Positions 1-64,000 of a DNA stretch of 64,000 bases are shown piece by piece; position 1 is the first letter of the stretch; each line of letters opens with the position of its first letter. The DNA lies in contig NZ_CP059225.1 in the NCBI RefSeq assembly GCF_014251655.1, positions 65,854 through 129,853 of the forward strand. The letters run 5' to 3'. Both the position numbers and the translations under genes were made by a program. Source of the DNA: Blattabacterium cuenoti (lineage in GTDB: Bacteria; Bacteroidota; Bacteroidia; Flavobacteriales; Blattabacteriaceae). The notes beneath the pieces were generated by a model. That model searched no databases, was not told where the DNA came from, and was given only the letters and a program-made list of their open reading frames with translations.

Positions 1-146
1 AGATGCTAAACGTATTTTCAAAAAAGAAATGGAAAAAATTACATCTTCAAATGATTTTTTATGCTAAAGAATATTATCCGTTAAAAAAAGATGTAATTTT
101 TCAGGAATTTTTGAAAAATAACTTTTTTTTTAATAAAAAATTATGA
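1..146 (+). CDS. 3' end of an unidentified gene entering from the left (reading frame uncertain)
   Basis: Two frames stay open from the left edge. One (codons from position 2) ends at a TAA at 65-67. The other (codons from position 3) runs to a TGA at 144-146, 2 bases before the convergent DUF3127 gene ends at 149. The second fits the tight convergent packing seen elsewhere in the window, and its last residues (AKEYYPLKKDVIFQEFL) look protein-like. The first has equally ordinary codon use. I do not recognise either peptide, so no product is assigned. Confidence 0.3.
   Translation, partial: MLNVFSKKKWKKLHLQMIFYAKEYYPLKKDVIFQEFLKNNFFFNKKL
34..101. repeat. 14-bp perfect inverted repeat with 40-base loop
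   Basis: AAAAATTACATCTT at 34-47 is the exact reverse complement of AAGATGTAATTTTT at 88-101. If the left-edge gene ends at 65-67, the stop codon sits in the loop and the structure could be a terminator. If the gene runs to 146, the repeat is inside coding sequence. No U-run of terminator type follows, since the run is part of the stem. Confidence 0.5.
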
Positions 147-148
147 TT

Positions 149-499
149 TTAGAAAGGTAAATCATCAAAATCATCAGAAGACAAAGATGGAGATGATATA
201 GTAGTAGAAGAAGTTTTTTTAGAAATTTCTGAATCTTCTATTTTCCATCCTTGAATAGAATTAAAATATTTAATTACACCTTCTGGATTTGTCCATTCTC
301 TTCCACGAAGATTGATAAAAACTTTTATTTTATCTTTTGGATTAATATTTTCTAATAAATCTACCTTATCTTGAATAAATTCAATCAATATATTTTGAGG
401 ATATGGTTCTTCTGTGGTTAATACCATTTCTCTTTTTTTAAAACCACTACCAAACCTTTGAATTTCAAATAGTTTTTTAACTCTACCTATAATTTCCAT
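149..499 (-). CDS. DUF3127 domain protein
   Basis: A 116-residue protein of the small Bacteroidota DUF3127 family. The conserved part covers about residues 1-85 (start MEIIGRVKKLFEIQRFGSGF, then a stretch around NLRGREWTNPEGVIKYFNSI). The tail is Ser/Thr-rich and ends in an acidic DDFDDLPF, which resembles the acidic tip of single-stranded DNA-binding proteins. The fold and the acidic tip suggest an OB-fold nucleic-acid or protein-binding role, but that is inference and the family function is unknown. It lies 6 bases downstream of the band-7 gene on the same strand, so the two are probably co-transcribed. Confidence 0.8.
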   Translation of the reverse strand: MEIIGRVKKLFEIQRFGSGFKKREMVLTTEEPYPQNILIEFIQDKVDLLENINPKDKIKVFINLRGREWTNPEGVIKYFNSIQGWKIEDSEISKKTSSTTISSPSLSSDDFDDLPF

Positions 500-505
500 G
501 AAACT

Positions 506-1447
506 TTATGATTTATTTTTTTTACTATTATTCTTTTTTTTTAAATTTTCTCCAATTTGATTAGAAATATTGAATGAAGTAATCATATTATTTAACATTT
601 CACTAGCTGCACCTGGAGAATTAGGTAATAAAATTAAATTAGTATTTCCATTTTCTCCCATGGATTGAAGTGTATCATAATGTTGTGTTACCACAATTAA
701 AGCAGAAGCTTCTTGTGAATTTATTCCTACGTTATTCAATACTTCAACTGATTCTAAAATTCCTCTAGCTATTTCTCTACGTTGGTCTGCAGTCCCCTTT
801 CCTTGCAATTTTTTACTTTCAGCTTCTGCTTTAGCTTTAGCTACAATTTTAATTCTTTCAGCTTCTGCTTTATATTCTGCTGCTACTTTTTCTCTTTCAG
901 CTGTATTAATCCTATTCATAGCCTGTTTTACTTGTTCATCTGGTTCTAAATCTGTAACTAATGCTTTAATTATAGAATATCCGTATCCTAAAATGGCCCC
1001 TTCCAATTCTTTTTTTACCACAATAGCAATATGATCTTTTCTTTCAAAAACATCATCTAAACGCATTTTTGGAACTTCGGCTCTAACAACATCAAATATA
1101 TAAGAAGTTATTTGAGCATGAGAATTATCTAATTTATAAAAAGCTTCATACACTTTTTCTTTAATTACTTTAAATTGAACTGATATTTTTACTTTTACAA
1201 AAACATTATCTTTAGTTTTTGTATCTACTAAAATATCCAATTGTTGAATTTTCAATGTTAATTTTCCTATTATGTGATCTAAAATAGGAATTTTAAAATT
1301 CAATCCAGCATAACGAATACTATGGAATTTTCCCATTCTTTCCACAATAGCTGCTGTTTGTTGATTAATTATAAATATAAAACTGGAAAAAAAAGATAAC
1401 ATTAAAAGAATCAATATTCCATAAAATAGTAAATTAAAAATACTCAT
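506..1447 (-). CDS. SPFH/band 7 (stomatin-like, QmcA-type) membrane protein
   Basis: A 313-residue protein with one N-terminal membrane segment (about residues 4-30). It is followed by the SPFH/band-7 domain (about 30-190, including VERMGKFHSIRYAGLNFKIP) and an Ala/Glu/Lys-rich coiled-coil (about 185-240) typical of the family's oligomerisation region. Family members form membrane-anchored ring assemblies that scaffold or regulate membrane proteases. No partner protease lies next to it here. It sits between the SufT-like gene (17 bases upstream) and DUF3127 in one minus-strand run. Confidence 0.88.
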   Translation of the reverse strand: MSIFNLLFYGILILLMLSFFSSFIFIINQQTAAIVERMGKFHSIRYAGLNFKIPILDHIIGKLTLKIQQLDILVDTKTKDNVFVKVKISVQFKVIKEKVYEAFYKLDNSHAQITSYIFDVVRAEVPKMRLDDVFERKDHIAIVVKKELEGAILGYGYSIIKALVTDLEPDEQVKQAMNRINTAEREKVAAEYKAEAERIKIVAKAKAEAESKKLQGKGTADQRREIARGILESVEVLNNVGINSQEASALIVVTQHYDTLQSMGENGNTNLILLPNSPGAASEMLNNMITSFNISNQIGENLKKKNNSKKNKS

Positions 1448-1464
1448 ATTTATTTAATAAAAAT

Positions 1465-1779
1465 TTATAAAAACCCTAATTCTAAACGAGCTTCTTCGCT
1501 CATAAATTCTTTACTCCAAGGAGGATCAAATGTCAAAACTACATTCACTTTTTTTATTTCTTTCAGAGATTTCACTTTTTTATCGACTTCCGATAATAAA
1601 CCTTCAGCTATTGGGCAATTAGGCGTTGTTAAAGTCATTACTATTTTAACCTCTTTTTTACTAGAAATTTGAATATCATAAATAAGACCTAATTCATAAA
1701 TATCTACTGGAATTTCTGGATCATATATGCTTTTTAACATACAAATAATACGATCCTCCAAATAATTATCTTTATTCAT
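1465..1779 (-). CDS. SufT-like/MIP18 family (DUF59) iron-sulfur assembly protein
   Basis: A 104-residue single-domain protein of the DUF59/PaaD-like family. The hallmark segments DPEIPVDIYELGLI (about residue 20) and TTPNCPIAE (about 52-60) are present with the conserved Cys, and DPPWSKEFMSEEA lies near the C-terminus. In Bacteroidota this short form is usually called SufT, an accessory factor for Fe-S cluster maturation. It would serve Fe-S proteins such as ActB, IlvD and MutY encoded in this window. Other suf genes are not here. It starts 6 bases after the end of the upstream M16 gene. Confidence 0.82.
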   Translation of the reverse strand: MNKDNYLEDRIICMLKSIYDPEIPVDIYELGLIYDIQISSKKEVKIVMTLTTPNCPIAEGLLSEVDKKVKSLKEIKKVNVVLTFDPPWSKEFMSEEARLELGFL

Positions 1780-1785
1780 TTTATT

Positions 1786-3237
1786 TCATACTTCTTTATT
1801 TAATGAAGATCCAAATTGATCAAAATAATAAATCGGATAACCAAATTTTTTGATATTAGGCAATATTTCACTAGCTTTTCCAATAATTAAAATTCTTCCA
1901 TTTTTGATAGAAAAAAATTTCTTACATGATTGATATACATCATTTACACTAACTAATTGTATTTTAGATAAATAATTTTTATAAAACCCACTAGAAAGAT
2001 TATTTTTTGATTCACAAATAAAAAAATCAATCAATCTATTAGGATCTTCTAAATCCAGAATGAATTGACCTATTATTTCTTTTTTCTTAATATTTAATTC
2101 TTCCGAAGATACTTTGTTTTTTGTTATTTTAACAATTTCTTTTAATATATCTCTAATAGCATTCTCTGTTACTTCATTTCTTACTTGAGTATAAACTGAA
2201 AAATAACCAATGTTTCTATCTGATTTTAAGACAGAATAAGCTCCATATGTATATGCCTTTTTTTCTCTAATATTTAAAAATAAACGACTTTGAGGTCCTC
2301 CACCTAAAATTCCATTAGCTAATATAGAAGAAAAATATGTAGGATCACTTTTTTTAAAAGAAATAGGACCACCAAAACAAATAATAGACTGTGTTAGAGT
2401 AGGAATATCAACTATATCTATCTCTATTTGAGATGGTAGGTAATATTCATTATTAATAGGTTTATCTAGGTACGACTTTTTTTTCCATTTGGAAAAATAA
2501 AGATTAGATAACTCTTTTGCCTCTTTTTTAGAAATATCTCCTATAAAAGAAAGATAAAAAATATTTGGTATATAATATTTATTATACAATTTTTTTAAAT
2601 CATGAATATTTATATTTTTGATAGAATGATAGTTTTCATATTCTCCATATGGATGATTTTTTCCATAATATAAGACATTTTTAACACGTTGTAAAATAGA
2701 GTTGGGATCTTTTTCAGAAATACTAATATCGATTATCCTTTGATTGATAATTTTTCTCAATTCTTTTAAATTATCGAACTTAGTATTCATTGCAATATCA
2801 CTTACTATAGAAATAGATTTTCTTAAATACTTTTTTAAAGTAGAAATGGATATTTCAGAAAAGGAAGTATATAAATTTGTTCCCATATAATCAATCATAT
2901 CATCTAATTCTTCCTTAGAATGATTTTTTGTTCCAGAACGTAGCATTTGACCAAATACTTTTTTTATCCCAGTTTTATCTTTTTCTAAAAAAGGATTACA
3001 ATCTAACTCTAAACTAACTCTTACTAAAGGAAGCTTATGATCTTCAATAACCAAAACTTTTAATCCATTTTTCATATGGAAGACTGTTGGTTTATCAATA
3101 TTGACAATAATCTTTCTTTTTAAAGACTTAGGAGGAATATTTCGATTAAATGAAAACATAATGGTTGTATGAAAAAAAATTATTGTAATAAAAATTTTAA
3201 TAAATTTATTCGATGGTATTTTCTTTTTCTGGAACAT
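1786..3237 (-). CDS. M16 family peptidase-like protein lacking the zinc motif
   Basis: A 483-residue M16 (pitrilysin/processing peptidase) homologue with an N-terminal membrane/signal segment (about residues 12-30). At the place where HxxEH should be (about residues 88-98, GIKKVFGQMLRSGT) none of the zinc ligands is present. The distal substrate-binding R/Y element is kept (GGGPQSRLFLNIREKKAYTY, about 310-330). This is the usual division of labour in M16B heterodimers: one subunit carries zinc, the other supplies the R/Y pair. Its start overlaps the end of the catalytic M16 gene by 32 bases, so the two are almost certainly co-translated partners acting at the cell envelope. Confidence 0.87.
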   Translation of the reverse strand: MFQKKKIPSNKFIKIFITIIFFHTTIMFSFNRNIPPKSLKRKIIVNIDKPTVFHMKNGLKVLVIEDHKLPLVRVSLELDCNPFLEKDKTGIKKVFGQMLRSGTKNHSKEELDDMIDYMGTNLYTSFSEISISTLKKYLRKSISIVSDIAMNTKFDNLKELRKIINQRIIDISISEKDPNSILQRVKNVLYYGKNHPYGEYENYHSIKNINIHDLKKLYNKYYIPNIFYLSFIGDISKKEAKELSNLYFSKWKKKSYLDKPINNEYYLPSQIEIDIVDIPTLTQSIICFGGPISFKKSDPTYFSSILANGILGGGPQSRLFLNIREKKAYTYGAYSVLKSDRNIGYFSVYTQVRNEVTENAIRDILKEIVKITKNKVSSEELNIKKKEIIGQFILDLEDPNRLIDFFICESKNNLSSGFYKNYLSKIQLVSVNDVYQSCKKFFSIKNGRILIIGKASEILPNIKKFGYPIYYFDQFGSSLNKEV

Positions 3238-4564
3238 TATATAAACGAACTCTATTATTTTTATTTAAATACTTATTAGCAACTTTTTTGATATCTTCCG
3301 TAGTTATTTTTTTATATTTATCTATATCATTGTTAATTAAATTAGAATCATGATAATATAAATAATAATAAGATAAATTTGAAGCAATTCCACTCATAGA
3401 ATAATTATCATAAATAAATTTTTTTTCAAAAAAATTTATTTGTTTTTCCAATTCATATTGTGTAATTCCTTTTTCTTTCAGAAGATCAATTTCTTGATCT
3501 ATTATTTGAGTTAAATGATCTAATGTTCCTCCAGGATTAATCAATCCGTATATAATAAAAATTCCATAATCTTCCATAGTCTCTAAAAAAGAACCTGCAT
3601 AAGAAGCTATTTGTTTTTTATTGACGACATTTTTTACGATTCTAGAACTCTCTCCAGAAGAAAGAATATGGTCTATAATTTTTAATACATAAGAATCTTT
3701 ATCTATTATTTTAGGAACTCTATATGATAAAAAAACTCCAGGAATTTTAGTATTCTTATCTACATATGTAGAATGTATTTCTTTTTCAATAGGAGGTTCC
3801 TCTATTTTTTTCATTTTAAAATTTACTTTTCCTTTTGGAATAGAGGAAAAATATTTTTTATATAATATTTTAGCTTCATTCACATCAAAATCACCTGCTA
3901 TAACTAAAACAGCATTATTCGGAACATAATATGTCTTATAAAATTTCCTATAATCATTTTCTGTAGCTCTATCTAAATCTTGATCTAATCCAATAATAGG
4001 ATATTTATACGGATGTTTTTTAAATAATAAAGATGGAATTTTTTCTGAAATAGCTGTAATATATGGTTGATTTTCAACTTGCATTTTTTTTTCTTCTTTT
4101 ACTACTTTTCTTTGTCTATTAATACTTTCCCTATCCAACTTTGCATGTAACATTCTTTCAGATTCTAACCACAAAGCTAATGGAAGACGATCCGATGGTA
4201 AAACCTCATAGTAACAAGTTTCATCATGATTAGTATAAGCATTATTTTTTCCTCCATTAGAAGCTATATATTTGAAGTATTCTCCCTTTTTAATATTTTT
4301 TGAACCTTCAAACATTAAATGTTCAAAAAAATGAGCAAATCCAGATTTTCCTGGAGATTCGTTTTTACTTCCAACATGGTATAAAACAGAAACAGAAACT
4401 AAGGGATTAGTATTATCTTGATGCAAGATAACATGTAAGCCGTTTGGTAATTTATCTTCTATAAACTTAATTTTATCATATCCTTTTTTTTTGTATTCTT
4501 TAGTTTGTGAATGATTTGACATCATAGCTGCTAACATTAAGAAAAACAAACAAATCTTATTCAT
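3206..4564 (-). CDS. M16 family zinc metallopeptidase (catalytic subunit)
   Basis: A 452-residue M16 peptidase with an N-terminal signal-like segment (about residues 4-16). The inverted zinc motif HFFEH is at about residues 78-82, and the third Glu ligand is about 76 residues later in VVKEEKK (about 157-158). These residues predict an active zinc endopeptidase, probably outside the inner membrane. The native substrate is unknown; peptide clearance is the usual guess. It is the first gene of a minus-strand run with the zinc-less partner, the SufT-like gene and band 7, and is divergent from actA. Confidence 0.9.
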   Translation of the reverse strand: MNKICLFFLMLAAMMSNHSQTKEYKKKGYDKIKFIEDKLPNGLHVILHQDNTNPLVSVSVLYHVGSKNESPGKSGFAHFFEHLMFEGSKNIKKGEYFKYIASNGGKNNAYTNHDETCYYEVLPSDRLPLALWLESERMLHAKLDRESINRQRKVVKEEKKMQVENQPYITAISEKIPSLLFKKHPYKYPIIGLDQDLDRATENDYRKFYKTYYVPNNAVLVIAGDFDVNEAKILYKKYFSSIPKGKVNFKMKKIEEPPIEKEIHSTYVDKNTKIPGVFLSYRVPKIIDKDSYVLKIIDHILSSGESSRIVKNVVNKKQIASYAGSFLETMEDYGIFIIYGLINPGGTLDHLTQIIDQEIDLLKEKGITQYELEKQINFFEKKFIYDNYSMSGIASNLSYYYLYYHDSNLINNDIDKYKKITTEDIKKVANKYLNKNNRVRLYNVPEKENTIE

Positions 4565-4641
4565 GAAACAAAATTAAAGAAAAGATTAAAAATAAACAAT
4601 ATGAATTTGTTTTTCATAAAACAAGATTTTTTCTTTTGTTC

Positions 4642-4649
4642 TATTTTTG
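4642..4649 (+). promoter_or_regulatory. Bacteroidota -7 element (TATTTTTG) before actA
   Basis: TATTTTTG matches the TAnnTTTG consensus of Bacteroidota housekeeping promoters and lies 26 bases upstream of the ATG at 4676. I found no TTG at the proper spacing upstream, so support is partial. Its position inside the longer reading frame that starts at 4601 argues for the 4676 start. Confidence 0.35.
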
Positions 4650-4675
4650 TCAAATATGAATTTGTTGATTTAATC

Positions 4676-5989
4676 ATGAAAAAAATTATTTTCATTTTGT
4701 CTTTTTTTTTAACAGCAAATGCCGTTGAAAATATAAAAGGAGATGCCAAACAAGGAAGTGATCTTTTTAAAAAAAATTGTACAGCATGTCATGCTATGAA
4801 TTTAGAACAAAAAATGATAGGACCTGCTTTAGCCGATGTTACTAAAAAAAGAAGTAGAGAATGGTTACACAAATGGATCATCAACAATAAATCTTTAAGA
4901 GAAAGCGGAGATAAAGATGCTATAGCCATTTACAAAGAATATGATAATTTAGAAATGAATTTATTTCCTCAATTATCTGAAAAACAAGTAGATGATATTT
5001 TATCTTTTATTCAAAAACCCAATTCTATAAAAAAAGAAAATGAAAATAATGATGATAGTGAAAATAAAGAAATAAATTTCTATACGGAAGAAAATAAATT
5101 TTTATTTAAGTTTATAGTTTTTTGTTTTATCATTTTATCGTTAATTATAATTTGGGTTTTATATAGAATTCAACTTTTATCTAAGTTAGTTAATAATGAA
5201 AATCCTGTTTCTGATAAAAAAAACTTTTCTATAAAAATTAGATTAAAAAGGATTTTATACGATAAAATTTTAGGAAGAAAAAAAGAAAAATGGTATATAC
5301 TATCTTGTTTTATAGGTTTTTTTTCATTAATAGGAATATATGGAATTTGGAATTTTTTAATGAAAATAGATGTAAATAAAGGATATAAACCAGAACAACC
5401 TATCTATTTTTCTCATAAAATTCATTCTGATATTAATGGAATTGATTGTCAATATTGTCATTCTTCTGCAAAAGAAGGAAAGGTTTCTAGTATTCCTTCA
5501 ACCAATGTTTGTATGAATTGTCATATTACTATCAATGAATATAATGGAGATTATTTAGAAAAAGGAAAAAATAGAAACGAATATAATGAAGAAATACAAA
5601 AAATATATTATGCAATTGGATGGGATCCAAAAAAAAGAAAATATTCAAAGAAAACAAATCCTATTCAATGGATACGTATACATAATATGCCAGATTTTGT
5701 GTATTTTGATCATTCTCAACATGTTATATCTGGAAAAAACATGATAAAAAAATTAAAAAAAGTAAATTTAGTTTGTAACGCTTGTCATGGGGAAGTACAA
5801 AAAATGGATCAAGTAGAAATGTCTAATGATTTTACCATGGAATGGTGTATTTCTTGTCATAAAAATGTGGAAATAGATATAAGTAATCAATACTATAAAA
5901 CATATTTTCATAAAAAAATAAAAAAAGAAAATAAAAAAATAACAGTTGATATGATTGGTGGAACTGAATGTGCTAAATGTCATTATTGA
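4676..5989 (+). CDS. actA: Alternative complex III subunit ActA, fused to a monoheme cytochrome c domain
   Basis: Multiheme c-type cytochrome of the quinol-oxidising alternative complex III. I take ATG 4676 (437 residues) rather than 4601, because MKKIIFILSFFLTANA is a clean signal peptide. Six CxxCH heme motifs are visible: CTACH (about residue 35) in an N-terminal monoheme domain, then CQYCH (258), CMNCH (279), CNACH (367), CISCH (391) and CAKCH (432) in the pentaheme ActA part. Two membrane segments lie between them (about 140-165 and 200-222). It is the first gene of actABCDEF. The fusion of a monoheme domain to pentaheme ActA is, to my knowledge, common in flavobacteria. Heme attachment requires a c-type maturation system not in this window. 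Confidence 0.9.
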   Translation: MKKIIFILSFFLTANAVENIKGDAKQGSDLFKKNCTACHAMNLEQKMIGPALADVTKKRSREWLHKWIINNKSLRESGDKDAIAIYKEYDNLEMNLFPQLSEKQVDDILSFIQKPNSIKKENENNDDSENKEINFYTEENKFLFKFIVFCFIILSLIIIWVLYRIQLLSKLVNNENPVSDKKNFSIKIRLKRILYDKILGRKKEKWYILSCFIGFFSLIGIYGIWNFLMKIDVNKGYKPEQPIYFSHKIHSDINGIDCQYCHSSAKEGKVSSIPSTNVCMNCHITINEYNGDYLEKGKNRNEYNEEIQKIYYAIGWDPKKRKYSKKTNPIQWIRIHNMPDFVYFDHSQHVISGKNMIKKLKKVNLVCNACHGEVQKMDQVEMSNDFTMEWCISCHKNVEIDISNQYYKTYFHKKIKKENKKITVDMIGGTECAKCHY

Positions 5990-6028
5990 TATTAAAATTG
6001 AAAAAGTATAAAGAAACTAAATTGTGTT

Positions 6029-8980
6029 ATGAAATCAAAAAAAAACATAAATGACGATACTCATTTCATACAAGATTTTTTTAAAGAAAAAACTTCTAGA
6101 CGTGATTTTTTAAAATGGATTGGTTTTAGTACAGCTTCAGTAACTTTAGCTGCTTGTAAAGGTCCAGTAATTAAATCTATTCCTTATGTTGTGAAACCGG
6201 ATAGTATAACCCCTGGAATTCCTAATTATTATGCTTCTACTATGATAGATTCTTTTGACATAGGATGTGTTTTAGTAAAAACAAGAGAAGGTAGACCTAT
6301 TAAAATAGAACCTAATTCAATTTCAAAACATTTTAATACAACTTCAGCTAGAATACAATCCTCATTATTATCTCTTTATGATGAAGAAAGATTGAGACAT
6401 CCTTTTTTAAAAGGAAAAAAAAGTTCTTGGAAAAAAATAGATGATTATGTTATAAGATATTTAGAAGAATCATTGAAAACAAAAAAAAATATTATATTTA
6501 TTTCTCCATCTTTTCCAAGTTTTTCTACAAAAAAATTAATTCAATCTTTTAAAAAGATATATCCAAATACTAAATGGATTACTTATGATCCTATTTCTTA
6601 TTCTAAGTCATTAAATGCGTCAAAAAAAATATTTGGTGTACGATCTATTCCTTTTATTAATTTAGAAAAAACAGAACTAATAATTTCATTTGATGCGGAT
6701 TTTTTAGGAGATTGGAGTCCAGAAAATATGGGAAAGGCTTATGTTTCTAATAGAAATCCTAAAAAATCTATGATGCAGCATATTCAAATAGAAAGTAATA
6801 TGTCTCTATCTGGAGCCAACGCAGACATTAGAATATCTAAAAAACCTTTTTACATTAAAAAAATGTTGGTTGAAATTTATCAAAAAATTTTTTTTGGAAA
6901 GGAACCTAAAGATAAATATATCAAGAAAATCATTTCTTTAGTTAAAAAAAAAGGATCTAAAAGCGTCATTCTTGCAGATGGAGATCAAGAGTCTTATGAA
7001 ATATCTTATTTAATTAACAAAAAAATTAATAGCAATGCATTAAGAGATAAAAAATTTATTCTTTCAAAAGAAAGTAATGATGATGAATTTAAAAAATTTA
7101 TAAAAAATGATGTAGAAAAAGAAAATATTGGATGTTTATTTATTAATAATATAGACCCTATTTATAGTCTTCCACTATCTATTTCCAAAAAATTAAAAGA
7201 ATTTATAAAAAAAATACCATTAACTGTTTCGTTTTCCATGAATAAAAATGAAACGGACGAAATAATGGATGTATTAATACCTATCCCACACTGGCTCGAA
7301 TCTTGGGGAGATACTCATCCTATCACAAATGTTTATACACTTATACAACCTACAATACAACGAATTTTTAATACAAGACAATTTCAAGAATCTTTGATTA
7401 TTTGGGGAAAAAATAAAGAAAATAATTATTATGAATATTTGAAAAATATTTGGGAAAAATATATTATTCCCAAATCTAATGTTTCTTCTTTTAATGAAGC
7501 TTTATTTTATGGAGTTGTAGAAAAAACCGATTCATCTGATATTCTTTTAAAAGAAAATCTTGATGAAAAAAAAATATATAGATACGAAAACAAAAAAATA
7601 ATCAATGATAAAAAAAACAAAATAGAAAAATTTTTTGAACTCAGGTTATATACAAAGATTAGTATGGGAGATGGATATCAATACAATAATCCTTGGTTGC
7701 AAGAACTACCGGATCCTATTACAAGAACAACTTGGGATAATTATTTAACCATGTCTTATTTAGATGCAATTCAAATAGGGGTAAAAAATTGGAATACACT
7801 AGATGGAAGTTTAAATGGAGATTGTGTAAGCTTAATTAAAAATAATAAAATATTAATTCAAGATATTCCTGTTTTTATTCAGCAAGGACAAGCTATAGGT
7901 TCTATAGGATTATCCTTTGGGTATGGACAAAAAAAAGGTAAGTTATCAAAATTTTGTAATGGGAAAAATGCTTATCATATTTACGATGATTTTAACATTA
8001 TACAAAATAATATACGGATAAAAAAAGTAAATAAAATACATAAATTTGCTTGTATACAATTACAAAATGAAACGGTTGATAGGATTTTAGTGAAAGAAAC
8101 TAGTTTAAATATTTTTCTAAAAAAAACTAAAGAATTTTGGAATGAAGAAGAAAAAATATCGACTTATAAAGGAATGCTCCCTACAAAAAAAATTTCTTCT
8201 ATTTGGAATCAAGAAAAAACAGAAAAAGAGAAAAACGGACATCATTTTAATTTATCCATAGATTTAAATGCTTGTATCGGATGTGGATCTTGCATTATTG
8301 CATGTCATTCAGAAAATAATGTTCCTATTGTCGGAAAGGAAGAAATACAAAAATCTAGAGATATGCATTGGATTCGTGTAGATAGATATTATATAAATAA
8401 TAATTCAAAAAATAAAAATCATCCGAATAATTCAAAAAAAGTCGTTTTCCAACCAGTAATGTGTCAACATTGTGAGCAGGCCCCTTGTGAAACGGTATGT
8501 CCGGTAGGAGCCACCTCTCATGGAGTACAAGGTCAAAACATGATGGTTTATAATAGATGTGTAGGAACCCGTTATTGTGCTAATAATTGTCCTTATAAAG
8601 TAAGACGTTTTAATTGGTTTAATTATGCTAATAATCCAAAATTTGACTATAATATGAATAATAATTTAGGAAAAATGGTGATCAATCCCGATGTTGTTGT
8701 TAGAACCAGAGGAGTGATGGAAAAATGCTCTTTATGTATACAAAGAACACAATATGTTATAGGAACGGCAAAAAAAGAAAATAGAAGTATCAAAGATCAA
8801 GAATTTGAAACGGCTTGTAGTATTTCTTGTCCAACAAAAGCCATTACTTTTGGAGATATCAATGATGAAAAAAGTCTTATTTCAAAAAAAATAAAAAGTT
8901 CAAGATCTTATAAACTTCTTGATTTTCTTGGTGTTAATCCAAATGTATCTTATCAATTGAAGATAAGAAATGATATGTAA
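6029..8980 (+). CDS. actB: Alternative complex III iron-sulfur subunit ActB
   Basis: A 983-residue protein with a Tat-type start (SRRDFLKW at about residues 23-30, then a lipobox-like LAAC at about 40-43), so export and possible lipidation are expected. The first about 700 residues are a molybdopterin-oxidoreductase-like fold that carries no visible cofactor signature. The C-terminal part carries the cluster ligands: CIGCG (about 749), CQHCEQAPCETVCPVG (about 812), CANNCP (about 850), CSLC (about 900) and CSISCP (about 930). Those clusters would pass electrons from quinol at ActC/ActF towards the hemes of ActA and ActE. It follows actA by 39 bases and precedes actC by 19. Confidence 0.92.
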   Translation: MKSKKNINDDTHFIQDFFKEKTSRRDFLKWIGFSTASVTLAACKGPVIKSIPYVVKPDSITPGIPNYYASTMIDSFDIGCVLVKTREGRPIKIEPNSISKHFNTTSARIQSSLLSLYDEERLRHPFLKGKKSSWKKIDDYVIRYLEESLKTKKNIIFISPSFPSFSTKKLIQSFKKIYPNTKWITYDPISYSKSLNASKKIFGVRSIPFINLEKTELIISFDADFLGDWSPENMGKAYVSNRNPKKSMMQHIQIESNMSLSGANADIRISKKPFYIKKMLVEIYQKIFFGKEPKDKYIKKIISLVKKKGSKSVILADGDQESYEISYLINKKINSNALRDKKFILSKESNDDEFKKFIKNDVEKENIGCLFINNIDPIYSLPLSISKKLKEFIKKIPLTVSFSMNKNETDEIMDVLIPIPHWLESWGDTHPITNVYTLIQPTIQRIFNTRQFQESLIIWGKNKENNYYEYLKNIWEKYIIPKSNVSSFNEALFYGVVEKTDSSDILLKENLDEKKIYRYENKKIINDKKNKIEKFFELRLYTKISMGDGYQYNNPWLQELPDPITRTTWDNYLTMSYLDAIQIGVKNWNTLDGSLNGDCVSLIKNNKILIQDIPVFIQQGQAIGSIGLSFGYGQKKGKLSKFCNGKNAYHIYDDFNIIQNNIRIKKVNKIHKFACIQLQNETVDRILVKETSLNIFLKKTKEFWNEEEKISTYKGMLPTKKISSIWNQEKTEKEKNGHHFNLSIDLNACIGCGSCIIACHSENNVPIVGKEEIQKSRDMHWIRVDRYYINNNSKNKNHPNNSKKVVFQPVMCQHCEQAPCETVCPVGATSHGVQGQNMMVYNRCVGTRYCANNCPYKVRRFNWFNYANNPKFDYNMNNNLGKMVINPDVVVRTRGVMEKCSLCIQRTQYVIGTAKKENRSIKDQEFETACSISCPTKAITFGDINDEKSLISKKIKSSRSYKLLDFLGVNPNVSYQLKIRNDM

Positions 8981-8999
8981 AAAATGAAATAGAAAAATT

Positions 9000-10391
9000 A
9001 TGTTAGATCACTATGAATCTTCTTCTATAAGAAATCCATTAATTATAGGAAAAAAAACATATAAAAATATTACAGATGATATCTTAAATCCTATAATAAA
9101 AAAAAAATGTGGAAAATTATGGTGGATAGCTTTATTTATTTCTATTTTAGCTTTTTTATGGGGAATTCTATGTATTTTTTATACAATAGGAACTGGTATT
9201 GGAGTTTGGGGTTTAAACAGAACAATAAATTGGGCTTGGGATATTACTAATTTTGTTTGGTGGGTTGGAATTGGTCATGCTGGAACTTTAATTTCTGCTG
9301 TTTTATTATTATTCCGTCAAAAATGGCGTTTGTCTATTAATCGTTCAGCAGAAGCAATGACTATTTTTGCAGTCATACAAGCTGGTTTATTTCCAATTAT
9401 TCATATGGGAAGGCCATGGAATGCTCATTGGGTTTTACCTATTCCTAATCAATTTGGAACATTATGGCCTAACTTCAATTCTCCTCTATTATGGGATGTT
9501 TTTGCCATTAGTACTTATTTTTCTGTTTCTGCCGTATTTTGGTTTATGGGACTTATTCCTGATTTTGCAATGATACGAGATCGTGTTTCAAATCCTTTTA
9601 AAAAAAAAATTTATAGTATTCTTAGTTTTGGATGGGGAGGAAGCTCTAAAGAATGGCAAAGATTTGAAGAACTATCTTTAGTATTAGCAGGATTGTGTAC
9701 TCCATTGGTTTTTTCTGTACATACTATAGTTTCTTTTGATTTTTCAACTTCTGTTATTAAAGGATGGCATAGTACAATATTTCCTCCTTATTTTGTCGCA
9801 GGAGCTATTTTTTCTGGATTCGCTATGGTACAAACTTTATTAGGTGTTACAAGAAAAGTTCTTTCTTTAGAAAATTATATTACTAGAGACCATATTGAAT
9901 ATATGAATATGATTATTCTTTTAACAGGAGGAATAGTTTTATTAGCTTATATTTCCGAATTTATTCTTTCTTGGTATTCTGGAAATATTTTTGAAAAATT
10001 TATTTATTTTTCTGTAGAAGCAGCTAAAGGACCATTTTGGTGGGCTTTCTGGACTCTTATCATTTGTAATGTTGTCATTCCACAATTTTTGTGGATTAAA
10101 TCTATACGAAGAAGTTTTTTTTGTTCTTATGTCATATCAATAATTATAAATATTGGAATGTGGTTTGAAAGATTTGATATTATTGTTTTAAATCTAAGTC
10201 ATGATTATCTTCCATCATCTTGGACTGGTTTTATTCCATCGTTTGTAGATGTTGGAATATTTATAGGGACTTTTGGTTTATTTTTTATTCTTTATTTATT
10301 ATACATACGTGTATTTCCAGTGATCTCACAATCAGAATTGAAAACCATATTGAAATCAGAAAATAACAAAATAATAAGGAAAAATGAATAA
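9000..10391 (+). CDS. actC: Alternative complex III membrane subunit ActC (NrfD-like)
   Basis: A 463-residue polytopic protein with about ten hydrophobic segments, of the NrfD/PsrC family. It is the main quinol-binding membrane subunit of alternative complex III. A conserved early loop reads TNFVWWVGIGHAGTLISA (about residue 84-101) and IHMGRPWNAHW follows at about 138, both typical of ActC. Its end overlaps the start of actD by 8 bases, indicating translational coupling. Confidence 0.92.
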   Translation: MLDHYESSSIRNPLIIGKKTYKNITDDILNPIIKKKCGKLWWIALFISILAFLWGILCIFYTIGTGIGVWGLNRTINWAWDITNFVWWVGIGHAGTLISAVLLLFRQKWRLSINRSAEAMTIFAVIQAGLFPIIHMGRPWNAHWVLPIPNQFGTLWPNFNSPLLWDVFAISTYFSVSAVFWFMGLIPDFAMIRDRVSNPFKKKIYSILSFGWGGSSKEWQRFEELSLVLAGLCTPLVFSVHTIVSFDFSTSVIKGWHSTIFPPYFVAGAIFSGFAMVQTLLGVTRKVLSLENYITRDHIEYMNMIILLTGGIVLLAYISEFILSWYSGNIFEKFIYFSVEAAKGPFWWAFWTLIICNVVIPQFLWIKSIRRSFFCSYVISIIINIGMWFERFDIIVLNLSHDYLPSSWTGFIPSFVDVGIFIGTFGLFFILYLLYIRVFPVISQSELKTILKSENNKIIRKNE

Positions 10392-10908
10392 AATACATGT
10401 ACATGCATTATATGATAATGATGATACATTGGTAAATAGTATTAAAGTGATTCAAAATCATACTCAATTTAGTATTTATGAAGTATATTCTCCTTTTCCA
10501 ATACATAACTTAAATAAAATATTAAAATTAAAAAAAACAAACTTATCTTTTTTATCTTTTATATATGGATTACTTGGTTTTTGTATAGCAAGTCTATTAA
10601 CTTGGTATGTCATGATTGTAGATTGGCCTCAAAATATCGGAGGAAAACCCTCTTTTTCTTGGATAAGAAATGTTCCTTCTTTTATTCCCGTTATATTTGA
10701 ATTATCAATTTTTTTTTCTGCACATTTTATGTGTATAACTTATCTTATTCAATGCAAATTATTTCCAGGATTGACTCCGAAAAATCCAGATCCTAGAACT
10801 ACTGATGATATGTTTTTAATGGAAATTCATACCGAAAAAAATACGGATGAATTAGTAAACTTGCTAAAGGAAAATGGAGCTATGAAAATTATTATAAAAA
10901 ACATATAA
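10384..10908 (+). CDS. actD: Alternative complex III subunit ActD (DUF3341)
   Basis: A 174-residue DUF3341 protein with an N-terminal soluble part containing EVYSPFPIH (about residues 38-46), two membrane helices (about 58-80 and 97-125), and a C-terminal DDMFLMEIHTEKN segment. It is a structural membrane subunit of alternative complex III without cofactors. It overlaps actC by 8 bases and is followed after 14 bases by actE. Confidence 0.9.
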   Translation: MNKIHVHALYDNDDTLVNSIKVIQNHTQFSIYEVYSPFPIHNLNKILKLKKTNLSFLSFIYGLLGFCIASLLTWYVMIVDWPQNIGGKPSFSWIRNVPSFIPVIFELSIFFSAHFMCITYLIQCKLFPGLTPKNPDPRTTDDMFLMEIHTEKNTDELVNLLKENGAMKIIIKNI

Positions 10909-10922
10909 TTTAGGAATAAATT

Positions 10923-11534
10923 ATGATTAAATACTTTTTTAAAATAATTATTATTTTTAATATTTTTTTATTTTTAGAGTCTTGTTGGATAAACAAAAAA
11001 AAACCCAATGTGGTATATATGCCAGATATGTATTATTCAGAAGCATATGAGCCATATGCAGATCCTAATTTCAATTATAAAAGAAAACTTAAAAAAATTC
11101 CCATTCCTTTTTTTTCAAAAGGAAAAACTTCTTCTCTTTTACCGGTAAAAGGAAGTATTCCTAGAACATATTTTTATAATTCTATTTCTTATCAAATAAA
11201 AAGTAAAGGATTTAGTTATTCTAAAAAAATAAAGACGTATCCTTTTCAAAAAACAGTAGGAGAAACAGAAGAAATTATTTTAAAAAAAGGTAAAAAATTA
11301 TATCAAATAAACTGTGCTATATGCCATGGAAATAAAGGAGATGGACAAGGTCCATTAGTAAAGAATGATAAAATTTTAGGTATTCCTAATTATAAAGATA
11401 GAGATATTACTATTGGTAGTGTTTATCATATCATTACGTATGGAAAAAATAATATGAATTCTTATGCATCCCAATTAAATGAAATAGATAGATGGAAAGT
11501 ATCAAAATATGTAATGTATCTAAAAAATAAATAA
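10923..11534 (+). CDS. actE: Alternative complex III monoheme cytochrome c subunit ActE
   Basis: A 203-residue lipoprotein-like cytochrome with an N-terminal hydrophobic segment ending in LESCW (lipidation Cys at about residue 21). One heme motif, CAICH, is at about residues 131-135, and a likely axial Met lies in the NNMNSYA stretch near residue 178. The early segment with MYYSEAYEPYADP is typical of ActE. It would pass electrons from the complex to a downstream oxidase or soluble cytochrome. It ends 2 bases before actF. Confidence 0.9.
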   Translation: MIKYFFKIIIIFNIFLFLESCWINKKKPNVVYMPDMYYSEAYEPYADPNFNYKRKLKKIPIPFFSKGKTSSLLPVKGSIPRTYFYNSISYQIKSKGFSYSKKIKTYPFQKTVGETEEIILKKGKKLYQINCAICHGNKGDGQGPLVKNDKILGIPNYKDRDITIGSVYHIITYGKNNMNSYASQLNEIDRWKVSKYVMYLKNK

Positions 11535-11536
11535 AG

Positions 11537-12778
11537 ATGTATCGATTTTCTATAATGAATAAAAAAATTATCATTTCAATGATAATTATTGGTTTTATTT
11601 TGATTTTATTGGATAAAAAATTTTTTAATAAAAAAATTTATAATTTTTCTAAAGAAGAAGGAAAAGAAATAAAATATGAAAAAAAAGAAAATGAACCTTG
11701 GAGTGGTTTATATATTTCCATTTTTTATTTTACTTCTATATCTTTGGGCGCTTTATTTTTTTTAGGAATACAAAATATTTCAAATTCAGGATGGTCTATT
11801 ATTATTCATCCAATAATGGAAGATATAGCTTCTTTTATTCCATATGGAAGTATCATGATTTTTATCATTTTATCATTAAATACCCTTGATTATATTCATT
11901 TATTTCATTGGATGAGTCCGGATCTATTCGATCCTATTTCTTTAAAGTATGATAAAATTATTGCAAGTAAAAAACTATTTTTAAATACTCCTTTTTTTTT
12001 AATAAGAAGTTTAATTTATGTATTAGGATGTAGTTTTTTTTATTTTAAAATAAGGAAAAAATCTCATATACTCGATCAAACACATTCTTTGAATGATTAT
12101 AAAAAATTGTATTTTATATCTCTTATTTTCATTATATTTTTCTCCATTGTTTCTATACTGATAGCATGGGATTGGATTATGTCTTTAAATCCACATTGGT
12201 TTAGTACTTTATTCGGATGGTATATTTTAAGTAGTTATATAGTAACAGGAATAGGAACAATTACAATTATATCTATTTACCTTAATAAAAAAGGATATTT
12301 CCCTTTATTTAATAAAAATCATTTGCATGACTTAAGCAAATATTTATTTTCTAGTAGTTTATTATGGAGTTATTTATGGTTTTCACAATTCCTACTTTAT
12401 TGGTATGGAAATATTCCAGAAGAAATTTATTATTTCTTAAAGAGAGAAGAAATATATCAATCTATTCATTTTTGGATATTAATTCCAAATCTTGTTATTC
12501 CACTATTTGGATTAATAAGTAGCAAAAATAAAACTAACCCTAAAATAGTTTTTTCAATAGCTTTTACCTTACTTATTGGACATTATATAGAAACATATAG
12601 TTTAATAGCTCCTGATGTAGAAATCCAATTCGGAATGTCTGAAATTGGTTCTTTATTACTAATAGGAGGTATTTTTTATTATATTTTATTTTCAAATTTG
12701 AATAAGAGAAAACCAAATGCTTCCAAAGGAAATCCTTTTTTTCAAGAAAGTAAAAATTATGAATATCCTTATATGTAA
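11537..12778 (+). CDS. actF: Alternative complex III membrane subunit ActF
   Basis: A 413-residue polytopic protein (about ten hydrophobic segments), the second NrfD-like membrane subunit of alternative complex III. Recognisable segments include the HWMSPDLFDP loop (about residue 122), IAWDWIMSLNPHWFSTLFGW (about residues 208-228) and FSQFLLYWYGNIPEE (about 281-296). It closes the act run. The cytochrome oxidase genes coxB and coxA that often follow actF in flavobacteria are absent here, and the next gene is convergent. Another ATG (codon 7, MNKKII) is possible as the start. Confidence 0.9.
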   Translation: MYRFSIMNKKIIISMIIIGFILILLDKKFFNKKIYNFSKEEGKEIKYEKKENEPWSGLYISIFYFTSISLGALFFLGIQNISNSGWSIIIHPIMEDIASFIPYGSIMIFIILSLNTLDYIHLFHWMSPDLFDPISLKYDKIIASKKLFLNTPFFLIRSLIYVLGCSFFYFKIRKKSHILDQTHSLNDYKKLYFISLIFIIFFSIVSILIAWDWIMSLNPHWFSTLFGWYILSSYIVTGIGTITIISIYLNKKGYFPLFNKNHLHDLSKYLFSSSLLWSYLWFSQFLLYWYGNIPEEIYYFLKREEIYQSIHFWILIPNLVIPLFGLISSKNKTNPKIVFSIAFTLLIGHYIETYSLIAPDVEIQFGMSEIGSLLLIGGIFYYILFSNLNKRKPNASKGNPFFQESKNYEYPYM

Positions 12779-12979
12779 AACTTTAATTTAAGATAATTTT
12801 CTTTGTAAGAAAAAATTCTACTTTTTTATATTATGTATGAAATGAAAAATCTGTAATACGTAATATAAAAAATGAATTTGTAAAAATACTATTGAATGTT
12901 GGTTGATTAAAAACGTTTTAACGTTTGTAATATTGATAAACTTCCGTTCAATATGAAAAACAAATTTATGATGAAATAT

Positions 12980-13001
12980 AAAAAAAAAAGATCTTTTTTT
13001 T
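12980..13001. terminator. Palindromic bidirectional terminator between actF and the RCK gene
   Basis: A run of ten A, then GATC, then eight T (perfect palindrome A8-GATC-T8 at 12982-13001, with ATAT flanks on both sides). Read from either strand it gives a hairpin followed by U residues. It lies between two convergent genes, 15 bases from the end of the RCK gene. The rest of the 12779-13015 gap holds only AT-rich sequence with a small ACGTTTTA-type tandem repeat near 12920. Confidence 0.5.
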
Positions 13002-13015
13002 ATATTATTAATTAA

Positions 13016-13711
13016 TCATTTTTTATCTTTCAAAAAGTTCATGATTGATTTATTAGAACCGAATAGAGTTAATATGTCTCCTTTTTGTAAAATAGTATCT
13101 CCTGTAACAAGTCCGATTACTTTTCTTGTTGAATTATTCTCTTTGTTATACATAGTTTTTTTCATATTTTCTCGTATTACGGTAATTAAAGAAACAGAAT
13201 ATTTTTGTGTTAACTTTAAACTTTTAACAGACTTCCCATTAAAAGAAAATGGAGAAAAAACTTCTGCTATAGAATGTTTATTATCCACTCTGAAATAATC
13301 TAATGCATAATTGAAAGATATTTGTTTAGTTAATCTAAATGCAGCATCCTGTTCTGGATGAACAACATCATTAATCCCCATAGCTTCTAATATTGTATCA
13401 TGTATTTTTGATAAAGATCTACTGATTATTCTAAGATGTTTATATTTTTTTTTTAAAATAGCTGTTGTTACTATTGAGGCCCCTTCATTTTCTCCTATCG
13501 CTACAATTCCTAAATCAGCTTGTTGAATAGGTAATACTTTATAAGCGGATTCATTATTAGCATCCATACATACTACATTCGCTATATGATCTTTTAATAA
13601 ATCTACCTGTTCCATTTTTTGATCTATTCCGAATACTTCATGTCCATTATCTGTTAAATTAAGAGCTAAAGATCTTCCAAAATTACCTAATCCAATAATT
13701 ATAATCTTCAT
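13016..13711 (-). CDS. Potassium uptake regulatory subunit (KtrA/TrkA, RCK domain)
   Basis: A 231-residue cytoplasmic RCK protein. The N-terminal Rossmann fold carries GLGNFG (about residues 7-12) and an acidic end of strand two (FGIDQKMEQVD). The region to about 135 is the RCK_N domain, and about 140-231 is the RCK_C domain. It gates the membrane subunit encoded immediately upstream (9 bases). The single RCK unit matches KtrA rather than the duplicated proteobacterial TrkA. Nucleotide or c-di-AMP control is known for the family but cannot be read from the sequence. Confidence 0.88.
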   Translation of the reverse strand: MKIIIIGLGNFGRSLALNLTDNGHEVFGIDQKMEQVDLLKDHIANVVCMDANNESAYKVLPIQQADLGIVAIGENEGASIVTTAILKKKYKHLRIISRSLSKIHDTILEAMGINDVVHPEQDAAFRLTKQISFNYALDYFRVDNKHSIAEVFSPFSFNGKSVKSLKLTQKYSVSLITVIRENMKKTMYNKENNSTRKVIGLVTGDTILQKGDILTLFGSNKSIMNFLKDKK

Positions 13712-13720
13712 ATTATTTCA

Positions 13721-15469
13721 TTAATTAATAAGAATATCCCCTATAGGATATCTATAACAATAATGATAATTAATTCTATGATTTCTTAATAAACCAATCA
13801 TTACATTGAAAACTCCTATTCTTCCTAATAACATTAAACATATTAAAACTAATTTACTACCATTTGATAAATTAGAAGTAATCCCTAAAGATAATCCTGC
13901 TGTTGAAAAAGCAGAAAAAACTTCAAAAGAAATAGACAAAATATCCTTTTTAGGATCCAATATAATAATCATCAAAATACTTATATATATAACAATTAAA
14001 GATAATATAATAATTGAAAAAGCTAATCGAACTGATTCTGAAGATATCTCTTTTCTTTGAATTTCTAATCTTTTTTTTCCTTTAGATAAAGAAACAATAT
14101 TCATCAAAGCTAGTGCAAAAGTACTAGTTTTGATCCCTCCACCAGTAGATGCCGGAGAAGCACCTATCCACATCAAAAAAATCGTAAAAAAAATAGTAAC
14201 AGGAGCTAAAGAACTCATATTTAAAACATGAAAACCTGCGGTTCTAGATGTCGCAGAAGAAAAAAATGAAGCCATCCATTTTCCATAAAAAGAAGAATGC
14301 TCCGATAGAGAACAATAATATTCACTAACGTAATAAAAAATAGTTCCAAAAAAAAGTAGAAAAAAAGTAGTAAATACAACGATTTTTGTATTTAAAGTTA
14401 CTATATGTACAGGATATCGAAAATATTCATCTTTAAAAATTCTATAAAAATATTTTTTTATAGTAAACCATATATATGTAAAAAAATTAAATAAAATATG
14501 AAACCCTATCCCTCCTAATATCAATAAACAAGCAACAATAAATTGCAACAAATAATTAAATCTTACAGTTTCTGAATACAAACCTTTGCTAAGAGTAGAA
14601 AAACCACTATTACAAAAAGCAGATATAGAATGAAAAATAGAAAAAAATAAAGGACTATCGGTTTCTATTATAGTTTTATCTCTAATTGAAAAATAAATTA
14701 GTAAGGTTCCTATAGATTCAACTGTCAAAGTGAACATAACTACTTTAACTGCTAAACTAAGAACATTACTTGTAGTTTTTGTATTTAAAAAATTACTAAT
14801 AAAAATAGCTTCTTTAAAAGAAAATCCATTCCTAAAAAAAAAACTAAAAAAAGAAGTGATAGTTAAAATACCTAAACCTCCTAGTTCCACCAAAATAAGT
14901 ATAATGACTTTTCCCAAATAAGTAAAATCTTTAGCTGTATCTAATACAACTAACCCAGTTACACATACGGCACTAGTAGAAGTAAATAATGCATCTACAA
15001 AGGATATTCTTTTCACTGTTGAAGCCGGTAACATTAATAAAATGGATCCTAAAAAAGATAGAAATACAAAACTAGTAATAAGTATAAAAGCAGGATTATA
15101 TATTTTAATATATATTATCCGCATAAAATAAGTAACACGAATTAGGATATATAAAATTAAACTAATAAGTAAAGATATTTTGATATCTGTTGTTATTTTT
15201 CCTTCTTTGTAGAAGAATATTTTTACAAAAGAAAAAACAATAAAAATTATTAATATAAAAAAAGACAAAAAAATCATGGATTTATAACTTTTTTCAATAT
15301 TCTTATCAAATAGAATAAATAAGTGTATAATACTTATAGAAGAGACTATACCTATAAGGATTTCCGATTGAAAAAAGTGAAAAGCATTCCATCCTAGATA
15401 TACAATAATATAAATAAATATAATTGGGGTTGCATATTCTAAAATATTTCGAAGTTTAATTCTAATCAT
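13721..15469 (-). CDS. Potassium transporter membrane subunit (KtrB/TrkH)
   Basis: A 582-residue polytopic K+ uptake protein of the Trk/Ktr family. Pore-loop-type segments are visible: SAVCVTGLVVLDTAKDF, SAFCNSGFSTLS, ATSRTAGFHVLNMSSL and SAFSTAGLSLGI, each with the Gly expected in the selectivity filter. An N-terminal extension of about five hydrophobic segments precedes the core, as in many Bacteroidota TrkH proteins. It is co-transcribed with the downstream RCK gene. The upstream side is the 576-base gap 15470-16045. Confidence 0.88.
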   Translation of the reverse strand: MIRIKLRNILEYATPIIFIYIIVYLGWNAFHFFQSEILIGIVSSISIIHLFILFDKNIEKSYKSMIFLSFFILIIFIVFSFVKIFFYKEGKITTDIKISLLISLILYILIRVTYFMRIIYIKIYNPAFILITSFVFLSFLGSILLMLPASTVKRISFVDALFTSTSAVCVTGLVVLDTAKDFTYLGKVIILILVELGGLGILTITSFFSFFFRNGFSFKEAIFISNFLNTKTTSNVLSLAVKVVMFTLTVESIGTLLIYFSIRDKTIIETDSPLFFSIFHSISAFCNSGFSTLSKGLYSETVRFNYLLQFIVACLLILGGIGFHILFNFFTYIWFTIKKYFYRIFKDEYFRYPVHIVTLNTKIVVFTTFFLLFFGTIFYYVSEYYCSLSEHSSFYGKWMASFFSSATSRTAGFHVLNMSSLAPVTIFFTIFLMWIGASPASTGGGIKTSTFALALMNIVSLSKGKKRLEIQRKEISSESVRLAFSIIILSLIVIYISILMIIILDPKKDILSISFEVFSAFSTAGLSLGITSNLSNGSKLVLICLMLLGRIGVFNVMIGLLRNHRINYHYCYRYPIGDILIN

Positions 15470-16045
15470 TTCCTAATGAAATATTTTTTTACTATTCTTC
15501 TAATATTTTTTTTTCTTTTTTTTAATTTTTTCAGTATACTGAAATATAAAAATATCATAATCAATCTCTACTTTTCTTTTTTATAATCATTTTATCAAAA
15601 ATTGATATTATTAAACTTAAATTTTGGATGAGATAAAATAAATAATTTTTCTTTTAACAAAAAAATGATTTTTATCTTATTAAATAATCTTATTTAGTAA
15701 AAAAAAAGGGAATTTATGTTTTATGGTTCTCTTATTTTTTATCATCTAGTTTGTTTTCATTTTTTAATATAAATAATAAAAAATGGAATTTTACTACTAA
15801 TTATAACTCAATAATGAATTAAATCCATTTTTTTATATATAAAAATTACAATTCTAATATTTAGAATCGAAAATATATTCATTATGTTATTGAAATAAAA
15901 GACTTTTTTTTAATGCATAAATAATTATTACTTTAAAATAGAAAAAATAATATATTATTTTTTTTATTTTAATTATAAATAATTTATTTTCAGTATATTT
16001 TTTATGATTTTTAATAAATTTTTTTCATCAAAAATCCTTTCAATT
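15470..16045. other. Largest gene-free stretch, AT-rich with two perfect palindromes
   Basis: No recognisable gene or RNA, and no reading frame longer than about 20 codons stands out. It holds a 16-bp perfect palindrome TTTCAGTATACTGAAA (15529-15544) and a 22-bp all-AT palindrome (15942-15963). The sequence TTTTCAGTATA recurs near 15988. Both neighbouring genes are on the minus strand, so this is the upstream region of the Ktr genes and the downstream region of tsaB. It could be a decayed gene, a terminator/promoter region or a replication-related site; I cannot decide. Confidence 0.5.
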
Positions 16046-16690
16046 TTACAAATAGAAAGGAAGAAATTTTTCTATATTATTGAATTCCTTATTACAATAT
16101 TTTACATAAGAAATCTCAGACATATCCATTGATGATGGATATGTTTGGAAAAACAATTTATTATTTTTTACAGATAAAAATTTATCTGCTATAAAATTTC
16201 CTAAAAAATAGACCTTTTTATCTTTTTTTTTAGAAAAAGTTTTGAAAAAATTGTCATTAAACTTTTTTATAAAAATAGGGCTCAGTCTTTTTTTATATTC
16301 ATTAAATAATGAAGTATAAAATAAATCAGATTTAGCATGAATCATAGGGATAAAAATACCACTTTTTATATTATTAAATTTATGAACAAGAATAGTTAAA
16401 GAATCTATAGATAATAAAGGAATTCCCAAAGATAAACATAATCCTTTAGCAGCAGAAGCTCCTATTCTTAAAGAAGTATATGATCCTGGACCTTTACTAA
16501 CACAAATAGATTTTAAATCTTTAAAATCTATTTTAGCTATTTTCATGGCATATTGTATGAACATATGTAATTTTTCTGAATGAAGATACCCTTCTGAACA
16601 CTCCTCTATAGAGGCTATACATATTCCATTTTTTGCTATACTAATTGAGCAATTTTTTGTAGAAGTTTCTAAATTTAGAATTAAAGACAT
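16046..16690 (-). CDS. tsaB: tRNA threonylcarbamoyladenosine biosynthesis protein TsaB
   Basis: A 214-residue ASKHA-fold protein. It begins LILNLETSTKNCSISI and carries the family segment CVSKGPGSYTSLRIGASAAKG (about residues 62-82). TsaB is the scaffold partner of TsaD in making t6A37 on ANN-decoding tRNAs. TsaD, TsaC and TsaE are not in this window. It is divergent from nadE with only 28 bases between start codons, so its promoter must be very short or lie inside nadE. Confidence 0.9.
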   Translation of the reverse strand: MSLILNLETSTKNCSISIAKNGICIASIEECSEGYLHSEKLHMFIQYAMKIAKIDFKDLKSICVSKGPGSYTSLRIGASAAKGLCLSLGIPLLSIDSLTILVHKFNNIKSGIFIPMIHAKSDLFYTSLFNEYKKRLSPIFIKKFNDNFFKTFSKKKDKKVYFLGNFIADKFLSVKNNKLFFQTYPSSMDMSEISYVKYCNKEFNNIEKFLPFYL

Positions 16691-16718
16691 ATATATAAAA
16701 AATACACTTTAAAAACAA

Positions 16719-17513
16719 ATGATAAAAGAAGAAAAAATAATTCAACATATCGTATGTTGGTTAAAAAGATATATAAAAAAATCTCAATCAAATGGTTTTA
16801 TTATTGGAATATCTGGAGGAATTGATTCTTCAGTTACATCTTATTTAGTAGCTCTAACAAAATTAGATACAATAATATTGGAAATGCCTATTTCAGAAAA
16901 AGAGGATAGTTTATTATCTAAAAAACATGCAAAATTTTTAACTGATAAATTTGATAATGTTCATTATTTAAAAAAAGATTTATCCACTTTATTCATTTCC
17001 TTTTGTCATACTATGAATATAAAAAACAAAACCAAGGAAAACACACTTTTAGCATTAGCTAATGTTAAATCTCGTTTACGAATGTTAATGTTATATTATT
17101 ACGCTAATATAAAAAATTATCTTGTTGTTGGAACTGGAAACAAAATAGAAGATTTTGGAGTAGGTTTTTTTACAAAATATGGAGATGGTGGAGTTGATTT
17201 ACTTCCTATAGCAGATTTGACTAAAAGTGATATTCGTTTGATAGCTAAAAAATTGAATATTATAAATGAAATTCAAGAAGCAAAACCAACAGATGGTCTT
17301 TGGGAAGATCAACGATCGGATGAAGAACAATTAGGAGCAACTTATGAAGAATTGGAATGGGCTATGAAAATTATAAAGAAAAAAAATTACAATTTTTGTA
17401 CAACAGAAAACAAAAAAATATTAAAAATATATCAAACTTTACATAGAAAAAATAACCATAAATTGGTTCCAATCCCTATATGTAAAATTCCAAAAATATT
17501 AAAATGGGAATGA
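16719..17513 (+). CDS. nadE: NH3-dependent NAD+ synthetase
   Basis: A 264-residue enzyme for the last step of NAD synthesis (deamido-NAD + NH3 + ATP). The ATP-pyrophosphatase P-loop GISGGIDSSV is at about residues 28-38, GTGNKIEDFGVGFFTKYGDG at about 138-157, and PTDGLWEDQRSDEEQLG at about 190. No N-terminal glutaminase domain is present, so it must use free ammonia. The intact family length and motifs indicate a working enzyme. folE follows after 48 bases. Confidence 0.93.
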   Translation: MIKEEKIIQHIVCWLKRYIKKSQSNGFIIGISGGIDSSVTSYLVALTKLDTIILEMPISEKEDSLLSKKHAKFLTDKFDNVHYLKKDLSTLFISFCHTMNIKNKTKENTLLALANVKSRLRMLMLYYYANIKNYLVVGTGNKIEDFGVGFFTKYGDGGVDLLPIADLTKSDIRLIAKKLNIINEIQEAKPTDGLWEDQRSDEEQLGATYEELEWAMKIIKKKNYNFCTTENKKILKIYQTLHRKNNHKLVPIPICKIPKILKWE

Positions 17514-17561
17514 TATCTTCTTTTTATTAAATAAAATATCGTTTTTGTAACTTTATTTTTT

Positions 17562-18212
17562 ATGATGAAAGAAAAAAATAAAAATAAAAATTCTATTTTA
17601 AATCATTCATATTTACGAAAAGATGCTTTTTGTAATATAAGTGATCAAGAAAAAATTGAAAAAATAGAAAAACATTTTTTTCAAATTATGAAAGTTTTAG
17701 GACTAAATATGAATGATGATAGTTTACGTTTAACTCCTAAACGTGTAGCAAAAATGTTTATACAAGAAATATTTAGTGGTCTTGATCCAAAAAAAATACC
17801 TAAACCTTCTATTTTCGAAAATAAATATAAGTATAATCAGATGTTAATAGAAAAAAATATCACAGTTTATTCTACCTGTGAACATCATTTTCTACCTATT
17901 GTAGGAAAAGCTCATGTCGGTTATATATCTCATGGAAAAGTTGTTGGACTTTCCAAAATTAATAGGATTGTGAATTTTTATGCAAGAAGACCACAAGTAC
18001 AAGAACGTTTAACAATGCAAATTGTAGAATATTTACAAAATATATTAGATACAAAAGATGTAGCTTGTATAATAGAGGCAAAACATTTGTGCGTCAACTC
18101 TCGTGGAATTAGAGATATAGATAGTACTACGATTACAACTGAATTTATAGGATCTTTTAAGGAAAATTCAGAAGTTCGAAAAGAATTTTTACATCATATT
18201 GGAATATCGTAA
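17562..18212 (+). CDS. folE: GTP cyclohydrolase I
   Basis: A 216-residue type I GTP cyclohydrolase, the first step from GTP to dihydroneopterin and folate. Zinc ligands are visible in CEHHFLP (about residues 106-112) and in the CVNSRGIRD segment (about 177-185). SKINRIVNFYARRPQVQERL is the conserved substrate-binding helix. The N-terminal 40 residues are a Lys/Asn-rich variable extension. cysS starts 5 bases downstream. Confidence 0.93.
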   Translation: MMKEKNKNKNSILNHSYLRKDAFCNISDQEKIEKIEKHFFQIMKVLGLNMNDDSLRLTPKRVAKMFIQEIFSGLDPKKIPKPSIFENKYKYNQMLIEKNITVYSTCEHHFLPIVGKAHVGYISHGKVVGLSKINRIVNFYARRPQVQERLTMQIVEYLQNILDTKDVACIIEAKHLCVNSRGIRDIDSTTITTEFIGSFKENSEVRKEFLHHIGIS

Positions 18213-18217
18213 AACAC

Positions 18218-19669
18218 ATGAATACAGTAAGTTATGGTAATTTAAAAATATATAATTCTTTAACAGGAAAAAAGGAATTATTTAAACCTATTCACAAAAA
18301 ATATGTAGGTATTTACGTTTGTGGACCTACAGTTTACAATCATTTACATTTGGGGAATTGTCGTACTTTTATATCTTTTGATATTATTTTTCGTTATTTC
18401 AAACATTTAGGTTATAAAGTTCGATATGTAAGAAATATTACTGATGTAGGACATTTAGAAAATGAGAATAAAGATACAGAAGATAAAATTTCTAAAAAAT
18501 CTCGTATAGAAGGACTTGAACCTATGGAAATTGTTCAAAAATATACTCTTTCTTTTCATAATTTATTGAATATTTTGAATGTTTTACCTCCAAATATAGA
18601 ACCAACAGCTACAGGTCATATTATAGAACAAATAGATATGATTCAAGAATTGATAAAAAAAAAATTGGCATATGAAATAAATGGTTCTGTTTATTTTAAT
18701 CTAAAAGAATATAGAAAATTTTATTCTTATGGAATTCTTAGTAAAAATAAAATTAACCAACTTTTTAATAAAAAATTAAAATTTTCAAAAGAAAAACATT
18801 CTTTTCAAGATTTTTCTCTTTGGAAAAAAGCGAATACCAATCATATCATGAATTGGAATTCTCCATGGGGAAAAGGGTTCCCAGGTTGGCATATAGAGTG
18901 TACTGTTATGAGTACAAAATATTTAGGAGAAACTTTTGATATTCACGGAGGGGGTCTTGATTTAAAATTTCCTCACCATGAATGTGAATTGGCACAAGCT
19001 ACGGGTTTTTTTAATAAAAAAGATTTTGCACATTATTGGATGCATACCAACATGTTAACCTTAAATGGAAAAAAAATGAGCAAATCTACGGGTAACTTTT
19101 TGGAATTAAAAGACATACTTCATGGAAATGGAAACATTTTTTCTCCTAGTATTATTAGATTTTTCATTTTACAATCTCATTATAGAAGCATTATGAATTT
19201 TTCAAACAAAGGACTTGAAAATGCTGAAAAAGGATATATACGTATTATGAAAGCTATCAACATACTGAAAAATTTTCATTCCAATACATCAATACAAAAA
19301 AATCATAATTTTGATGTTTATCGATGGATAAATGGTTGTTATAATGCTATTAATGATGATTTTAACCTTCCTTTATTAATAGCTTATTTATTTGAAGCTA
19401 CACATGTTGTTAATTCTTCTTATATAGAAAATATTAATCATATAGATTTACTAAAAAAATATATGACTCATTTCGTTTTTGATATTTTAGGTCTTCAAGA
19501 ACCAAAAAATAATTCTTCTATCAATGAAAATTCGAAGAAAAAATTAGAAATACTCACTGAAAGACTAATTCAATTTCGTGTAGAAGCACGAGAAAAAAAA
19601 AATTGGAATTTATCGGATAGAATTCGTGAAGAACTATCTCATATCGGAATATTCTTACATGATAGATAA
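18218..19669 (+). CDS. cysS: Cysteine--tRNA ligase
   Basis: A 483-residue class I aminoacyl-tRNA synthetase. The HIGH-type motif reads HLGN within CGPTVYNHLHLGNCR (about residues 31-45), and the KMSKS motif is in LNGKKMSKSTGNF (about 285-295). Zinc ligands are the Cys of CGPTV, the Cys of IECTVMS, and the HHECE segment (about residues 249-253). Full length and complete. It ends 4 bases before the convergent metB-like gene, with no room for a dedicated terminator. Confidence 0.95.
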   Translation: MNTVSYGNLKIYNSLTGKKELFKPIHKKYVGIYVCGPTVYNHLHLGNCRTFISFDIIFRYFKHLGYKVRYVRNITDVGHLENENKDTEDKISKKSRIEGLEPMEIVQKYTLSFHNLLNILNVLPPNIEPTATGHIIEQIDMIQELIKKKLAYEINGSVYFNLKEYRKFYSYGILSKNKINQLFNKKLKFSKEKHSFQDFSLWKKANTNHIMNWNSPWGKGFPGWHIECTVMSTKYLGETFDIHGGGLDLKFPHHECELAQATGFFNKKDFAHYWMHTNMLTLNGKKMSKSTGNFLELKDILHGNGNIFSPSIIRFFILQSHYRSIMNFSNKGLENAEKGYIRIMKAINILKNFHSNTSIQKNHNFDVYRWINGCYNAINDDFNLPLLIAYLFEATHVVNSSYIENINHIDLLKKYMTHFVFDILGLQEPKNNSSINENSKKKLEILTERLIQFRVEAREKKNWNLSDRIREELSHIGIFLHDR

Positions 19670-19673
19670 TCAA

Positions 19674-20813
19674 TTATTTTAAAGCTTGGTCTATATCCTC
19701 TATAAGATCTTCTATATTCTCTATTCCAATAGATAAACGAATAAGAGAATCTTGTATTCCAGATTTTATTCTAATCTCCTTAGGGGTAGATTTATGAGTC
19801 ATAGTAGCAGGATGACAGATTAAACTTTTTGTTCCTCCTAAACTTTCTGCTAGCTTAAAAAATTTAGTTGATGTAACAATTTTTTTTGCTGATTCTATTT
19901 TATCGTTTTTCATGCTAAAAGAAACAATTCCTCCAAAATACCGTTGTTGTTTTATTGCTATCAAATGATTTTTATGATAGGGTAATCCTGGGTAATAAAT
20001 CTTGTCTATATTTTTTTTCTTTTCCAAAAAAGAAGCAATTCTAAATGCATTTTTAGATTGTTTTTTTACACGTAGATATAAGGTTTGACTTCCTCTAATC
20101 GTTAACCAACAATCAATAGGAGATAAAACTCCTCCTGTTGCATTTTGAATATACTTTAATTTTTCATATAAATCAGGATTTTTTACTGTAGCTAATCCAG
20201 CTAATACATCTGAATGTCCCGCTAAATATTTCGTTGCGCTATGAATCACTATATCGGCGTGTAACTTAAGAGGGTTTTGAATAGCAGGAGAAGCAAAAGT
20301 ATTATCTACTACAACTAATAGTTTTGGATTTTTATTTTTTGATTTTATGCTGATATCTTCTATATCAGATACTTTTAAAGTAGGATTCGTAGGAGTTTCC
20401 AGCCAAACCAATTTTGTCTTTTTAGAAATAACATTAATACATTCTTCTACATTAGTTGTATCTATAAACTTAGTATGAATGCCCAATTTTTTATATAAAT
20501 TTAGTAGACGAAACGTCCCTCCATAAATATCGTCTACAGCTACTATTTCATCTCCACATTCTAATAGTTTTAAAACAGCATCTACAGCCGCTAATCCAGA
20601 AGAAAAGGCTAAACTAGCATAACCATATTCTAAACTAGTAATTAAATTTTCTAATATCTTCCTTGTAGGATTATTTGTTCTTGTATAATCAAATCCTTTA
20701 TGAACTCCAGGAGCTTTTTGTATATAAGTAGATGTTTGATAAATAGGCGTAGAAATAGCACCCGTCAGAGGATCAGACAAAATATTTTGAATGAGTTTTG
20801 TTTCTTCCTTCAT
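19674..20813 (-). CDS. Cystathionine gamma-synthase/lyase family PLP enzyme
   Basis: A 379-residue PLP-dependent trans-sulfuration enzyme. The Schiff-base Lys is in HSATKYLAGHSD (about residues 191-202), and the PLP-phosphate region YTRTNNPTR is at about 43-51. GGTKSLICHPATMTH is near residue 330. Sequence alone does not separate cystathionine gamma-synthase (methionine synthesis) from gamma-lyase (cysteine supply). Methionine or cysteine metabolism is likely either way. A good Bacteroidota promoter precedes it at 20838-20868. Confidence 0.85.
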   Translation of the reverse strand: MKEETKLIQNILSDPLTGAISTPIYQTSTYIQKAPGVHKGFDYTRTNNPTRKILENLITSLEYGYASLAFSSGLAAVDAVLKLLECGDEIVAVDDIYGGTFRLLNLYKKLGIHTKFIDTTNVEECINVISKKTKLVWLETPTNPTLKVSDIEDISIKSKNKNPKLLVVVDNTFASPAIQNPLKLHADIVIHSATKYLAGHSDVLAGLATVKNPDLYEKLKYIQNATGGVLSPIDCWLTIRGSQTLYLRVKKQSKNAFRIASFLEKKKNIDKIYYPGLPYHKNHLIAIKQQRYFGGIVSFSMKNDKIESAKKIVTSTKFFKLAESLGGTKSLICHPATMTHKSTPKEIRIKSGIQDSLIRLSIGIENIEDLIEDIDQALK

Positions 20814-20837
20814 TGTGTAAGAATAAAATTAGATATG

Positions 20838-20868
20838 CAAATGTACTCTTCAAAAAATGAAAATGCAA
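20838..20868 (-). promoter_or_regulatory. Bacteroidota-type promoter (TTG-N20-TACATTTG) of the metB-like gene
   Basis: On the minus strand TTG (20866-20868) is followed after 20 bases by TACATTTG (20838-20845). This matches the -33 TTG / TAnnTTTG -7 consensus and spacing known for Bacteroidota. Transcription would begin near 20832, giving a leader of about 20 bases to the ATG at 20813. Confidence 0.6.
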
Positions 20869-20921
20869 TTGTTTAAAAAAATTATTTTATATTGATGATG
20901 ACATTTTTTTTATAAAAAATA

Positions 20922-20929
20922 TAAATTTG
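20922..20929 (+). promoter_or_regulatory. -7-like element (TAAATTTG) before the atp operon
   Basis: TAAATTTG fits the TAnnTTTG element and lies 19 bases before the atpB start. The nearest upstream TTG (20892-20894) is 27 bases away, which is too far, so only the -7 half is supported. Confidence 0.35.
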
Positions 20930-20948
20930 TTTTCTATTTTTATAGAAT

Positions 20949-22019
20949 ATGATAAAAATCATACGTTTATTATTTTTTCTTGTATTCTTTTTTTTCTGTT
21001 TTTCTTGTTGTAAAGAAAAAAAACATGAAAAAACAAATAACCATAGAAATAAAATAAATATAGATCATACAATATTTAATCACATTAATGATTCTCATGA
21101 ATGGCATATTGCAGGAACTTATGATCATGGAATTGTTTTTTCACTACCTGTGTTTTTATGGAATAGAAATAATAATGGATTAGAAATTTTTTTTTCTTCT
21201 AGATTTTCATGTAAAAAAAAAGTGGTAATAGGAAAACATGGATATTATAAAATGTTTAATGGAAGAATATATACAACTAATTCTAGAGGAACATTATATT
21301 TAGATAAAAAAGGAATTCCAAAAAATGATAAACCGTTAGATTTTTCTATTACTAAAAATGTAATATCCTTATTTATTTCCTTTTTTTTATTGTGTTATAT
21401 TTTTATACGTATGAAATATAGTTATGAAAATAATCAAACCAAATGGAATTTGGGTATTCTCATGGAATTTTTAATTGTATTTATACGTGATGAAATTGCC
21501 ATTCCTAATATGGGAAATAAATATAAAATTTATCTACCTTTTTTATTGACATCCTTTTTTTTTATTTTAACTAATAATTTAATGGGGATGATTCCAGGAT
21601 TTCCAAATATAACTGGTAATATCAATATTACCTTTGTACTGGCTACTGCTACATTTTTGATTACCAATATAAATGCAACTAAAAGTTATTGGAAACATAC
21701 TTTTTGTATGACTGGAGTTCCAGTAGGAATTAAATTTTTATTAGCTCCTATAGAATTTTTAGGAATTTTTATTCGTCCATTAACTTTATGTATTCGTTTA
21801 TTTGCTAATATAACAGCTGGACATATAATTATTTTAAGTTTTATTTGTCTCATTTTTATTTTTAAAAATTTTTTTATAGCTGGGTTTTCCATTATTTTTG
21901 GTTTTTTTATTTCTTTATTAGAAATTATGGTAGCTTTTTTACAAGCTTTTATTTTTACTACTTTATCGGCATTACTTATAGGAATGTCTGTAAAAAATTA
22001 TGAAAATGAAACGCATTAA
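20949..22019 (+). CDS. atpB: ATP synthase F0 subunit a
   Basis: A 356-residue proton-channel subunit. As usual in Bacteroidota it has an N-terminal signal-like segment (about residues 3-20, ending CFSCC) and an extra-membrane region of about 100 residues before the helices. The essential Arg is in GIFIRPLTLCIRLFANITAG (about residues 273-292), and the C-terminal helix AFLQAFIFTTLSALLIGMSV is intact. It starts an operon atpB-E-F-H-A-G. Neither atpI precedes it nor do atpD/atpC follow, the latter being a normal Bacteroidota split. Confidence 0.95.
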   Translation: MIKIIRLLFFLVFFFFCFSCCKEKKHEKTNNHRNKINIDHTIFNHINDSHEWHIAGTYDHGIVFSLPVFLWNRNNNGLEIFFSSRFSCKKKVVIGKHGYYKMFNGRIYTTNSRGTLYLDKKGIPKNDKPLDFSITKNVISLFISFFLLCYIFIRMKYSYENNQTKWNLGILMEFLIVFIRDEIAIPNMGNKYKIYLPFLLTSFFFILTNNLMGMIPGFPNITGNINITFVLATATFLITNINATKSYWKHTFCMTGVPVGIKFLLAPIEFLGIFIRPLTLCIRLFANITAGHIIILSFICLIFIFKNFFIAGFSIIFGFFISLLEIMVAFLQAFIFTTLSALLIGMSVKNYENETH

Positions 22020-22033
22020 AAATTAAAATTAAT

Positions 22034-22261
22034 ATGGATATAGATTTAACTTATTCAGGAATAGCAGCTTTAGGAGCTGGATTTGCGGTAATAGGTGCAG
22101 GTATAGGAATTGGAAAAATTGGAAGTTCTGCTATGGATGCTATTTCTAGACAACCTGAAGCTTCAGATAAAATACAAAATGCAATGATTATTGTAGCTGC
22201 ACTTATTGAAGGAGCTGCTCTTTTTGGAATAGTAACTGCATTATTAGCTGTATTTAAATAA
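22034..22261 (+). CDS. atpE: ATP synthase F0 subunit c
   Basis: A 75-residue hairpin of two hydrophobic helices. The glycine-rich first helix includes GAGIGIGKIG (about 22-31), the polar loop is SRQPEASDKI, and the ion-binding Glu is in ALIEGAALFGI (about residue 59). The lack of the Na+-binding residue set suggests proton use. It lies 14 bases after atpB and 8 bases before atpF. Confidence 0.96.
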   Translation: MDIDLTYSGIAALGAGFAVIGAGIGIGKIGSSAMDAISRQPEASDKIQNAMIIVAALIEGAALFGIVTALLAVFK

Positions 22262-22269
22262 AATTAGTT

Positions 22270-22755
22270 ATGGATTTAGTTACTCCTTCTATTGGATTGA
22301 TTGTTTGGCATTCTATTATATTTATAATGCTTATATTATTTCTTTCCAAATTTGCATGGAATCCAATAATCAATTTTATTGATCAAAGAGAAGAAAAAAT
22401 TAGAAAGTCTATTCAAAAAGCAAATCAAATACAAAAAGAATTGCAAGAAGTAAAAAAGAAAAAAGATAAAATTTTAAAGGAAACACAAATAAAAAGAGAT
22501 ATCATTTTAGAAGAAGCTATTCAAATGAGAGAAAAAATAAGATTAAAAGCTAAAAAAGAAGGAATATTAGAAAAGAAAAAAATTATAGAAGAAACAAAAA
22601 AAGATATTCATATAAAAAGAAAAGTAGCTATACAGAAACTAAAAAATGAAATAGGAGATATTTCTATTCAAATAGCGGAAAAAATATTAAAAAAAAAATT
22701 AGATCATATACATCAACAAGATAAATTCATAAAAAAATTAGTAGATAAATTATAA
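22270..22755 (+). CDS. atpF: ATP synthase F0 subunit b
   Basis: A 161-residue peripheral-stalk subunit with one N-terminal membrane helix (about residues 8-28) followed by FAWNPIINFIDQREEKI and a long charged Lys/Glu coiled-coil to the end. This is the full family length. It is encoded between atpE and atpH in the operon. Confidence 0.94.
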   Translation: MDLVTPSIGLIVWHSIIFIMLILFLSKFAWNPIINFIDQREEKIRKSIQKANQIQKELQEVKKKKDKILKETQIKRDIILEEAIQMREKIRLKAKKEGILEKKKIIEETKKDIHIKRKVAIQKLKNEIGDISIQIAEKILKKKLDHIHQQDKFIKKLVDKL

Positions 22756-22771
22756 TTACAAGATAAATTTA

Positions 22772-23308
22772 ATGTTTTCAAATAAAAAAGTAATTAAACA
22801 TTACGCTAGAGTTTTTTTCGAATTTTCGAAAAAAAAAAATAATTTTTCTTTTAATAAAATAAAGAAAGCCTTTTCTTTATTTTGTCACAATATAGATATT
22901 AAGAGAATTATTCTTTCTTCGTTATTAAATTCTGAAAAAAAAATAATCATCTTAAAGAAAATTTTTTATTCTTTTGATCCTTTTATTTTTCAATTTATAC
23001 AATTGTTAATTCTACATGAAAGAGAATTTCTATTAAGAGAAATTTTTTTAGAATATATCAATATATATGAAGAAGAGAAAAAAGGATTTACAAAATGTAC
23101 TATCATTTCAGCTATTCCTTTAAGTATAGATATGAAAAAAGTAATTTCACATAAGATGAAAATTTTCACTAAAAAAAAAGAAATTCATATACTTAATCAA
23201 GTAGACCCTTCTATTATTGGAGGCTTCTTATTTCGTATAGGATACAAAGAATGGGATTTTAGTATTAAAAAACAATTTTTTTGTATTAAAAAAATATTTA
23301 AAAACTAA
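22772..23308 (+). CDS. atpH: ATP synthase F1 subunit delta
   Basis: A 178-residue OSCP/delta subunit linking the peripheral stalk to F1. The N-terminal helical domain starts [16 protein letters not shown]. The C-terminal signature is [20 protein letters not shown] (about residues 149-168). Divergent in sequence, as usual for delta, but position and length are diagnostic. Confidence 0.92.
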
Positions 23309-23325
23309 ATAAAGTATTTATTTTA

Positions 23326-24906
23326 ATGTCAGATTTAAAATATTCTGAAATATCTTCTATTCTTAAGGAAGAATTATCAAATTTTCAATTTGAATCAAAA
23401 TTATCTGAATATGGGATTATTGTTCAAATAGGAGATGGTATAGTTAGATCGTTTGGGTTAAATTCTGCTTTTTATGGAGAATTAGTTGAATTCCATACTG
23501 GAATTAAGGGAATAGTATTTAACCTTGAAGAAGATCATGTTAGTATTGTATTATTGCATCCATCAAAAGATATTAAAGAAGGAGATCAAGTCAAAAGAAC
23601 AGGAAAAGTTCTTTCTATAAAAGTAGGAGAAGGAATGTTAGGTCGTGTTATAGATATATTGGGAAATCCTATTGATGGAAAAGGACCTATAGAAGGAAAA
23701 TTATTCGAAATGCCTTTGGAAAGAAAGGCTCCAGGTGTCATTTATAGAGAACCGGTTAAAGAATCTTTATATACTGGAATTAAATTTATAGATTCCATGA
23801 TTCCCATAGGAAGAGGACAAAGGGAATTAATTATTGGAGATAGACAAACTGGAAAAACAACTATAGCTATAGACACTATTATCAATCAAAAAAAATTTTT
23901 TGAAGAAAATAATCCTGTTTATTGTATTTATGTTGCTATCAGCCAAAAAGGATCCACAATAGCAAGAATTACTCAAATTTTACAAGAAAAAGGAGCATTA
24001 CCTTATACAACTATAGTAGCCGCTAAATCTTCTGAACCAGCTTCTATACAGGTTTATGCTCCATTTTCAGGAACTTCTATTGGAGAATATTTTCGTGATA
24101 CTGGTCGTTCTTCTCTGGTGATATACGACGATCTTTCCAAACAAGCTGTTTCTTATAGAGAAATATCCTTATTATTACGACGTCCTCCGGGTAGAGAAGC
24201 TTATCCGGGAGATATTTTTTATTTACATTCTCGTCTATTAGAAAGAGCATCCAAAATTATAAAGGATCAAAATATGGCTGAAAAAATGAATGATCTTCCG
24301 GTTTCTATAAAAAAAGAAGTAAAAGGAGGAGGTTCTTTAACGGCTATTCCTATTATTGAGACTCAATCTGGAGATATATCTTCTTATATTCCTACTAATG
24401 TAATTTCTATAACAGATGGACAAATTTTTTTAGAAAAAGATTTATTTCATTCTGGGATTCGTCCTGCAATTAATGAGAGTATATCTGTTTCTCGTGTAGG
24501 AGGCGCTGCTCAAATTTCCTCCATGAGAAAAATATCTGGAACTCTCAAATTAGATCAAGCTCAATTTAGAGAATTAGAATCTTTTTCAAAATTTGGTTCT
24601 GAATTAGATCCGTCTACTATGGAAATTTTAAAAAAAGGAAAAATTAATATAGAAATATTAAAACAACCGGCTCATTCTCCCTATGATATAGCAGATCAAA
24701 TTGCAATTATTTATGTTGGAACTAAAAATCTTATTAAAGATGTTCCTATTGATAAAATATCATCTTTTGAAAAGGAATATCTTTTTTATTTAAGAGAAAA
24801 ACATGAAAATTTATTAATTTCTTTAAGAAATGGAATACTTGATGATAAAATATCCGAAATTTTAGATAAAATTGCATTAAAATTAAGTAGAAAATACATT
24901 TTATAA
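23326..24906 (+). CDS. atpA: ATP synthase F1 subunit alpha
   Basis: A 526-residue non-catalytic nucleotide-binding subunit. It has the Walker [10 protein letters not shown] (about residues 170-178), the [17 protein letters not shown] signature of alpha/beta subunits (about 382-398), and [11 protein letters not shown] (about 265). Complete. Its catalytic partner beta (atpD) is encoded elsewhere. atpG follows after 5 bases. Confidence 0.97.
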
Positions 24907-24911
24907 AATTT

Positions 24912-25775
24912 ATGACTAATCCAAAAGAGATTAAAAGAAGAATATTATCCATAGAATCCGTTGTTAAAACAACAGAAGCTATGAAAATAACTTCTGTTGT
25001 CAAATTACGAAAGTCTAAAAATTTTCTTATACATGCGAAAACTTATTTAGAAAGTATAGAAATCCTTCTTTATAACGTTTTATTAACAGAAAAAAAAAAT
25101 GATGATGATTATAAAAAATATTTTTTAGAAAAAGGGAATAAAAAACTATTTATTATATTTACTTCTGATAGAGGGTTATGTGGCTCTTTTAATTCTCTTA
25201 TTTTTGAAAAAATAAATTCTTTTTTTAAAAAAAAAGAACATAATACACAATGTTTATTATTTTCAATTGGAAAAAAAGGATTTGATTTTATTAATAGAAA
25301 ATACAGGATGTATCTATATGAAAATAATTGGATCAATTATGATAATTTCATAGAAAAAAGACTTTTATTTACACAGAAACTGATTACAGATTTTTTAAGA
25401 AAAAAGTTTTCCTTAATTTATTTAATATACAATAGTTTAAAAAAATCTCTATTTCAAGAAATAATTATAGAAAAATTTCTTCCAATTCATCATGATTTTA
25501 AAAAAAAAATACTAAAAATACCTCCTATTTTAGAACCTTCTAAAAAAAAGATTTTAGATCATTTAATTCCAAAATTATTAAATACAAAATTATTGAAAAT
25601 TTTTCTGGAATCTACTTCCTCAGAACATACATCTCGTATGAGATCTATGCATAAAGCTACAGATAATGCATCTAATATTAAAAATAATCTAATATTAAAC
25701 TACAATAAAGAAAGACAAACCACAATAACTAAAGAAATACTTGAAATAATCAGTGGATTAGAATCTTTAAATTAA
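24912..25775 (+). CDS. atpG: ATP synthase F1 subunit gamma
   Basis: A 287-residue central-shaft subunit. The N-terminal coiled-coil starts NPKEIKRRILSIESVVKTTE. TSDRGLCGSFNSLI (about residues 84-97) and the C-terminal STSSEHTSRMRSMHKATDNA (about 238-257) are family hallmarks. It ends the atp cluster, and trpS begins 6 bases downstream, so trpS is probably in the same transcript. Confidence 0.95.
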   Translation: MTNPKEIKRRILSIESVVKTTEAMKITSVVKLRKSKNFLIHAKTYLESIEILLYNVLLTEKKNDDDYKKYFLEKGNKKLFIIFTSDRGLCGSFNSLIFEKINSFFKKKEHNTQCLLFSIGKKGFDFINRKYRMYLYENNWINYDNFIEKRLLFTQKLITDFLRKKFSLIYLIYNSLKKSLFQEIIIEKFLPIHHDFKKKILKIPPILEPSKKKILDHLIPKLLNTKLLKIFLESTSSEHTSRMRSMHKATDNASNIKNNLILNYNKERQTTITKEILEIISGLESLN

Positions 25776-25781
25776 AAAATT

Positions 25782-26762
25782 ATGGAAAAAATGTTAACAG
25801 GAATTAGAAGTACAGGAACCCCTCATTTAGGAAATATTTTAGGTGTTATTATTCCATCAGTGTCTATTGCTAATAAAAAAAAAAAATATACTTCATTTAT
25901 TTTTATAGCGGATTTACATTCTATGATTCAAATAGAAAATATAAAAGAAATAAAAGATAATACTTATCAAATTGCAGCAGCATGGTTAGCTTTTGGATTG
26001 AATACTAAAAATTGTTTTTTTTTCAAACAATCTGATATTTCTGAAGTTACTGAATTGGCTTGGTATTTTAGTTGTTTTTTTCCTTATCAAAGACTTACAT
26101 TAGCTCATTCTTTTAAAGAAGAGATAAAAAAGGATAAAGGAAGAATTAGTGTAGGATTATTTACTTATCCTATTTTAATGGCTGCTGATATTTTACTTTA
26201 TAATGCAGAAATCATTCCTGTAGGAAAAGATCAATTACAACATATAGAAATAACTCGTCGTATAGCCAGTCATTTTAATAAAAAAATAGGAAAAAAATTG
26301 TTTATATTACCTAATGCTTTTTTACAAAAGGAAACTATGTCTGTTCTTGGAACAGATGGAAATAAAATGAGTAAGTCTGGAAAAAATTGGATTAATATTT
26401 TCTCAGAAGAGAATATTTTAAAAAAACAAATTATGAGTATTCGTACAGATAGTAAATCTTTGGAAGAGAAAAAAGATCCTAAAACAAATTATATTATGTC
26501 TTTATTCAGAATGATAGCTAATTCAGAAAAAATAGATACGAAATATACAGAAGGAAGATATGGATATTTAGAGGCTAAAATAGGATTATATGAGCATATT
26601 ATTCATAAATTTTCAAAAGAAAGAAAAAGATTTTTTTCTTTTATGAAAAAAAAATCTTTATTAGATGATATTCTTTATTCAGGAGCTAAAAAGGCAAAAA
26701 ATATAGCAATGAAAAGATTGAATTATATAAGAAAAAATTTAAAATTCAATTCTATCATATAA
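25782..26762 (+). CDS. trpS: Tryptophan--tRNA ligase
   Basis: A 326-residue class I synthetase. The HIGH-type motif is STGTPHLGN (about residues 10-18) and the KMSKS motif reads DGNKMSKSGKNW (about 193-204). Length and motifs are complete. It follows atpG by 6 bases and is followed by the 91-base gap that carries the grpE promoter. Confidence 0.94.
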   Translation: MEKMLTGIRSTGTPHLGNILGVIIPSVSIANKKKKYTSFIFIADLHSMIQIENIKEIKDNTYQIAAAWLAFGLNTKNCFFFKQSDISEVTELAWYFSCFFPYQRLTLAHSFKEEIKKDKGRISVGLFTYPILMAADILLYNAEIIPVGKDQLQHIEITRRIASHFNKKIGKKLFILPNAFLQKETMSVLGTDGNKMSKSGKNWINIFSEENILKKQIMSIRTDSKSLEEKKDPKTNYIMSLFRMIANSEKIDTKYTEGRYGYLEAKIGLYEHIIHKFSKERKRFFSFMKKKSLLDDILYSGAKKAKNIAMKRLNYIRKNLKFNSII

Positions 26763-26787
26763 TGTCATCATGTCATCATTAAAATTA

Positions 26788-26803
26788 TGGCAAATCTTTT
26801 GCT
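26788..26803 (+). promoter_or_regulatory. Sigma-54-type promoter upstream of grpE-dnaJ
   Basis: TGGCAAATCTTTTGCT has the -24 GG (26789-26790) and -12 GC (26801-26802) separated by exactly 10 bases. It keeps the TGGCA and TTGCT blocks of the RpoN consensus. Transcription would start near 26814, giving a 40-base leader to the grpE ATG. By eye I saw no second such match between genes in the window. rpoN itself is not in the window. Confidence 0.55.
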
Positions 26804-26853
26804 TATATAAATAGTCCATAGAATTATGTTAAAAATATTTTTACATTATTATT

Positions 26854-27432
26854 ATGATGAATATAGATCAAAAAAATACTGAAAAATCAGAAGAATATTC
26901 TAATGATATCTCTGACTCTATTTCTAGTTCTGGATTATCTTCTTGTCCAGATAAAAAAATACATGATCCAATAAAAAAAAAAATAGATCTTTTAAAATTT
27001 AAAGAAGAATTAGAAAAAGAAAAAAATAAATTTTTACGTCTTTTTGCCGAATTTGAAAATTATAAAAAACGTATTCAAAAAGAAAGATTTGATATTTTTA
27101 GAACTATTCATGAACAAATTATTATAGATTTTATCCCAATTTTAGATGATTTTGAACGAAGTCTTAAAGAATTAATAAAATCAAAAGATGAATTTATTGT
27201 GAAAGGAGTTTCTTTAATACAAGAAAAATTTATTAAAATATTAAAAGAAAAAGGATTGAATAAAATAAAAATAAAAAAAGGAGATGATTTTAACACAGAT
27301 TTTCATGAGGCTATAAGTCAAATTCCAGCTGTTAAAGAAGATTTAAAAGGAAAAATTATTGAAATAGTAGAAGCTGGATACATTCTTAAAGAAAAAGTTA
27401 TACGACATGCTAAAGTCATTACCGGAAAATGA
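26854..27432 (+). CDS. grpE: Nucleotide exchange factor GrpE
   Basis: A 192-residue GrpE with a variable Ser-rich N-terminus (about residues 1-45), a long coiled-coil (about 45-85, including RLFAEFENYKKR), and a C-terminal beta domain ending VGTGYI-like EAGYILKEKVIRHAKV (about 170-185). It releases ADP from DnaK and works with the DnaJ encoded 24 bases downstream. Start at 26854 (MMNID); the second Met is 3 bases later. Confidence 0.94.
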   Translation: MMNIDQKNTEKSEEYSNDISDSISSSGLSSCPDKKIHDPIKKKIDLLKFKEELEKEKNKFLRLFAEFENYKKRIQKERFDIFRTIHEQIIIDFIPILDDFERSLKELIKSKDEFIVKGVSLIQEKFIKILKEKGLNKIKIKKGDDFNTDFHEAISQIPAVKEDLKGKIIEIVEAGYILKEKVIRHAKVITGK

Positions 27433-27456
27433 TAATTTTAACAATTTCTTATCTTC

Positions 27457-28575
27457 ATGGTGAAAAAAGATTATTACGACATTTTAGGAATTTCTAGAAG
27501 TGCTTCTACCGAAGAAATTAAAAAAGCTTATAGAAAATTAGCAATAAAATATCATCCAGATAAAAATTTAGATAATAAAAAGAAAGCTGAAGAAAAATTT
27601 AAAGAAGCGGCCGAAGCTTATGAAGTTTTAAGTAATTCAGAAAAAAGACAACGTTATGATAAATTTGGTCATTCTGGAGTAAAAGGAAGTAGTTCAGGTT
27701 CAGGGATGAATATGGAGGATATTTTTGCAAATTTTGGAGATATCTTTGCTGATGCATTTGGAGAAGGTTTTTCTAGCTTTGGTTTTGGAAAATCAACTAG
27801 ACAGAATACTATTAAAGGAAGTGATCTAAGAATAAGAGTAAAATTATCGTTGGAAGAAATTGCTCATGGGGTAGAAAAGAAAGTCAAAGTTAAAAGACTA
27901 AAAGTAGCTAAAGGGATAAAATTTAAAAATTGTCCATCTTGCAATGGAATAGGTCAAACGATACGTATTACTAATACTATTTTAGGAAAAATGCAAACTA
28001 CTTCTCTATGTAATACATGTTCTGGAACTGGAAAAAAAGTTGAAAATATACCTTATGGAGCAAATAAACATGGATTAATTAAAGAAGAAGAATTGGTAAA
28101 TATAAAAATTCCATCAGGACTTACAGAAGGAATTCAATTAAAAGTTTCTGAAAAGGGAAATGAAGCTCCATTTGGAGGAGTTACTGGAGACTTAATTGTT
28201 TTAATTGAGGAAATTCCTCATCCTAAATTAAAAAGAGAAGGGATTAATCTTCATTATGACTTATATATATCATTTCCTGATGCAATATTAGGGGTTTTAA
28301 AAGAAGTTCCTACTATGAATGGAAAAGCTAGGATAAAAATAGATCCTGGAACACAATCAGGAAAAACTCTTAGGTTGAAAAATAAAGGATTACCTAATAT
28401 TGAAGGGTATGGAAACGGTAGCCTTTTAATTCATGTTAATGTTTGGACTCCAAAGAAAATTAATGAAGAACAAAGAAAATTTTTTGAAAAAATGAGAAAA
28501 AATGAAAATTTTTTTCCTCATCCTGAAAATTCAGAAAAATCTTTTTTTGATCGTGTCAGAGAAATGTTTTCTTAA
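27457..28575 (+). CDS. dnaJ: Chaperone DnaJ with a single zinc centre
   Basis: A 372-residue Hsp40. The J domain (about residues 1-70) has YHPDKN (about 31-36), then a Gly/Phe-rich linker (GSSSGSG to GFGKS, about 78-115). The zinc region has only two CxxCxGxG motifs, CPSCNGIG (about 159) and CNTCSGTG (about 185), instead of four. They correspond to motifs 2 and 3 (zinc centre II), while motifs 1 and 4 (centre I) are replaced by non-Cys sequence. Substrate-binding domains follow to the end. From memory, flavobacterial DnaJ proteins commonly share this reduced form, so it need not be decay. Confidence 0.94.
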
Positions 28576-28968
28576 AAAAGAAATAGAAATTTACATTTTA
28601 AAAAGATGAAGTATTAGTTCGTTATTTAGTTGAATTCTTTTTATTATAATTATAATGTCTTATAATTTTTTATAAAAAATTAAAAATCAATAATATTACA
28701 ACTATTTATCTTTCCATTGAAAGGAATATTTTTTTGGTAATTCTAACTAGGATCTTTCATTTATTATATTCTTCTATTCCATCTTATCCATTATATTTAT
28801 GAATGCTTTATGAAATTAATTTGTTATTTTTGTATAGTATGCTTCTTTTTTTTTACTAATCTATCTTTATCATATATAAAATTATTTCGTCCATATATCA
28901 ATTTTCAGTAAAACATTTTTTTTATAAATTTATTGGTACCGTACTGAACTCAATGAGTTTTTTTTTAT
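28576..28968. other. 393-base gene-free gap between dnaJ and mnmA
   Basis: No gene or known RNA recognised. It contains a weak hairpin CTTTC-CATT-GAAAG followed by a T-run near 28711-28735 (possible dnaJ terminator). A lone TATTTTTG -7-like element is at 28825-28832, and a second hairpin with nine T is immediately before mnmA. It is otherwise featureless AT-rich sequence, possibly a decayed gene. Confidence 0.45.
28947..28966 (+). terminator. Hairpin plus T9 directly before the mnmA start codon
   Basis: AACTC-AAT-GAGTT (28947-28959) leads into a run of nine T (28958-28966), and the ATG of mnmA is at 28969. The shape is that of an intrinsic terminator, but the stem is only 5 bp. Its place on top of a start codon would make it either a weak terminator of read-through from dnaJ or a 5' structure affecting mnmA expression. 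Confidence 0.35.
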
Positions 28969-30159
28969 ATGCAAAAAGTAATAGTAGGACTTTCAGGGGG
29001 AGTAGATTCAAGTGTAGCTGCATTAATTCTTAAAAAAAAAGGATATGAAGTTATTGGTTTATTTATGCATAACTGGGAAGAAAAAGATAGATATAATCAA
29101 TGTAATTGGAAAACAGATAGTATCGATGCAATGTTAATTGCTCATCAATTACATATTCCTTTTCAAGTAATAGAAATGAAAAAAGAGTATAAAAAATATG
29201 TAATTAATTATATGTTTAATGAATATAAATTAGGAAAAACTCCTAATCCAGATATTTTGTGTAATAGAAAAATAAAATTCAATATTTTTTTGAAAAAAGC
29301 CATTGGACTAGGTGCAGATTTCATTGCTACAGGACATTATGTTAATAAAAAAAAAATTATAAAAAATAAGAAAATAATTTATCGTCTTTTTATGGGAAAA
29401 GACATAAATAAAGATCAATCATATTTCTTATGTCAGTTAACGCAATATCAATTAAAAAAATCCTTATTTCCATTAGGACTACTAACTAAGAATCAAGTAC
29501 GTAAAATAGCAGAAACAAATAGATTACGAAATGCCTATAAAAAAGAATCACAAGGTTTGTGTTTTATTGGTAAAATAAACTTACCTATATTTCTTCAAAA
29601 AAGAATCCTATCAAAAAAGGGAGAAATCATAAATATAAATTCAAATGCTCTAATATATAATAAAAAGAATAAAGAAAAAAGAACATTCTATTCTGAAGAA
29701 GAAAAATTATTTTTTTTATCTAAAAAAAATAAATATAAAAAGTCGGATGGAATAATAATTGGATATCATCATGGAGCTCATTTTTTTACTAAAGGACAAC
29801 GTAAAGGAATAGCTTTGGGTGGATTTAAAAAACCTCTTTTTGTTATTGAAACTGATGTAAAAAAGAATATTGTTTATACAGGAATGGGAAGAGAACATCC
29901 TGGATTATATAGAAAATATTTATTTATTCATGAAAAAAATATTCATTGGATTAGAGAAGATCTTACTCTTTTAGAAGGAGAAAAAATGAATGTATTTTGT
30001 AGAATTCGTTATAGACAACCATTACAAAAATCAAAATTGTATAAAATAAAAAAAGGAATGTTTATAGAATTTGAAACAATGCAATGTGCTATAACGGAAG
30101 GTCAATTTGCTGTTTGGTATATTGAAAAAGAATTGATAGGATCAGGAGTCATATCCTAG
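28969..30159 (+). CDS. mnmA: tRNA-specific 2-thiouridylase MnmA
   Basis: A 396-residue enzyme that thiolates U34 of Lys, Glu and Gln tRNAs. The PP-loop is VGLSGGVDSSVAA (about residues 6-18), the first catalytic Cys is in NPDILCNRKIKF (about 95-106), and the second is in ESQGLCFIG (about 191-199). It pairs functionally with MnmG, also in this window (wobble U34 modification). ATG at 28969 follows a hairpin and T9. Confidence 0.95.
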   Translation: MQKVIVGLSGGVDSSVAALILKKKGYEVIGLFMHNWEEKDRYNQCNWKTDSIDAMLIAHQLHIPFQVIEMKKEYKKYVINYMFNEYKLGKTPNPDILCNRKIKFNIFLKKAIGLGADFIATGHYVNKKKIIKNKKIIYRLFMGKDINKDQSYFLCQLTQYQLKKSLFPLGLLTKNQVRKIAETNRLRNAYKKESQGLCFIGKINLPIFLQKRILSKKGEIININSNALIYNKKNKEKRTFYSEEEKLFFLSKKNKYKKSDGIIIGYHHGAHFFTKGQRKGIALGGFKKPLFVIETDVKKNIVYTGMGREHPGLYRKYLFIHEKNIHWIREDLTLLEGEKMNVFCRIRYRQPLQKSKLYKIKKGMFIEFETMQCAITEGQFAVWYIEKELIGSGVIS

Positions 30160-30340
30160 ATAATATTATTTAACATTTTATATTTAATTCAAAAATTGAA
30201 TATATTTTTTAAAAATAATATATTCATCAATGAATCCATGGGTTGGAAAGTTTATAATATTTTCATTAAAAAATAGAAAAAATAATGATATTTTAAAAAT
30301 AAAACCCTAAAAATTGCTTTTATATAATATATTTTTTTCA
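30160..30340. other. Upstream half of the mnmA-ilvD gap
   Basis: AT-rich sequence with no gene recognised. It holds the repeated pattern AATATATTTTTTAAAAATAATATATT near 30198 (largely self-complementary), which may end the mnmA transcript. The remaining part of the gap to 30474 is the ilv promoter and leader, listed separately. Confidence 0.4.
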
Positions 30341-30348
30341 TATTTTTG
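30314..30348 (+). promoter_or_regulatory. Candidate promoter of the ilv operon (TTG-N24-TATTTTTG)
   Basis: TTG at 30314-30316 and TATTTTTG at 30341-30348. The -7 element is a perfect TAnnTTTG. The spacing of 24 is just outside the 17-23 usually quoted for Bacteroidota. Transcription would begin near 30355, giving a leader of about 120 bases before ilvD. Confidence 0.4.
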
Positions 30349-30356
30349 CATATTAT

Positions 30357-30466
30357 ACAATTTTAATTGTTGGTGTTATACATTAGATTTTATGAAAATC
30401 TATTCATATTTTAAGTATGATGTTTTATCCCTACTTGATAAATCAGTAGGGCTTTTTGATTTATAA
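30357..30466 (+). promoter_or_regulatory. Structured ilv leader with short ORF and terminator-like hairpin
   Basis: Three inverted repeats occur in order: ACAATT-TT-AATTGT (30357-30370); TAGATTTT-ATG-AAAATCTA (30384-30402); and a 7-bp stem CCCTACT/AGTAGGG (30429-30435 with 30445-30451) followed by CTTTTTG. The ATG in the loop of the second opens a 24-codon ORF (30392-30466) that runs through the third hairpin and stops 8 bases before ilvD. Its second half, VLSLLDKSVGLFDL, is rich in Val and Leu. This is the layout of a transcription attenuator, but function is inferred. Confidence 0.45.
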
Positions 30467-30474
30467 AATATTTC

Positions 30475-32160
30475 ATGAAAAAAAGAATTAATAATTTTAG
30501 CGAAAAAATAACAAAAGATACTAATTTACCAGCTGCACATGCAATGTTATATGCTACAGGAATGAAAGAGTCTGATTTTTGTAAAGCTCAAATAGGAATA
30601 GTAAGCAATTGGTATGAAGGAAATCCTTGTAATATGCATTTGGATAAGTTAGCAAAAATAATAAAAGCATCAGTTATTACTAATAATTTAGTGGGATTTC
30701 AATTTACCACTATTGGAGTAAGTGATGGAATCACTATGGGAACTTCAGGAATGAGATATTCATTACCATCTAGAGAGTTAATAGCAGATAGTATAGAAAC
30801 TGTAGTTGAAGCCCATCATTATGATGGAGTAATAGCACTTCCTGGATGTGATAAAAATATTCCAGGTGTTATGATGGCTTTACTTAGATTGAATAGACCC
30901 TCTATTATTGTATATGGAGGTAGTATTTCATCCGGTTATTATAATGGAAAAAAGTTAGATATTGTTTCTTCTTTTGAATCTTTGGGTAAAAAAAATACTA
31001 ATCAAATTAGTGAAAAAGAATACAAAAATATTGTAAAAAATTCGTGTCCAGGACCAGGAGCTTGCGGAGGAATGTATACGGCAAATACTATGGCTTCTGC
31101 TCTAGAAGTTATGGGGATGACCCTCCCTTATTCTTCCTCTTCTCCTTCCACAAGTGAAAATAAAAAAATAGAATGTCAAGAAGTTTCTATATATATTAAA
31201 AAACTTTTAGAACAAAAAATTAAACCTAAAGATATAGTAACAAAAACTTCTATAGAAAATGGAGTAAAATTAGCTATGAGTTTAGGGGGATCTACTAATT
31301 TAGTTTTACATTTTTTAGCTATTGCTAAATCAGCTCATATTGATTTTTCTTTAAAAGATTTTCAGAAAATTAGCGATCAAATTCCTGTCATTGGAAATCT
31401 AAAACCAAGTGGGATCTTCTTAATGGAAGATATACATCTGTGTATAGGTGGAATGCCTATTATTATAAAATATTTATTAAATGAAGGAATATTGGAAGGA
31501 GATTGTTTAACCGTTACTGGAAAAACAGTATATGAAAATATGAAAAACGTTCCAAATATAACTTTTAATCAGAAAATTATTCATTCCTTAAAACAACCTA
31601 TAAAAAAAAACGGGAATATAAGAATTTTATATGGAAATCTGGCCCCATCTGGGGCAATAGCTAAAATATCTGGAAAAGAAGGAACTATTTTTCGTGGACC
31701 AGCTAATGTTTTTGATTCAGAAAAAGAAGCAAATGATGCTATATTAAATCATATAATTGAACCTGGATCTGTCATTGTTATTAGATACGTAGGGCCAATA
31801 GGAGGCCCTGGAATGCCAGAAATGTTAAAACCTACATCTTATATTATGGGATCCGGATTAGGGAAAAAAGTAGCTCTTATTACAGATGGTAGATTTTCAG
31901 GAGGATCACATGGTTTTGTCGTCGGACACATCACTCCGGAAGCACAATGCGGTGGTTTAATAGCTTTAGTTAAAAAAAAAGATCTTATTAAGATAGATAC
32001 AGAAAAAAATACTATTACTCTTGAAGTAAAAAATGAAGAAATACAAAAAAGAAGAAAATTATGGAATCCTCCTTCATTAAAAGTTCAAAAAGGATATTTA
32101 TATAAATATACAAAACTTGTATCTCAAGCTTCTGAAGGATGTATCACAGATGAATTTTAA
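30475..32160 (+). CDS. ilvD: Dihydroxy-acid dehydratase
   Basis: A 561-residue Fe-S enzyme for the third step of isoleucine/valine synthesis. Cluster Cys residues are in GCDKNIPG (about residues 123-130) and PGPGACGGMYTANT (about 191-204). Near the C-terminus GRFSGGSHGFVVGHITPEA (about 472-490) is intact. It is the first gene of ilvD-B-N-C-A, and ilvB follows after 5 bases. Confidence 0.96.
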   Translation: MKKRINNFSEKITKDTNLPAAHAMLYATGMKESDFCKAQIGIVSNWYEGNPCNMHLDKLAKIIKASVITNNLVGFQFTTIGVSDGITMGTSGMRYSLPSRELIADSIETVVEAHHYDGVIALPGCDKNIPGVMMALLRLNRPSIIVYGGSISSGYYNGKKLDIVSSFESLGKKNTNQISEKEYKNIVKNSCPGPGACGGMYTANTMASALEVMGMTLPYSSSSPSTSENKKIECQEVSIYIKKLLEQKIKPKDIVTKTSIENGVKLAMSLGGSTNLVLHFLAIAKSAHIDFSLKDFQKISDQIPVIGNLKPSGIFLMEDIHLCIGGMPIIIKYLLNEGILEGDCLTVTGKTVYENMKNVPNITFNQKIIHSLKQPIKKNGNIRILYGNLAPSGAIAKISGKEGTIFRGPANVFDSEKEANDAILNHIIEPGSVIVIRYVGPIGGPGMPEMLKPTSYIMGSGLGKKVALITDGRFSGGSHGFVVGHITPEAQCGGLIALVKKKDLIKIDTEKNTITLEVKNEEIQKRRKLWNPPSLKVQKGYLYKYTKLVSQASEGCITDEF

Positions 32161-32165
32161 CTTGT

Positions 32166-33860
32166 ATGAAAAAAGAGTTATTATTTGGATCAGAAATAGT
32201 AATCAAAACGCTATTGTATGAAAAAGTAGAATATATATTTGGTTATCCAGGTGGAGCTATTATGCCTATATATGATTCTTTACATGACTATTTAAATTAT
32301 GTTTCGCATATTTTAATGCGTCATGAACAAGGATCTATTCATGCAGCACAAGGTTATGCAAGAGCAACTGGAAAAATAGGGGTATGTTTTACTACTTCAG
32401 GACCTGGAGCCACTAATTTGATTACCGGATTAGCAGATGCTTTAATAGATAGTACTCCTGTGGTTTGCATTACTGGACAAGTATCTTCTCATTTATTAGG
32501 AACTGATGCTTTTCAAGAAACAAATATCATAGATATTTCTATTCCTGTAACTAAATGGAATACTCAAGTATTGAAAGCTAAAGATATATGTACATCAATT
32601 CAAAAAGGATTTTTTATAGCTAAAAAAGGAAGACCTGGACCTGTGTTAATAGACATTACTAAAGATGCACAATTTCAAAAATCGGAATTTCATTATAAAC
32701 CTTGTGAATACATAAATAATTTTCATCCATATCCTTGTATAAAGGAAAAAAAAATTATAGAAGCAGCAAATTTAATAAATATTGCAAAAAAACCATTAAT
32801 ACTTGTAGGTCAAGGGGTTATATTATCCGAAGCAGAAAATGAATTGAAAAAATTTGTTGAAAAAACAGGAATTCCAGTAGCTAGTACTCTATTGGGTTTA
32901 GGGGCTTTAGATAGTGATCATCCTTTATATATGGGAATGTTAGGAATGCATGGGAATTATGCTCCAAATATTTTAACCAATCATTGTGATATTATCATTG
33001 CAATAGGAATGCGTTTTGATGATCGTGTTACTGGAGATGTAAAAAAATATGCAAAAAAAGCTAAGATTATCCATCTAGAGATAGATTCTTCTGAAATAAA
33101 TAAAAATGTATTATGTTATATCCCTATTTTAGGAGATTGTAAATCATCTTTAAAAAGATTGATTTTTTATACTAATAAATCTACTCATCAAAAATGGATA
33201 AAACAATTTTTTCATCTTAAAGAAAAGGAAAAAATAACAGTGATACAAAATGATTTAAATCCAAAAAAAGAAGGGATGACAATGGGAGAAGTAATAAAAT
33301 GGATCAATCAATATAAACATAAAAATGCTATTCTTGTAACAGATGTAGGACAACATCAAATGATAGCTTCCAGATATTTCAATTTTACCTATAAAAAAAG
33401 TCAAATAACTTCTGGAGGACTGGGAACTATGGGTTTTGCTTTACCAGCTTCTATAGGAGCTCAATTAGGAGCAAAAAATAGACAAGTTATTTGTATTGTT
33501 GGAGATGGAGGAATTCAAATGACAATACAAGAAATGGGAACTATATTACAGAATAATATTCCCGTAAAAATAATACTTCTAAACAATAATTTTTTAGGAA
33601 TGGTACGTCAATGGCAACAACTCTTTTTTGAAAAACGTTATTCGTGTACAGAATTGGTAAATCCGGATTTTATAAAATTAGCTAATGCTTATAACATAAA
33701 AGCAAAAAAAGTCATCAAAAGAGAAGAATTAAAAGAATCTGTAAAGAAAGCATTGAATCACAAAAAAGCCTTTTTATTAGAAGTTTCTATAGAAAAAGAA
33801 GACAATGTTTTTCCTATGATTCCTGCGGGAGCATCTGTAGATGAAATTCGTTTAACATAA
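32166..33860 (+). CDS. ilvB: Acetolactate synthase large subunit
   Basis: A 564-residue ThDP enzyme. The N-terminal segment YIFGYPGGAIMPIYD (about residues 19-33) and catalytic Glu in MRHEQGSIHAAQGYA (about 51-65) are present. The ThDP-binding motif begins GDGGIQMT and continues to NNNFLGMVRQWQQ (about 440-485). Complete, forming acetolactate or acetohydroxybutyrate with IlvN, encoded 40 bases downstream. Confidence 0.96.
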   Translation: MKKELLFGSEIVIKTLLYEKVEYIFGYPGGAIMPIYDSLHDYLNYVSHILMRHEQGSIHAAQGYARATGKIGVCFTTSGPGATNLITGLADALIDSTPVVCITGQVSSHLLGTDAFQETNIIDISIPVTKWNTQVLKAKDICTSIQKGFFIAKKGRPGPVLIDITKDAQFQKSEFHYKPCEYINNFHPYPCIKEKKIIEAANLINIAKKPLILVGQGVILSEAENELKKFVEKTGIPVASTLLGLGALDSDHPLYMGMLGMHGNYAPNILTNHCDIIIAIGMRFDDRVTGDVKKYAKKAKIIHLEIDSSEINKNVLCYIPILGDCKSSLKRLIFYTNKSTHQKWIKQFFHLKEKEKITVIQNDLNPKKEGMTMGEVIKWINQYKHKNAILVTDVGQHQMIASRYFNFTYKKSQITSGGLGTMGFALPASIGAQLGAKNRQVICIVGDGGIQMTIQEMGTILQNNIPVKIILLNNNFLGMVRQWQQLFFEKRYSCTELVNPDFIKLANAYNIKAKKVIKREELKESVKKALNHKKAFLLEVSIEKEDNVFPMIPAGASVDEIRLT

Positions 33861-33900
33861 TAATTATATTATTGACTAATTAAATATTATACAACATATT

Positions 33901-34212
33901 ATGAAGCATCAATTCAGGATAATAATTTTAGGAGAAAAAGAAACAAGATTATTAAGTAGAATACTTGTTATCTTAAACAGAAGAAATTTGAAAACTCATC
34001 ATATCAATGTATCTAATAACAATAAAAATGAAAGTATTGTTCATTTTCAGTATGTTTTAGATTTAGAATGTAAAGAAGAACAATTAGTTAAGGTAAAGAA
34101 ATTAATTGAGAAATTGATTGGAATCATTCATGTTTATTGTTCTAAAATAGAAGAAAAAAATTCTAGAAAAAATACATGGAAAAAAATAGATTTACCGCTA
34201 GCAACATCTTAA
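33901..34212 (+). CDS. ilvN: Acetolactate synthase small regulatory subunit (ACT domain only)
   Basis: A 103-residue ACT-domain protein (about residues 5-80) that lacks the C-terminal domain of about 80-90 residues found in many long IlvH/IlvN proteins. It is similar in size to E. coli IlvN (96 residues). The ACT core (RLLSRILVILNRRNLKTHHI) remains recognisable. Only 17 bases separate it from ilvC, so no C-terminal remnant is left. It could still activate IlvB; valine feedback cannot be judged by eye. Confidence 0.85.
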   Translation: MKHQFRIIILGEKETRLLSRILVILNRRNLKTHHINVSNNNKNESIVHFQYVLDLECKEEQLVKVKKLIEKLIGIIHVYCSKIEEKNSRKNTWKKIDLPLATS

Positions 34213-34229
34213 ATTAAATAAAAAAAATT

Positions 34230-35282
34230 ATGAAAATTAAATTTGGATCCGTAGAAGAAACTATTATTACGAGAAAAGAATTTCCATTGTCGAATGCTAG
34301 AGACATTTTAAAAAAGGAAACTATTTCTGTATTGGGATATGGAGTTCAAGGCCCTGGACAATCTTTAAATTTAAAGGATAATGGATTTCAAGTTATCGTA
34401 GGACAAAGAAAGAATTCTTTTTCTTGGGATAAAGCATTGGAAGATGGATGGATAGAAGGAAAAGATCTTTTTACTTTAGAAGAAGCTTCTGAAAGAGGAA
34501 CTATTATCATGTATCTTCTTTCAGATGCAGGTCAAATATCTTTTTGGCCTATTCTTCGTAAATATTTAACTAAAGGAAAATCCTTATATTTTTCACATGG
34601 ATTTGGATTAACTTTTTGTAATCAAACAAAGATATATCCTTCTAAAAATATAGATATTTTTTTAGTAGCTCCTAAAGGATCAGGAACTAGTTTAAGAAGA
34701 CTTTTTAAACAAGGAAAAGGGATAAATTCTAGTTACGCTATTTATCAAGATTATAGTGGAGAAAGTTTAGAAAAAACTTTATCTATTGGAATAGGAATAG
34801 GATCTGGATATCTATTTGAAACAAATTTTAAAAATGAAGTATACTCTGATTTAGTGGGAGAAAGAGGAACTCTAATGGGCGCTATTCAAGGAATTTTATC
34901 TGCTCAATATCAAATACTAAGAGAAAAAGGACATTCTCCTTCGGAATCTTTTAATGAAACCGTAGAAGAGTTAACTCAAAGTCTTATTCCATTAATTTCA
35001 GAAAAAGGAATGGATTGGATGTATGCAAATTGCTCAACTACAGCACAAAGAGGGGCTTTAGATTGGTGGAAAAAATTTAGAGATGCAACATTACCAATAT
35101 TTAAAGAATTATATCATGAAGTTCATTCTGGAAACGAAGCTAAAAGAATTATAGAATCTAATAGTGATATAAATTATAGAACAAAATTAAAAAATGAATT
35201 GAAAGATCTTAAAAAAAGTGAATTATGGGAAGTTGGATCTATTATTCGTAATCTTAGACCAGAAGAAAATACCAAAAAATAA
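34230..35282 (+). CDS. ilvC: Ketol-acid reductoisomerase
   Basis: A 350-residue enzyme with the NADPH-binding Rossmann motif GYGVQGPGQSLNLKDNG (about residues 37-53). SHGFGLTF (about 126-133) and the metal-binding Asp/Glu region SDLVGERGTLMGA (about 208-220) are kept. The C-terminal block MYANCSTTAQRGALDWW (about 268-284) is also kept. It is the class common in Bacteroidetes and is complete. Confidence 0.95.
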   Translation: MKIKFGSVEETIITRKEFPLSNARDILKKETISVLGYGVQGPGQSLNLKDNGFQVIVGQRKNSFSWDKALEDGWIEGKDLFTLEEASERGTIIMYLLSDAGQISFWPILRKYLTKGKSLYFSHGFGLTFCNQTKIYPSKNIDIFLVAPKGSGTSLRRLFKQGKGINSSYAIYQDYSGESLEKTLSIGIGIGSGYLFETNFKNEVYSDLVGERGTLMGAIQGILSAQYQILREKGHSPSESFNETVEELTQSLIPLISEKGMDWMYANCSTTAQRGALDWWKKFRDATLPIFKELYHEVHSGNEAKRIIESNSDINYRTKLKNELKDLKKSELWEVGSIIRNLRPEENTKK

Positions 35283-35302
35283 TTAGTAATTTTTATAAAT
35301 AA

Positions 35303-36568
35303 TTGAAAAATAAATTCAAAGGATATTTTCCTTCTTACGAAGAAATAATTAAAGCAAAAAATATACTAAAGGACATAATTTATGAAACTCCATTACAAAA
35401 AAATTCTCTATTATCAGAAAAATATGAATCTAATATCTTTTTAAAAAGAGAAGATTTACAAATTATACGTTCATACAAAATTAGAGGAGCTTATAATAAA
35501 ATTAAAAGTTTATCTAAAACAGAATTAAAAAAAGGAATTGTATGTGCTAGTGCTGGAAATCATGCGCAAGGAGTAGCTTATTCTTGTCATATATTGAAAA
35601 TACCAGGAAAAATTTATATGCCTAGTACTACTCCTAAACAAAAAGTAGAAAGAGTGAAGATGTTTGGAAAAGGATACATTGAAATTATTCTTATGGGAGA
35701 TACTTTTGATGCAGTTAGTTATGAAGCAATAAAAGATTGCAATAAAAATTCAAAAATTTTTATACATCCTTTTGATGATATTAAAATTATTGAAGGACAA
35801 GCTACCGTAGGAGTTGAAATTTTACAGCAATCTGTTTTCAACATAGATTATGTTTTTATTCCTATTGGAGGAGTAGGTTTAGCTTCTGGGGTTGGAAGTC
35901 ATTTTCAAGAATTTAGTCCAAATACTAAAATTGTAGGAGTAGAACCTAAAGGAGCTCCGTCTATGAGTCATTCTTTAAAAAAAGGAAAAATTGTAGAATT
36001 AGAAACTATAGATAGATTTATTGATGGAGCTTCAGTAAAAAAAGTAGGAAAATTAAATTTTAATATATGTAATCAAATATTATATGATGTTAAAACAGTT
36101 CCAGAAGGAAAAGTTTGCACGACAATTTTAGATTTATATAATTTAGAGGCTATTGTAGCAGAGCCTGCTGGAGCTCTTTCTATAGCTGCTTTAGATTTTT
36201 ATTCTAAAAAAATAAAAGGAAAAACCATCGTTTGTATTTTAAGTGGAGGAAATAATGACATTACTAGAACTGAAGAGATAAGAGAAAGATCTCTCTTATA
36301 TGAAGAAAAAAAACATTATTTTATCGTAAAATTTCCACAAAGAGCTGGAGCTTTAAAAGAATTTGTGAATAATATTTTAGGACCAAAAGATGATATTACT
36401 TATTTTGAATATTCTAAAAAAACTTCTAAAGAGGAAGGTCCTGCTATAATAGGAATAGAATTAGCAGATAAAAACGAATTTTCAGGATTCTTAGGAAGAA
36501 TGAAAAAACATAAAGTTCATTTTCAATATTTAAACCAAAATCCTGATTTATTTCGTATGCTAATATAA
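35303..36568 (+). CDS. ilvA: Threonine dehydratase (biosynthetic), TTG start
   Basis: A 421-residue PLP enzyme making 2-oxobutyrate for isoleucine. The Schiff-base Lys is in RSYKIRGAYNK (about residues 54-64), the PLP-phosphate loop GGVGLASGVGSHF at about 195-207, and CILSGGNNDITRTEE at about 312-326. One C-terminal ACT-like regulatory domain follows (about 335-421). The start is TTG at 35303; no in-frame ATG lies near, and the TTG frame gives the expected N-terminus. It ends the ilv operon, with a convergent tRNA-Leu 12 bases downstream. Confidence 0.93.
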   Translation: MKNKFKGYFPSYEEIIKAKNILKDIIYETPLQKNSLLSEKYESNIFLKREDLQIIRSYKIRGAYNKIKSLSKTELKKGIVCASAGNHAQGVAYSCHILKIPGKIYMPSTTPKQKVERVKMFGKGYIEIILMGDTFDAVSYEAIKDCNKNSKIFIHPFDDIKIIEGQATVGVEILQQSVFNIDYVFIPIGGVGLASGVGSHFQEFSPNTKIVGVEPKGAPSMSHSLKKGKIVELETIDRFIDGASVKKVGKLNFNICNQILYDVKTVPEGKVCTTILDLYNLEAIVAEPAGALSIAALDFYSKKIKGKTIVCILSGGNNDITRTEEIRERSLLYEEKKHYFIVKFPQRAGALKEFVNNILGPKDDITYFEYSKKTSKEEGPAIIGIELADKNEFSGFLGRMKKHKVHFQYLNQNPDLFRMLI

Positions 36569-36579
36569 TATTTGTTTTG

Positions 36580-36664
36580 TACCCACGACTGGACTTGAAC
36601 CAGCACATCCTTATCGGATACCACCCCCTCAAAGTGGCGTGTCTACCATTTTCACCACGTGGGC
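36580..36664 (-). tRNA. tRNA-Leu (anticodon GAG)
   Basis: An 85-base class II tRNA on the minus strand. The acceptor stem is GCCCACG/CGTGGGT (first pair G-U), the anticodon loop is TTGAGGG with anticodon GAG, a long variable arm follows, and the T-loop is TTCAAGT. Discriminator is A and CCA is not encoded. Read on the plus strand its arms form a long hairpin followed by eight T, which may also stop transcripts leaving ilvA. Confidence 0.93.
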
Positions 36665-36788
36665 TTTTTTTTACAATTATTATTAATTGGGTATCTATTT
36701 ATTTTAAATTATAATAATTTATTGAAATTTAATCAAAAAAAATATAATCAATTTTTGAATTATACAATAAAAAAAATGATATAATATT

Positions 36789-37499
36789 ATGAATATAGCA
36801 ATAATAGGATATGGAAAAATGGGAAAAACCATAGAAAAAATAGCTAAAATTAGAAATCATAAAATTTCATTATGTTATGATGCAACACCTTCTCCATTTT
36901 TATTAAAAAATTCAGATGTAGCTATAGAATTTAGTCAACCTAATTCTGCGTTTAATAATATAAAAATTTGTATAGAAAATGAACTACCAGTAGTGTGTGG
37001 AACTACAGGTTGGTTAGAAAAATTAGAGATGATTAAAAAAATATGTATTAAAAAAAATGGATCTTTTTTATATTCTTCTAATTTTAGTATTGGAATGAAT
37101 CTATTCTTTGAGATTAATAAAAAATTATCAAAATTATTATTTCCATATTCTGAAAATTATGAAGTACAAATAGAAGAAATTCATCACAAAGAAAAAATAG
37201 ATAAACCTAGTGGAACTGCTATTTCTTTAGCTCAAGATATTATAAATAATAACATAAAAAAAACATGGACTTTAGATAATAAAAAAACAAAAAATAATAT
37301 TTCAATTATATCGAAAAGATGTCAAAATGATGTATCAGGAATTCATACTGTTTTATATGAATCCAAAATAGAAAATATAGAAATAAAACATAAAGCTCAT
37401 AACCGAGATGGATTTGCTTTCGGAGCTGTTATTGCTTCAGAATGGATAAAAAATAAAAAAGGTTTCTTTTCTATGAAAGACGTATTAAAAATATCATAA
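36789..37499 (+). CDS. dapB: 4-hydroxy-tetrahydrodipicolinate reductase
   Basis: A 236-residue enzyme of the diaminopimelate/lysine pathway. NAD(P)-binding GYGKMGK is at about residues 7-13, CGTTGWLEK at about 71-79, and the catalytic His block [15 protein letters not shown] at about 132-146. Complete. The pathway supplies both peptidoglycan and lysine, which the host may use. lepB follows after 5 bases, the usual flavobacterial order. Confidence 0.94.
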
Positions 37500-37504
37500 A
37501 TTTT

Positions 37505-39004
37505 ATGATGTATCAATACATTATCCATAGCATTATTTTTTTATTTGTAGAATATATCATTCATGTTTTAGGAACATATAGACTTTATAAAAAAATTGGA
37601 ATAACTTCATGGAAAATATATATTCCTGTATATAATATTTTTGTCCTATTAATAAAAATATACAAAAAACCTATATGGATATGGGGAGCTCTTTTTCTAT
37701 TGTTTATTCCTTTAATAAGTATAATTATACTTTTTATTTTGTGGATGGATTTAATCCGTTCTTTTGGAAAGAGAACAAAAAAAGATATGATTTTATTTTT
37801 TTTATCTTCTGGTACTTATATTTTTTACATAAACTTTTTTGATAAAAATCTATTATTTCATCCTATAGAAAATAAAAAAAAAGAAAATAATACAGGTATA
37901 TTATTAGCTTTTATTTTATCTTTTCTTATACATACTTATATAATACAACCTTTTGTAATTCCAACTTCTTCAATGGAACGTAGTTTATTAGTAGGAGATT
38001 TTATTTTAGTCAGTAAAATTCATTATGGATTACGTATGCCTATGGCTCCTATTTCTATTCCTTTTACACATAATAATATTATTAATTCTATTAAATCTTA
38101 TATTTCTGTTTTTACATGGCCTTATTTTCGTTTTCCACCTATACAATCCATACAAAGGAATGATATGGTTGTTTTTAATTTTCCAAAAGACGTTAATCAT
38201 AAGGTTATAGATAAAAAAGATAATTATATTAAACGTTGTGTAGGATTACCAGGAGATTTAATTTTTATTAAAAAAGGGATTTTATTTGTAAACCACAAAA
38301 AAGAAAAATTAATTTCAAATAAGGAACAAGCTTATTTAATTAAAACAGAAAACGTTCCTTTAAACGTAGAATATCTAGAAAAAGAAATGGATATTGAGGA
38401 TATTCAATTTATAATGGAAAAAAATGATGAATATTTTTACCAGATTATGTTAACCGAAAAAGAGGCAATTCAAATAAAAAACTTATTCGATAATATAATT
38501 TTTGTGAAAAAGCATATACTTCCAATGTCTTTCCGAGAAAATTATATATTTCCAAATAATTATGGTTGGAACAGAGATTTTTTTGGGCCACTACATATTC
38601 CTAAAAAAGGAGAATTAATCAAATTAGATTTAAAAAATATTCATATTTATAATGATATTATAACTTATGAAAAGGGAAAAAAAATAAATTATCCATCAAA
38701 AAAATATTACGAAGTAAAAAATAATTATTATTTCATGATGGGAGATAATAGACATAATTCATACGATTCCCGTTACTGGGGTTTGGTCCCAGAAGATCAT
38801 ATAGTAGGAAAACCTGTATTTATATGGATGAGTATTGATTGGAATCGAAAGAATCCTTTAAATTTTATTCATTGGAAATTACGTTGGAATCGTATCATGA
38901 CAACAATAGACGGAAAATATTCTTATTTATATGTATTTCTTTTATTTTCATTTATATATTTTTTAGTCGATTTTTATTTTCGAAAAAAATTTCCTATCAA
39001 ATAA
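37505..39004 (+). CDS. lepB: Signal peptidase I (long Bacteroidota form)
   Basis: A 499-residue S26 protease. Several N-terminal membrane segments (about residues 5-25, 50-85, 95-120 and 135-152) precede the catalytic domain. The nucleophile Ser is in [12 protein letters not shown] (about 155-166), the general base Lys is in [12 protein letters not shown] (about 240-251), and the [14 protein letters not shown] box is at about 412-425. A C-terminal membrane segment follows. Its last 31 bases overlap the convergent rhomboid gene. Confidence 0.92.
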
Positions 39005-39657
39005 CCAGATAAAATTCCACCAATATGAGCAAAATGAGCAACTCCAGGAGATAAATTAAAAATAGAAGAAATAAAACTTCCCAAAATAAAAATGAGAATA
39101 GCTTTTCTTACAGCAATCGGAAAAGGGAAAGGTAATATGAAAATTTTATGTTCTGGAAAAAATTTAGCAAAAGCTCCTACTATTCCACTTACAGCTCCAG
39201 AAGATCCCATCATAGGAGAATACATCGAACTATAAAGACTAATTTTTTGTTCTTCATTCAACAAATTTAATATTTTTATAGCTTTCGTAAAATCTAAACT
39301 TTTAACAAAATAATACATGACTCCAGTATTGAAAATAATTTGAAAAAATGCGGCCAAAATACCTGATAAAAAATATATTATCATAAATTTTTTAACTCCT
39401 AATCTATTTTCTATCTGACCTCCAAACATAAATAAAGCTATCATGTTAAAGATTATATGCAAAAAAAGACGTTTGGAGTGAACAAACATATGAGTTATAA
39501 TTTGATATAATTGGAATTGATCGTCCAAAGGGTGATATAAAGAAAGTAGACTTTCTATTTTATATTGTGAAAAAACAAAAGTTGCTGTATATACAAGTAT
39601 ATTAATACTAATTAAATGTTTTACAGCATATGAATTAAAGTTTATATAAACATTCAC
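38974..39657 (-). CDS. Rhomboid family intramembrane serine protease
   Basis: A 227-residue polytopic protein with about six helices. The N-terminal [20 protein letters not shown] (about residues 52-72), the catalytic Ser motif [13 protein letters not shown] (about 150-162) and the catalytic His in [13 protein letters not shown] (about 206-218) are all present. The active dyad is intact. The substrate is unknown. It is convergent with lepB with a 31-base overlap, and mutL lies 3 bases upstream. Confidence 0.9.
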
Positions 39658-39660
39658 TTT

Positions 39661-41379
39661 CTAAAAAAAATTTTTGTTTATAACAAAAAATATAGGGGAA
39701 CCTGAATACGTACAATTTGGATTATGACAAGAAAATAAATCTCTAATTAAACACTCCATTTTGTTAGCATGCAACTCTTCTCCATATTTTATGGATGCAT
39801 ATTTAGAGATAGATTCAATAAGTTTTTTTTTGTTATTTTTTTCTCCTCTAATAAAATTAGATTTTAAAATATTATGAAAAACTTCATCTAATAAATTAAA
39901 ATGGATCATGTTTTCAGGAATCGAATATAAGTAAGCTAATTCATGATCAAAATATAAATGAAATCCAAAATCGATTAGATCATCTTGAATATTTTTTAAT
40001 GAAAAAAACTCTTTTTTCAAAAGTTTTATTTTTATAGGAAAAATAAATTTTTGACTTATCAAATTTTTTGTTTTTAAAAAAAATTCAAATAATACATTTT
40101 GATGAGCTCTATGTTGATCTACTAATATCATGGAATCTTTATTCGATATAAAAATTATGTATTTTTTATTAATTTGAAATGTTTCTATTTTTTTTTCATT
40201 AAAAACATAATGAGATAATTCACTTATAAAATGATTATTTATAATAGAAGAATAAGATTCATTAAGTTTTTTTCGAAATAAATTTTCTAATTGTAAAATC
40301 TTTTCTTTGTCAGAAAAATCGTAAAAACAAGAAAAAGAATTCGTTTTTTTAAACGAATTCAGTGTATCCAAGTTTTTGACTCTTTTTACTTTATATTGAC
40401 AAAATAAAACATTTTTTATTTCTTGTTCAATCAAACTACCAATAATTTCTTCTCCTTCCAATTCAACTTCTTTTTTTGAAGGATGAATATTCCAATTTAC
40501 TAAACTAGTATCTATATAAATAAAAATGAAATAGGAAATTGTTTTTAAATCTTTTAAAAAACCATCATAGGAATGAATAATTTTTTTATGTAATAAGGGA
40601 TGTGTAATACAACGTTTATTTACCAATATAAATTGATCTCCTTTTTGGACATAAGTATCTGGTACACTAATAAATCCTTTAATAATAATTTTATTTCTTT
40701 TTATTAAAATAGATTTTAAAATTTTATTTTTGTTTTTCGCTATTTCTTTAATCCTTTCTATTAAGGAAACTTTATTAAAATGAAAAAAAATTTTATTATT
40801 ATGATAAAAACGATATAAAATATTTCTATGTGCTAAAACTATTTTATAAAATTCATGAATAATATGTTGAAATTCGATTCGATACGATTTTAAAAATTGT
40901 CTTCTAGCAGGAATTTTATAAAAAATATTTTTAACTGATACTCTTGTCCCTTTAAGCATACTTATAGGGATTTCTTCTTTTATTTTACCATCTTCTACCA
41001 ATAATTGTATTCCTACTGAATTATTTTCATTTCTAGTTTGTATTTCAAGTTGAGAAATCTGTGCGATAGAAGCTAAAGCTTCTCCTCTAAATCCTTTTGT
41101 ATTAATTTTAAAAATATCATCAATTTTTTTGATTTTTGAAGTGGTATATCTTTGAATACACATTTTTGCATCATTTATACTCATTCCATTTCCATTGTCT
41201 ATTAGTTGAATTAATGTTTTTCCTGAATCTTTGATGAAAATATCAATCATTGTTGCATTTGCATCTATTGCATTTTCTAAAAGTTCTCTTAAAACAGAAG
41301 AAGGACGTTGTATAACTTCTCCTGCAGCTATATGATGAATTATATTGTCAGGTAAAAATTGAATAATATCTTCTTTCAT
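39661..41379 (-). CDS. mutL: DNA mismatch repair protein MutL
   Basis: A 572-residue protein. The N-terminal GHKL ATPase motifs are ELLENAIDANATMIDI (about residues 33-48), DNGNGMS (about 62-68) and TKGFRGEALASIAQ (about 90-103). The C-terminal dimerisation domain contains DQHRAHQ, a variant of the DQHAxxE endonuclease motif in which the Glu is Gln. I am unsure whether this is a Bacteroidota-wide variant. MutS is not in this window. The start overlaps the end of ribH by 4 bases. Confidence 0.92.
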   Translation of the reverse strand: MKEDIIQFLPDNIIHHIAAGEVIQRPSSVLRELLENAIDANATMIDIFIKDSGKTLIQLIDNGNGMSINDAKMCIQRYTTSKIKKIDDIFKINTKGFRGEALASIAQISQLEIQTRNENNSVGIQLLVEDGKIKEEIPISMLKGTRVSVKNIFYKIPARRQFLKSYRIEFQHIIHEFYKIVLAHRNILYRFYHNNKIFFHFNKVSLIERIKEIAKNKNKILKSILIKRNKIIIKGFISVPDTYVQKGDQFILVNKRCITHPLLHKKIIHSYDGFLKDLKTISYFIFIYIDTSLVNWNIHPSKKEVELEGEEIIGSLIEQEIKNVLFCQYKVKRVKNLDTLNSFKKTNSFSCFYDFSDKEKILQLENLFRKKLNESYSSIINNHFISELSHYVFNEKKIETFQINKKYIIFISNKDSMILVDQHRAHQNVLFEFFLKTKNLISQKFIFPIKIKLLKKEFFSLKNIQDDLIDFGFHLYFDHELAYLYSIPENMIHFNLLDEVFHNILKSNFIRGEKNNKKKLIESISKYASIKYGEELHANKMECLIRDLFSCHNPNCTYSGSPIFFVINKNFF

Positions 41380-41852
41380 TTAATCGATTTTCTAAATAAA
41401 GACATATATATAGCTGTTTTAGCACATTCTACACCCTTGTTTCCATTTTTACCACCTGATCTATCAAAAGATTGTTGTTGATTTTTATCAGTAAGAACAC
41501 AAAATATAATAGGAATATCATATTTTATATTAATATCTTTAATTCCTTGAGAAACGGCTTGACTTAAATATTCGAAGTGAAAAGTTTCTCCTTGTATAAG
41601 AGATCCAATTGTAATAATTGAATCAAAATTATAGTTTTTAGCTATTTTATTTGCAGAATAAATTAATTCATAACTTCCAGGAACTTCCCAAGTTTGTACA
41701 TCTTCTATCCCCAATTGAATTAAAGTTTCATAAGCTCCTCTATATAATCTACTAGTGATTTCTTTATTCCATAAAGAAACAATAATTGCCAATTTTAAAT
41801 TGGAATCTTTTATTTTATTTTTATCTAATAAGTAAGTAGGATTTTCTTTCAT
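41376..41852 (-). CDS. ribH: 6,7-dimethyl-8-ribityllumazine synthase
   Basis: A 158-residue lumazine synthase, the penultimate riboflavin step. It carries VSLWNKEITSRLYRGA (about residues 26-41), WEVPGSYELIYSANKIA (about 55-71), the catalytic loop TIGSLIQGETFHFEYLSQAV (about 81-100) with its His, and CVLTDKNQQQ (about 118-127). Complete. It overlaps mutL by 4 bases. Confidence 0.94.
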   Translation of the reverse strand: MKENPTYLLDKNKIKDSNLKLAIIVSLWNKEITSRLYRGAYETLIQLGIEDVQTWEVPGSYELIYSANKIAKNYNFDSIITIGSLIQGETFHFEYLSQAVSQGIKDINIKYDIPIIFCVLTDKNQQQSFDRSGGKNGNKGVECAKTAIYMSLFRKSIK

Positions 41853-41866
41853 ACAAGATAATTAAT

Positions 41867-42544
41867 TTAATTCTTCTTTTCAAGAAAGACAATATATTTT
41901 TCTACGTTTTTTTTATATAAAAAAAAAGGATATCTTTCTTCTATTTTTTTAAAAAAATATTTAGAGTTTTTATACTTTTTCATGTAAAAACTTAGTAACG
42001 CGGCTTTGTAATAATAAAGAGGAGTTGTAATTTCATTATTTCTAACATTAGCTGCTATAATATAGTTTTCTAAAGCTTTTTCTTTATTTTTCATTTGTAC
42101 ATAAGCATCTCCAATTATCCCGTATTTTAAAGAAGATAAAATTTCATCTTTTGCAGAAAACTGATCCATCATTTTTATGGATTCTTTATAAAAACCTAAT
42201 TTATAATAGCAAATTCCAGCATAAAATTTAGAAATATTACTTGCTTTAGTAAAAGGATATTTGGAAGGAATCCCAGAAAAACCTAAATAATTTATTTTAA
42301 TCTTTTTTCTATTTAATGCTTTATCAATAAAACCTTTATAAAGATATTGCTTAGCATAATTTAATTCTTTCATGGCTTTTTCTTCTGAAGAAACCAAAAA
42401 AATTTTTGTAAAAAAAAAATATATTCCACTAACTATAATTAAAAATATGAAAAAAAGAAAAATTATCTTTTTTTTTATTAAACATTTTTTGATAATATAA
42501 CTCAATTTTTTATAAATTCTATAAATATAATTGATTTTAATCAA
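41867..42544 (-). CDS. Membrane-anchored TPR protein
   Basis: A 225-residue protein with one membrane helix (about residues 26-50), followed by helical repeats of TPR type (AGICYYKLGFYKESIKMM at about 129; GIIGDAYVQMKNKEKALENY at about 152). It resembles the YfgM-like TPR proteins that sit beside ribH and mutL in flavobacteria. The exact role is unknown; envelope protein folding or complex assembly is a guess. It lies 14 bases upstream of ribH. Confidence 0.75.
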   Translation of the reverse strand: MIKINYIYRIYKKLSYIIKKCLIKKKIIFLFFIFLIIVSGIYFFFTKIFLVSSEEKAMKELNYAKQYLYKGFIDKALNRKKIKINYLGFSGIPSKYPFTKASNISKFYAGICYYKLGFYKESIKMMDQFSAKDEILSSLKYGIIGDAYVQMKNKEKALENYIIAANVRNNEITTPLYYYKAALLSFYMKKYKNSKYFFKKIEERYPFFLYKKNVEKYIVFLEKKN

Positions 42545-42548
42545 CTAT

Positions 42549-43874
42549 TTAGTTTTTTTTTCTAATTACTTCTATAGTTTTTATTCTTTTATTATCTATA
42601 CTTTTTATAATAAAGGAATAATTTAAAAAATTTATTTTTTGTTTTCTTTTTGGAAATTCTTTGTTTATTTCCATAATAAATCCACCTAAAGTATCTGCAT
42701 CTCCTTTTTTTTGTTCAAAAAATATTTCTTCTTTTATTTCCATAATACGGTAAAAATTAATTAAAGAAGTTTTTCCATCAAATAAATAATTATTTTGGTT
42801 GAGTTTAGAAAAAGACATATCTTCTTCATCAAATTCATCAATAATATCTCCTACAATTTCTTCAATTACATCTTCAAGAGTCACTAAACCACAAGTCCCC
42901 CCATATTCATCAACCACGATAGCTAAATGAATTTTTCTCCTTTTAAAATCACTTAAAAGATCATCTATATTTTTTTTTTCTGGAACAAAAAAAGGTGGAT
43001 GAATTAATTGAGTCCATTTAAAATTTTTTTCATAAATAGATGGAATAAGATCTTTAGCAAAAAGGACTCCTTCTATGTCATCAATATTATCTTTATAAAT
43101 AGGAATTCTAGAGTAACCTTGATCACGAACTAATTCTAAAACATCAGAAAAAATTGTATTTCTATTTAAAGCAAACATATCTATTCTTGGAGTCATAATT
43201 TGATGAGTTTCTGTATTTCCAAAATCAACAATTCTTTGTAGAAATTGACATTCTGTAACATTTTTTTGATTTGAAGATGTAATTTTTAAAGCTTTTGAAA
43301 GCTCTTCTAAAGAAATGATATTCTTTTTCTTTATGATTTTATTTTCTATAAATTTTGAAATAAAAATGATTGTCCTACTAATAGGGGTTAGAATATTACT
43401 GAGAAAGAATAAAGTTTCTGACATGAAAATAGCAAAACGTAAATTATTTTTACTAGCATATATTTTAGGAATAATTTCTCCAAAAACTAATAAAATAAAA
43501 GTCAAAAAAACAACTTCTAAAAGAAAATTAATAGATAGATAAAATTGATTATAAATAACAAAATATTTTTTTTCGATAAATTCTGTTATTAAATAAGAAC
43601 TTAATATTACAATTCCAATATTGGAAAAATTGTTAGATATTAATATTGTTGCTAATAATTTTTTTTTATCTCTAAGAATTTTTAATACTATATTTTCTTT
43701 ATAAGAATTTTTTTTTCTCTCTTTATCAATAGTTTTTTTTTCTAGACAAAAAAAAGCAGTTTCGGATCCGGATATTAGTGCAGAAAATAATAATAATATT
43801 ATTATTAATGCAAAATAAAAAATAAAATATAAAGTGCTTTCTAAAAAAATATTCGTCGAAGATTCTTTTTTCAA
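42549..43874 (-). CDS. gldE: GldE-like CNNM/CBS-domain membrane protein
   Basis: A 441-residue HlyC/CorC-type protein. The N-terminal CNNM domain has about four membrane segments (about residues 14-185, SALISGSETAFFCLEKK at about 29). A CBS pair follows (about 205-330, RIPIYKDNIDDIEGVLFAKD and AIVVDEYGGTCGLVTLEDVI), then a CorC_C domain (about 350-435). Family members are ion transporters or regulators. In flavobacteria the order HU, mutY, ssb, gldE, gldD is conserved; here HU-mutY-gldE remains with ssb and gldD missing, supporting the name. Confidence 0.8.
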   Translation of the reverse strand: MKKESSTNIFLESTLYFIFYFALIIILLLFSALISGSETAFFCLEKKTIDKERKKNSYKENIVLKILRDKKKLLATILISNNFSNIGIVILSSYLITEFIEKKYFVIYNQFYLSINFLLEVVFLTFILLVFGEIIPKIYASKNNLRFAIFMSETLFFLSNILTPISRTIIFISKFIENKIIKKKNIISLEELSKALKITSSNQKNVTECQFLQRIVDFGNTETHQIMTPRIDMFALNRNTIFSDVLELVRDQGYSRIPIYKDNIDDIEGVLFAKDLIPSIYEKNFKWTQLIHPPFFVPEKKNIDDLLSDFKRRKIHLAIVVDEYGGTCGLVTLEDVIEEIVGDIIDEFDEEDMSFSKLNQNNYLFDGKTSLINFYRIMEIKEEIFFEQKKGDADTLGGFIMEINKEFPKRKQKINFLNYSFIIKSIDNKRIKTIEVIRKKN

Positions 43875-43950
43875 TAGATTAAATTTTGATAATAGTTTTT
43901 AGAAAAAAAATTTTTTATGATAAAAATTGTATAATTAATTAATACAAAAA

Positions 43951-45005
43951 CTAAATCATTTTTTTATGTTTAAAAAATAAGGTAATAGGACGAGGAAAAG
44001 GATATTTTCCTATTTTATTAGATGATATAAAAAAGAAATTATTAAGTAATATATTTTTTGAATTTTGTAAAATTTTACAATTTAAAAACTGAATAGATAA
44101 GATTTGATGAGTTAATTTATATTTCATGGTAAAAGAAATCATGGAATTTAAAACGATTATTCTAAATTTATTCCAAATTTCACCTATTATTTCGGAAATA
44201 GTAAGATTATTTTTTGATTCTATCAAAGGAAAATCGTATAGACCTTTCCATATATCATTTTTTAATCGTTTATTAATACATATATTATTATGATGATCAT
44301 ATATTATAATATAATAAAAGAATCTATGTTTTATAGATTTCTTTGTTTTTTTTATAACAGGTAATTTATATATAGTTCCATTTTCAATTGAAAAACAAGA
44401 ATTTTTTACTGGACATAAGTCACACTTAGTGTTTGTTGGAGTGCATAAAATAGAACCTATATCCATAATCGCTTGATTAAAAATTCCTGGATTGTTAGAA
44501 TCCATCATTTTTGAAATAACAGTTCTAAATATATTTCTTGTTATAATAGATCTTATATTATTATAAATACCCAAATATCTAGAAAAAAATCGGTAAGCAT
44601 TTCCGTCAATAGCAGGAACAACTTCATTAAAACAGATAGATGCTATAGCCCCAGCTATATACGGTCCTATCCCTCTATATTTTATTAACTCTTCATATTT
44701 TGTTGGAAAAACATTATTTTTTTTTTTACTATTTCTTTAGCGAAAGAATGTAAATTTATTGCTCTAGAATAATAACCTAAACCTTCCCATTCTTTTAATA
44801 CATTTTTTTCCTTTGCTTGAGCTAATTTATTTAAATTTGGAAATTTGATTATGAAATTGTAATAATATTTTAAAATTTGTGAGACTCTTGTCTGTTGTAA
44901 CATAAATTCTGAAACTAATATATAATATGGATTATTAGTTTCTCTCCAAGGAAGTTCTCTATGATTTTTGTTATACCAATTTATTATTTTTTTAGAAAAA
45001 TCCAT
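43951..45005 (-). pseudogene. mutY: A/G-specific adenine glycosylase MutY, interrupted by one frameshift in an A11 tract
   Basis: Two reading frames (45005-44685 and 44574-43951) with the intervening bases together make one MutY. The first part has the helix SEFMLQQTRV with catalytic Glu. The stretch lost to both frames reads on as YRGIGPYIAGAIASICFNE, including the HhH motif, and AIDGN with catalytic Asp. The second part has the Fe-S ligands CTPTNTKCDLCPVKNSC and the NUDIX-like C-terminal domain. The only defect is at 44717-44727, eleven A on the coding strand; twelve would restore the frame. All key residues are otherwise kept, so slippage during transcription could yield some active enzyme. 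Confidence 0.85.
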
Positions 45006-45087
45006 ATCTATTTAATTTTAGAGCAATTTTATAAAAAATTGGTATATTTAAGAAACCGAATTTTGTGATTCGATATAATGATTAAAC

Positions 45088-45393
45088 ATGACAAAAGCAG
45101 ATATAATAACAGAAATCATATCAGAAACTGGATCTGAAAGAATGGATACGCAAAAGGTGATAGAAACATTTATGAAAAAAATAAAACAAAGTTTAACATC
45201 AGGAGAAAATGTTTATTTAAGAGGATTCGGATCATTTATTATTAAATATAGAGCGAAAAAACTTGGACGTCATATCTCCAAAGACGAATCTATTGTAATT
45301 CCTGCACATAATATCCCAGCATTTAAACCTGCAAAATCTTTCACAGAATTAGTTAAAAAAAATGTTCCTATAAATAATATAAATAAGAAATAA
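45088..45393 (+). CDS. HU/IHF-family DNA-binding protein
   Basis: A 101-residue histone-like protein (start MTKADIITEIISETG). The DNA-bending beta arm spans about residues 50-75 (RGFGSFIIKYRAKKLGRHIS), and the conserved IPAHNIPAFKPAKSF follows. Full family length. It is divergent from mutY. The 82-base gap upstream carries a small inverted repeat CGAAT-N6-ATTCG, near 45057. Confidence 0.92.
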   Translation: MTKADIITEIISETGSERMDTQKVIETFMKKIKQSLTSGENVYLRGFGSFIIKYRAKKLGRHISKDESIVIPAHNIPAFKPAKSFTELVKKNVPINNINKK

Positions 45394-45425
45394 ATAGGAA
45401 GATGAATCAATAAAGATTATTTATT

Positions 45426-45515
45426 ATGCCAAACGGAAAAAAAAGAAAAAGACGTAAGATCGCAACCCATAAAAGAAAAAAAAGAAATAGAAAAAATAGG
45501 CATAAAAAGAAATAA
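45426..45515 (+). CDS. Tiny highly basic protein, possibly ribosomal (bS22/mS38-like)
   Basis: A 29-residue ORF starting MPNGKKRKRRKIATHKRKK, in which about two-thirds of the residues are Lys or Arg. The pattern of Lys/Arg with HK and RKNRHKKK resembles the short AURKAIP1/COX24-type proteins (bacterial bS22, mitochondrial mS38). I recall near-identical peptides before rng in flavobacteria. It lies between HU and rng on the same strand. The ribosomal role is inference from composition and resemblance. Confidence 0.65.
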   Translation: MPNGKKRKRRKIATHKRKKRNRKNRHKKK

Positions 45516-45563
45516 GAATAATTTATAAAACTTTTTTCCTTGTTTTTGTGTATTAAATATAAG

Positions 45564-47078
45564 ATGAGTAAGGAATTGATTATAAATGCAGAAGAACAAG
45601 AAGTAAAAATAGCTCTTTTAGGAAACGGAAAGTTATTGGAGCTTCATAAGGAGATTCTCAATAAAAAATTTTCTGTAGGAGATTTATATTTAGGTATAGT
45701 GAAAAAAATTCTATATGGATTAAATGCAGCTATCATCGATATAGGACACTATAAAGGTGCATTTTTACATTACAATGATATTGACATACAACAAATAGGA
45801 AAAATGTTAGATTTGATTCCTATGAATCCTATAAAGGAAGATTTTTTTTCTAAAAAAAACGAAAATTCCATAAACGATATTTTGTATCCTGGACAAAAAA
45901 TTTTGGTTCAAATTTCTAAAGAACCTATTTCCAATAAAGGGCCAAAACTCACTACAAAGATTTTCCTTCCAGGAAGAAACTTGATTCTTCTTCCTTTTTC
46001 AAAAAATATTTTTATTTCTCACAAAATAAATAATATAGAAGAAAAAAAAAGGTTATTTTCTTGCATAAATAAAATTAAACCTAATGAATTTGGTATTATT
46101 ATTAGAACAGCAGCTTTTAACAAAGAAGAAAAAATCTTAAATGAAGAACTTCTATTTTTAATAAAAAAATGGAATAAAACATTAAATAACTTAATAAAAG
46201 TAGCTCCTGTTCGTGTGTTGAGTGAAAGTAGAAAAGCTTTTTGTTTATTAAGAGATTCATTTAATGAAGATTTGAAATACATTTATTGTAATAATTATTT
46301 TCTTTGTAAAAAAATTCATTCATATTTATCTTTCATTGCCCCTGAAAAAACGGATATAATCAAATATTATAAAGGAAATATTCCCATATTTGAAAAATAT
46401 GGAATAGAAAAACAAATACAAATTTTTTTAGGTAAAAATGTTCCATTAGAAAATGGAGCATATATTGTTATAGAACATACTGAAGCTTTACATGTTATAG
46501 ATGTAAACAGTGGAATGAACAACCATATGAAAAAAAATTGTACAGAATCAGACAGATTGAATAATATTTTAAAAATAAATCTATTAGCTGCAACAGAAAT
46601 AGCAAGACAATTAAGATTAAGAGATATGGGAGGTATTATTGTAGTAGATTTCATAGACATGTTTGATCCAATTCAGAAAAAACAGCTTTATGAACATTTA
46701 AAAGAAAAAATGAAAGATGATAGAGCGAAGCACAAAATTTTACCCCCTAATAAATTTGGTTTAGTTCAATTTACTCGTCATAGAGTAAGACCTGAATTAA
46801 AAAAAGTAAATTATAAAAAATCTAAAGATTATTCTATAGACTATATCCATTATTTAGAATTTATTATAGAAACTACCATAAAAAATAAAAATCATAAAGG
46901 AATACAATTACACATACATTCTTTTGTTTCTGCTTATTTAAAAAAAGGATTTCCTTCTATTCAACAGAAATGGTTTTTTAAATACAGAAAATGGATTAAA
47001 ATAATTCCAATAGATTCTTTTCAATATACAGAATATAAAATTATAAATAACAATCATGAAATAATATCATCTTCTTAA
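45564..47078 (+). CDS. rng: Ribonuclease G/E family endoribonuclease
   Basis: A 504-residue RNase G-type enzyme. I choose ATG 45564 (MSKELIINAEEQEVKIALL) over the in-frame ATG 45540, because it gives the family N-terminus. The S1 domain is at about residues 30-120 (DLYLGIVKKILYGLNAAIIDIG), and the catalytic DNase I-like part contains IDVNSGMNNH and VVDFIDMF with the Mg-binding Asp residues (about 315-370). The RNase E C-terminal scaffold is absent. It acts in rRNA maturation and mRNA decay and is preceded by the tiny basic ORF. Confidence 0.92.
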   Translation: MSKELIINAEEQEVKIALLGNGKLLELHKEILNKKFSVGDLYLGIVKKILYGLNAAIIDIGHYKGAFLHYNDIDIQQIGKMLDLIPMNPIKEDFFSKKNENSINDILYPGQKILVQISKEPISNKGPKLTTKIFLPGRNLILLPFSKNIFISHKINNIEEKKRLFSCINKIKPNEFGIIIRTAAFNKEEKILNEELLFLIKKWNKTLNNLIKVAPVRVLSESRKAFCLLRDSFNEDLKYIYCNNYFLCKKIHSYLSFIAPEKTDIIKYYKGNIPIFEKYGIEKQIQIFLGKNVPLENGAYIVIEHTEALHVIDVNSGMNNHMKKNCTESDRLNNILKINLLAATEIARQLRLRDMGGIIVVDFIDMFDPIQKKQLYEHLKEKMKDDRAKHKILPPNKFGLVQFTRHRVRPELKKVNYKKSKDYSIDYIHYLEFIIETTIKNKNHKGIQLHIHSFVSAYLKKGFPSIQQKWFFKYRKWIKIIPIDSFQYTEYKIINNNHEIISSS

Positions 47079-47093
47079 ATTAAATAAAAAATA

Positions 47094-47179
47094 GTGGGCG
47101 TGGTGAAATTGGTATACACGTCAGACTTAGAATCTGATGCTACTTATACAGCGTAAGGGTTCGAATCCCTTCGCCCACA
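47094..47179 (+). tRNA. tRNA-Leu (anticodon TAG)
   Basis: An 86-base class II tRNA. The acceptor stem is GTGGGCG/CGCCCAC, the anticodon stem TCAGA/TCTGA with loop CTTAGAA gives anticodon TAG, a long variable arm follows, and the T-arm is AAGGG-TTCGAAT-CCCTT. Discriminator is A and CCA is not encoded. It lies 15 bases after rng and is probably part of its transcript. Confidence 0.95.
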
Positions 47180-47210
47180 CAAACACATTATAATATTATT
47201 TTTTGTTAAA

Positions 47211-48146
47211 TTAAAAAATCATTTTGTCAAACGAAATAAGTGTGTAAAACCCTTTATTGTAAAAATAATTTTTCATTCCTTCTCTAAAACTTATCAAAAC
47301 GAAATCTCCTCCCCAAGCTCCTAAACTCTTAACCAATCCTAAATAATCGGGAAAATACCTTTCTTTAATGGTAGGAATATCCAATATTTTGGATATAATA
47401 CTCTCATGTTCTAGTAATAATTCTTCAAATTCTTGTAACGTTTTACAAAAAGATATTTTTAGAGTTATAGAAGAAATAGATTCTATATTCAAAGTAGAAA
47501 TATTGTTTATTTTATTATAATGAAAAGAACGTACTTCTTCACAAGTATTTTGTTTTTTGTTGAGATGCAGAAAGAAAAGTTTATTTTTAAATGGAGGATT
47601 AAAATCTATAGGAATAATATGAGGTTCTTTATTAGAAGGAATATTATTATAAATTATTGGCTTTGATACAGAAACGCAAGCTATATCATATCCACTTCCA
47701 TAAAATCCATTTCCTAATAACATATATGGATCTACTTTTGCCCATTTTGCTATATTATTAATTAAAGTAGAACTACTGCCTATTCCCCAAATTCTAGGAA
47801 ATTCTAATTGTGCTTTTACATGTATTTCTAATTTATTTTTATTACATAGAAAGTTTTTTTGAATTTTTTTAGTTTTTAATAATAAATTTCTCAATTTTAT
47901 GGCTATTTTCTTTTCTGTTTCATAACAAATATCTAAATAAGGAAGGTTAAATATTCCCTCAAACCATGGTTTATTATTAGTATTATCATAACTCTTCCAA
48001 TGTAAAATGGAAGATCCATTTTTCTTTAATATACTTAGTGATTGTCCTTTAATTGTAGGTAATGCTAAACCAAAGGCCCCACATAAAATGAGATATTCTC
48101 CCGTTAATAATAGTTTTCCATGACTATAAAAAAAACGTTTATACAT
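47211..48146 (-). CDS. GYDIA-family GHMP kinase
   Basis: A 311-residue GHMP-superfamily kinase with an N-terminal SHGKLLLTGEYLIL and the ATP-binding-type loop FPRIWGIGSSSTLINNIA (about residues 114-131). The motif SGYDIACVSVSKP (about 152-164) names the flavobacterial GYDIA group. Relatives are mevalonate and phosphomevalonate kinases, but the substrate of this group is not established as far as I know. fabD lies 5 bases upstream on the same strand. Confidence 0.8.
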   Translation of the reverse strand: MYKRFFYSHGKLLLTGEYLILCGAFGLALPTIKGQSLSILKKNGSSILHWKSYDNTNNKPWFEGIFNLPYLDICYETEKKIAIKLRNLLLKTKKIQKNFLCNKNKLEIHVKAQLEFPRIWGIGSSSTLINNIAKWAKVDPYMLLGNGFYGSGYDIACVSVSKPIIYNNIPSNKEPHIIPIDFNPPFKNKLFFLHLNKKQNTCEEVRSFHYNKINNISTLNIESISSITLKISFCKTLQEFEELLLEHESIISKILDIPTIKERYFPDYLGLVKSLGAWGGDFVLISFREGMKNYFYNKGFYTLISFDKMIF

Positions 48147-48151
48147 GATTA

Positions 48152-49003
48152 TTAGTTTATCGATATTTTTTTCATTAGATTTTGTAAAATGTTTCCTGGT
48201 CCTACTTCTGTAAATGAAATTGCTCCATCAAGAATCATATTTTTAATGGATTGTTTCCACTTTACTGGAGATGTAAGTTGTTCTATAAGATTTTTTTTGA
48301 TATCATTACATTTTTTAATAGGAGTAGATGTTACATTATGATATATTGAGCATTTAGAATCTTTAAAAGAAAATTTTTCTACAAATATTTTTAGTTTTTT
48401 CTTAGCTGGTTCCATAATAGGAGAATGAAAAGCTCCATGAACAGGAAGAGTTAATATTTTAGCTCCTATTTTTTTTAGAGAAAAACAAACTCTTTTCAAA
48501 GCAGCCATTTCTCCAGAAATAACTAATTGTCCGGGACTATTGTAGTTAGATGGAACTATGATTCCTTTATCTCTTTTACAAAAGTCCTCTATAATATGAT
48601 CCTCTAATCCAAATACTACGGCCATTCCTCCATGAACAGATTCACAAATTTTTTGCATCATTGATGCTCTTTCATTAACTAATATTAATCCATCTTCAAA
48701 AGAAAAAACATCAATTGCAGCTAAAGCAGAAAATTCTCCAAGAGAATGTCCAGCAACCATATCAGGATTAAAATTCATCAATATTTTCGCTTTTATCACT
48801 GAATATATATAAACAGCTAATTGTGTATATTTTGTTTTTTTTAACTGATCCATGGGGCCTTCAAACATTATAGATGTCATTTTAAATCCCAAAATTTCTT
48901 CAGATAATCGAAATAATTTTTTTGCAAAATCAGAGTTTTTATATAAATTTTTTCCCATTCCTACGAATTGAGATCCTTGACCAGGAAATAGATAAGCTTT
49001 CAT
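48152..49003 (-). CDS. fabD: Malonyl-CoA:ACP transacylase
   Basis: A 283-residue enzyme loading malonate onto ACP for fatty-acid synthesis. It has FPGQGSQFVGMG (about residues 6-17), the nucleophile Ser in AGHSLGEFSALAA (about 89-101), the malonate-binding Arg in NERASMMQ (about 114-121), and the catalytic His in VHGAFHSPIM (about 199-208). Complete. It is divergent from tatD with 34 bases between. Confidence 0.94.
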   Translation of the reverse strand: MKAYLFPGQGSQFVGMGKNLYKNSDFAKKLFRLSEEILGFKMTSIMFEGPMDQLKKTKYTQLAVYIYSVIKAKILMNFNPDMVAGHSLGEFSALAAIDVFSFEDGLILVNERASMMQKICESVHGGMAVVFGLEDHIIEDFCKRDKGIIVPSNYNSPGQLVISGEMAALKRVCFSLKKIGAKILTLPVHGAFHSPIMEPAKKKLKIFVEKFSFKDSKCSIYHNVTSTPIKKCNDIKKNLIEQLTSPVKWKQSIKNMILDGAISFTEVGPGNILQNLMKKISIN

Positions 49004-49037
49004 AAAATATTTTTTATTATTAAAAATTAATCATGAT

Positions 49038-49808
49038 ATGAAAATAACTGATACCCATACTCATCTTTATATGAAAGAATTTGATAAAGATATTCATATT
49101 GTAATACAAAATGCTTTAAATAAAGGAATACATAGGTTTTTATTACCATCTATAGATACTTCCACAATTCCCAGTATATTAAAATTAGAAAAAAAATACC
49201 CTAATATATGTTTTCCTATGATAGGAATTCATCCCAACAAAGTTTCTACAAATAATTTAGAAGAAGAATTAAATCGCGTTGAAAAATGGTTACCTAAACA
49301 TTCTTTTATTTCTATGGGAGAAATTGGTATGGATTTTTTTTCATCAAGAAAATTCATTTCAGAACAAGAATATGTTTTTAAAACTCAAATAAAATGGGCT
49401 AAAAAAAGAAAATTACCCATAGTAATCCATTGTAGAAAAGCTTTTGATCAAGTCTTTCACATTCTATCAAAAGAGATGAATTCTAATGTTAAAGGAGTTT
49501 TTCATTGTTTTTCTGGAACCTTAGAACAAGCTAAAAAAATTATTGATATGGGAATGAAACTAGGAATAGGAGGAATCATTACTTTCAAAAATAATCATAT
49601 TAGTCAATTTTTACATCATATAAGTTTGAATCATCTTATATTAGAAACTGATTCCCCTTACCTTTCTCCACATCCTTTTAGAGGAAAAAGAAATGAACCA
49701 ATGAATTTAAGAATAATTTTAAAAAAAATTTCTAAAATTTATTCTACATCAGAAAATGAAATTGCCGATATCATTCAAAAAAATGTAGAAAATCTATTTT
49801 TTAAATAG
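49038..49808 (+). CDS. TatD family metal-dependent hydrolase
   Basis: A 256-residue TIM-barrel hydrolase. Metal ligands are visible in DTHTHLY (about residues 4-10), MGEIGMDFF (about 92-100), VIHCRKAFDQVF (about 128-139), GVFHCFSGT (about 152-160), and ETDSPYLSPHPFRGKRNEP (about 202-220). The family has DNase activity, so a role in DNA turnover is plausible. It ends 4 bases before convergent fumC. Confidence 0.9.
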   Translation: MKITDTHTHLYMKEFDKDIHIVIQNALNKGIHRFLLPSIDTSTIPSILKLEKKYPNICFPMIGIHPNKVSTNNLEEELNRVEKWLPKHSFISMGEIGMDFFSSRKFISEQEYVFKTQIKWAKKRKLPIVIHCRKAFDQVFHILSKEMNSNVKGVFHCFSGTLEQAKKIIDMGMKLGIGGIITFKNNHISQFLHHISLNHLILETDSPYLSPHPFRGKRNEPMNLRIILKKISKIYSTSENEIADIIQKNVENLFFK

Positions 49809-49812
49809 ATTT

Positions 49813-51201
49813 TTATACCATTTTAGATGGATCTACCCATTTTTCAAATTGATCAGCAGTTAAATATCCCAATTTAATTGCTTCTTCTTTTAAAGTACTA
49901 TTATTTCGATAAGCAGATTTTGCGATTTCTGCCGATTTTTCGTATCCAATATGAGTATTAAGTGCTGTTACTAACATTAAAGAATTATCCAAAAGATCTT
50001 TAATTCTATCATAGTTGGGTTTTATCCCCTCTATGCAAAAAGAAGAAAAAGAGTTACAAGCGTCTGCAATGAGTTGACAAGATCGTAAAAAATTATATAC
50101 CATTAAAGGTTTAGCTACATTCAATTCATAATTTCCTGATGATCCTGATATAGATATGGTTACATCATTTCCTATAACTTGTGTACAAACCATAATCATA
50201 GCTTCACATTGAGTAGGATTTATCTTACCAGGCATAATAGAAGATCCAGGTTCATTTTCAGGAATAAAAATTTCCCCAATTCCAGAACGGGGTCCAGAAG
50301 CTAAAAAACGAATATCATTTGATATTTTTATTAGTGATACGGCTATTTGTTTAATAGATCCGTGACATTCTACTATTGCATCATGAGATGATAGAGCTTC
50401 AAATTTATTTTTTGCTACTTTAAAAGGAAACCCCGTATATTTACATATATATTTAGTGACTTTTATATCGTATCCTTTAGGAGCATTTAATCCTGTTCCA
50501 ACCGCAGTACCGCCTATAGCTAATTCAGAAATATGATCCAAAGTTTTTTTTAGAGAATTTAATCCATGATCTATTTGAGAAACATAACCAGAAAATTCTT
50601 GTCCTAAAGTAATAGGGATCGCATCCATAAGATGAGTTCTTCCTATTTTAATTACGTTTTTAAAACTTTTAGATTTTTTTTCAAAAATGTTTCTTAAATT
50701 TTGAATAGAGGGAATAGTTATATCCACTAATTTTTTATAAGAAGCAATATGCATAGCTGTAGAAAAAGTATCATTAGATGATTGAGACATATTTACGTCA
50801 TCATTAGGATGAATAAAAGGGTTCCCCTTTCCAAGGGTTTCTCCTATTAATACATGTCCTCTGTTAGAAATAACTTCATTGACATTCATATTAGTATGAG
50901 TTCCAGAACCTGTTTGCCATACAACTAAAGGAAATTGATCATTTAATTTTCCTTCTATAATTTCATCACAAACTAAGGAAATTATATCTCTTTTCTTTTT
51001 AGATAAAATTCCAAATTCAAAATTTGCATGAGCAGAAGCTTTCTTTAAAAAACCAAAAGAATGAATTATTTCTATCGGCATAATAGATACTTCTGAATCT
51101 ATTTTAAAATTTTTTCTAGATCTTTCTGTTTGCGATCCCCAATATTTGTTAGCAGGTACTTTTACCCTTCCCAAAATATCTTTTTCTATTCTATAAATCA
51201 T
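49813..51201 (-). CDS. fumC: Fumarate hydratase class II
   Basis: A 462-residue TCA-cycle enzyme without Fe-S cluster. [14 protein letters not shown] (about residues 97-110), [13 protein letters not shown] (about 133-145), the catalytic [12 protein letters not shown] (about 183-194), and the superfamily signature [15 protein letters not shown] (about 315-329) are present. Complete. Its family relatives ArgH and PurB were excluded by the whole-length match. Confidence 0.95.
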
Positions 51202-51252
51202 TATCCTATTTTTTTTTGCGAAATTATAATAGAAAAATTATAAAATATAATT

Positions 51253-51417
51253 ATGATAATTAAATTCATAGGTTTTCTACTTTTTTTATTTGTATTTATA
51301 TCTGGTTTTTGGTGTATTATTTTTTTATTTTTTTTCAGTTTTTACTGGGGGATAAGTATATTCATTGATATGTTTACTAATTTTATAATAAAACTAAAAA
51401 ATGGAAAAAAAATATAG
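51253..51417 (+). CDS. Small hydrophobic membrane protein overlapping the ftsB-like gene
   Basis: A 54-residue ORF (ATG 51253, TAG 51415-51417) with a long hydrophobic stretch (about residues 5-40) and a basic tail KLKNGKK. Its 3' end overlaps the start of the ftsB-like gene by 17 bases. Such coupling and a position tight to a cell-division gene suggest it is expressed. I do not recognise a family; DUF4834-type small flavobacterial membrane proteins are similar in style only. Confidence 0.45.
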   Translation: MIIKFIGFLLFLFVFISGFWCIIFLFFFSFYWGISIFIDMFTNFIIKLKNGKKI

Positions 51418-51694
51418 AAGATTTATTAACAATAAATATTTTTGGATAAGTTTTCTTTTTTTGATATGGATGTTTTTTTTTGATTCTAATTCTTTAATAT
51501 TACATTATAAATTTAATAATAGTATTCAAGAGATGATATTAGATAGGGATTCCTTAAAAAATAAAATTTCATTAGAAGAAAATTATTTAAAAAAATTAAC
51601 TACAGATCCTTTTTATCTTGAAAAATTAGCAAGAGAAAAATTTTATATGAAAAAAGAAGATGAAGATTTGTTTGTTATATCTAATAAAAAATAG
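51401..51694 (+). CDS. FtsB/DivIC-like septum formation initiator
   Basis: A 97-residue bitopic protein: short basic cytoplasmic start, one membrane helix (about residues 12-31), a coiled-coil (about 38-66), and the family segment TTDPFYLEKLAREKFYMKKEDEDLFVI (in two parts, TTDPFYLEKLAREKFY then MKKEDEDL). It links divisome components outside the membrane. It ends 13 bases before convergent mnmG. Confidence 0.85.
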   Translation: MEKKYRRFINNKYFWISFLFLIWMFFFDSNSLILHYKFNNSIQEMILDRDSLKNKISLEENYLKKLTTDPFYLEKLAREKFYMKKEDEDLFVISNKK

Positions 51695-51707
51695 AATAAA
51701 TTATTAA

Positions 51708-53582
51708 CTAACGACCCATATAAAGTAGAATAATACTTAAATCTGAAGGAGAAACTCCACTAATTCTTGATGCTTGCTCCAACGATGATGGACGATAATA
51801 ATCAAGTTTTTCTCTTGCCTCTAAGGAAATAGATTTGATTTTTTTATAATTAAAACTATTTGGAATTTTTAAACTTTCTAACTTTAATAGTTTTTTAACA
51901 TTTTCTTTTTCTCTATTTATATATCCTTTATATTTTATTCTAATAGAAACTTGTTCTAATATTTCTTGATTAAAATTGTTTTTTTTAATTTCTTCCATTA
52001 CAAACGGAATGTTCATAATATCTTGAATATCAATTTCAGACCTAGATAAAATAGTTTCAATTTTCATATATTGATATATGATTGGAGATTTTTTATTTTG
52101 TAGAATAGGATTTATAACTTTTGGATCTAAATTTTTTTTTTTAAAAAAAAACATACATTTTTCTATCTTAGACCTTTTTCTATTTAGAAGTATCATTTTT
52201 TCTTCTGAAATTAAACCTATTTTATATCCTAAAGGGGTCAATCTTTCATCTGCATTATCTTGTCGTAATAACATTCTATATTCTGCTCTTGAAGTAAACA
52301 TTCTATAAGGTTCTTCTGTTCCTTTTGTAATCAGATCATCTATTAAAACACCAATATAAGCTTGATTTCTTTTTATAATAAAAGGTTTTTCTTGATAAAT
52401 TTTTAAATGAGCATTAATTCCGGCAATCAATCCTTGAGCCGCGGCTTCTTCATATCCAGTAGTTCCATTAATTTGTCCAGCAAAAAATAAATTTTCTATA
52501 ATTTTACTTTCCAAAGTAAGTTTTAATTGTTCTGGAGGAAAATAATCATACTCAATAGCATATCCAGGTTTTAATATCTTTACTTTTTCAAATCCAGAAA
52601 TTTTTTTTAAAGATTGATATTGTATTTCTTCTGGAAAAGAAGTAGAGAACCCATTTATATATACTTCTACAGTATTCCATCCTTCTGGTTCCACAAAAAT
52701 AGGATGAGCTTCTTTATCAGGAAATTTAAAAATCTTTTCTTCTATAGAAGGACAATACCTAGGGCTTATACCTTGAATATTTCCCGTATAAACTGGAGAA
52801 TAATTAAAATTATTTTGTATAAAATTATGTACTTTTTGATTTGTATAAGTTATATAACATTTTTGTTGTTTTTTTAATTTTTTTGTGTTCTTATAAAAAG
52901 AAAATTTTTGGGGGGGAACATCTCCATTTTGAGATTGCATTTTTTTATAATTTAAAGAACGACCATCTACTCTTGGAGATGTTCCTGTTTTCATCCTTCC
53001 ATATCTCAATCCAAAAGATTGAGTTAACTGTTCCGTAATCCCTTTAACTTCTTTTTCGGCTAATCTTCCTCCATTTATTTTTTTTTCCCCAATATGTATT
53101 TTTCCATTCAAAAAAGTTCCGTTAGTAAGTATCACTGATTTTCCATGAATTTTTGATCCTAAATAAGTTTTTACTCCCTTTACTTGATTTTTTTTTACGA
53201 TTAAAGATGTTACTGTATCTTGATATAGATCCAGTTTTATATTTTTTTCTAAATAAAATCTCCAATAACTAGAAAATAATTTTCTATCACATTGAGCTCT
53301 AGGACTCCACATAGCAGGTCCTTTGGATTTATTTAGCATTCTAAATTGAATCATGCTATAATCAGTAATAATCCCTGAAAAGCCACCTAAAGCATCTATT
53401 TCTCTGATCATTTGTCCTTTAGCAATTCCTCCTATAGCTGGATTGCAGGACATTTTTCCTATAGTTTGCAAATTAGTAGTAATAAGCAATGTTTTGGACC
53501 CCATACGAGAGGAAGCAGAAGCAGCTTCTGCTCCAGCATGTCCTCCTCCAACTACAATGACATCATACATATATAAAAACAT
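51708..53582 (-). CDS. mnmG: tRNA uridine-5-carboxymethylaminomethyl modification enzyme MnmG
   Basis: A 624-residue FAD enzyme that, with MnmE, modifies U34 of several tRNAs. FAD-binding [10 protein letters not shown] is at about residues 12-21, [20 protein letters not shown] at about 48-67, and [16 protein letters not shown] at about 428-443. The C-terminal domain ends [20 protein letters not shown]-like, as in the family. Complete. ybeY is 4 bases upstream on the same strand. Confidence 0.96.
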
Positions 53583-53586
53583 GATT

Positions 53587-54006
53587 TTAAAATTGAAATA
53601 AATTTAAATAAAACTCTTCTTTTTTTTTCATAATTTTTTTATCTGGTTTATTTTTATCATTATACCCTAAAAAATGTAATACAGCATGGATCATCACACG
53701 TTTTAATTCAACCATGAAAAATTGATTCCATCGTTTAGAATTATATAAAACACGATTGATACTAATAAAGATATCTCCGGATATCCATTTATTTATAGAA
53801 TAGTTAAATGCAAGTACATCTGTATACGAATTATTTTTTAAATATTTTATATTCATATTTAAAAGTACATCATCATTACAAAAAATATAATTGATATTCC
53901 CAACTAACATTCCTTCATTATTTAATAAAATACCAATTTCTTCAATAAATAAAGATTCATTTTTAATATGAAAATTAGAAATTTCATAAAATAATTTAAT
54001 CATCAA
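53587..54006 (-). CDS. ybeY: Endoribonuclease YbeY
   Basis: A 139-residue zinc-dependent RNase involved in rRNA maturation and ribosome quality control. The metal motif reads [16 protein letters not shown] (about residues 108-123), with the two His of HxxxH. The third ligand position is Asp rather than His, which I recall as the usual Bacteroidota variant. SYTDVLAF (about 61-68) and SGDIFISI (about 76-83) are family segments. It is divergent from pssA, with start codons only 25 bases apart. Confidence 0.9.
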
Positions 54007-54031
54007 AATAATATTTATTAAATTAGTTTAT

Positions 54032-54760
54032 ATGTATATTTTTACAAAAATCATAAGAATAATTCCAAATATTCTTACTTTTTTAAATCTTTTTTTTGGA
54101 TGTATATCTGTAATTTTTTTACAATCTAAAAATTTTGATAAATCTGCTGTTTTTACTTTATTTTCAATAATTTTTGATTCTTTAGATGGTTTTTTTTCTA
54201 GACTCATAAAAAACGAAAATAAATTTGGAAAAGAATTAGATTCTCTTGCTGATATGGTTTCTTTTGGAATAGTTCCATCCATAATAGTTTTTCTTTTATT
54301 AAAATCTATGAAAAAAAAAATTCCTTTTATAGAATGGTCTTCTCTATTTATCTCTATTTTTTCTGCATATCGTCTAGCTAAATTCAATATAAATACTTCT
54401 TACAATGGATTAACTACTCCTGTTAATACTTTATTTTTTTCTTCTTTATCTATAGCTATAACTCCTTCTTCAATTCCTATTTTTTTTGTAAAAAAAAATA
54501 TCGTAAATATGTTTATTACGCCTACTTCTATTCTTTTTATGATATTTTTTTCTTGTTATTTATTAATTTCTAAAATACCAATGATTTCCTTTAATTTCAA
54601 AGGTTTTTCTTGGAAAAAAAACAAAATACGTTATGTTTTTTTATTGATTAGTACATTTCTTTTATTAACTTTACGTACAATCGCTTTACCATGCATTATT
54701 ATCTTTTATATAATAATTTCAATATTAATGTATTTTCATAGATTAAAAAAATCATATTAA
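54032..54760 (+). CDS. pssA: CDP-diacylglycerol--serine O-phosphatidyltransferase
   Basis: A 242-residue polytopic CDP-alcohol phosphatidyltransferase. The catalytic motif is seen as DSLDGFFSRLIK followed by FGKELDSLADMVSFG (about residues 50-76). It has the D-x2-DG-x3-R-x8-G-x3-D-x3-D pattern, with Ser in place of the usual Ala before Arg. It makes phosphatidylserine for phosphatidylethanolamine. The start at 54032 gives the typical PNILTFLNLFFG N-terminus. Confidence 0.92.
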   Translation: MYIFTKIIRIIPNILTFLNLFFGCISVIFLQSKNFDKSAVFTLFSIIFDSLDGFFSRLIKNENKFGKELDSLADMVSFGIVPSIIVFLLLKSMKKKIPFIEWSSLFISIFSAYRLAKFNINTSYNGLTTPVNTLFFSSLSIAITPSSIPIFFVKKNIVNMFITPTSILFMIFFSCYLLISKIPMISFNFKGFSWKKNKIRYVFLLISTFLLLTLRTIALPCIIIFYIIISILMYFHRLKKSY

Positions 54761-54764
54761 AAAA

Positions 54765-55529
54765 ATGAAATTAAAACTTCATCGTCCTATTTGTTTTTTC
54801 GATGTAGAAGCAACAGGAATAAATATTGGGAAAGATAGAATTATAGAAATTTCTATACTAAAAATATTTCCTAATGGAAATCAAGAAGATAAGACTTGGT
54901 TAATTTATCCTGGAATACCTATTCCTCCACAATCTATAGCTATTCATGGAATTAAAGATGAAGATGTATTAGGAAAACCTAAGTTTAAAGAAGTCGCATT
55001 TTCTATATTCAGAATGATTGAAAATACAGATTTAGCAGGATATAATTCTAATAGATTTGATATCCCAATTTTAGCAGAAGAAATGCTTAGATCTGGGATC
55101 TCTTTTGATATTAAAAAACATAAAACTATAGATGTTCAAGTAATTTTTCATAAAATGGAACCTAGGACCCTATCTGCTGCTTATAAGTATTATTGTAATA
55201 AAAATTTGATGAAAGCTCATAATTCTAAAGCAGATACATTTGCTACATATGAAATATTACTAGCCCAACTGGAAAAATATGATATCAAAAAAGATGTAAA
55301 AAGCCTCAATCAATTTTCTCACCAAAAAAACATAGCAGATCTTGCTGGATTTATAAAAATAGATGAAGAAGGAAACGAAATATTTAATTTTGGAAAATAT
55401 AAAGGAAAAAAAGTTTTTGAAATTTTCGAAAAAGATCCGAATTATTATGGATGGATTCAAAATTCAGATTTTCCACTATACACAAAGAAAATATTCACAG
55501 GAGTAAAGTTAAAAACATTTAATAAATAA
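54765..55529 (+). CDS. DnaQ-like 3'-5' exonuclease
   Basis: A 254-residue DEDD exonuclease. Exo I FFDVEATG (about residues 12-19), Exo II AGYNSNRFDIPIL (about 93-105), and Exo III KAHNSKADTFATYEIL (about 150-165) are present. The C-terminal part (about 195-254) has the small FNFGKYKGKKVFEIFEKDP motif seen in flavobacterial relatives. It may serve as proofreading subunit or a repair exonuclease. It starts 4 bases after pssA and ends 5 bases before convergent htpG. Confidence 0.87.
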   Translation: MKLKLHRPICFFDVEATGINIGKDRIIEISILKIFPNGNQEDKTWLIYPGIPIPPQSIAIHGIKDEDVLGKPKFKEVAFSIFRMIENTDLAGYNSNRFDIPILAEEMLRSGISFDIKKHKTIDVQVIFHKMEPRTLSAAYKYYCNKNLMKAHNSKADTFATYEILLAQLEKYDIKKDVKSLNQFSHQKNIADLAGFIKIDEEGNEIFNFGKYKGKKVFEIFEKDPNYYGWIQNSDFPLYTKKIFTGVKLKTFNK

Positions 55530-55534
55530 CATAA

Positions 55535-57364
55535 TCATTTAATAAGATCTTCTAACTTTTCTGAAATAAATAAAACAAGATTTTTTCCATGTAATAAATT
55601 ATTCAGTATTAGAGTTAAATTCAAAGCATCTCGAATCATTTTTTTTCTTTTTTCATCCTTTTTTTCCTGTAAGATATTCTTCATCAAAAGATGATTTGTA
55701 TTTACTATCAATTGATAATATTTATCCTCTTCTATCGTTTTTTGTCCTATAGAACTCATTTCTTTCATTCTTCTTAAATATTCTGGTACTACAATTAAAA
55801 ATGGATAATCGTCTTTGTTTAAATTTTCTAATTGTATAGAAAATTTATAATTTTTTACTAAATTATTATTAATCAGGTGTTTAAGATCCTGTTTTTCTTT
55901 ATCAGAAAGTTCGTAATCCCATTTATCCTTATTTCCATTATTAATTAATCTATCAATATGATTTGAATCTACTCTAACAAAACAAATATCTTTATAAGAA
56001 AATTCTAATTTTTGTATTAGATGAATAGAAATAGGACTATCTAAAATTAAAACTTCAAAAGTTCTATTTTTTGCTTTTTGAATAAAACTATATTGTTTTT
56101 CTTTGTCTGAAGTATAAAGAAAAACAATTTTTCCTTCTTTATTTTTTTGAGTTTCTCTTATTTTCTCTTTGAGTTCTTCTAATGTAAAATAAACATCATC
56201 AACAGAACAAAAAAGAAAAAAATTAATAGCTTTATCAAAAAAGTTAATCGTACTGATCATCCCATATTCTACAATAATTTTTATATCATCCCATTTTTCC
56301 TGAAAATCTTTCCTATTATTTTTGAACATAGAATCCAATTTATCTGCTACTTTCCTTGTTATATATTTAGATATATTATTCACAGATGGATCAGACTGTA
56401 AATGAGAACGTGATACATTAAGAGGAATATCAGGAGAATCTATAACTCCTCTTAACAAACTAAGAAAATCTGCAACAATTCCTTCTAAATTATCCGTAAT
56501 ATAAACTTGATTCTGATACAAATGAATTTTATCTTTTTGTATATCAATTCTTTTCTCTATTTTAGGAAAAAATAAAACTCCCGTTAAATGAAAAGGATGA
56601 TCTATATTCAAATGTACCCAAAATAAAGGGGCATCTAATTGATGAGGATATAATTCATGATAAAAATCTAAATAGTCTTTATTCTTCAATTGAAGTGTAT
56701 TTTTCTTCCAGATAGGATCTACATTATTGATTAATGTCTCTTTTTCTACTTCATTATCTGAGGATAAATAAATTTCCACAGGCATAAATTTGCAATACTT
56801 TTTCAATAATTTTAAAATACGATCATATTCCAAAAATTCCTTACTATCTTCATTAATAAATAATACAATTTCTGTTCCCCTATCTTTTTTTTCAATTTCT
56901 TTCATAATAAAATTAGGAGAACCTTCACAAGACCAAAACATAGATGAAGCTTCCTTTTGATAAGATTGAGTAACTATTTCTACTTTATATGAAATCATAA
57001 AAGAAGAATAAAAACCTAATCCAAAATGACCAATAATATTGGTTGTTGACGTTTTATATTTTTTAATAAATTCTTCTGCTCCAGAAAAAGCTATTTGATT
57101 AATATATTTTTCTACTTCTTCTTTAGTCATTCCAATGCCATTATCTATAATATGAATTGTTTTCTTTTTGATGATAATTTTTATTTTAAAATCATCAACA
57201 ATATCATCCATATTTTCTAGTTTTATTATAGTTTTTAATTTTAATATAGCATCTGTAGCATTAGAAACTAGTTCACGAATAAAAATATCTTGATCAGAAT
57301 AAAGAAATCTTTTAATAATAGGAAAAATATTATCTGAAGTAACACTAATTTTATTATTTTTCAT
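55535..57364 (-). CDS. htpG: Molecular chaperone HtpG (Hsp90)
   Basis: A 609-residue Hsp90. The GHKL ATP-binding domain includes LVSNATDAILKL (about residues 32-43), DNGIGMTKEEV (about 75-85) and GHFGLGFYSSFM (about 112-123). The middle domain catalytic Arg is in SPDIPLNVSRSHLQSD (about 313-328). The C-terminal dimerisation part is shorter than in E. coli. A TAATTTTG -7-like element (57376-57383, minus strand) lies just before the start, without a matching -33. Confidence 0.94.
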   Translation of the reverse strand: MKNNKISVTSDNIFPIIKRFLYSDQDIFIRELVSNATDAILKLKTIIKLENMDDIVDDFKIKIIIKKKTIHIIDNGIGMTKEEVEKYINQIAFSGAEEFIKKYKTSTTNIIGHFGLGFYSSFMISYKVEIVTQSYQKEASSMFWSCEGSPNFIMKEIEKKDRGTEIVLFINEDSKEFLEYDRILKLLKKYCKFMPVEIYLSSDNEVEKETLINNVDPIWKKNTLQLKNKDYLDFYHELYPHQLDAPLFWVHLNIDHPFHLTGVLFFPKIEKRIDIQKDKIHLYQNQVYITDNLEGIVADFLSLLRGVIDSPDIPLNVSRSHLQSDPSVNNISKYITRKVADKLDSMFKNNRKDFQEKWDDIKIIVEYGMISTINFFDKAINFFLFCSVDDVYFTLEELKEKIRETQKNKEGKIVFLYTSDKEKQYSFIQKAKNRTFEVLILDSPISIHLIQKLEFSYKDICFVRVDSNHIDRLINNGNKDKWDYELSDKEKQDLKHLINNNLVKNYKFSIQLENLNKDDYPFLIVVPEYLRRMKEMSSIGQKTIEEDKYYQLIVNTNHLLMKNILQEKKDEKRKKMIRDALNLTLILNNLLHGKNLVLFISEKLEDLIK

Positions 57365-57436
57365 TTTTTGTTAATCAAAATTATACCATACCATGATATA
57401 AGATAAGGATTCTATTTAAAAAAAAATATATCAGTT

Positions 57437-58408
57437 TTAAGTTAAGGAAGGTTCATGTTCATGATTTTTTTTTTCAAATAAACAATCAATAAATTCTTTT
57501 CCATCAAACTTTTTTAAATCTTGTATCTTTTCACCTATTCCGATATACTGTATAGGAATCTTGAACTGATCCATGATTCCTATCACGACTCCTCCTTTAG
57601 CTGTTCCTTCAATTTTGGTTAAAATAATAGAAGAAACTTTAACAAAAGAAGTAAATTTTTTTACTTGTTCAAAAGCGTTTTGTCCCGTAGTTGCATCTAA
57701 AATAAGAATAACCTCATGAGGAGATTCATGGATGACTTTTTTCATTACTCTACTTATTTTAGATAGTTCTTCCATAAGTCCTATCCTATTTTGTAATCTA
57801 CCTGCTGTATCAATAAGTACCACATCTTTTTTTTTAGATTTAGCAGATTGTAAAGTATCATATACTACAGATGCTGGATCCGCATGTATATGTTGTTTTA
57901 CTATAGGAACTCGAGCTTTTTTTGCCCATATTTCTAACTGATCGATTGCTGCTTCTCTAAATGTATCTGCAGCTCCTATAATAGAATTAAAACCTTTTTT
58001 TTTTAAAAGAAAAGCTAATTTTCCAATTGTAGTTGTTTTTCCAACTCCATTTACTCCTACTACCATGATAACGTATGGCTTTTTTTTATAACATTTTATT
58101 TTATCTTCTAAACATTCGTTTTTAATGTTTTTGAAAATATATTCTATTTCTTGATTTAGAAAATCATATAAATCTTGTGTTTTTTTATATTTTTCTTTTT
58201 TAATTTTATTCTCTAAATTTTGAATAATCTTTGTGGTAGTTTCTCTTCCTATATCGGAAGATAATAATATTTCTTCTATAGAATCAATAATAATGTTTGG
58301 ATCTATTTTTGATTTTTTCAGGAAGATATTTTTTATTTTATAAAAAAAAGATTTTTTAGTTTTATTTAATTCATTATCGAATACTTTCTTTTTTTTTATT
58401 AAGAACAT
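57437..58408 (-). CDS. ftsY: Signal recognition particle receptor FtsY
   Basis: A 323-residue SRP GTPase. The helical N domain spans about residues 30-110. The G domain has GVNGVGKTTTIGKLA (about 118-132), DTFREAAIDQLE (about 148-159), DTAGRLQNRIGLMEEL (about 200-215), and TKIEGTAKGG (about 263-272). The acidic A domain of E. coli is lacking, as usual in this phylum. It is the last gene of rpmB-rpmG-DUF4295-ftsY, a Bacteroidota order. Confidence 0.95.
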   Translation of the reverse strand: MFLIKKKKVFDNELNKTKKSFFYKIKNIFLKKSKIDPNIIIDSIEEILLSSDIGRETTTKIIQNLENKIKKEKYKKTQDLYDFLNQEIEYIFKNIKNECLEDKIKCYKKKPYVIMVVGVNGVGKTTTIGKLAFLLKKKGFNSIIGAADTFREAAIDQLEIWAKKARVPIVKQHIHADPASVVYDTLQSAKSKKKDVVLIDTAGRLQNRIGLMEELSKISRVMKKVIHESPHEVILILDATTGQNAFEQVKKFTSFVKVSSIILTKIEGTAKGGVVIGIMDQFKIPIQYIGIGEKIQDLKKFDGKEFIDCLFEKKNHEHEPSLT

Positions 58409-58418
58409 TATTAAAAAA

Positions 58419-58577
58419 TTATTTTTTAAAAAAATATTTTACTTTTTCATTGGAAATCATTCTATTTACAAAAGTATAAAAACCAGTTTTTTTAGACTTT
58501 ACTATTTTTATGGCTAAAGTCATTTTTTTTAAAACTTTTTTATTTTTATTATTTTTTTCTTCTATTTTTTTAGACAT
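58419..58577 (-). CDS. DUF4295 family small basic protein
   Basis: A 52-residue ORF (ATG at 58577, stop at 58419) between rpmG and ftsY. Its core KKMTLAIKIVKSKKTGFYTF (about residues 17-36) matches the Bacteroidota DUF4295 family pattern. It always sits next to rpmG in that phylum as far as I recall, so a ribosome-related role is plausible but unproven. It lies 3 bases after rpmG. The N-terminal part is more Lys/Asn-rich than free-living homologues. Confidence 0.85.
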   Translation of the reverse strand: MSKKIEEKNNKNKKVLKKMTLAIKIVKSKKTGFYTFVNRMISNEKVKYFFKK

Positions 58578-58580
58578 AGT

Positions 58581-58769
58581 TTATTTTATTTCCTTATGAA
58601 TAGTATATTTTCTTAGTACTGGATTAAATTTTCTCAATTCCATTCTATTTGGAGTGTTTTTCCTATTTTTTGTTGTAATATATCTGGAACAACCGGAAAC
58701 TCCACTTTTTCTTTGTTCAGTACATTCTAATATAACTTGAATTCTATTTCCTTTTTTTCCTTTTCCCAT
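58581..58769 (-). CDS. rpmG: 50S ribosomal protein L33
   Basis: A 62-residue bL33 (start [18 protein letters not shown]) with the core [20 protein letters not shown] and a C-terminal KYTIHKE. It has single Cys residues at about 16 and 27 rather than the paired zinc-ribbon CxxC sets, so it is a zinc-free form. It is encoded 19 bases after rpmB. Confidence 0.95.
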
Positions 58770-58788
58770 TTTTTTTATTTAATTCAAA

Positions 58789-59025
58789 TTATTTACTTTT
58801 TTTTTTATATTTAAAACGTTTTAATGTATTTTCAATTCCTATCTTATTAATGAGTCTAATAGTAGAAATGCAAACTTTTAAAGTAATCCATTTTTTTTCT
58901 TTTATTATAAAAAAACGTTTTCTACATAAATTTATATTAAAACGACGTTTATTTTTATTGTTAGCATGAGAAACTTTATTACCTACCATTGCTTTTTTTC
59001 CTGTCAATTCACAAATTTTTGCCAT
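58789..59025 (-). CDS. rpmB: 50S ribosomal protein L28
   Basis: A 78-residue bL28 (start [20 protein letters not shown]). The core [19 protein letters not shown] and the [16 protein letters not shown] segment fit the family. It opens the ribosomal/SRP-receptor operon and is divergent from yebC. A TATATTTG -7-like element on the minus strand (59066-59073) overlaps the yebC promoter. Confidence 0.95.
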
Positions 59026-59047
59026 AATAGTTTTTTTTGCTAAATTG

Positions 59048-59075
59048 TTGACAAAATAAGCAATACAAATATAAT
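59048..59075 (+). promoter_or_regulatory. Consensus sigma-70-type promoter (TTGACA-N16-TATAAT) before yebC
   Basis: TTGACA (59048-59053) and TATAAT (59070-59075) are separated by 16 bases, exactly the classical hexamers. Transcription would start near 59083, about 11 bases before the yebC ATG. Such E. coli-like hexamers are unexpected in Bacteroidota, where TTG/TAnnTTTG is the norm. It would drive yebC-rnpB-tRNA-Ser. Confidence 0.5.
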
Positions 59076-59093
59076 TAAAAAGAAGTAATTTTC

Positions 59094-59801
59094 ATGTCAG
59101 GACATAGTAAATGGGCAAATATACAACATAGAAAATCGAATCAGGATTTTAGAAAATCCAAAAAATTTTCCAAAATCATCAAAGAAATTACTATAATTGT
59201 TAAAGAATCAGGAATAAATAATTTCCGATTCAAAAATGCGATTTTGAATGCAAAATCTATTAATGTTCCTAAAAATACTATAGAAAAAGCTATAAAAAAA
59301 GCTTTACAAATAAAAACAGATCATTATAAAAGTTTAAATGTAGAAGGACAAAATTACGGAATTAGTATGATAATAGAATGTATGACGAACAATACTATTA
59401 GAACGACATCCAATATTAGAACCTTTTTTAATAAAAGTGGAGGAAGATTATGTCATAATGGAGAACTAAATCATTTGTTTCGAAGAATCGGTCTTTTTTT
59501 TATAAATAAAAAAGATATTCACTATTCTATGGAGGATTTCGAACTTATGACAATAGATTTTGGAGCTAAAGATTTCATAATAGATAATAATATGATTTCT
59601 GTATATACAGATTTTGAATTCTTCGGATCTATGAAAAACAATTTAGAAAAATTAAATATCCTCCATAAATACCAAGTCAAACGGATTCCTAAACAAATCA
59701 AAGATATTTCAGATGAAAATAAAAATAAAGTATTAAATTTTATTGAAAAACTGAAAAAAGATGAAGATGTAAAAAATATTTTTTCCAATTTTAAATTATA
59801 A
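59094..59801 (+). CDS. YebC/PmpR family protein
   Basis: A 235-residue YebC-family protein starting MSGHSKWANIQHRKSNQD. The middle domain carries ECMTNNTIRTTSNIRTFFNKSGG (in pieces ECMTNNTIRT, IRTFFNKSGG, about residues 98-120). Family members were annotated as transcriptional regulators, and recent work links them to translation of proline-rich stretches. Which applies here is unknown. Its stop codon is 2 bases before the rnpB P1 helix. Confidence 0.92.
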   Translation: MSGHSKWANIQHRKSNQDFRKSKKFSKIIKEITIIVKESGINNFRFKNAILNAKSINVPKNTIEKAIKKALQIKTDHYKSLNVEGQNYGISMIIECMTNNTIRTTSNIRTFFNKSGGRLCHNGELNHLFRRIGLFFINKKDIHYSMEDFELMTIDFGAKDFIIDNNMISVYTDFEFFGSMKNNLEKLNILHKYQVKRIPKQIKDISDENKNKVLNFIEKLKKDEDVKNIFSNFKL

Positions 59802-59803
59802 AA

Positions 59804-60116
59804 AAAAAGTAGAATGTCCTATCGCATTTCTTTTTGGAAATGAGGAAAGTCCGGACACCGTAGAGCAACACAATGGGTAACGCCCTTCCATCGTAAGATG
59901 AGGAATAGTGCAACAGAAAGAATGTATAGGGTTAGATTAAAAAATCTAAACTACTGTAGTGAAATCATGTAAACTCTGTGTGGTGAAATGCCATGTAAAC
60001 CGGAAAATTGGCTCGATCGATACCGGTGGGTAGGCAGATAGAGATTATGGGTAACCTAAATCCTAGATAAATGATAGGTATAAATATACAGAATCCGGCT
60101 TATAGTTCTACTTTTT
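59804..60116 (+). ncRNA. rnpB: RNase P RNA
   Basis: Recognised from the universal core GAGGAAAGTCCGGACACC (59853-59870) followed by GTAGAGCA, and the 3' ACAGAATCCGGCTTATA. The ends are set by an 11-bp P1 helix: AAAAAGTAGAA (59804-59814) with TTCTACTTTTT (60106-60116). A P3 hairpin CATTTC/GAAATG is visible. The RNA is the catalytic part of the tRNA 5'-end processing enzyme. It begins 2 bases after yebC and ends 1 base before tRNA-Ser. Confidence 0.95.
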
Positions 60117-60117
60117 A

Positions 60118-60203
60118 GGAGAGATGGCCGAGAGGATTAAGGCGCACGTCTGGAAAGCGTGTTCACAAAATTAGTGTCAAGGGTTCGAATCCCTTTCTCT
60201 CCG
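60118..60203 (+). tRNA. tRNA-Ser (anticodon GGA)
   Basis: An 86-base class II tRNA. The acceptor stem is GGAGAGA/TCTCTCC, the anticodon loop CTGGAAA has anticodon GGA (stem CACGT/GCGTG), a long variable arm follows, and the T-arm is AGGG-TTCGAAT-CCCT. Discriminator is G, and CCA is not encoded. Its 5' end is one base from the rnpB P1 helix. Confidence 0.95.
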
Positions 60204-60209
60204 CTAAAC

Positions 60210-61373
60210 CTAATAATTTCCTATATCTTTTAATTTTCTTTCAATGACATTGGTTCGAACTCCTAATAATTTATCTATATCCTTAGAAGCTCCTTGTAAT
60301 TTATCTTGTGCTTGATGAAGCAAAAATCCAAATTTCGAAAATTCCTGTTTAACAGTTTCTAATATTTTCCATACTTCAGAACTTCTTTTTTGAATAGCTA
60401 AGGTTCTAAACCCTATTTGTAAACTATTTAATACGGCTGCTAACGTTGATGGTCCTGTTATAACAGTTCTATATTTCCTTAATAATTCTTCTAATAAACT
60501 AGAATTCTTCACTATTTCAGCATATATTCCTTCAAAAGGCAAGAATAAAATAGCAAAATCAGTAGTATGTGGAGGATCTATATATTTATCTCTAATATCT
60601 TTAGACATTTTTTTAAGTACAGATTCCATATTTTTTATAGCCATTTCTATATTCTTTTTTTCTCCTTCACGATAAGCAATCTGTATTTTTTCATAAGTTT
60701 CTTTTGGAAATTTAACATCAATAGGTAACCATATAATATTTCCATCTTCAAGTCCTGGAAGTTTAATTGCAAATTCTACTACAAAATTTGTACTAGATTT
60801 AGTAATAACATTAGTCGCATATTGTTCTGGAGATAAAATTTGTTGTAAAAGCATTGAAAGTTGCATTTCACTAAAACTTCCACATATTTTTACATGATTT
60901 AAAGTTCTTTTCAAAGAACTAACATCTTTTGATAAAACTTTCATTTCTCCTAAACCTTTTTGCAAAAAAGATAACTGATTTCCGATAATTTCAAATGATT
61001 TTCCAAGGTGGAAATTTAAAGATTTTTGAAGTTTTTCACGAATATGTTCTTGAATTTCTTCAAGTTTTCCTTCTACAACCTGTACAAACTTTTCTTGCTC
61101 CGTATGGAAAAAATACAGTTTCTTAGCTTGTTGATCAATATAAAATTCAATTTTTTTATCAATATTGTTTTGAAAATCTATTATATTTTGAATTAATCCA
61201 TTTTTTGATTCTGTTAGAGAATTCCCCATTTCTATTTTTCCATATTGGAATAACTTTTTTATTTCATGTTGTTGAATTTTAAATTCATTTCTAAAAAATA
61301 ATTCCAATTTTCTCAGTAAGAATAAACATATGAGAATAATAAAAAAACAAAAAAATATCAAAAAATAATACAT
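60210..61373 (-). CDS. rmuC: DNA recombination protein RmuC
   Basis: A 387-residue RmuC: one N-terminal membrane helix (about residues 2-20), a long coiled-coil (about 30-165), and the nuclease-like RmuC domain (about 180-350). WLPIDVKFPKETYEKIQ (about 220-236) and TDFAILFLPFEGIYAEIV (about 271-288) contain conserved acidic residues. It limits inversions at short inverted repeats in E. coli. It ends 6 bases after tRNA-Ser on the opposite strand. Confidence 0.9.
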   Translation of the reverse strand: MYYFLIFFCFFIILICLFLLRKLELFFRNEFKIQQHEIKKLFQYGKIEMGNSLTESKNGLIQNIIDFQNNIDKKIEFYIDQQAKKLYFFHTEQEKFVQVVEGKLEEIQEHIREKLQKSLNFHLGKSFEIIGNQLSFLQKGLGEMKVLSKDVSSLKRTLNHVKICGSFSEMQLSMLLQQILSPEQYATNVITKSSTNFVVEFAIKLPGLEDGNIIWLPIDVKFPKETYEKIQIAYREGEKKNIEMAIKNMESVLKKMSKDIRDKYIDPPHTTDFAILFLPFEGIYAEIVKNSSLLEELLRKYRTVITGPSTLAAVLNSLQIGFRTLAIQKRSSEVWKILETVKQEFSKFGFLLHQAQDKLQGASKDIDKLLGVRTNVIERKLKDIGNY

Positions 61374-61413
61374 GAATAAATAGAAAAAATCGTTTTTTTT
61401 ATGAGTAAAAAAA

Positions 61414-61486
<73 letters not shown>

Positions 61487-61549
61487 ATGTTTTTTCAAAA
61501 CAAAATATAATGTTTTTCCTACAAAAAATCAAATATTGATAAAAATTTA

Positions 61550-63109
61550 TCATCCATTCATAGATATTAGAAATTCTTCATTATTCTTAGTTCTAGACAT
61601 TCTAGATCTTAAAAATTCCATAGCTTCCACGGGATTCATATCAGAAAGATGTTTTCGCAAAATCCACATCCTTTGCAAGGTATTTGTATCTAATAAAAGA
61701 TCATCTTTTCTAGTACTAGAAGATACTAAATCAATAGCTGGATAAATACGCTTATTAGCAATCCTCCTATCTAATTGAAGTTCTTTATTCCCTGTTCCTT
61801 TAAATTCTTCAAAAATTACCTCATCCATTTTTGAACCTGTATCAATCATAGCTGTAGCGATAATAGATAAAGATCCTCCTTTTTCTATATTTCTAGCAGC
61901 TCCAAAAAATCGTTTAGGTCTATGTAATGCATTTGCATCCACTCCTCCTGACAAAACTTTTCCAGATGCAGGAGCAACAGTATTATATGCACGTGCCAAA
62001 CGTGTAATAGAATCTAATAATATAACTACATCATGAGAACATTCTACCATTCTTTTTGCTTTTTGTAAAACAATATTAGCTACCTTTACATGTCTATCTG
62101 CTGGTTCATCAAAAGTAGATGCAATAACTTCTCCTTTGACATTTCTTTGCATATCTGTTACTTCTTCCGGACGTTCATCGATTAACAATATAATCAAGTA
62201 TACTTCAGGATGATTAGCTGCAATAGCGTTAGCAATTTCTTTCAGTAAAGTAGTTTTTCCTGTTTTTGGAGGAGCCACAATCATTCCTCTTTGTCCTTTT
62301 CCTATAGGAGTGAAAAGATCCACTATTCTAGTAGAAAGGGTTGCTTTTTTTTCTGCTAACTTAAATTTTTCATTTGGAAACAATGGAGTTAAATGTTCAA
62401 AAGAATTTCTTCCTCTTACAAAAGAAGGAGTTCTACCATTAATCTCTAGAATTTTAGTTAAAGGAAAATATTTTTCTCCATCTTTAGGTGGACGAACTTC
62501 TCCTCTTATTGTATCTCCTGTTTTCATTCCAAATAATCTAATTTGAGATTGAGAAACATAAATATCATCAGGAGATGATAAATAATTAAAATCAGAAGAT
62601 CTTAAAAATCCATAATTTTCCGGCATCATCTCTAAAACTCCTTCGCTAATTATAATACCTTCAAATTCATATTGGTTACGATATCTTTTAGAAGAAACTT
62701 TTTGTGATGTTGTTCCTTCTATAATAGATGAGGATACATGAGAATCAATTCTCTCATTTTTTTTCCAAATAGGAAAATGATGATGTTTTTTATGATATTT
62801 TACAGAATTTTCTGAAAATTTAGATATTTTTAAACGATCCTTAACCTGATATTTTTTTTTACCATTTATACTTTTTTTTTCCGAAAATGAATTATTTTCA
62901 GATTCTATATTATTTTTTCTCACTTTAAATCCTTTTTTTAAAGAATTATCTATTTTTTTTAATGAAGAATTTCTATTATTAAAAATAGAAAGGATTTTTT
63001 CTAGGAGTTCGTTTTTTCGTAATTGTGTACATTTTTTTAAACCGGAAGAACGAGCAATCTCCTGTAATTCAAAAAGTTTTTTACTTTTTAATTCAGTAAT
63101 ATCAAACAT
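61550..63109 (-). CDS. rho: Transcription termination factor Rho with lysine-rich insertion
   Basis: A 519-residue Rho. The N-terminal helix bundle (about residues 1-42) is followed by a low-complexity Lys/Ser/Asn insertion (about 46-145). Then come the cold-shock RNA-binding domain (about 150-225, [20 protein letters not shown]) and the RecA-like motor: Walker A in [20 protein letters not shown] (about 275-294) and [13 protein letters not shown] (about 324-336). Such an insertion is normal for Bacteroidota Rho. With convergent genes packed end to end, Rho may handle much termination here. Confidence 0.95.
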
Positions 63110-63227
63110 AAAATGATTGGGTTATTAATATATTATGATTACTCAGTAATATACTTTTTTAGTATAAAAAAACGATCGATATAATTAAAAAAAATAATTT
63201 TGTATAAAAAAATTTAATTTTCATGTT

Positions 63228-63602
63228 ATGTTATATAGAAAACAAACATTATATTCTTTGATCTCTATTTTTATTTATTCTTTTTCTTTATATTTTTATC
63301 CTCATATTTTTATTCATTCAAAAAAAATAGTTTTTATTATTTTATGTTTAATTCTATCTTTTTTAAGTTTTTTTTCTTTTAAAAATAGAAAATATCAAAT
63401 ACTAATGAATAAAATCAATATTTTTTTAAATAGTACTCATTTTATACTGATTATTTTTTTTTCATATAAACAATTCATAAAAGAATTTTTATTTCTTTTT
63501 ATTGTTTTATCATGTTTTTGCAATACATGGATTTTATTTTTAGCTAATAAAGCTATCAAAAAAGATTTGGAATTTATTCAATCCATAAATAGAATACGAT
63601 AA
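63228..63602 (+). CDS. Small polytopic membrane protein of unknown function
   Basis: A 124-residue protein with about four hydrophobic segments (about residues 10-25, 32-50, 65-80 and 85-106) and basic Lys/Asn-rich loops. I do not recognise a family. A TAATTTTG -7-like element lies at 63195-63202. An overlapping ATG at 63223 is in a frame that closes quickly, so 63228 is the start. It precedes prfA by 61 bases. Confidence 0.6.
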   Translation: MLYRKQTLYSLISIFIYSFSLYFYPHIFIHSKKIVFIILCLILSFLSFFSFKNRKYQILMNKINIFLNSTHFILIIFFSYKQFIKEFLFLFIVLSCFCNTWILFLANKAIKKDLEFIQSINRIR

Positions 63603-63663
63603 ATGATCGTTCAATTTTTTATTATTAAAATTTTATAAAAAAATTGAATATAATAAATACAAA

Positions 63664-64000
63664 ATGAAAAAAATTTCATTAATTGAAAAATTAGAAAAAT
63701 TCAAAAAAGAATTTTATGAAATTTCAAAAACTATAACACAATCCGATGTTATATCGGATCCAAAAAAATACAAAATTTTATTGAAAAAATATTTAAAATT
63801 AGAAAAAATAGTTTTCCTATATGAAAAATATAAAAAAAAATGGAATTTACTTCAAGAAGCAAATTCCATTTTAATAGAGGATTCAGATTCAGATCTAAAA
63901 CAATTAGCCTATATAGAAAAAAAAGAAATTTTGGAAAATCTGTATTTTATCGAAAAAAAAGCCTATAAGCTACTTTACCAAGAAGAAAAATCAGAAGAAG
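63664..64000 (+). CDS. prfA: Peptide chain release factor 1, N-terminal part (cut by window end)
   Basis: 112 codons are open to the window edge. The N-terminal coiled-coil domain of RF1 is recognisable: SLIEKLEKFKKEFYEISKT, QSDVISDPKKYKILLKKYLK, EDSDSDLKQLAYIEKKEI. The PxT tripeptide and GGQ parts lie beyond the window. The order of conserved segments fits RF1 rather than RF2; the decision rests on the N-terminus only. Confidence 0.8.
   Translation, partial: MKKISLIEKLEKFKKEFYEISKTITQSDVISDPKKYKILLKKYLKLEKIVFLYEKYKKKWNLLQEANSILIEDSDSDLKQLAYIEKKEILENLYFIEKKAYKLLYQEEKSEE

Follow-up and report, generated by a model that had tools for sequence, protein, structure and literature searches.

The RNase P RNA gene of Blattabacterium abuts a serine tRNA gene and is probably released from a joint transcript by RNase P

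In Blattabacterium, the endosymbiont of cockroaches, rnpB, the gene for the RNA of RNase P, is adjacent to a tRNA-Ser(GGA) gene on the same strand in every one of the 49 genus genomes that we compared. The gene anatomy and its comparison across genomes are best read as a yebC-rnpB-tRNA transcript in which RNase P forms the 3′ end of rnpB by cutting at the tRNA, and we consider this reading probable. We examined the arrangement in a window of 64,000 nucleotides from Blattabacterium cuenoti, where yebC, rnpB, tRNA-Ser(GGA) and rmuC follow one another with gaps of just 2, 1 and 6 nt (Table 1).

Table 1. Coordinates of the rnpB locus in the window, and of the gene for the RNase P protein elsewhere in the genome
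Feature	Position	Strand	Basis or remark
Promoter-like site, sigma-70 type, TTGACA-16 nt-TATAAT (12/12), upstream of yebC	59048..59075	+	
yebC-family gene, 235 aa; stop 2 nt before P1	59094..59801	+	family name read from sequence
rnpB, class A RNase P RNA with 1-nt 3′ tail	59804..60117	+	Rfam RF00010 and folding
P1 helix, 5′ strand, AAAAAGTAGAAT	59804..59815	+	fold, genus alignment, covariation
P1 helix, 3′ strand, GTTCTACTTTTT	60105..60116	+	fold, genus alignment, covariation
Spacer, single A, nucleotide -1 of the pre-tRNA	60117..60117	+	
tRNA-Ser(GGA)	60118..60203	+	ARAGORN, Rfam; inferred RNase P cut 60117/60118
rmuC-like gene, convergent, end 6 nt past the tRNA	60210..61373	-	name read from sequence
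rnpA (L135)	G000:C1:137346-137531, outside the window	-	PF00825

The RF00010 model matched window positions 59806-60118 (+) over model positions 1-367 with 192.6 bits, against a gathering score of 100, and this was the only rnpB found when the 621-kb, AT-rich genome was searched. Judged by a covariance-model score that extends over the full model and by a closed P1, rnpB is a bacterial class A RNase P RNA. Unconstrained folding of 59799-60210 gave a P1 of 12 bp, an unpaired A60117 and then the tRNA. Pairing held in 456 of 480 P1 cells across 40 distinct sequences from the genus, compared with a mean of 400 and a maximum of 414 when partners were shuffled (1000 shuffles) and with 271 of 478 at best when P1 was slid by one or two columns. 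The P1 helix is real and strongly covarying. Both ARAGORN and Rfam recognize the downstream gene as a cloverleaf with a long variable arm and a GGA anticodon. The span given by ARAGORN is 60118-60204, while the acceptor stem with its discriminator G reaches to 60203; the gene lacks an encoded CCA. The other serine tRNA genes detected in the genome have GCT and TGA anticodons, which leaves this as the only one with GGA. The fold, Rfam and ARAGORN thus agree with a preliminary description of the locus, which had P1 ending at 60116 and the tRNA beginning at 60118.

The order yebC > rnpB > tRNA-Ser(GGA) >< rmuC is kept in 49 of 49 Blattabacterium genomes, which are about 0.5-0.64 Mb each. Most assemblies place rnpB at about 91-129 kb. 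Because gene order within Blattabacterium seems to be mostly static, the 49 genomes represent one ancestral event rather than 49 tests. The spacer between rnpB and the tRNA ranges from 0 to 29 nt, extremes that are approximate owing to some poor P1 fits (e.g. L013, L046), and it is at most 3 nt in 24 of the 47 genomes with a fitted P1. These fits were stopped at the tRNA and do not overlap it; the overlaps that arise under unrestricted extension are artefacts. Since the spacer varies this widely, it is the adjacency that is conserved and not the gap, and the single base between the two genes is specific to the B. cuenoti genome. The comparison of spacing in relatives that the preliminary description had proposed therefore bears out the adjacency but not the one-base gap, and it lends no support to a one-base tail as a designed feature. 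At the other end of rnpB, the yebC stop falls inside the fitted 5′ strand of P1 in 35 of 47 relatives, instead of 2 nt before it as here. In these genomes yebC coding sequence runs into P1, so that the gene for the catalytic RNA includes the yebC stop codon. When the joint RNA is folded in silico, the acceptor stem forms with a predicted probability of at least 0.8 in 44 of 47 genomes, and P1 does so in 37 of 47.

We also searched for signals that could separate the transcripts. A scan of 59000-60400 predicted no terminator-like site, in line with the earlier remark that none separates rnpB from the tRNA, and on the plus strand it gave nothing promoter-like beyond 59374. The usual -7 box of Bacteroidota is TAnnTTTG. 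This box is present just upstream of rnpB in 24 of 29 free-living Flavobacteriales but in only 1 of 49 Blattabacterium genomes, and by this motif comparison the Blattabacterium gene is shown to have lost the promoter box of its free-living relatives. A hidden promoter at the 3′ end of yebC was considered and rejected: codons of conserved residues show no drop in third-position variability there, no excess of synonymous conservation was seen in the genus, and TAnnTTTG is absent in 48 of 49 genomes. A degenerate promoter within yebC or rnpB is possible, the DNA being AT-rich. Were such promoters present in both the yebC 3′ end and rnpB, then rnpB and tRNA-Ser could be made as separate transcripts, with rnpB ending at a U-run after P1. 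A T-run does follow P1, or forms its outer 3′ strand, in most members of the genus, and two Dictyoglomota whose rnpB precedes a tRNA-Asp gene do have a T6 run and a TATAAT box in between. We nevertheless regard separate transcripts as very doubtful, given the missing TAnnTTTG box, the unconstrained yebC end and the lack of predicted signals in the scanned region. A joint transcript is favored because there is no space for a promoter or terminator, the free-living box has been lost and the yebC stop usually lies within P1.

The site upstream of yebC is tentatively a candidate operon promoter, not clearly conserved in the genus. A promoter conserved at this position was rejected, as the perfect site of the window is not clearly common to the genus: one relative (L045) also scores 12/12, and most relatives lack the site. 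The TTGACA-TATAAT site stands in a Bacteroidota genome, where TAnnTTTG would be the usual -7 box.

In the model that we favor, yebC, rnpB and tRNA-Ser(GGA) would constitute a single transcription unit in Blattabacterium. RNA polymerase would pass from rnpB into the tRNA, the separate rnpB promoter having apparently been lost and no terminator being predicted, and the tRNA would fold as a normal pre-tRNA for which rnpB serves as the leader. The cut between 60117 and 60118 would then be made by an RNase P that already exists, most probably a different molecule working in trans. RNase P makes tRNA 5′ ends (PMC4919922), so this cut would leave rnpB with P1 and a short tail; one cleavage would yield the 5′ end of the tRNA together with the 3′ end of rnpB, the latter consisting of P1 plus 0-29 nt depending on the species. 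With a tether of 0-3 nt, cleavage in trans is likelier than cleavage in cis, as far as the enzyme's general layout indicates. In the RnpA cleft the leader is bound in an extended state at nucleotides -4 to -7 (PMC4919922), whereas in the joint RNA fold predicted for the B. cuenoti genome most of nucleotides -2 to -7 pair within P1. At its outer end P1 has five A-U pairs; cleavage may require these terminal pairs to open and may be slow. In Sulcia, a related endosymbiont, 5′ processing with monophosphate ends has been reported (PMC6581868).

Co-transcription does not by itself specify the nuclease. The rnpB 3′ end could come mainly from RNase E/G cleavage at the AU-rich junction of P1 and tRNA followed by exonuclease trimming, with RNase P only trimming the leftover leader. 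RNase E takes part in the 3′ processing of M1 RNA in E. coli, an RNase E/G gene that could act before RNase P is encoded here (G000:C1:111819-112640), and the U-rich spacers of 5-29 nt in many genus members are possible targets. In about half of the genomes, however, including that of the window, a spacer of 0-3 nt leaves almost no single-stranded target for RNase E/G, and we find this route rather unlikely. As for release by RNase P, the joint transcript and the cut put forward in the preliminary description fit the anatomy and the comparative data, while the one-base tail does not extend to the genus. Its further suggestion that such processing replaces other nucleases is not established, given the RNase E/G gene, and a self-processing loop in the sense of autoregulation is unsupported: RNase P RNA may well function with a 3′ extension still attached, and the cut would then be without regulatory effect.

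Linkage of rnpB to a tRNA is rare outside Blattabacterium. Within 1.5 kb downstream of rnpB, the 29 free-living Flavobacteriales have no tRNA except for one tRNA-Pro at 1349 nt, and rnpB followed by a close tRNA T-loop occurred in 0 of 394 other Bacteroidota genomes, using a pattern that does detect the B. cuenoti genome. A wide scan of about 85,000 species required a ACAGAACCCGG core; because Bacteroidota mostly carry ACAGAATCCGG, they are covered by the phylum pattern scan and not by the wide one. Six of the seven ACAGAACCCGG matches are real, two each in Defluviitaleaceae, Negativicutes and Dictyoglomota, and the seventh (L100), which has no tRNA, is a chance match. In the Defluviitaleaceae (L098, L099) and Negativicutes (L101, L102), rnpB is closely followed by tRNA-Ser(GCT). 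Between P1 and the tRNA there are only about 8 nt in L101 and 13 nt in L102, too few to hold a promoter. On these genomic data, the linkage is rare, yet has arisen several times.

Other members of the Blattabacteriaceae show neighborhoods of their own. In a second genus, g3 (L061, L064), rnpB has a very short P1 and tRNA-Met(CAT) begins 10 nt after the CTTA core; this is evidently an independent joining. In another case (L054), in the 263-kb genome G066, tRNA-Leu(GAG) directly adjoins the 5′ side of rnpB, so that 3′ processing of the tRNA could free the rnpB 5′ end. Neither yebC nor rmuC is beside rnpB at the Blattabacteriaceae loci examined outside Blattabacterium. We also considered and rejected two ancestral linkages, yebC-rnpB and tRNA-rmuC: in the free-living genomes compared, those assembled as a single contig, yebC and rnpB are far apart, and neither yebC nor the rmuC homologues, which matched weakly, have a tRNA nearby. 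The literature searched, which lacked most subscription journals, did not describe an rnpB-tRNA unit for any bacterium, Blattabacterium included, which is not proof of absence. The preliminary description, which knew of none for this lineage, is consistent with that search, though the arrangement itself extends to genus g3, Negativicutes and Defluviitaleaceae.

The linkage would have come about through genome compaction, by deletion, in the ancestor of the genus. It may be no more than a tolerated, neutral outcome of deletions in a genome that is compact, a view that we moderately favor and that concerns origin, being compatible with release by RNase P. Elsewhere in the genome tRNA genes are packed at gaps of about 0-10 nt, the spacer drifts over its whole range within the genus, and the 263-kb genome G066 instead carries its tRNA on the upstream side. 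Compaction may not be the sole route to such a joining, however, as it recurs in Negativicutes and Defluviitaleaceae, which by name are not reduced symbionts of the insect type. One cluster of tRNA-Ser(GCT), tRNA-Pro(TGG) and tRNA-Arg(TCT) at G000:C1:39296-39543 (L189) has gaps of about 0-8 nt, and from such packing very tight tRNA spacing appears common in this genome.

The gene for the protein subunit, rnpA, is detected by PF00825 in 49 of 49 Blattabacterium genomes, and its frame is broken in at least 36 of them by a poly(A) stretch of 9-13 bases, A10 being the commonest, that sits between ...LIGTLVKK and ...FKKSVHRNRIKRLL. Four genomes fell outside the automatic classification, two of which (G006 and G008) have one frame by eye, and one genome scored as in frame (G042) has a stop just after the poly(A) run. 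In the frameshifted genes, the C-terminal part read in its proper frame has a pN/pS of 0.28, compared with 0.30 in in-frame genomes and 1.07-1.46 in the wrong frames; the corresponding values for the N-terminal part are 0.56, 0.66, and 0.71 and 1.26. Constraint on rnpA is clear for the C-terminal part and weaker for the N-terminal part. Conservation of both halves suggests that the frameshifted genes are rescued by transcriptional slippage. In Blochmannia and Buchnera, homopolymer frameshifts are retained and rescued in this way (PMC3017870 and works cited there), and rnpA is not mentioned in PMC3017870. Homopolymer assembly error could explain single genomes but is unlikely for 36. The frameshift is perhaps more surprising than the linkage of rnpB to a tRNA. 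It is conceivable, though in our estimation quite unlikely, that both peculiarities act together, with rnpB freed solely by RNase P from the yebC-rnpB-tRNA-Ser precursor and RnpA made only from the minority of transcripts that slipped into frame. If true, the amount of active RNase P would be coupled both to what the enzyme itself does and to slippage by the polymerase.

What emerges is an essential ribozyme that appears to lack a promoter, a terminator and free ends and to rely on its own substrate for release. The spacers of 0-29 nt form a natural series for asking how near a structured leader may approach a pre-tRNA before RNase P fails, and the rnpA frameshifts in most of the genus, taken with the rnpB linkage, make the supply of RNase P in reduced genomes directly testable.

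The arrangement likely represents a known principle, co-transcription of RNase P RNA with tRNAs, now in bacteria and with the opposite end of rnpB overlapped by a protein gene. Shu and Martin reportedly found in 1991 that the RNase P RNA of Candida glabrata is transcribed together with substrate tRNAs. The yeast mitochondrial precedent invoked in the preliminary description is apt, as fMet, RPM1 and Pro share a single promoter in the Saccharomyces cerevisiae mitochondrial genome (PMC3797045). There, as would be the case here, the RNase P RNA gene stands beside tRNA genes in one transcript and tRNA processing helps to release the RNA. Yeast mitochondria differ in using another polymerase and protein partner and in the further fragmentation of RPM1, whereas Blattabacterium has a full bacterial class A RNA that directly abuts just one tRNA and is preceded by a protein gene. 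The Blattabacterium unit would be a bacterial counterpart of these mitochondrial units, in another long-reduced endosymbiont genome. Free-living Flavobacteriales have the same class A RNA with the same cores and P1 but differ in having their own TAnnTTTG box and no nearby downstream tRNA. The Negativicutes, Defluviitaleaceae and genus g3 cases are alike in that a same-strand tRNA starts 10-36 nt after the CTTA core, and differ in their tRNAs, in their evidently independent joinings and, for L101 and L102, in an rnpB that matches the class B model. In tRNA punctuation, the excision of tRNAs from polycistronic RNA by RNase P and RNase Z, a tRNA likewise serves as the processing signal of its neighbor; in Blattabacterium, unlike in ordinary punctuation, that neighbor is the processing enzyme's own RNA.
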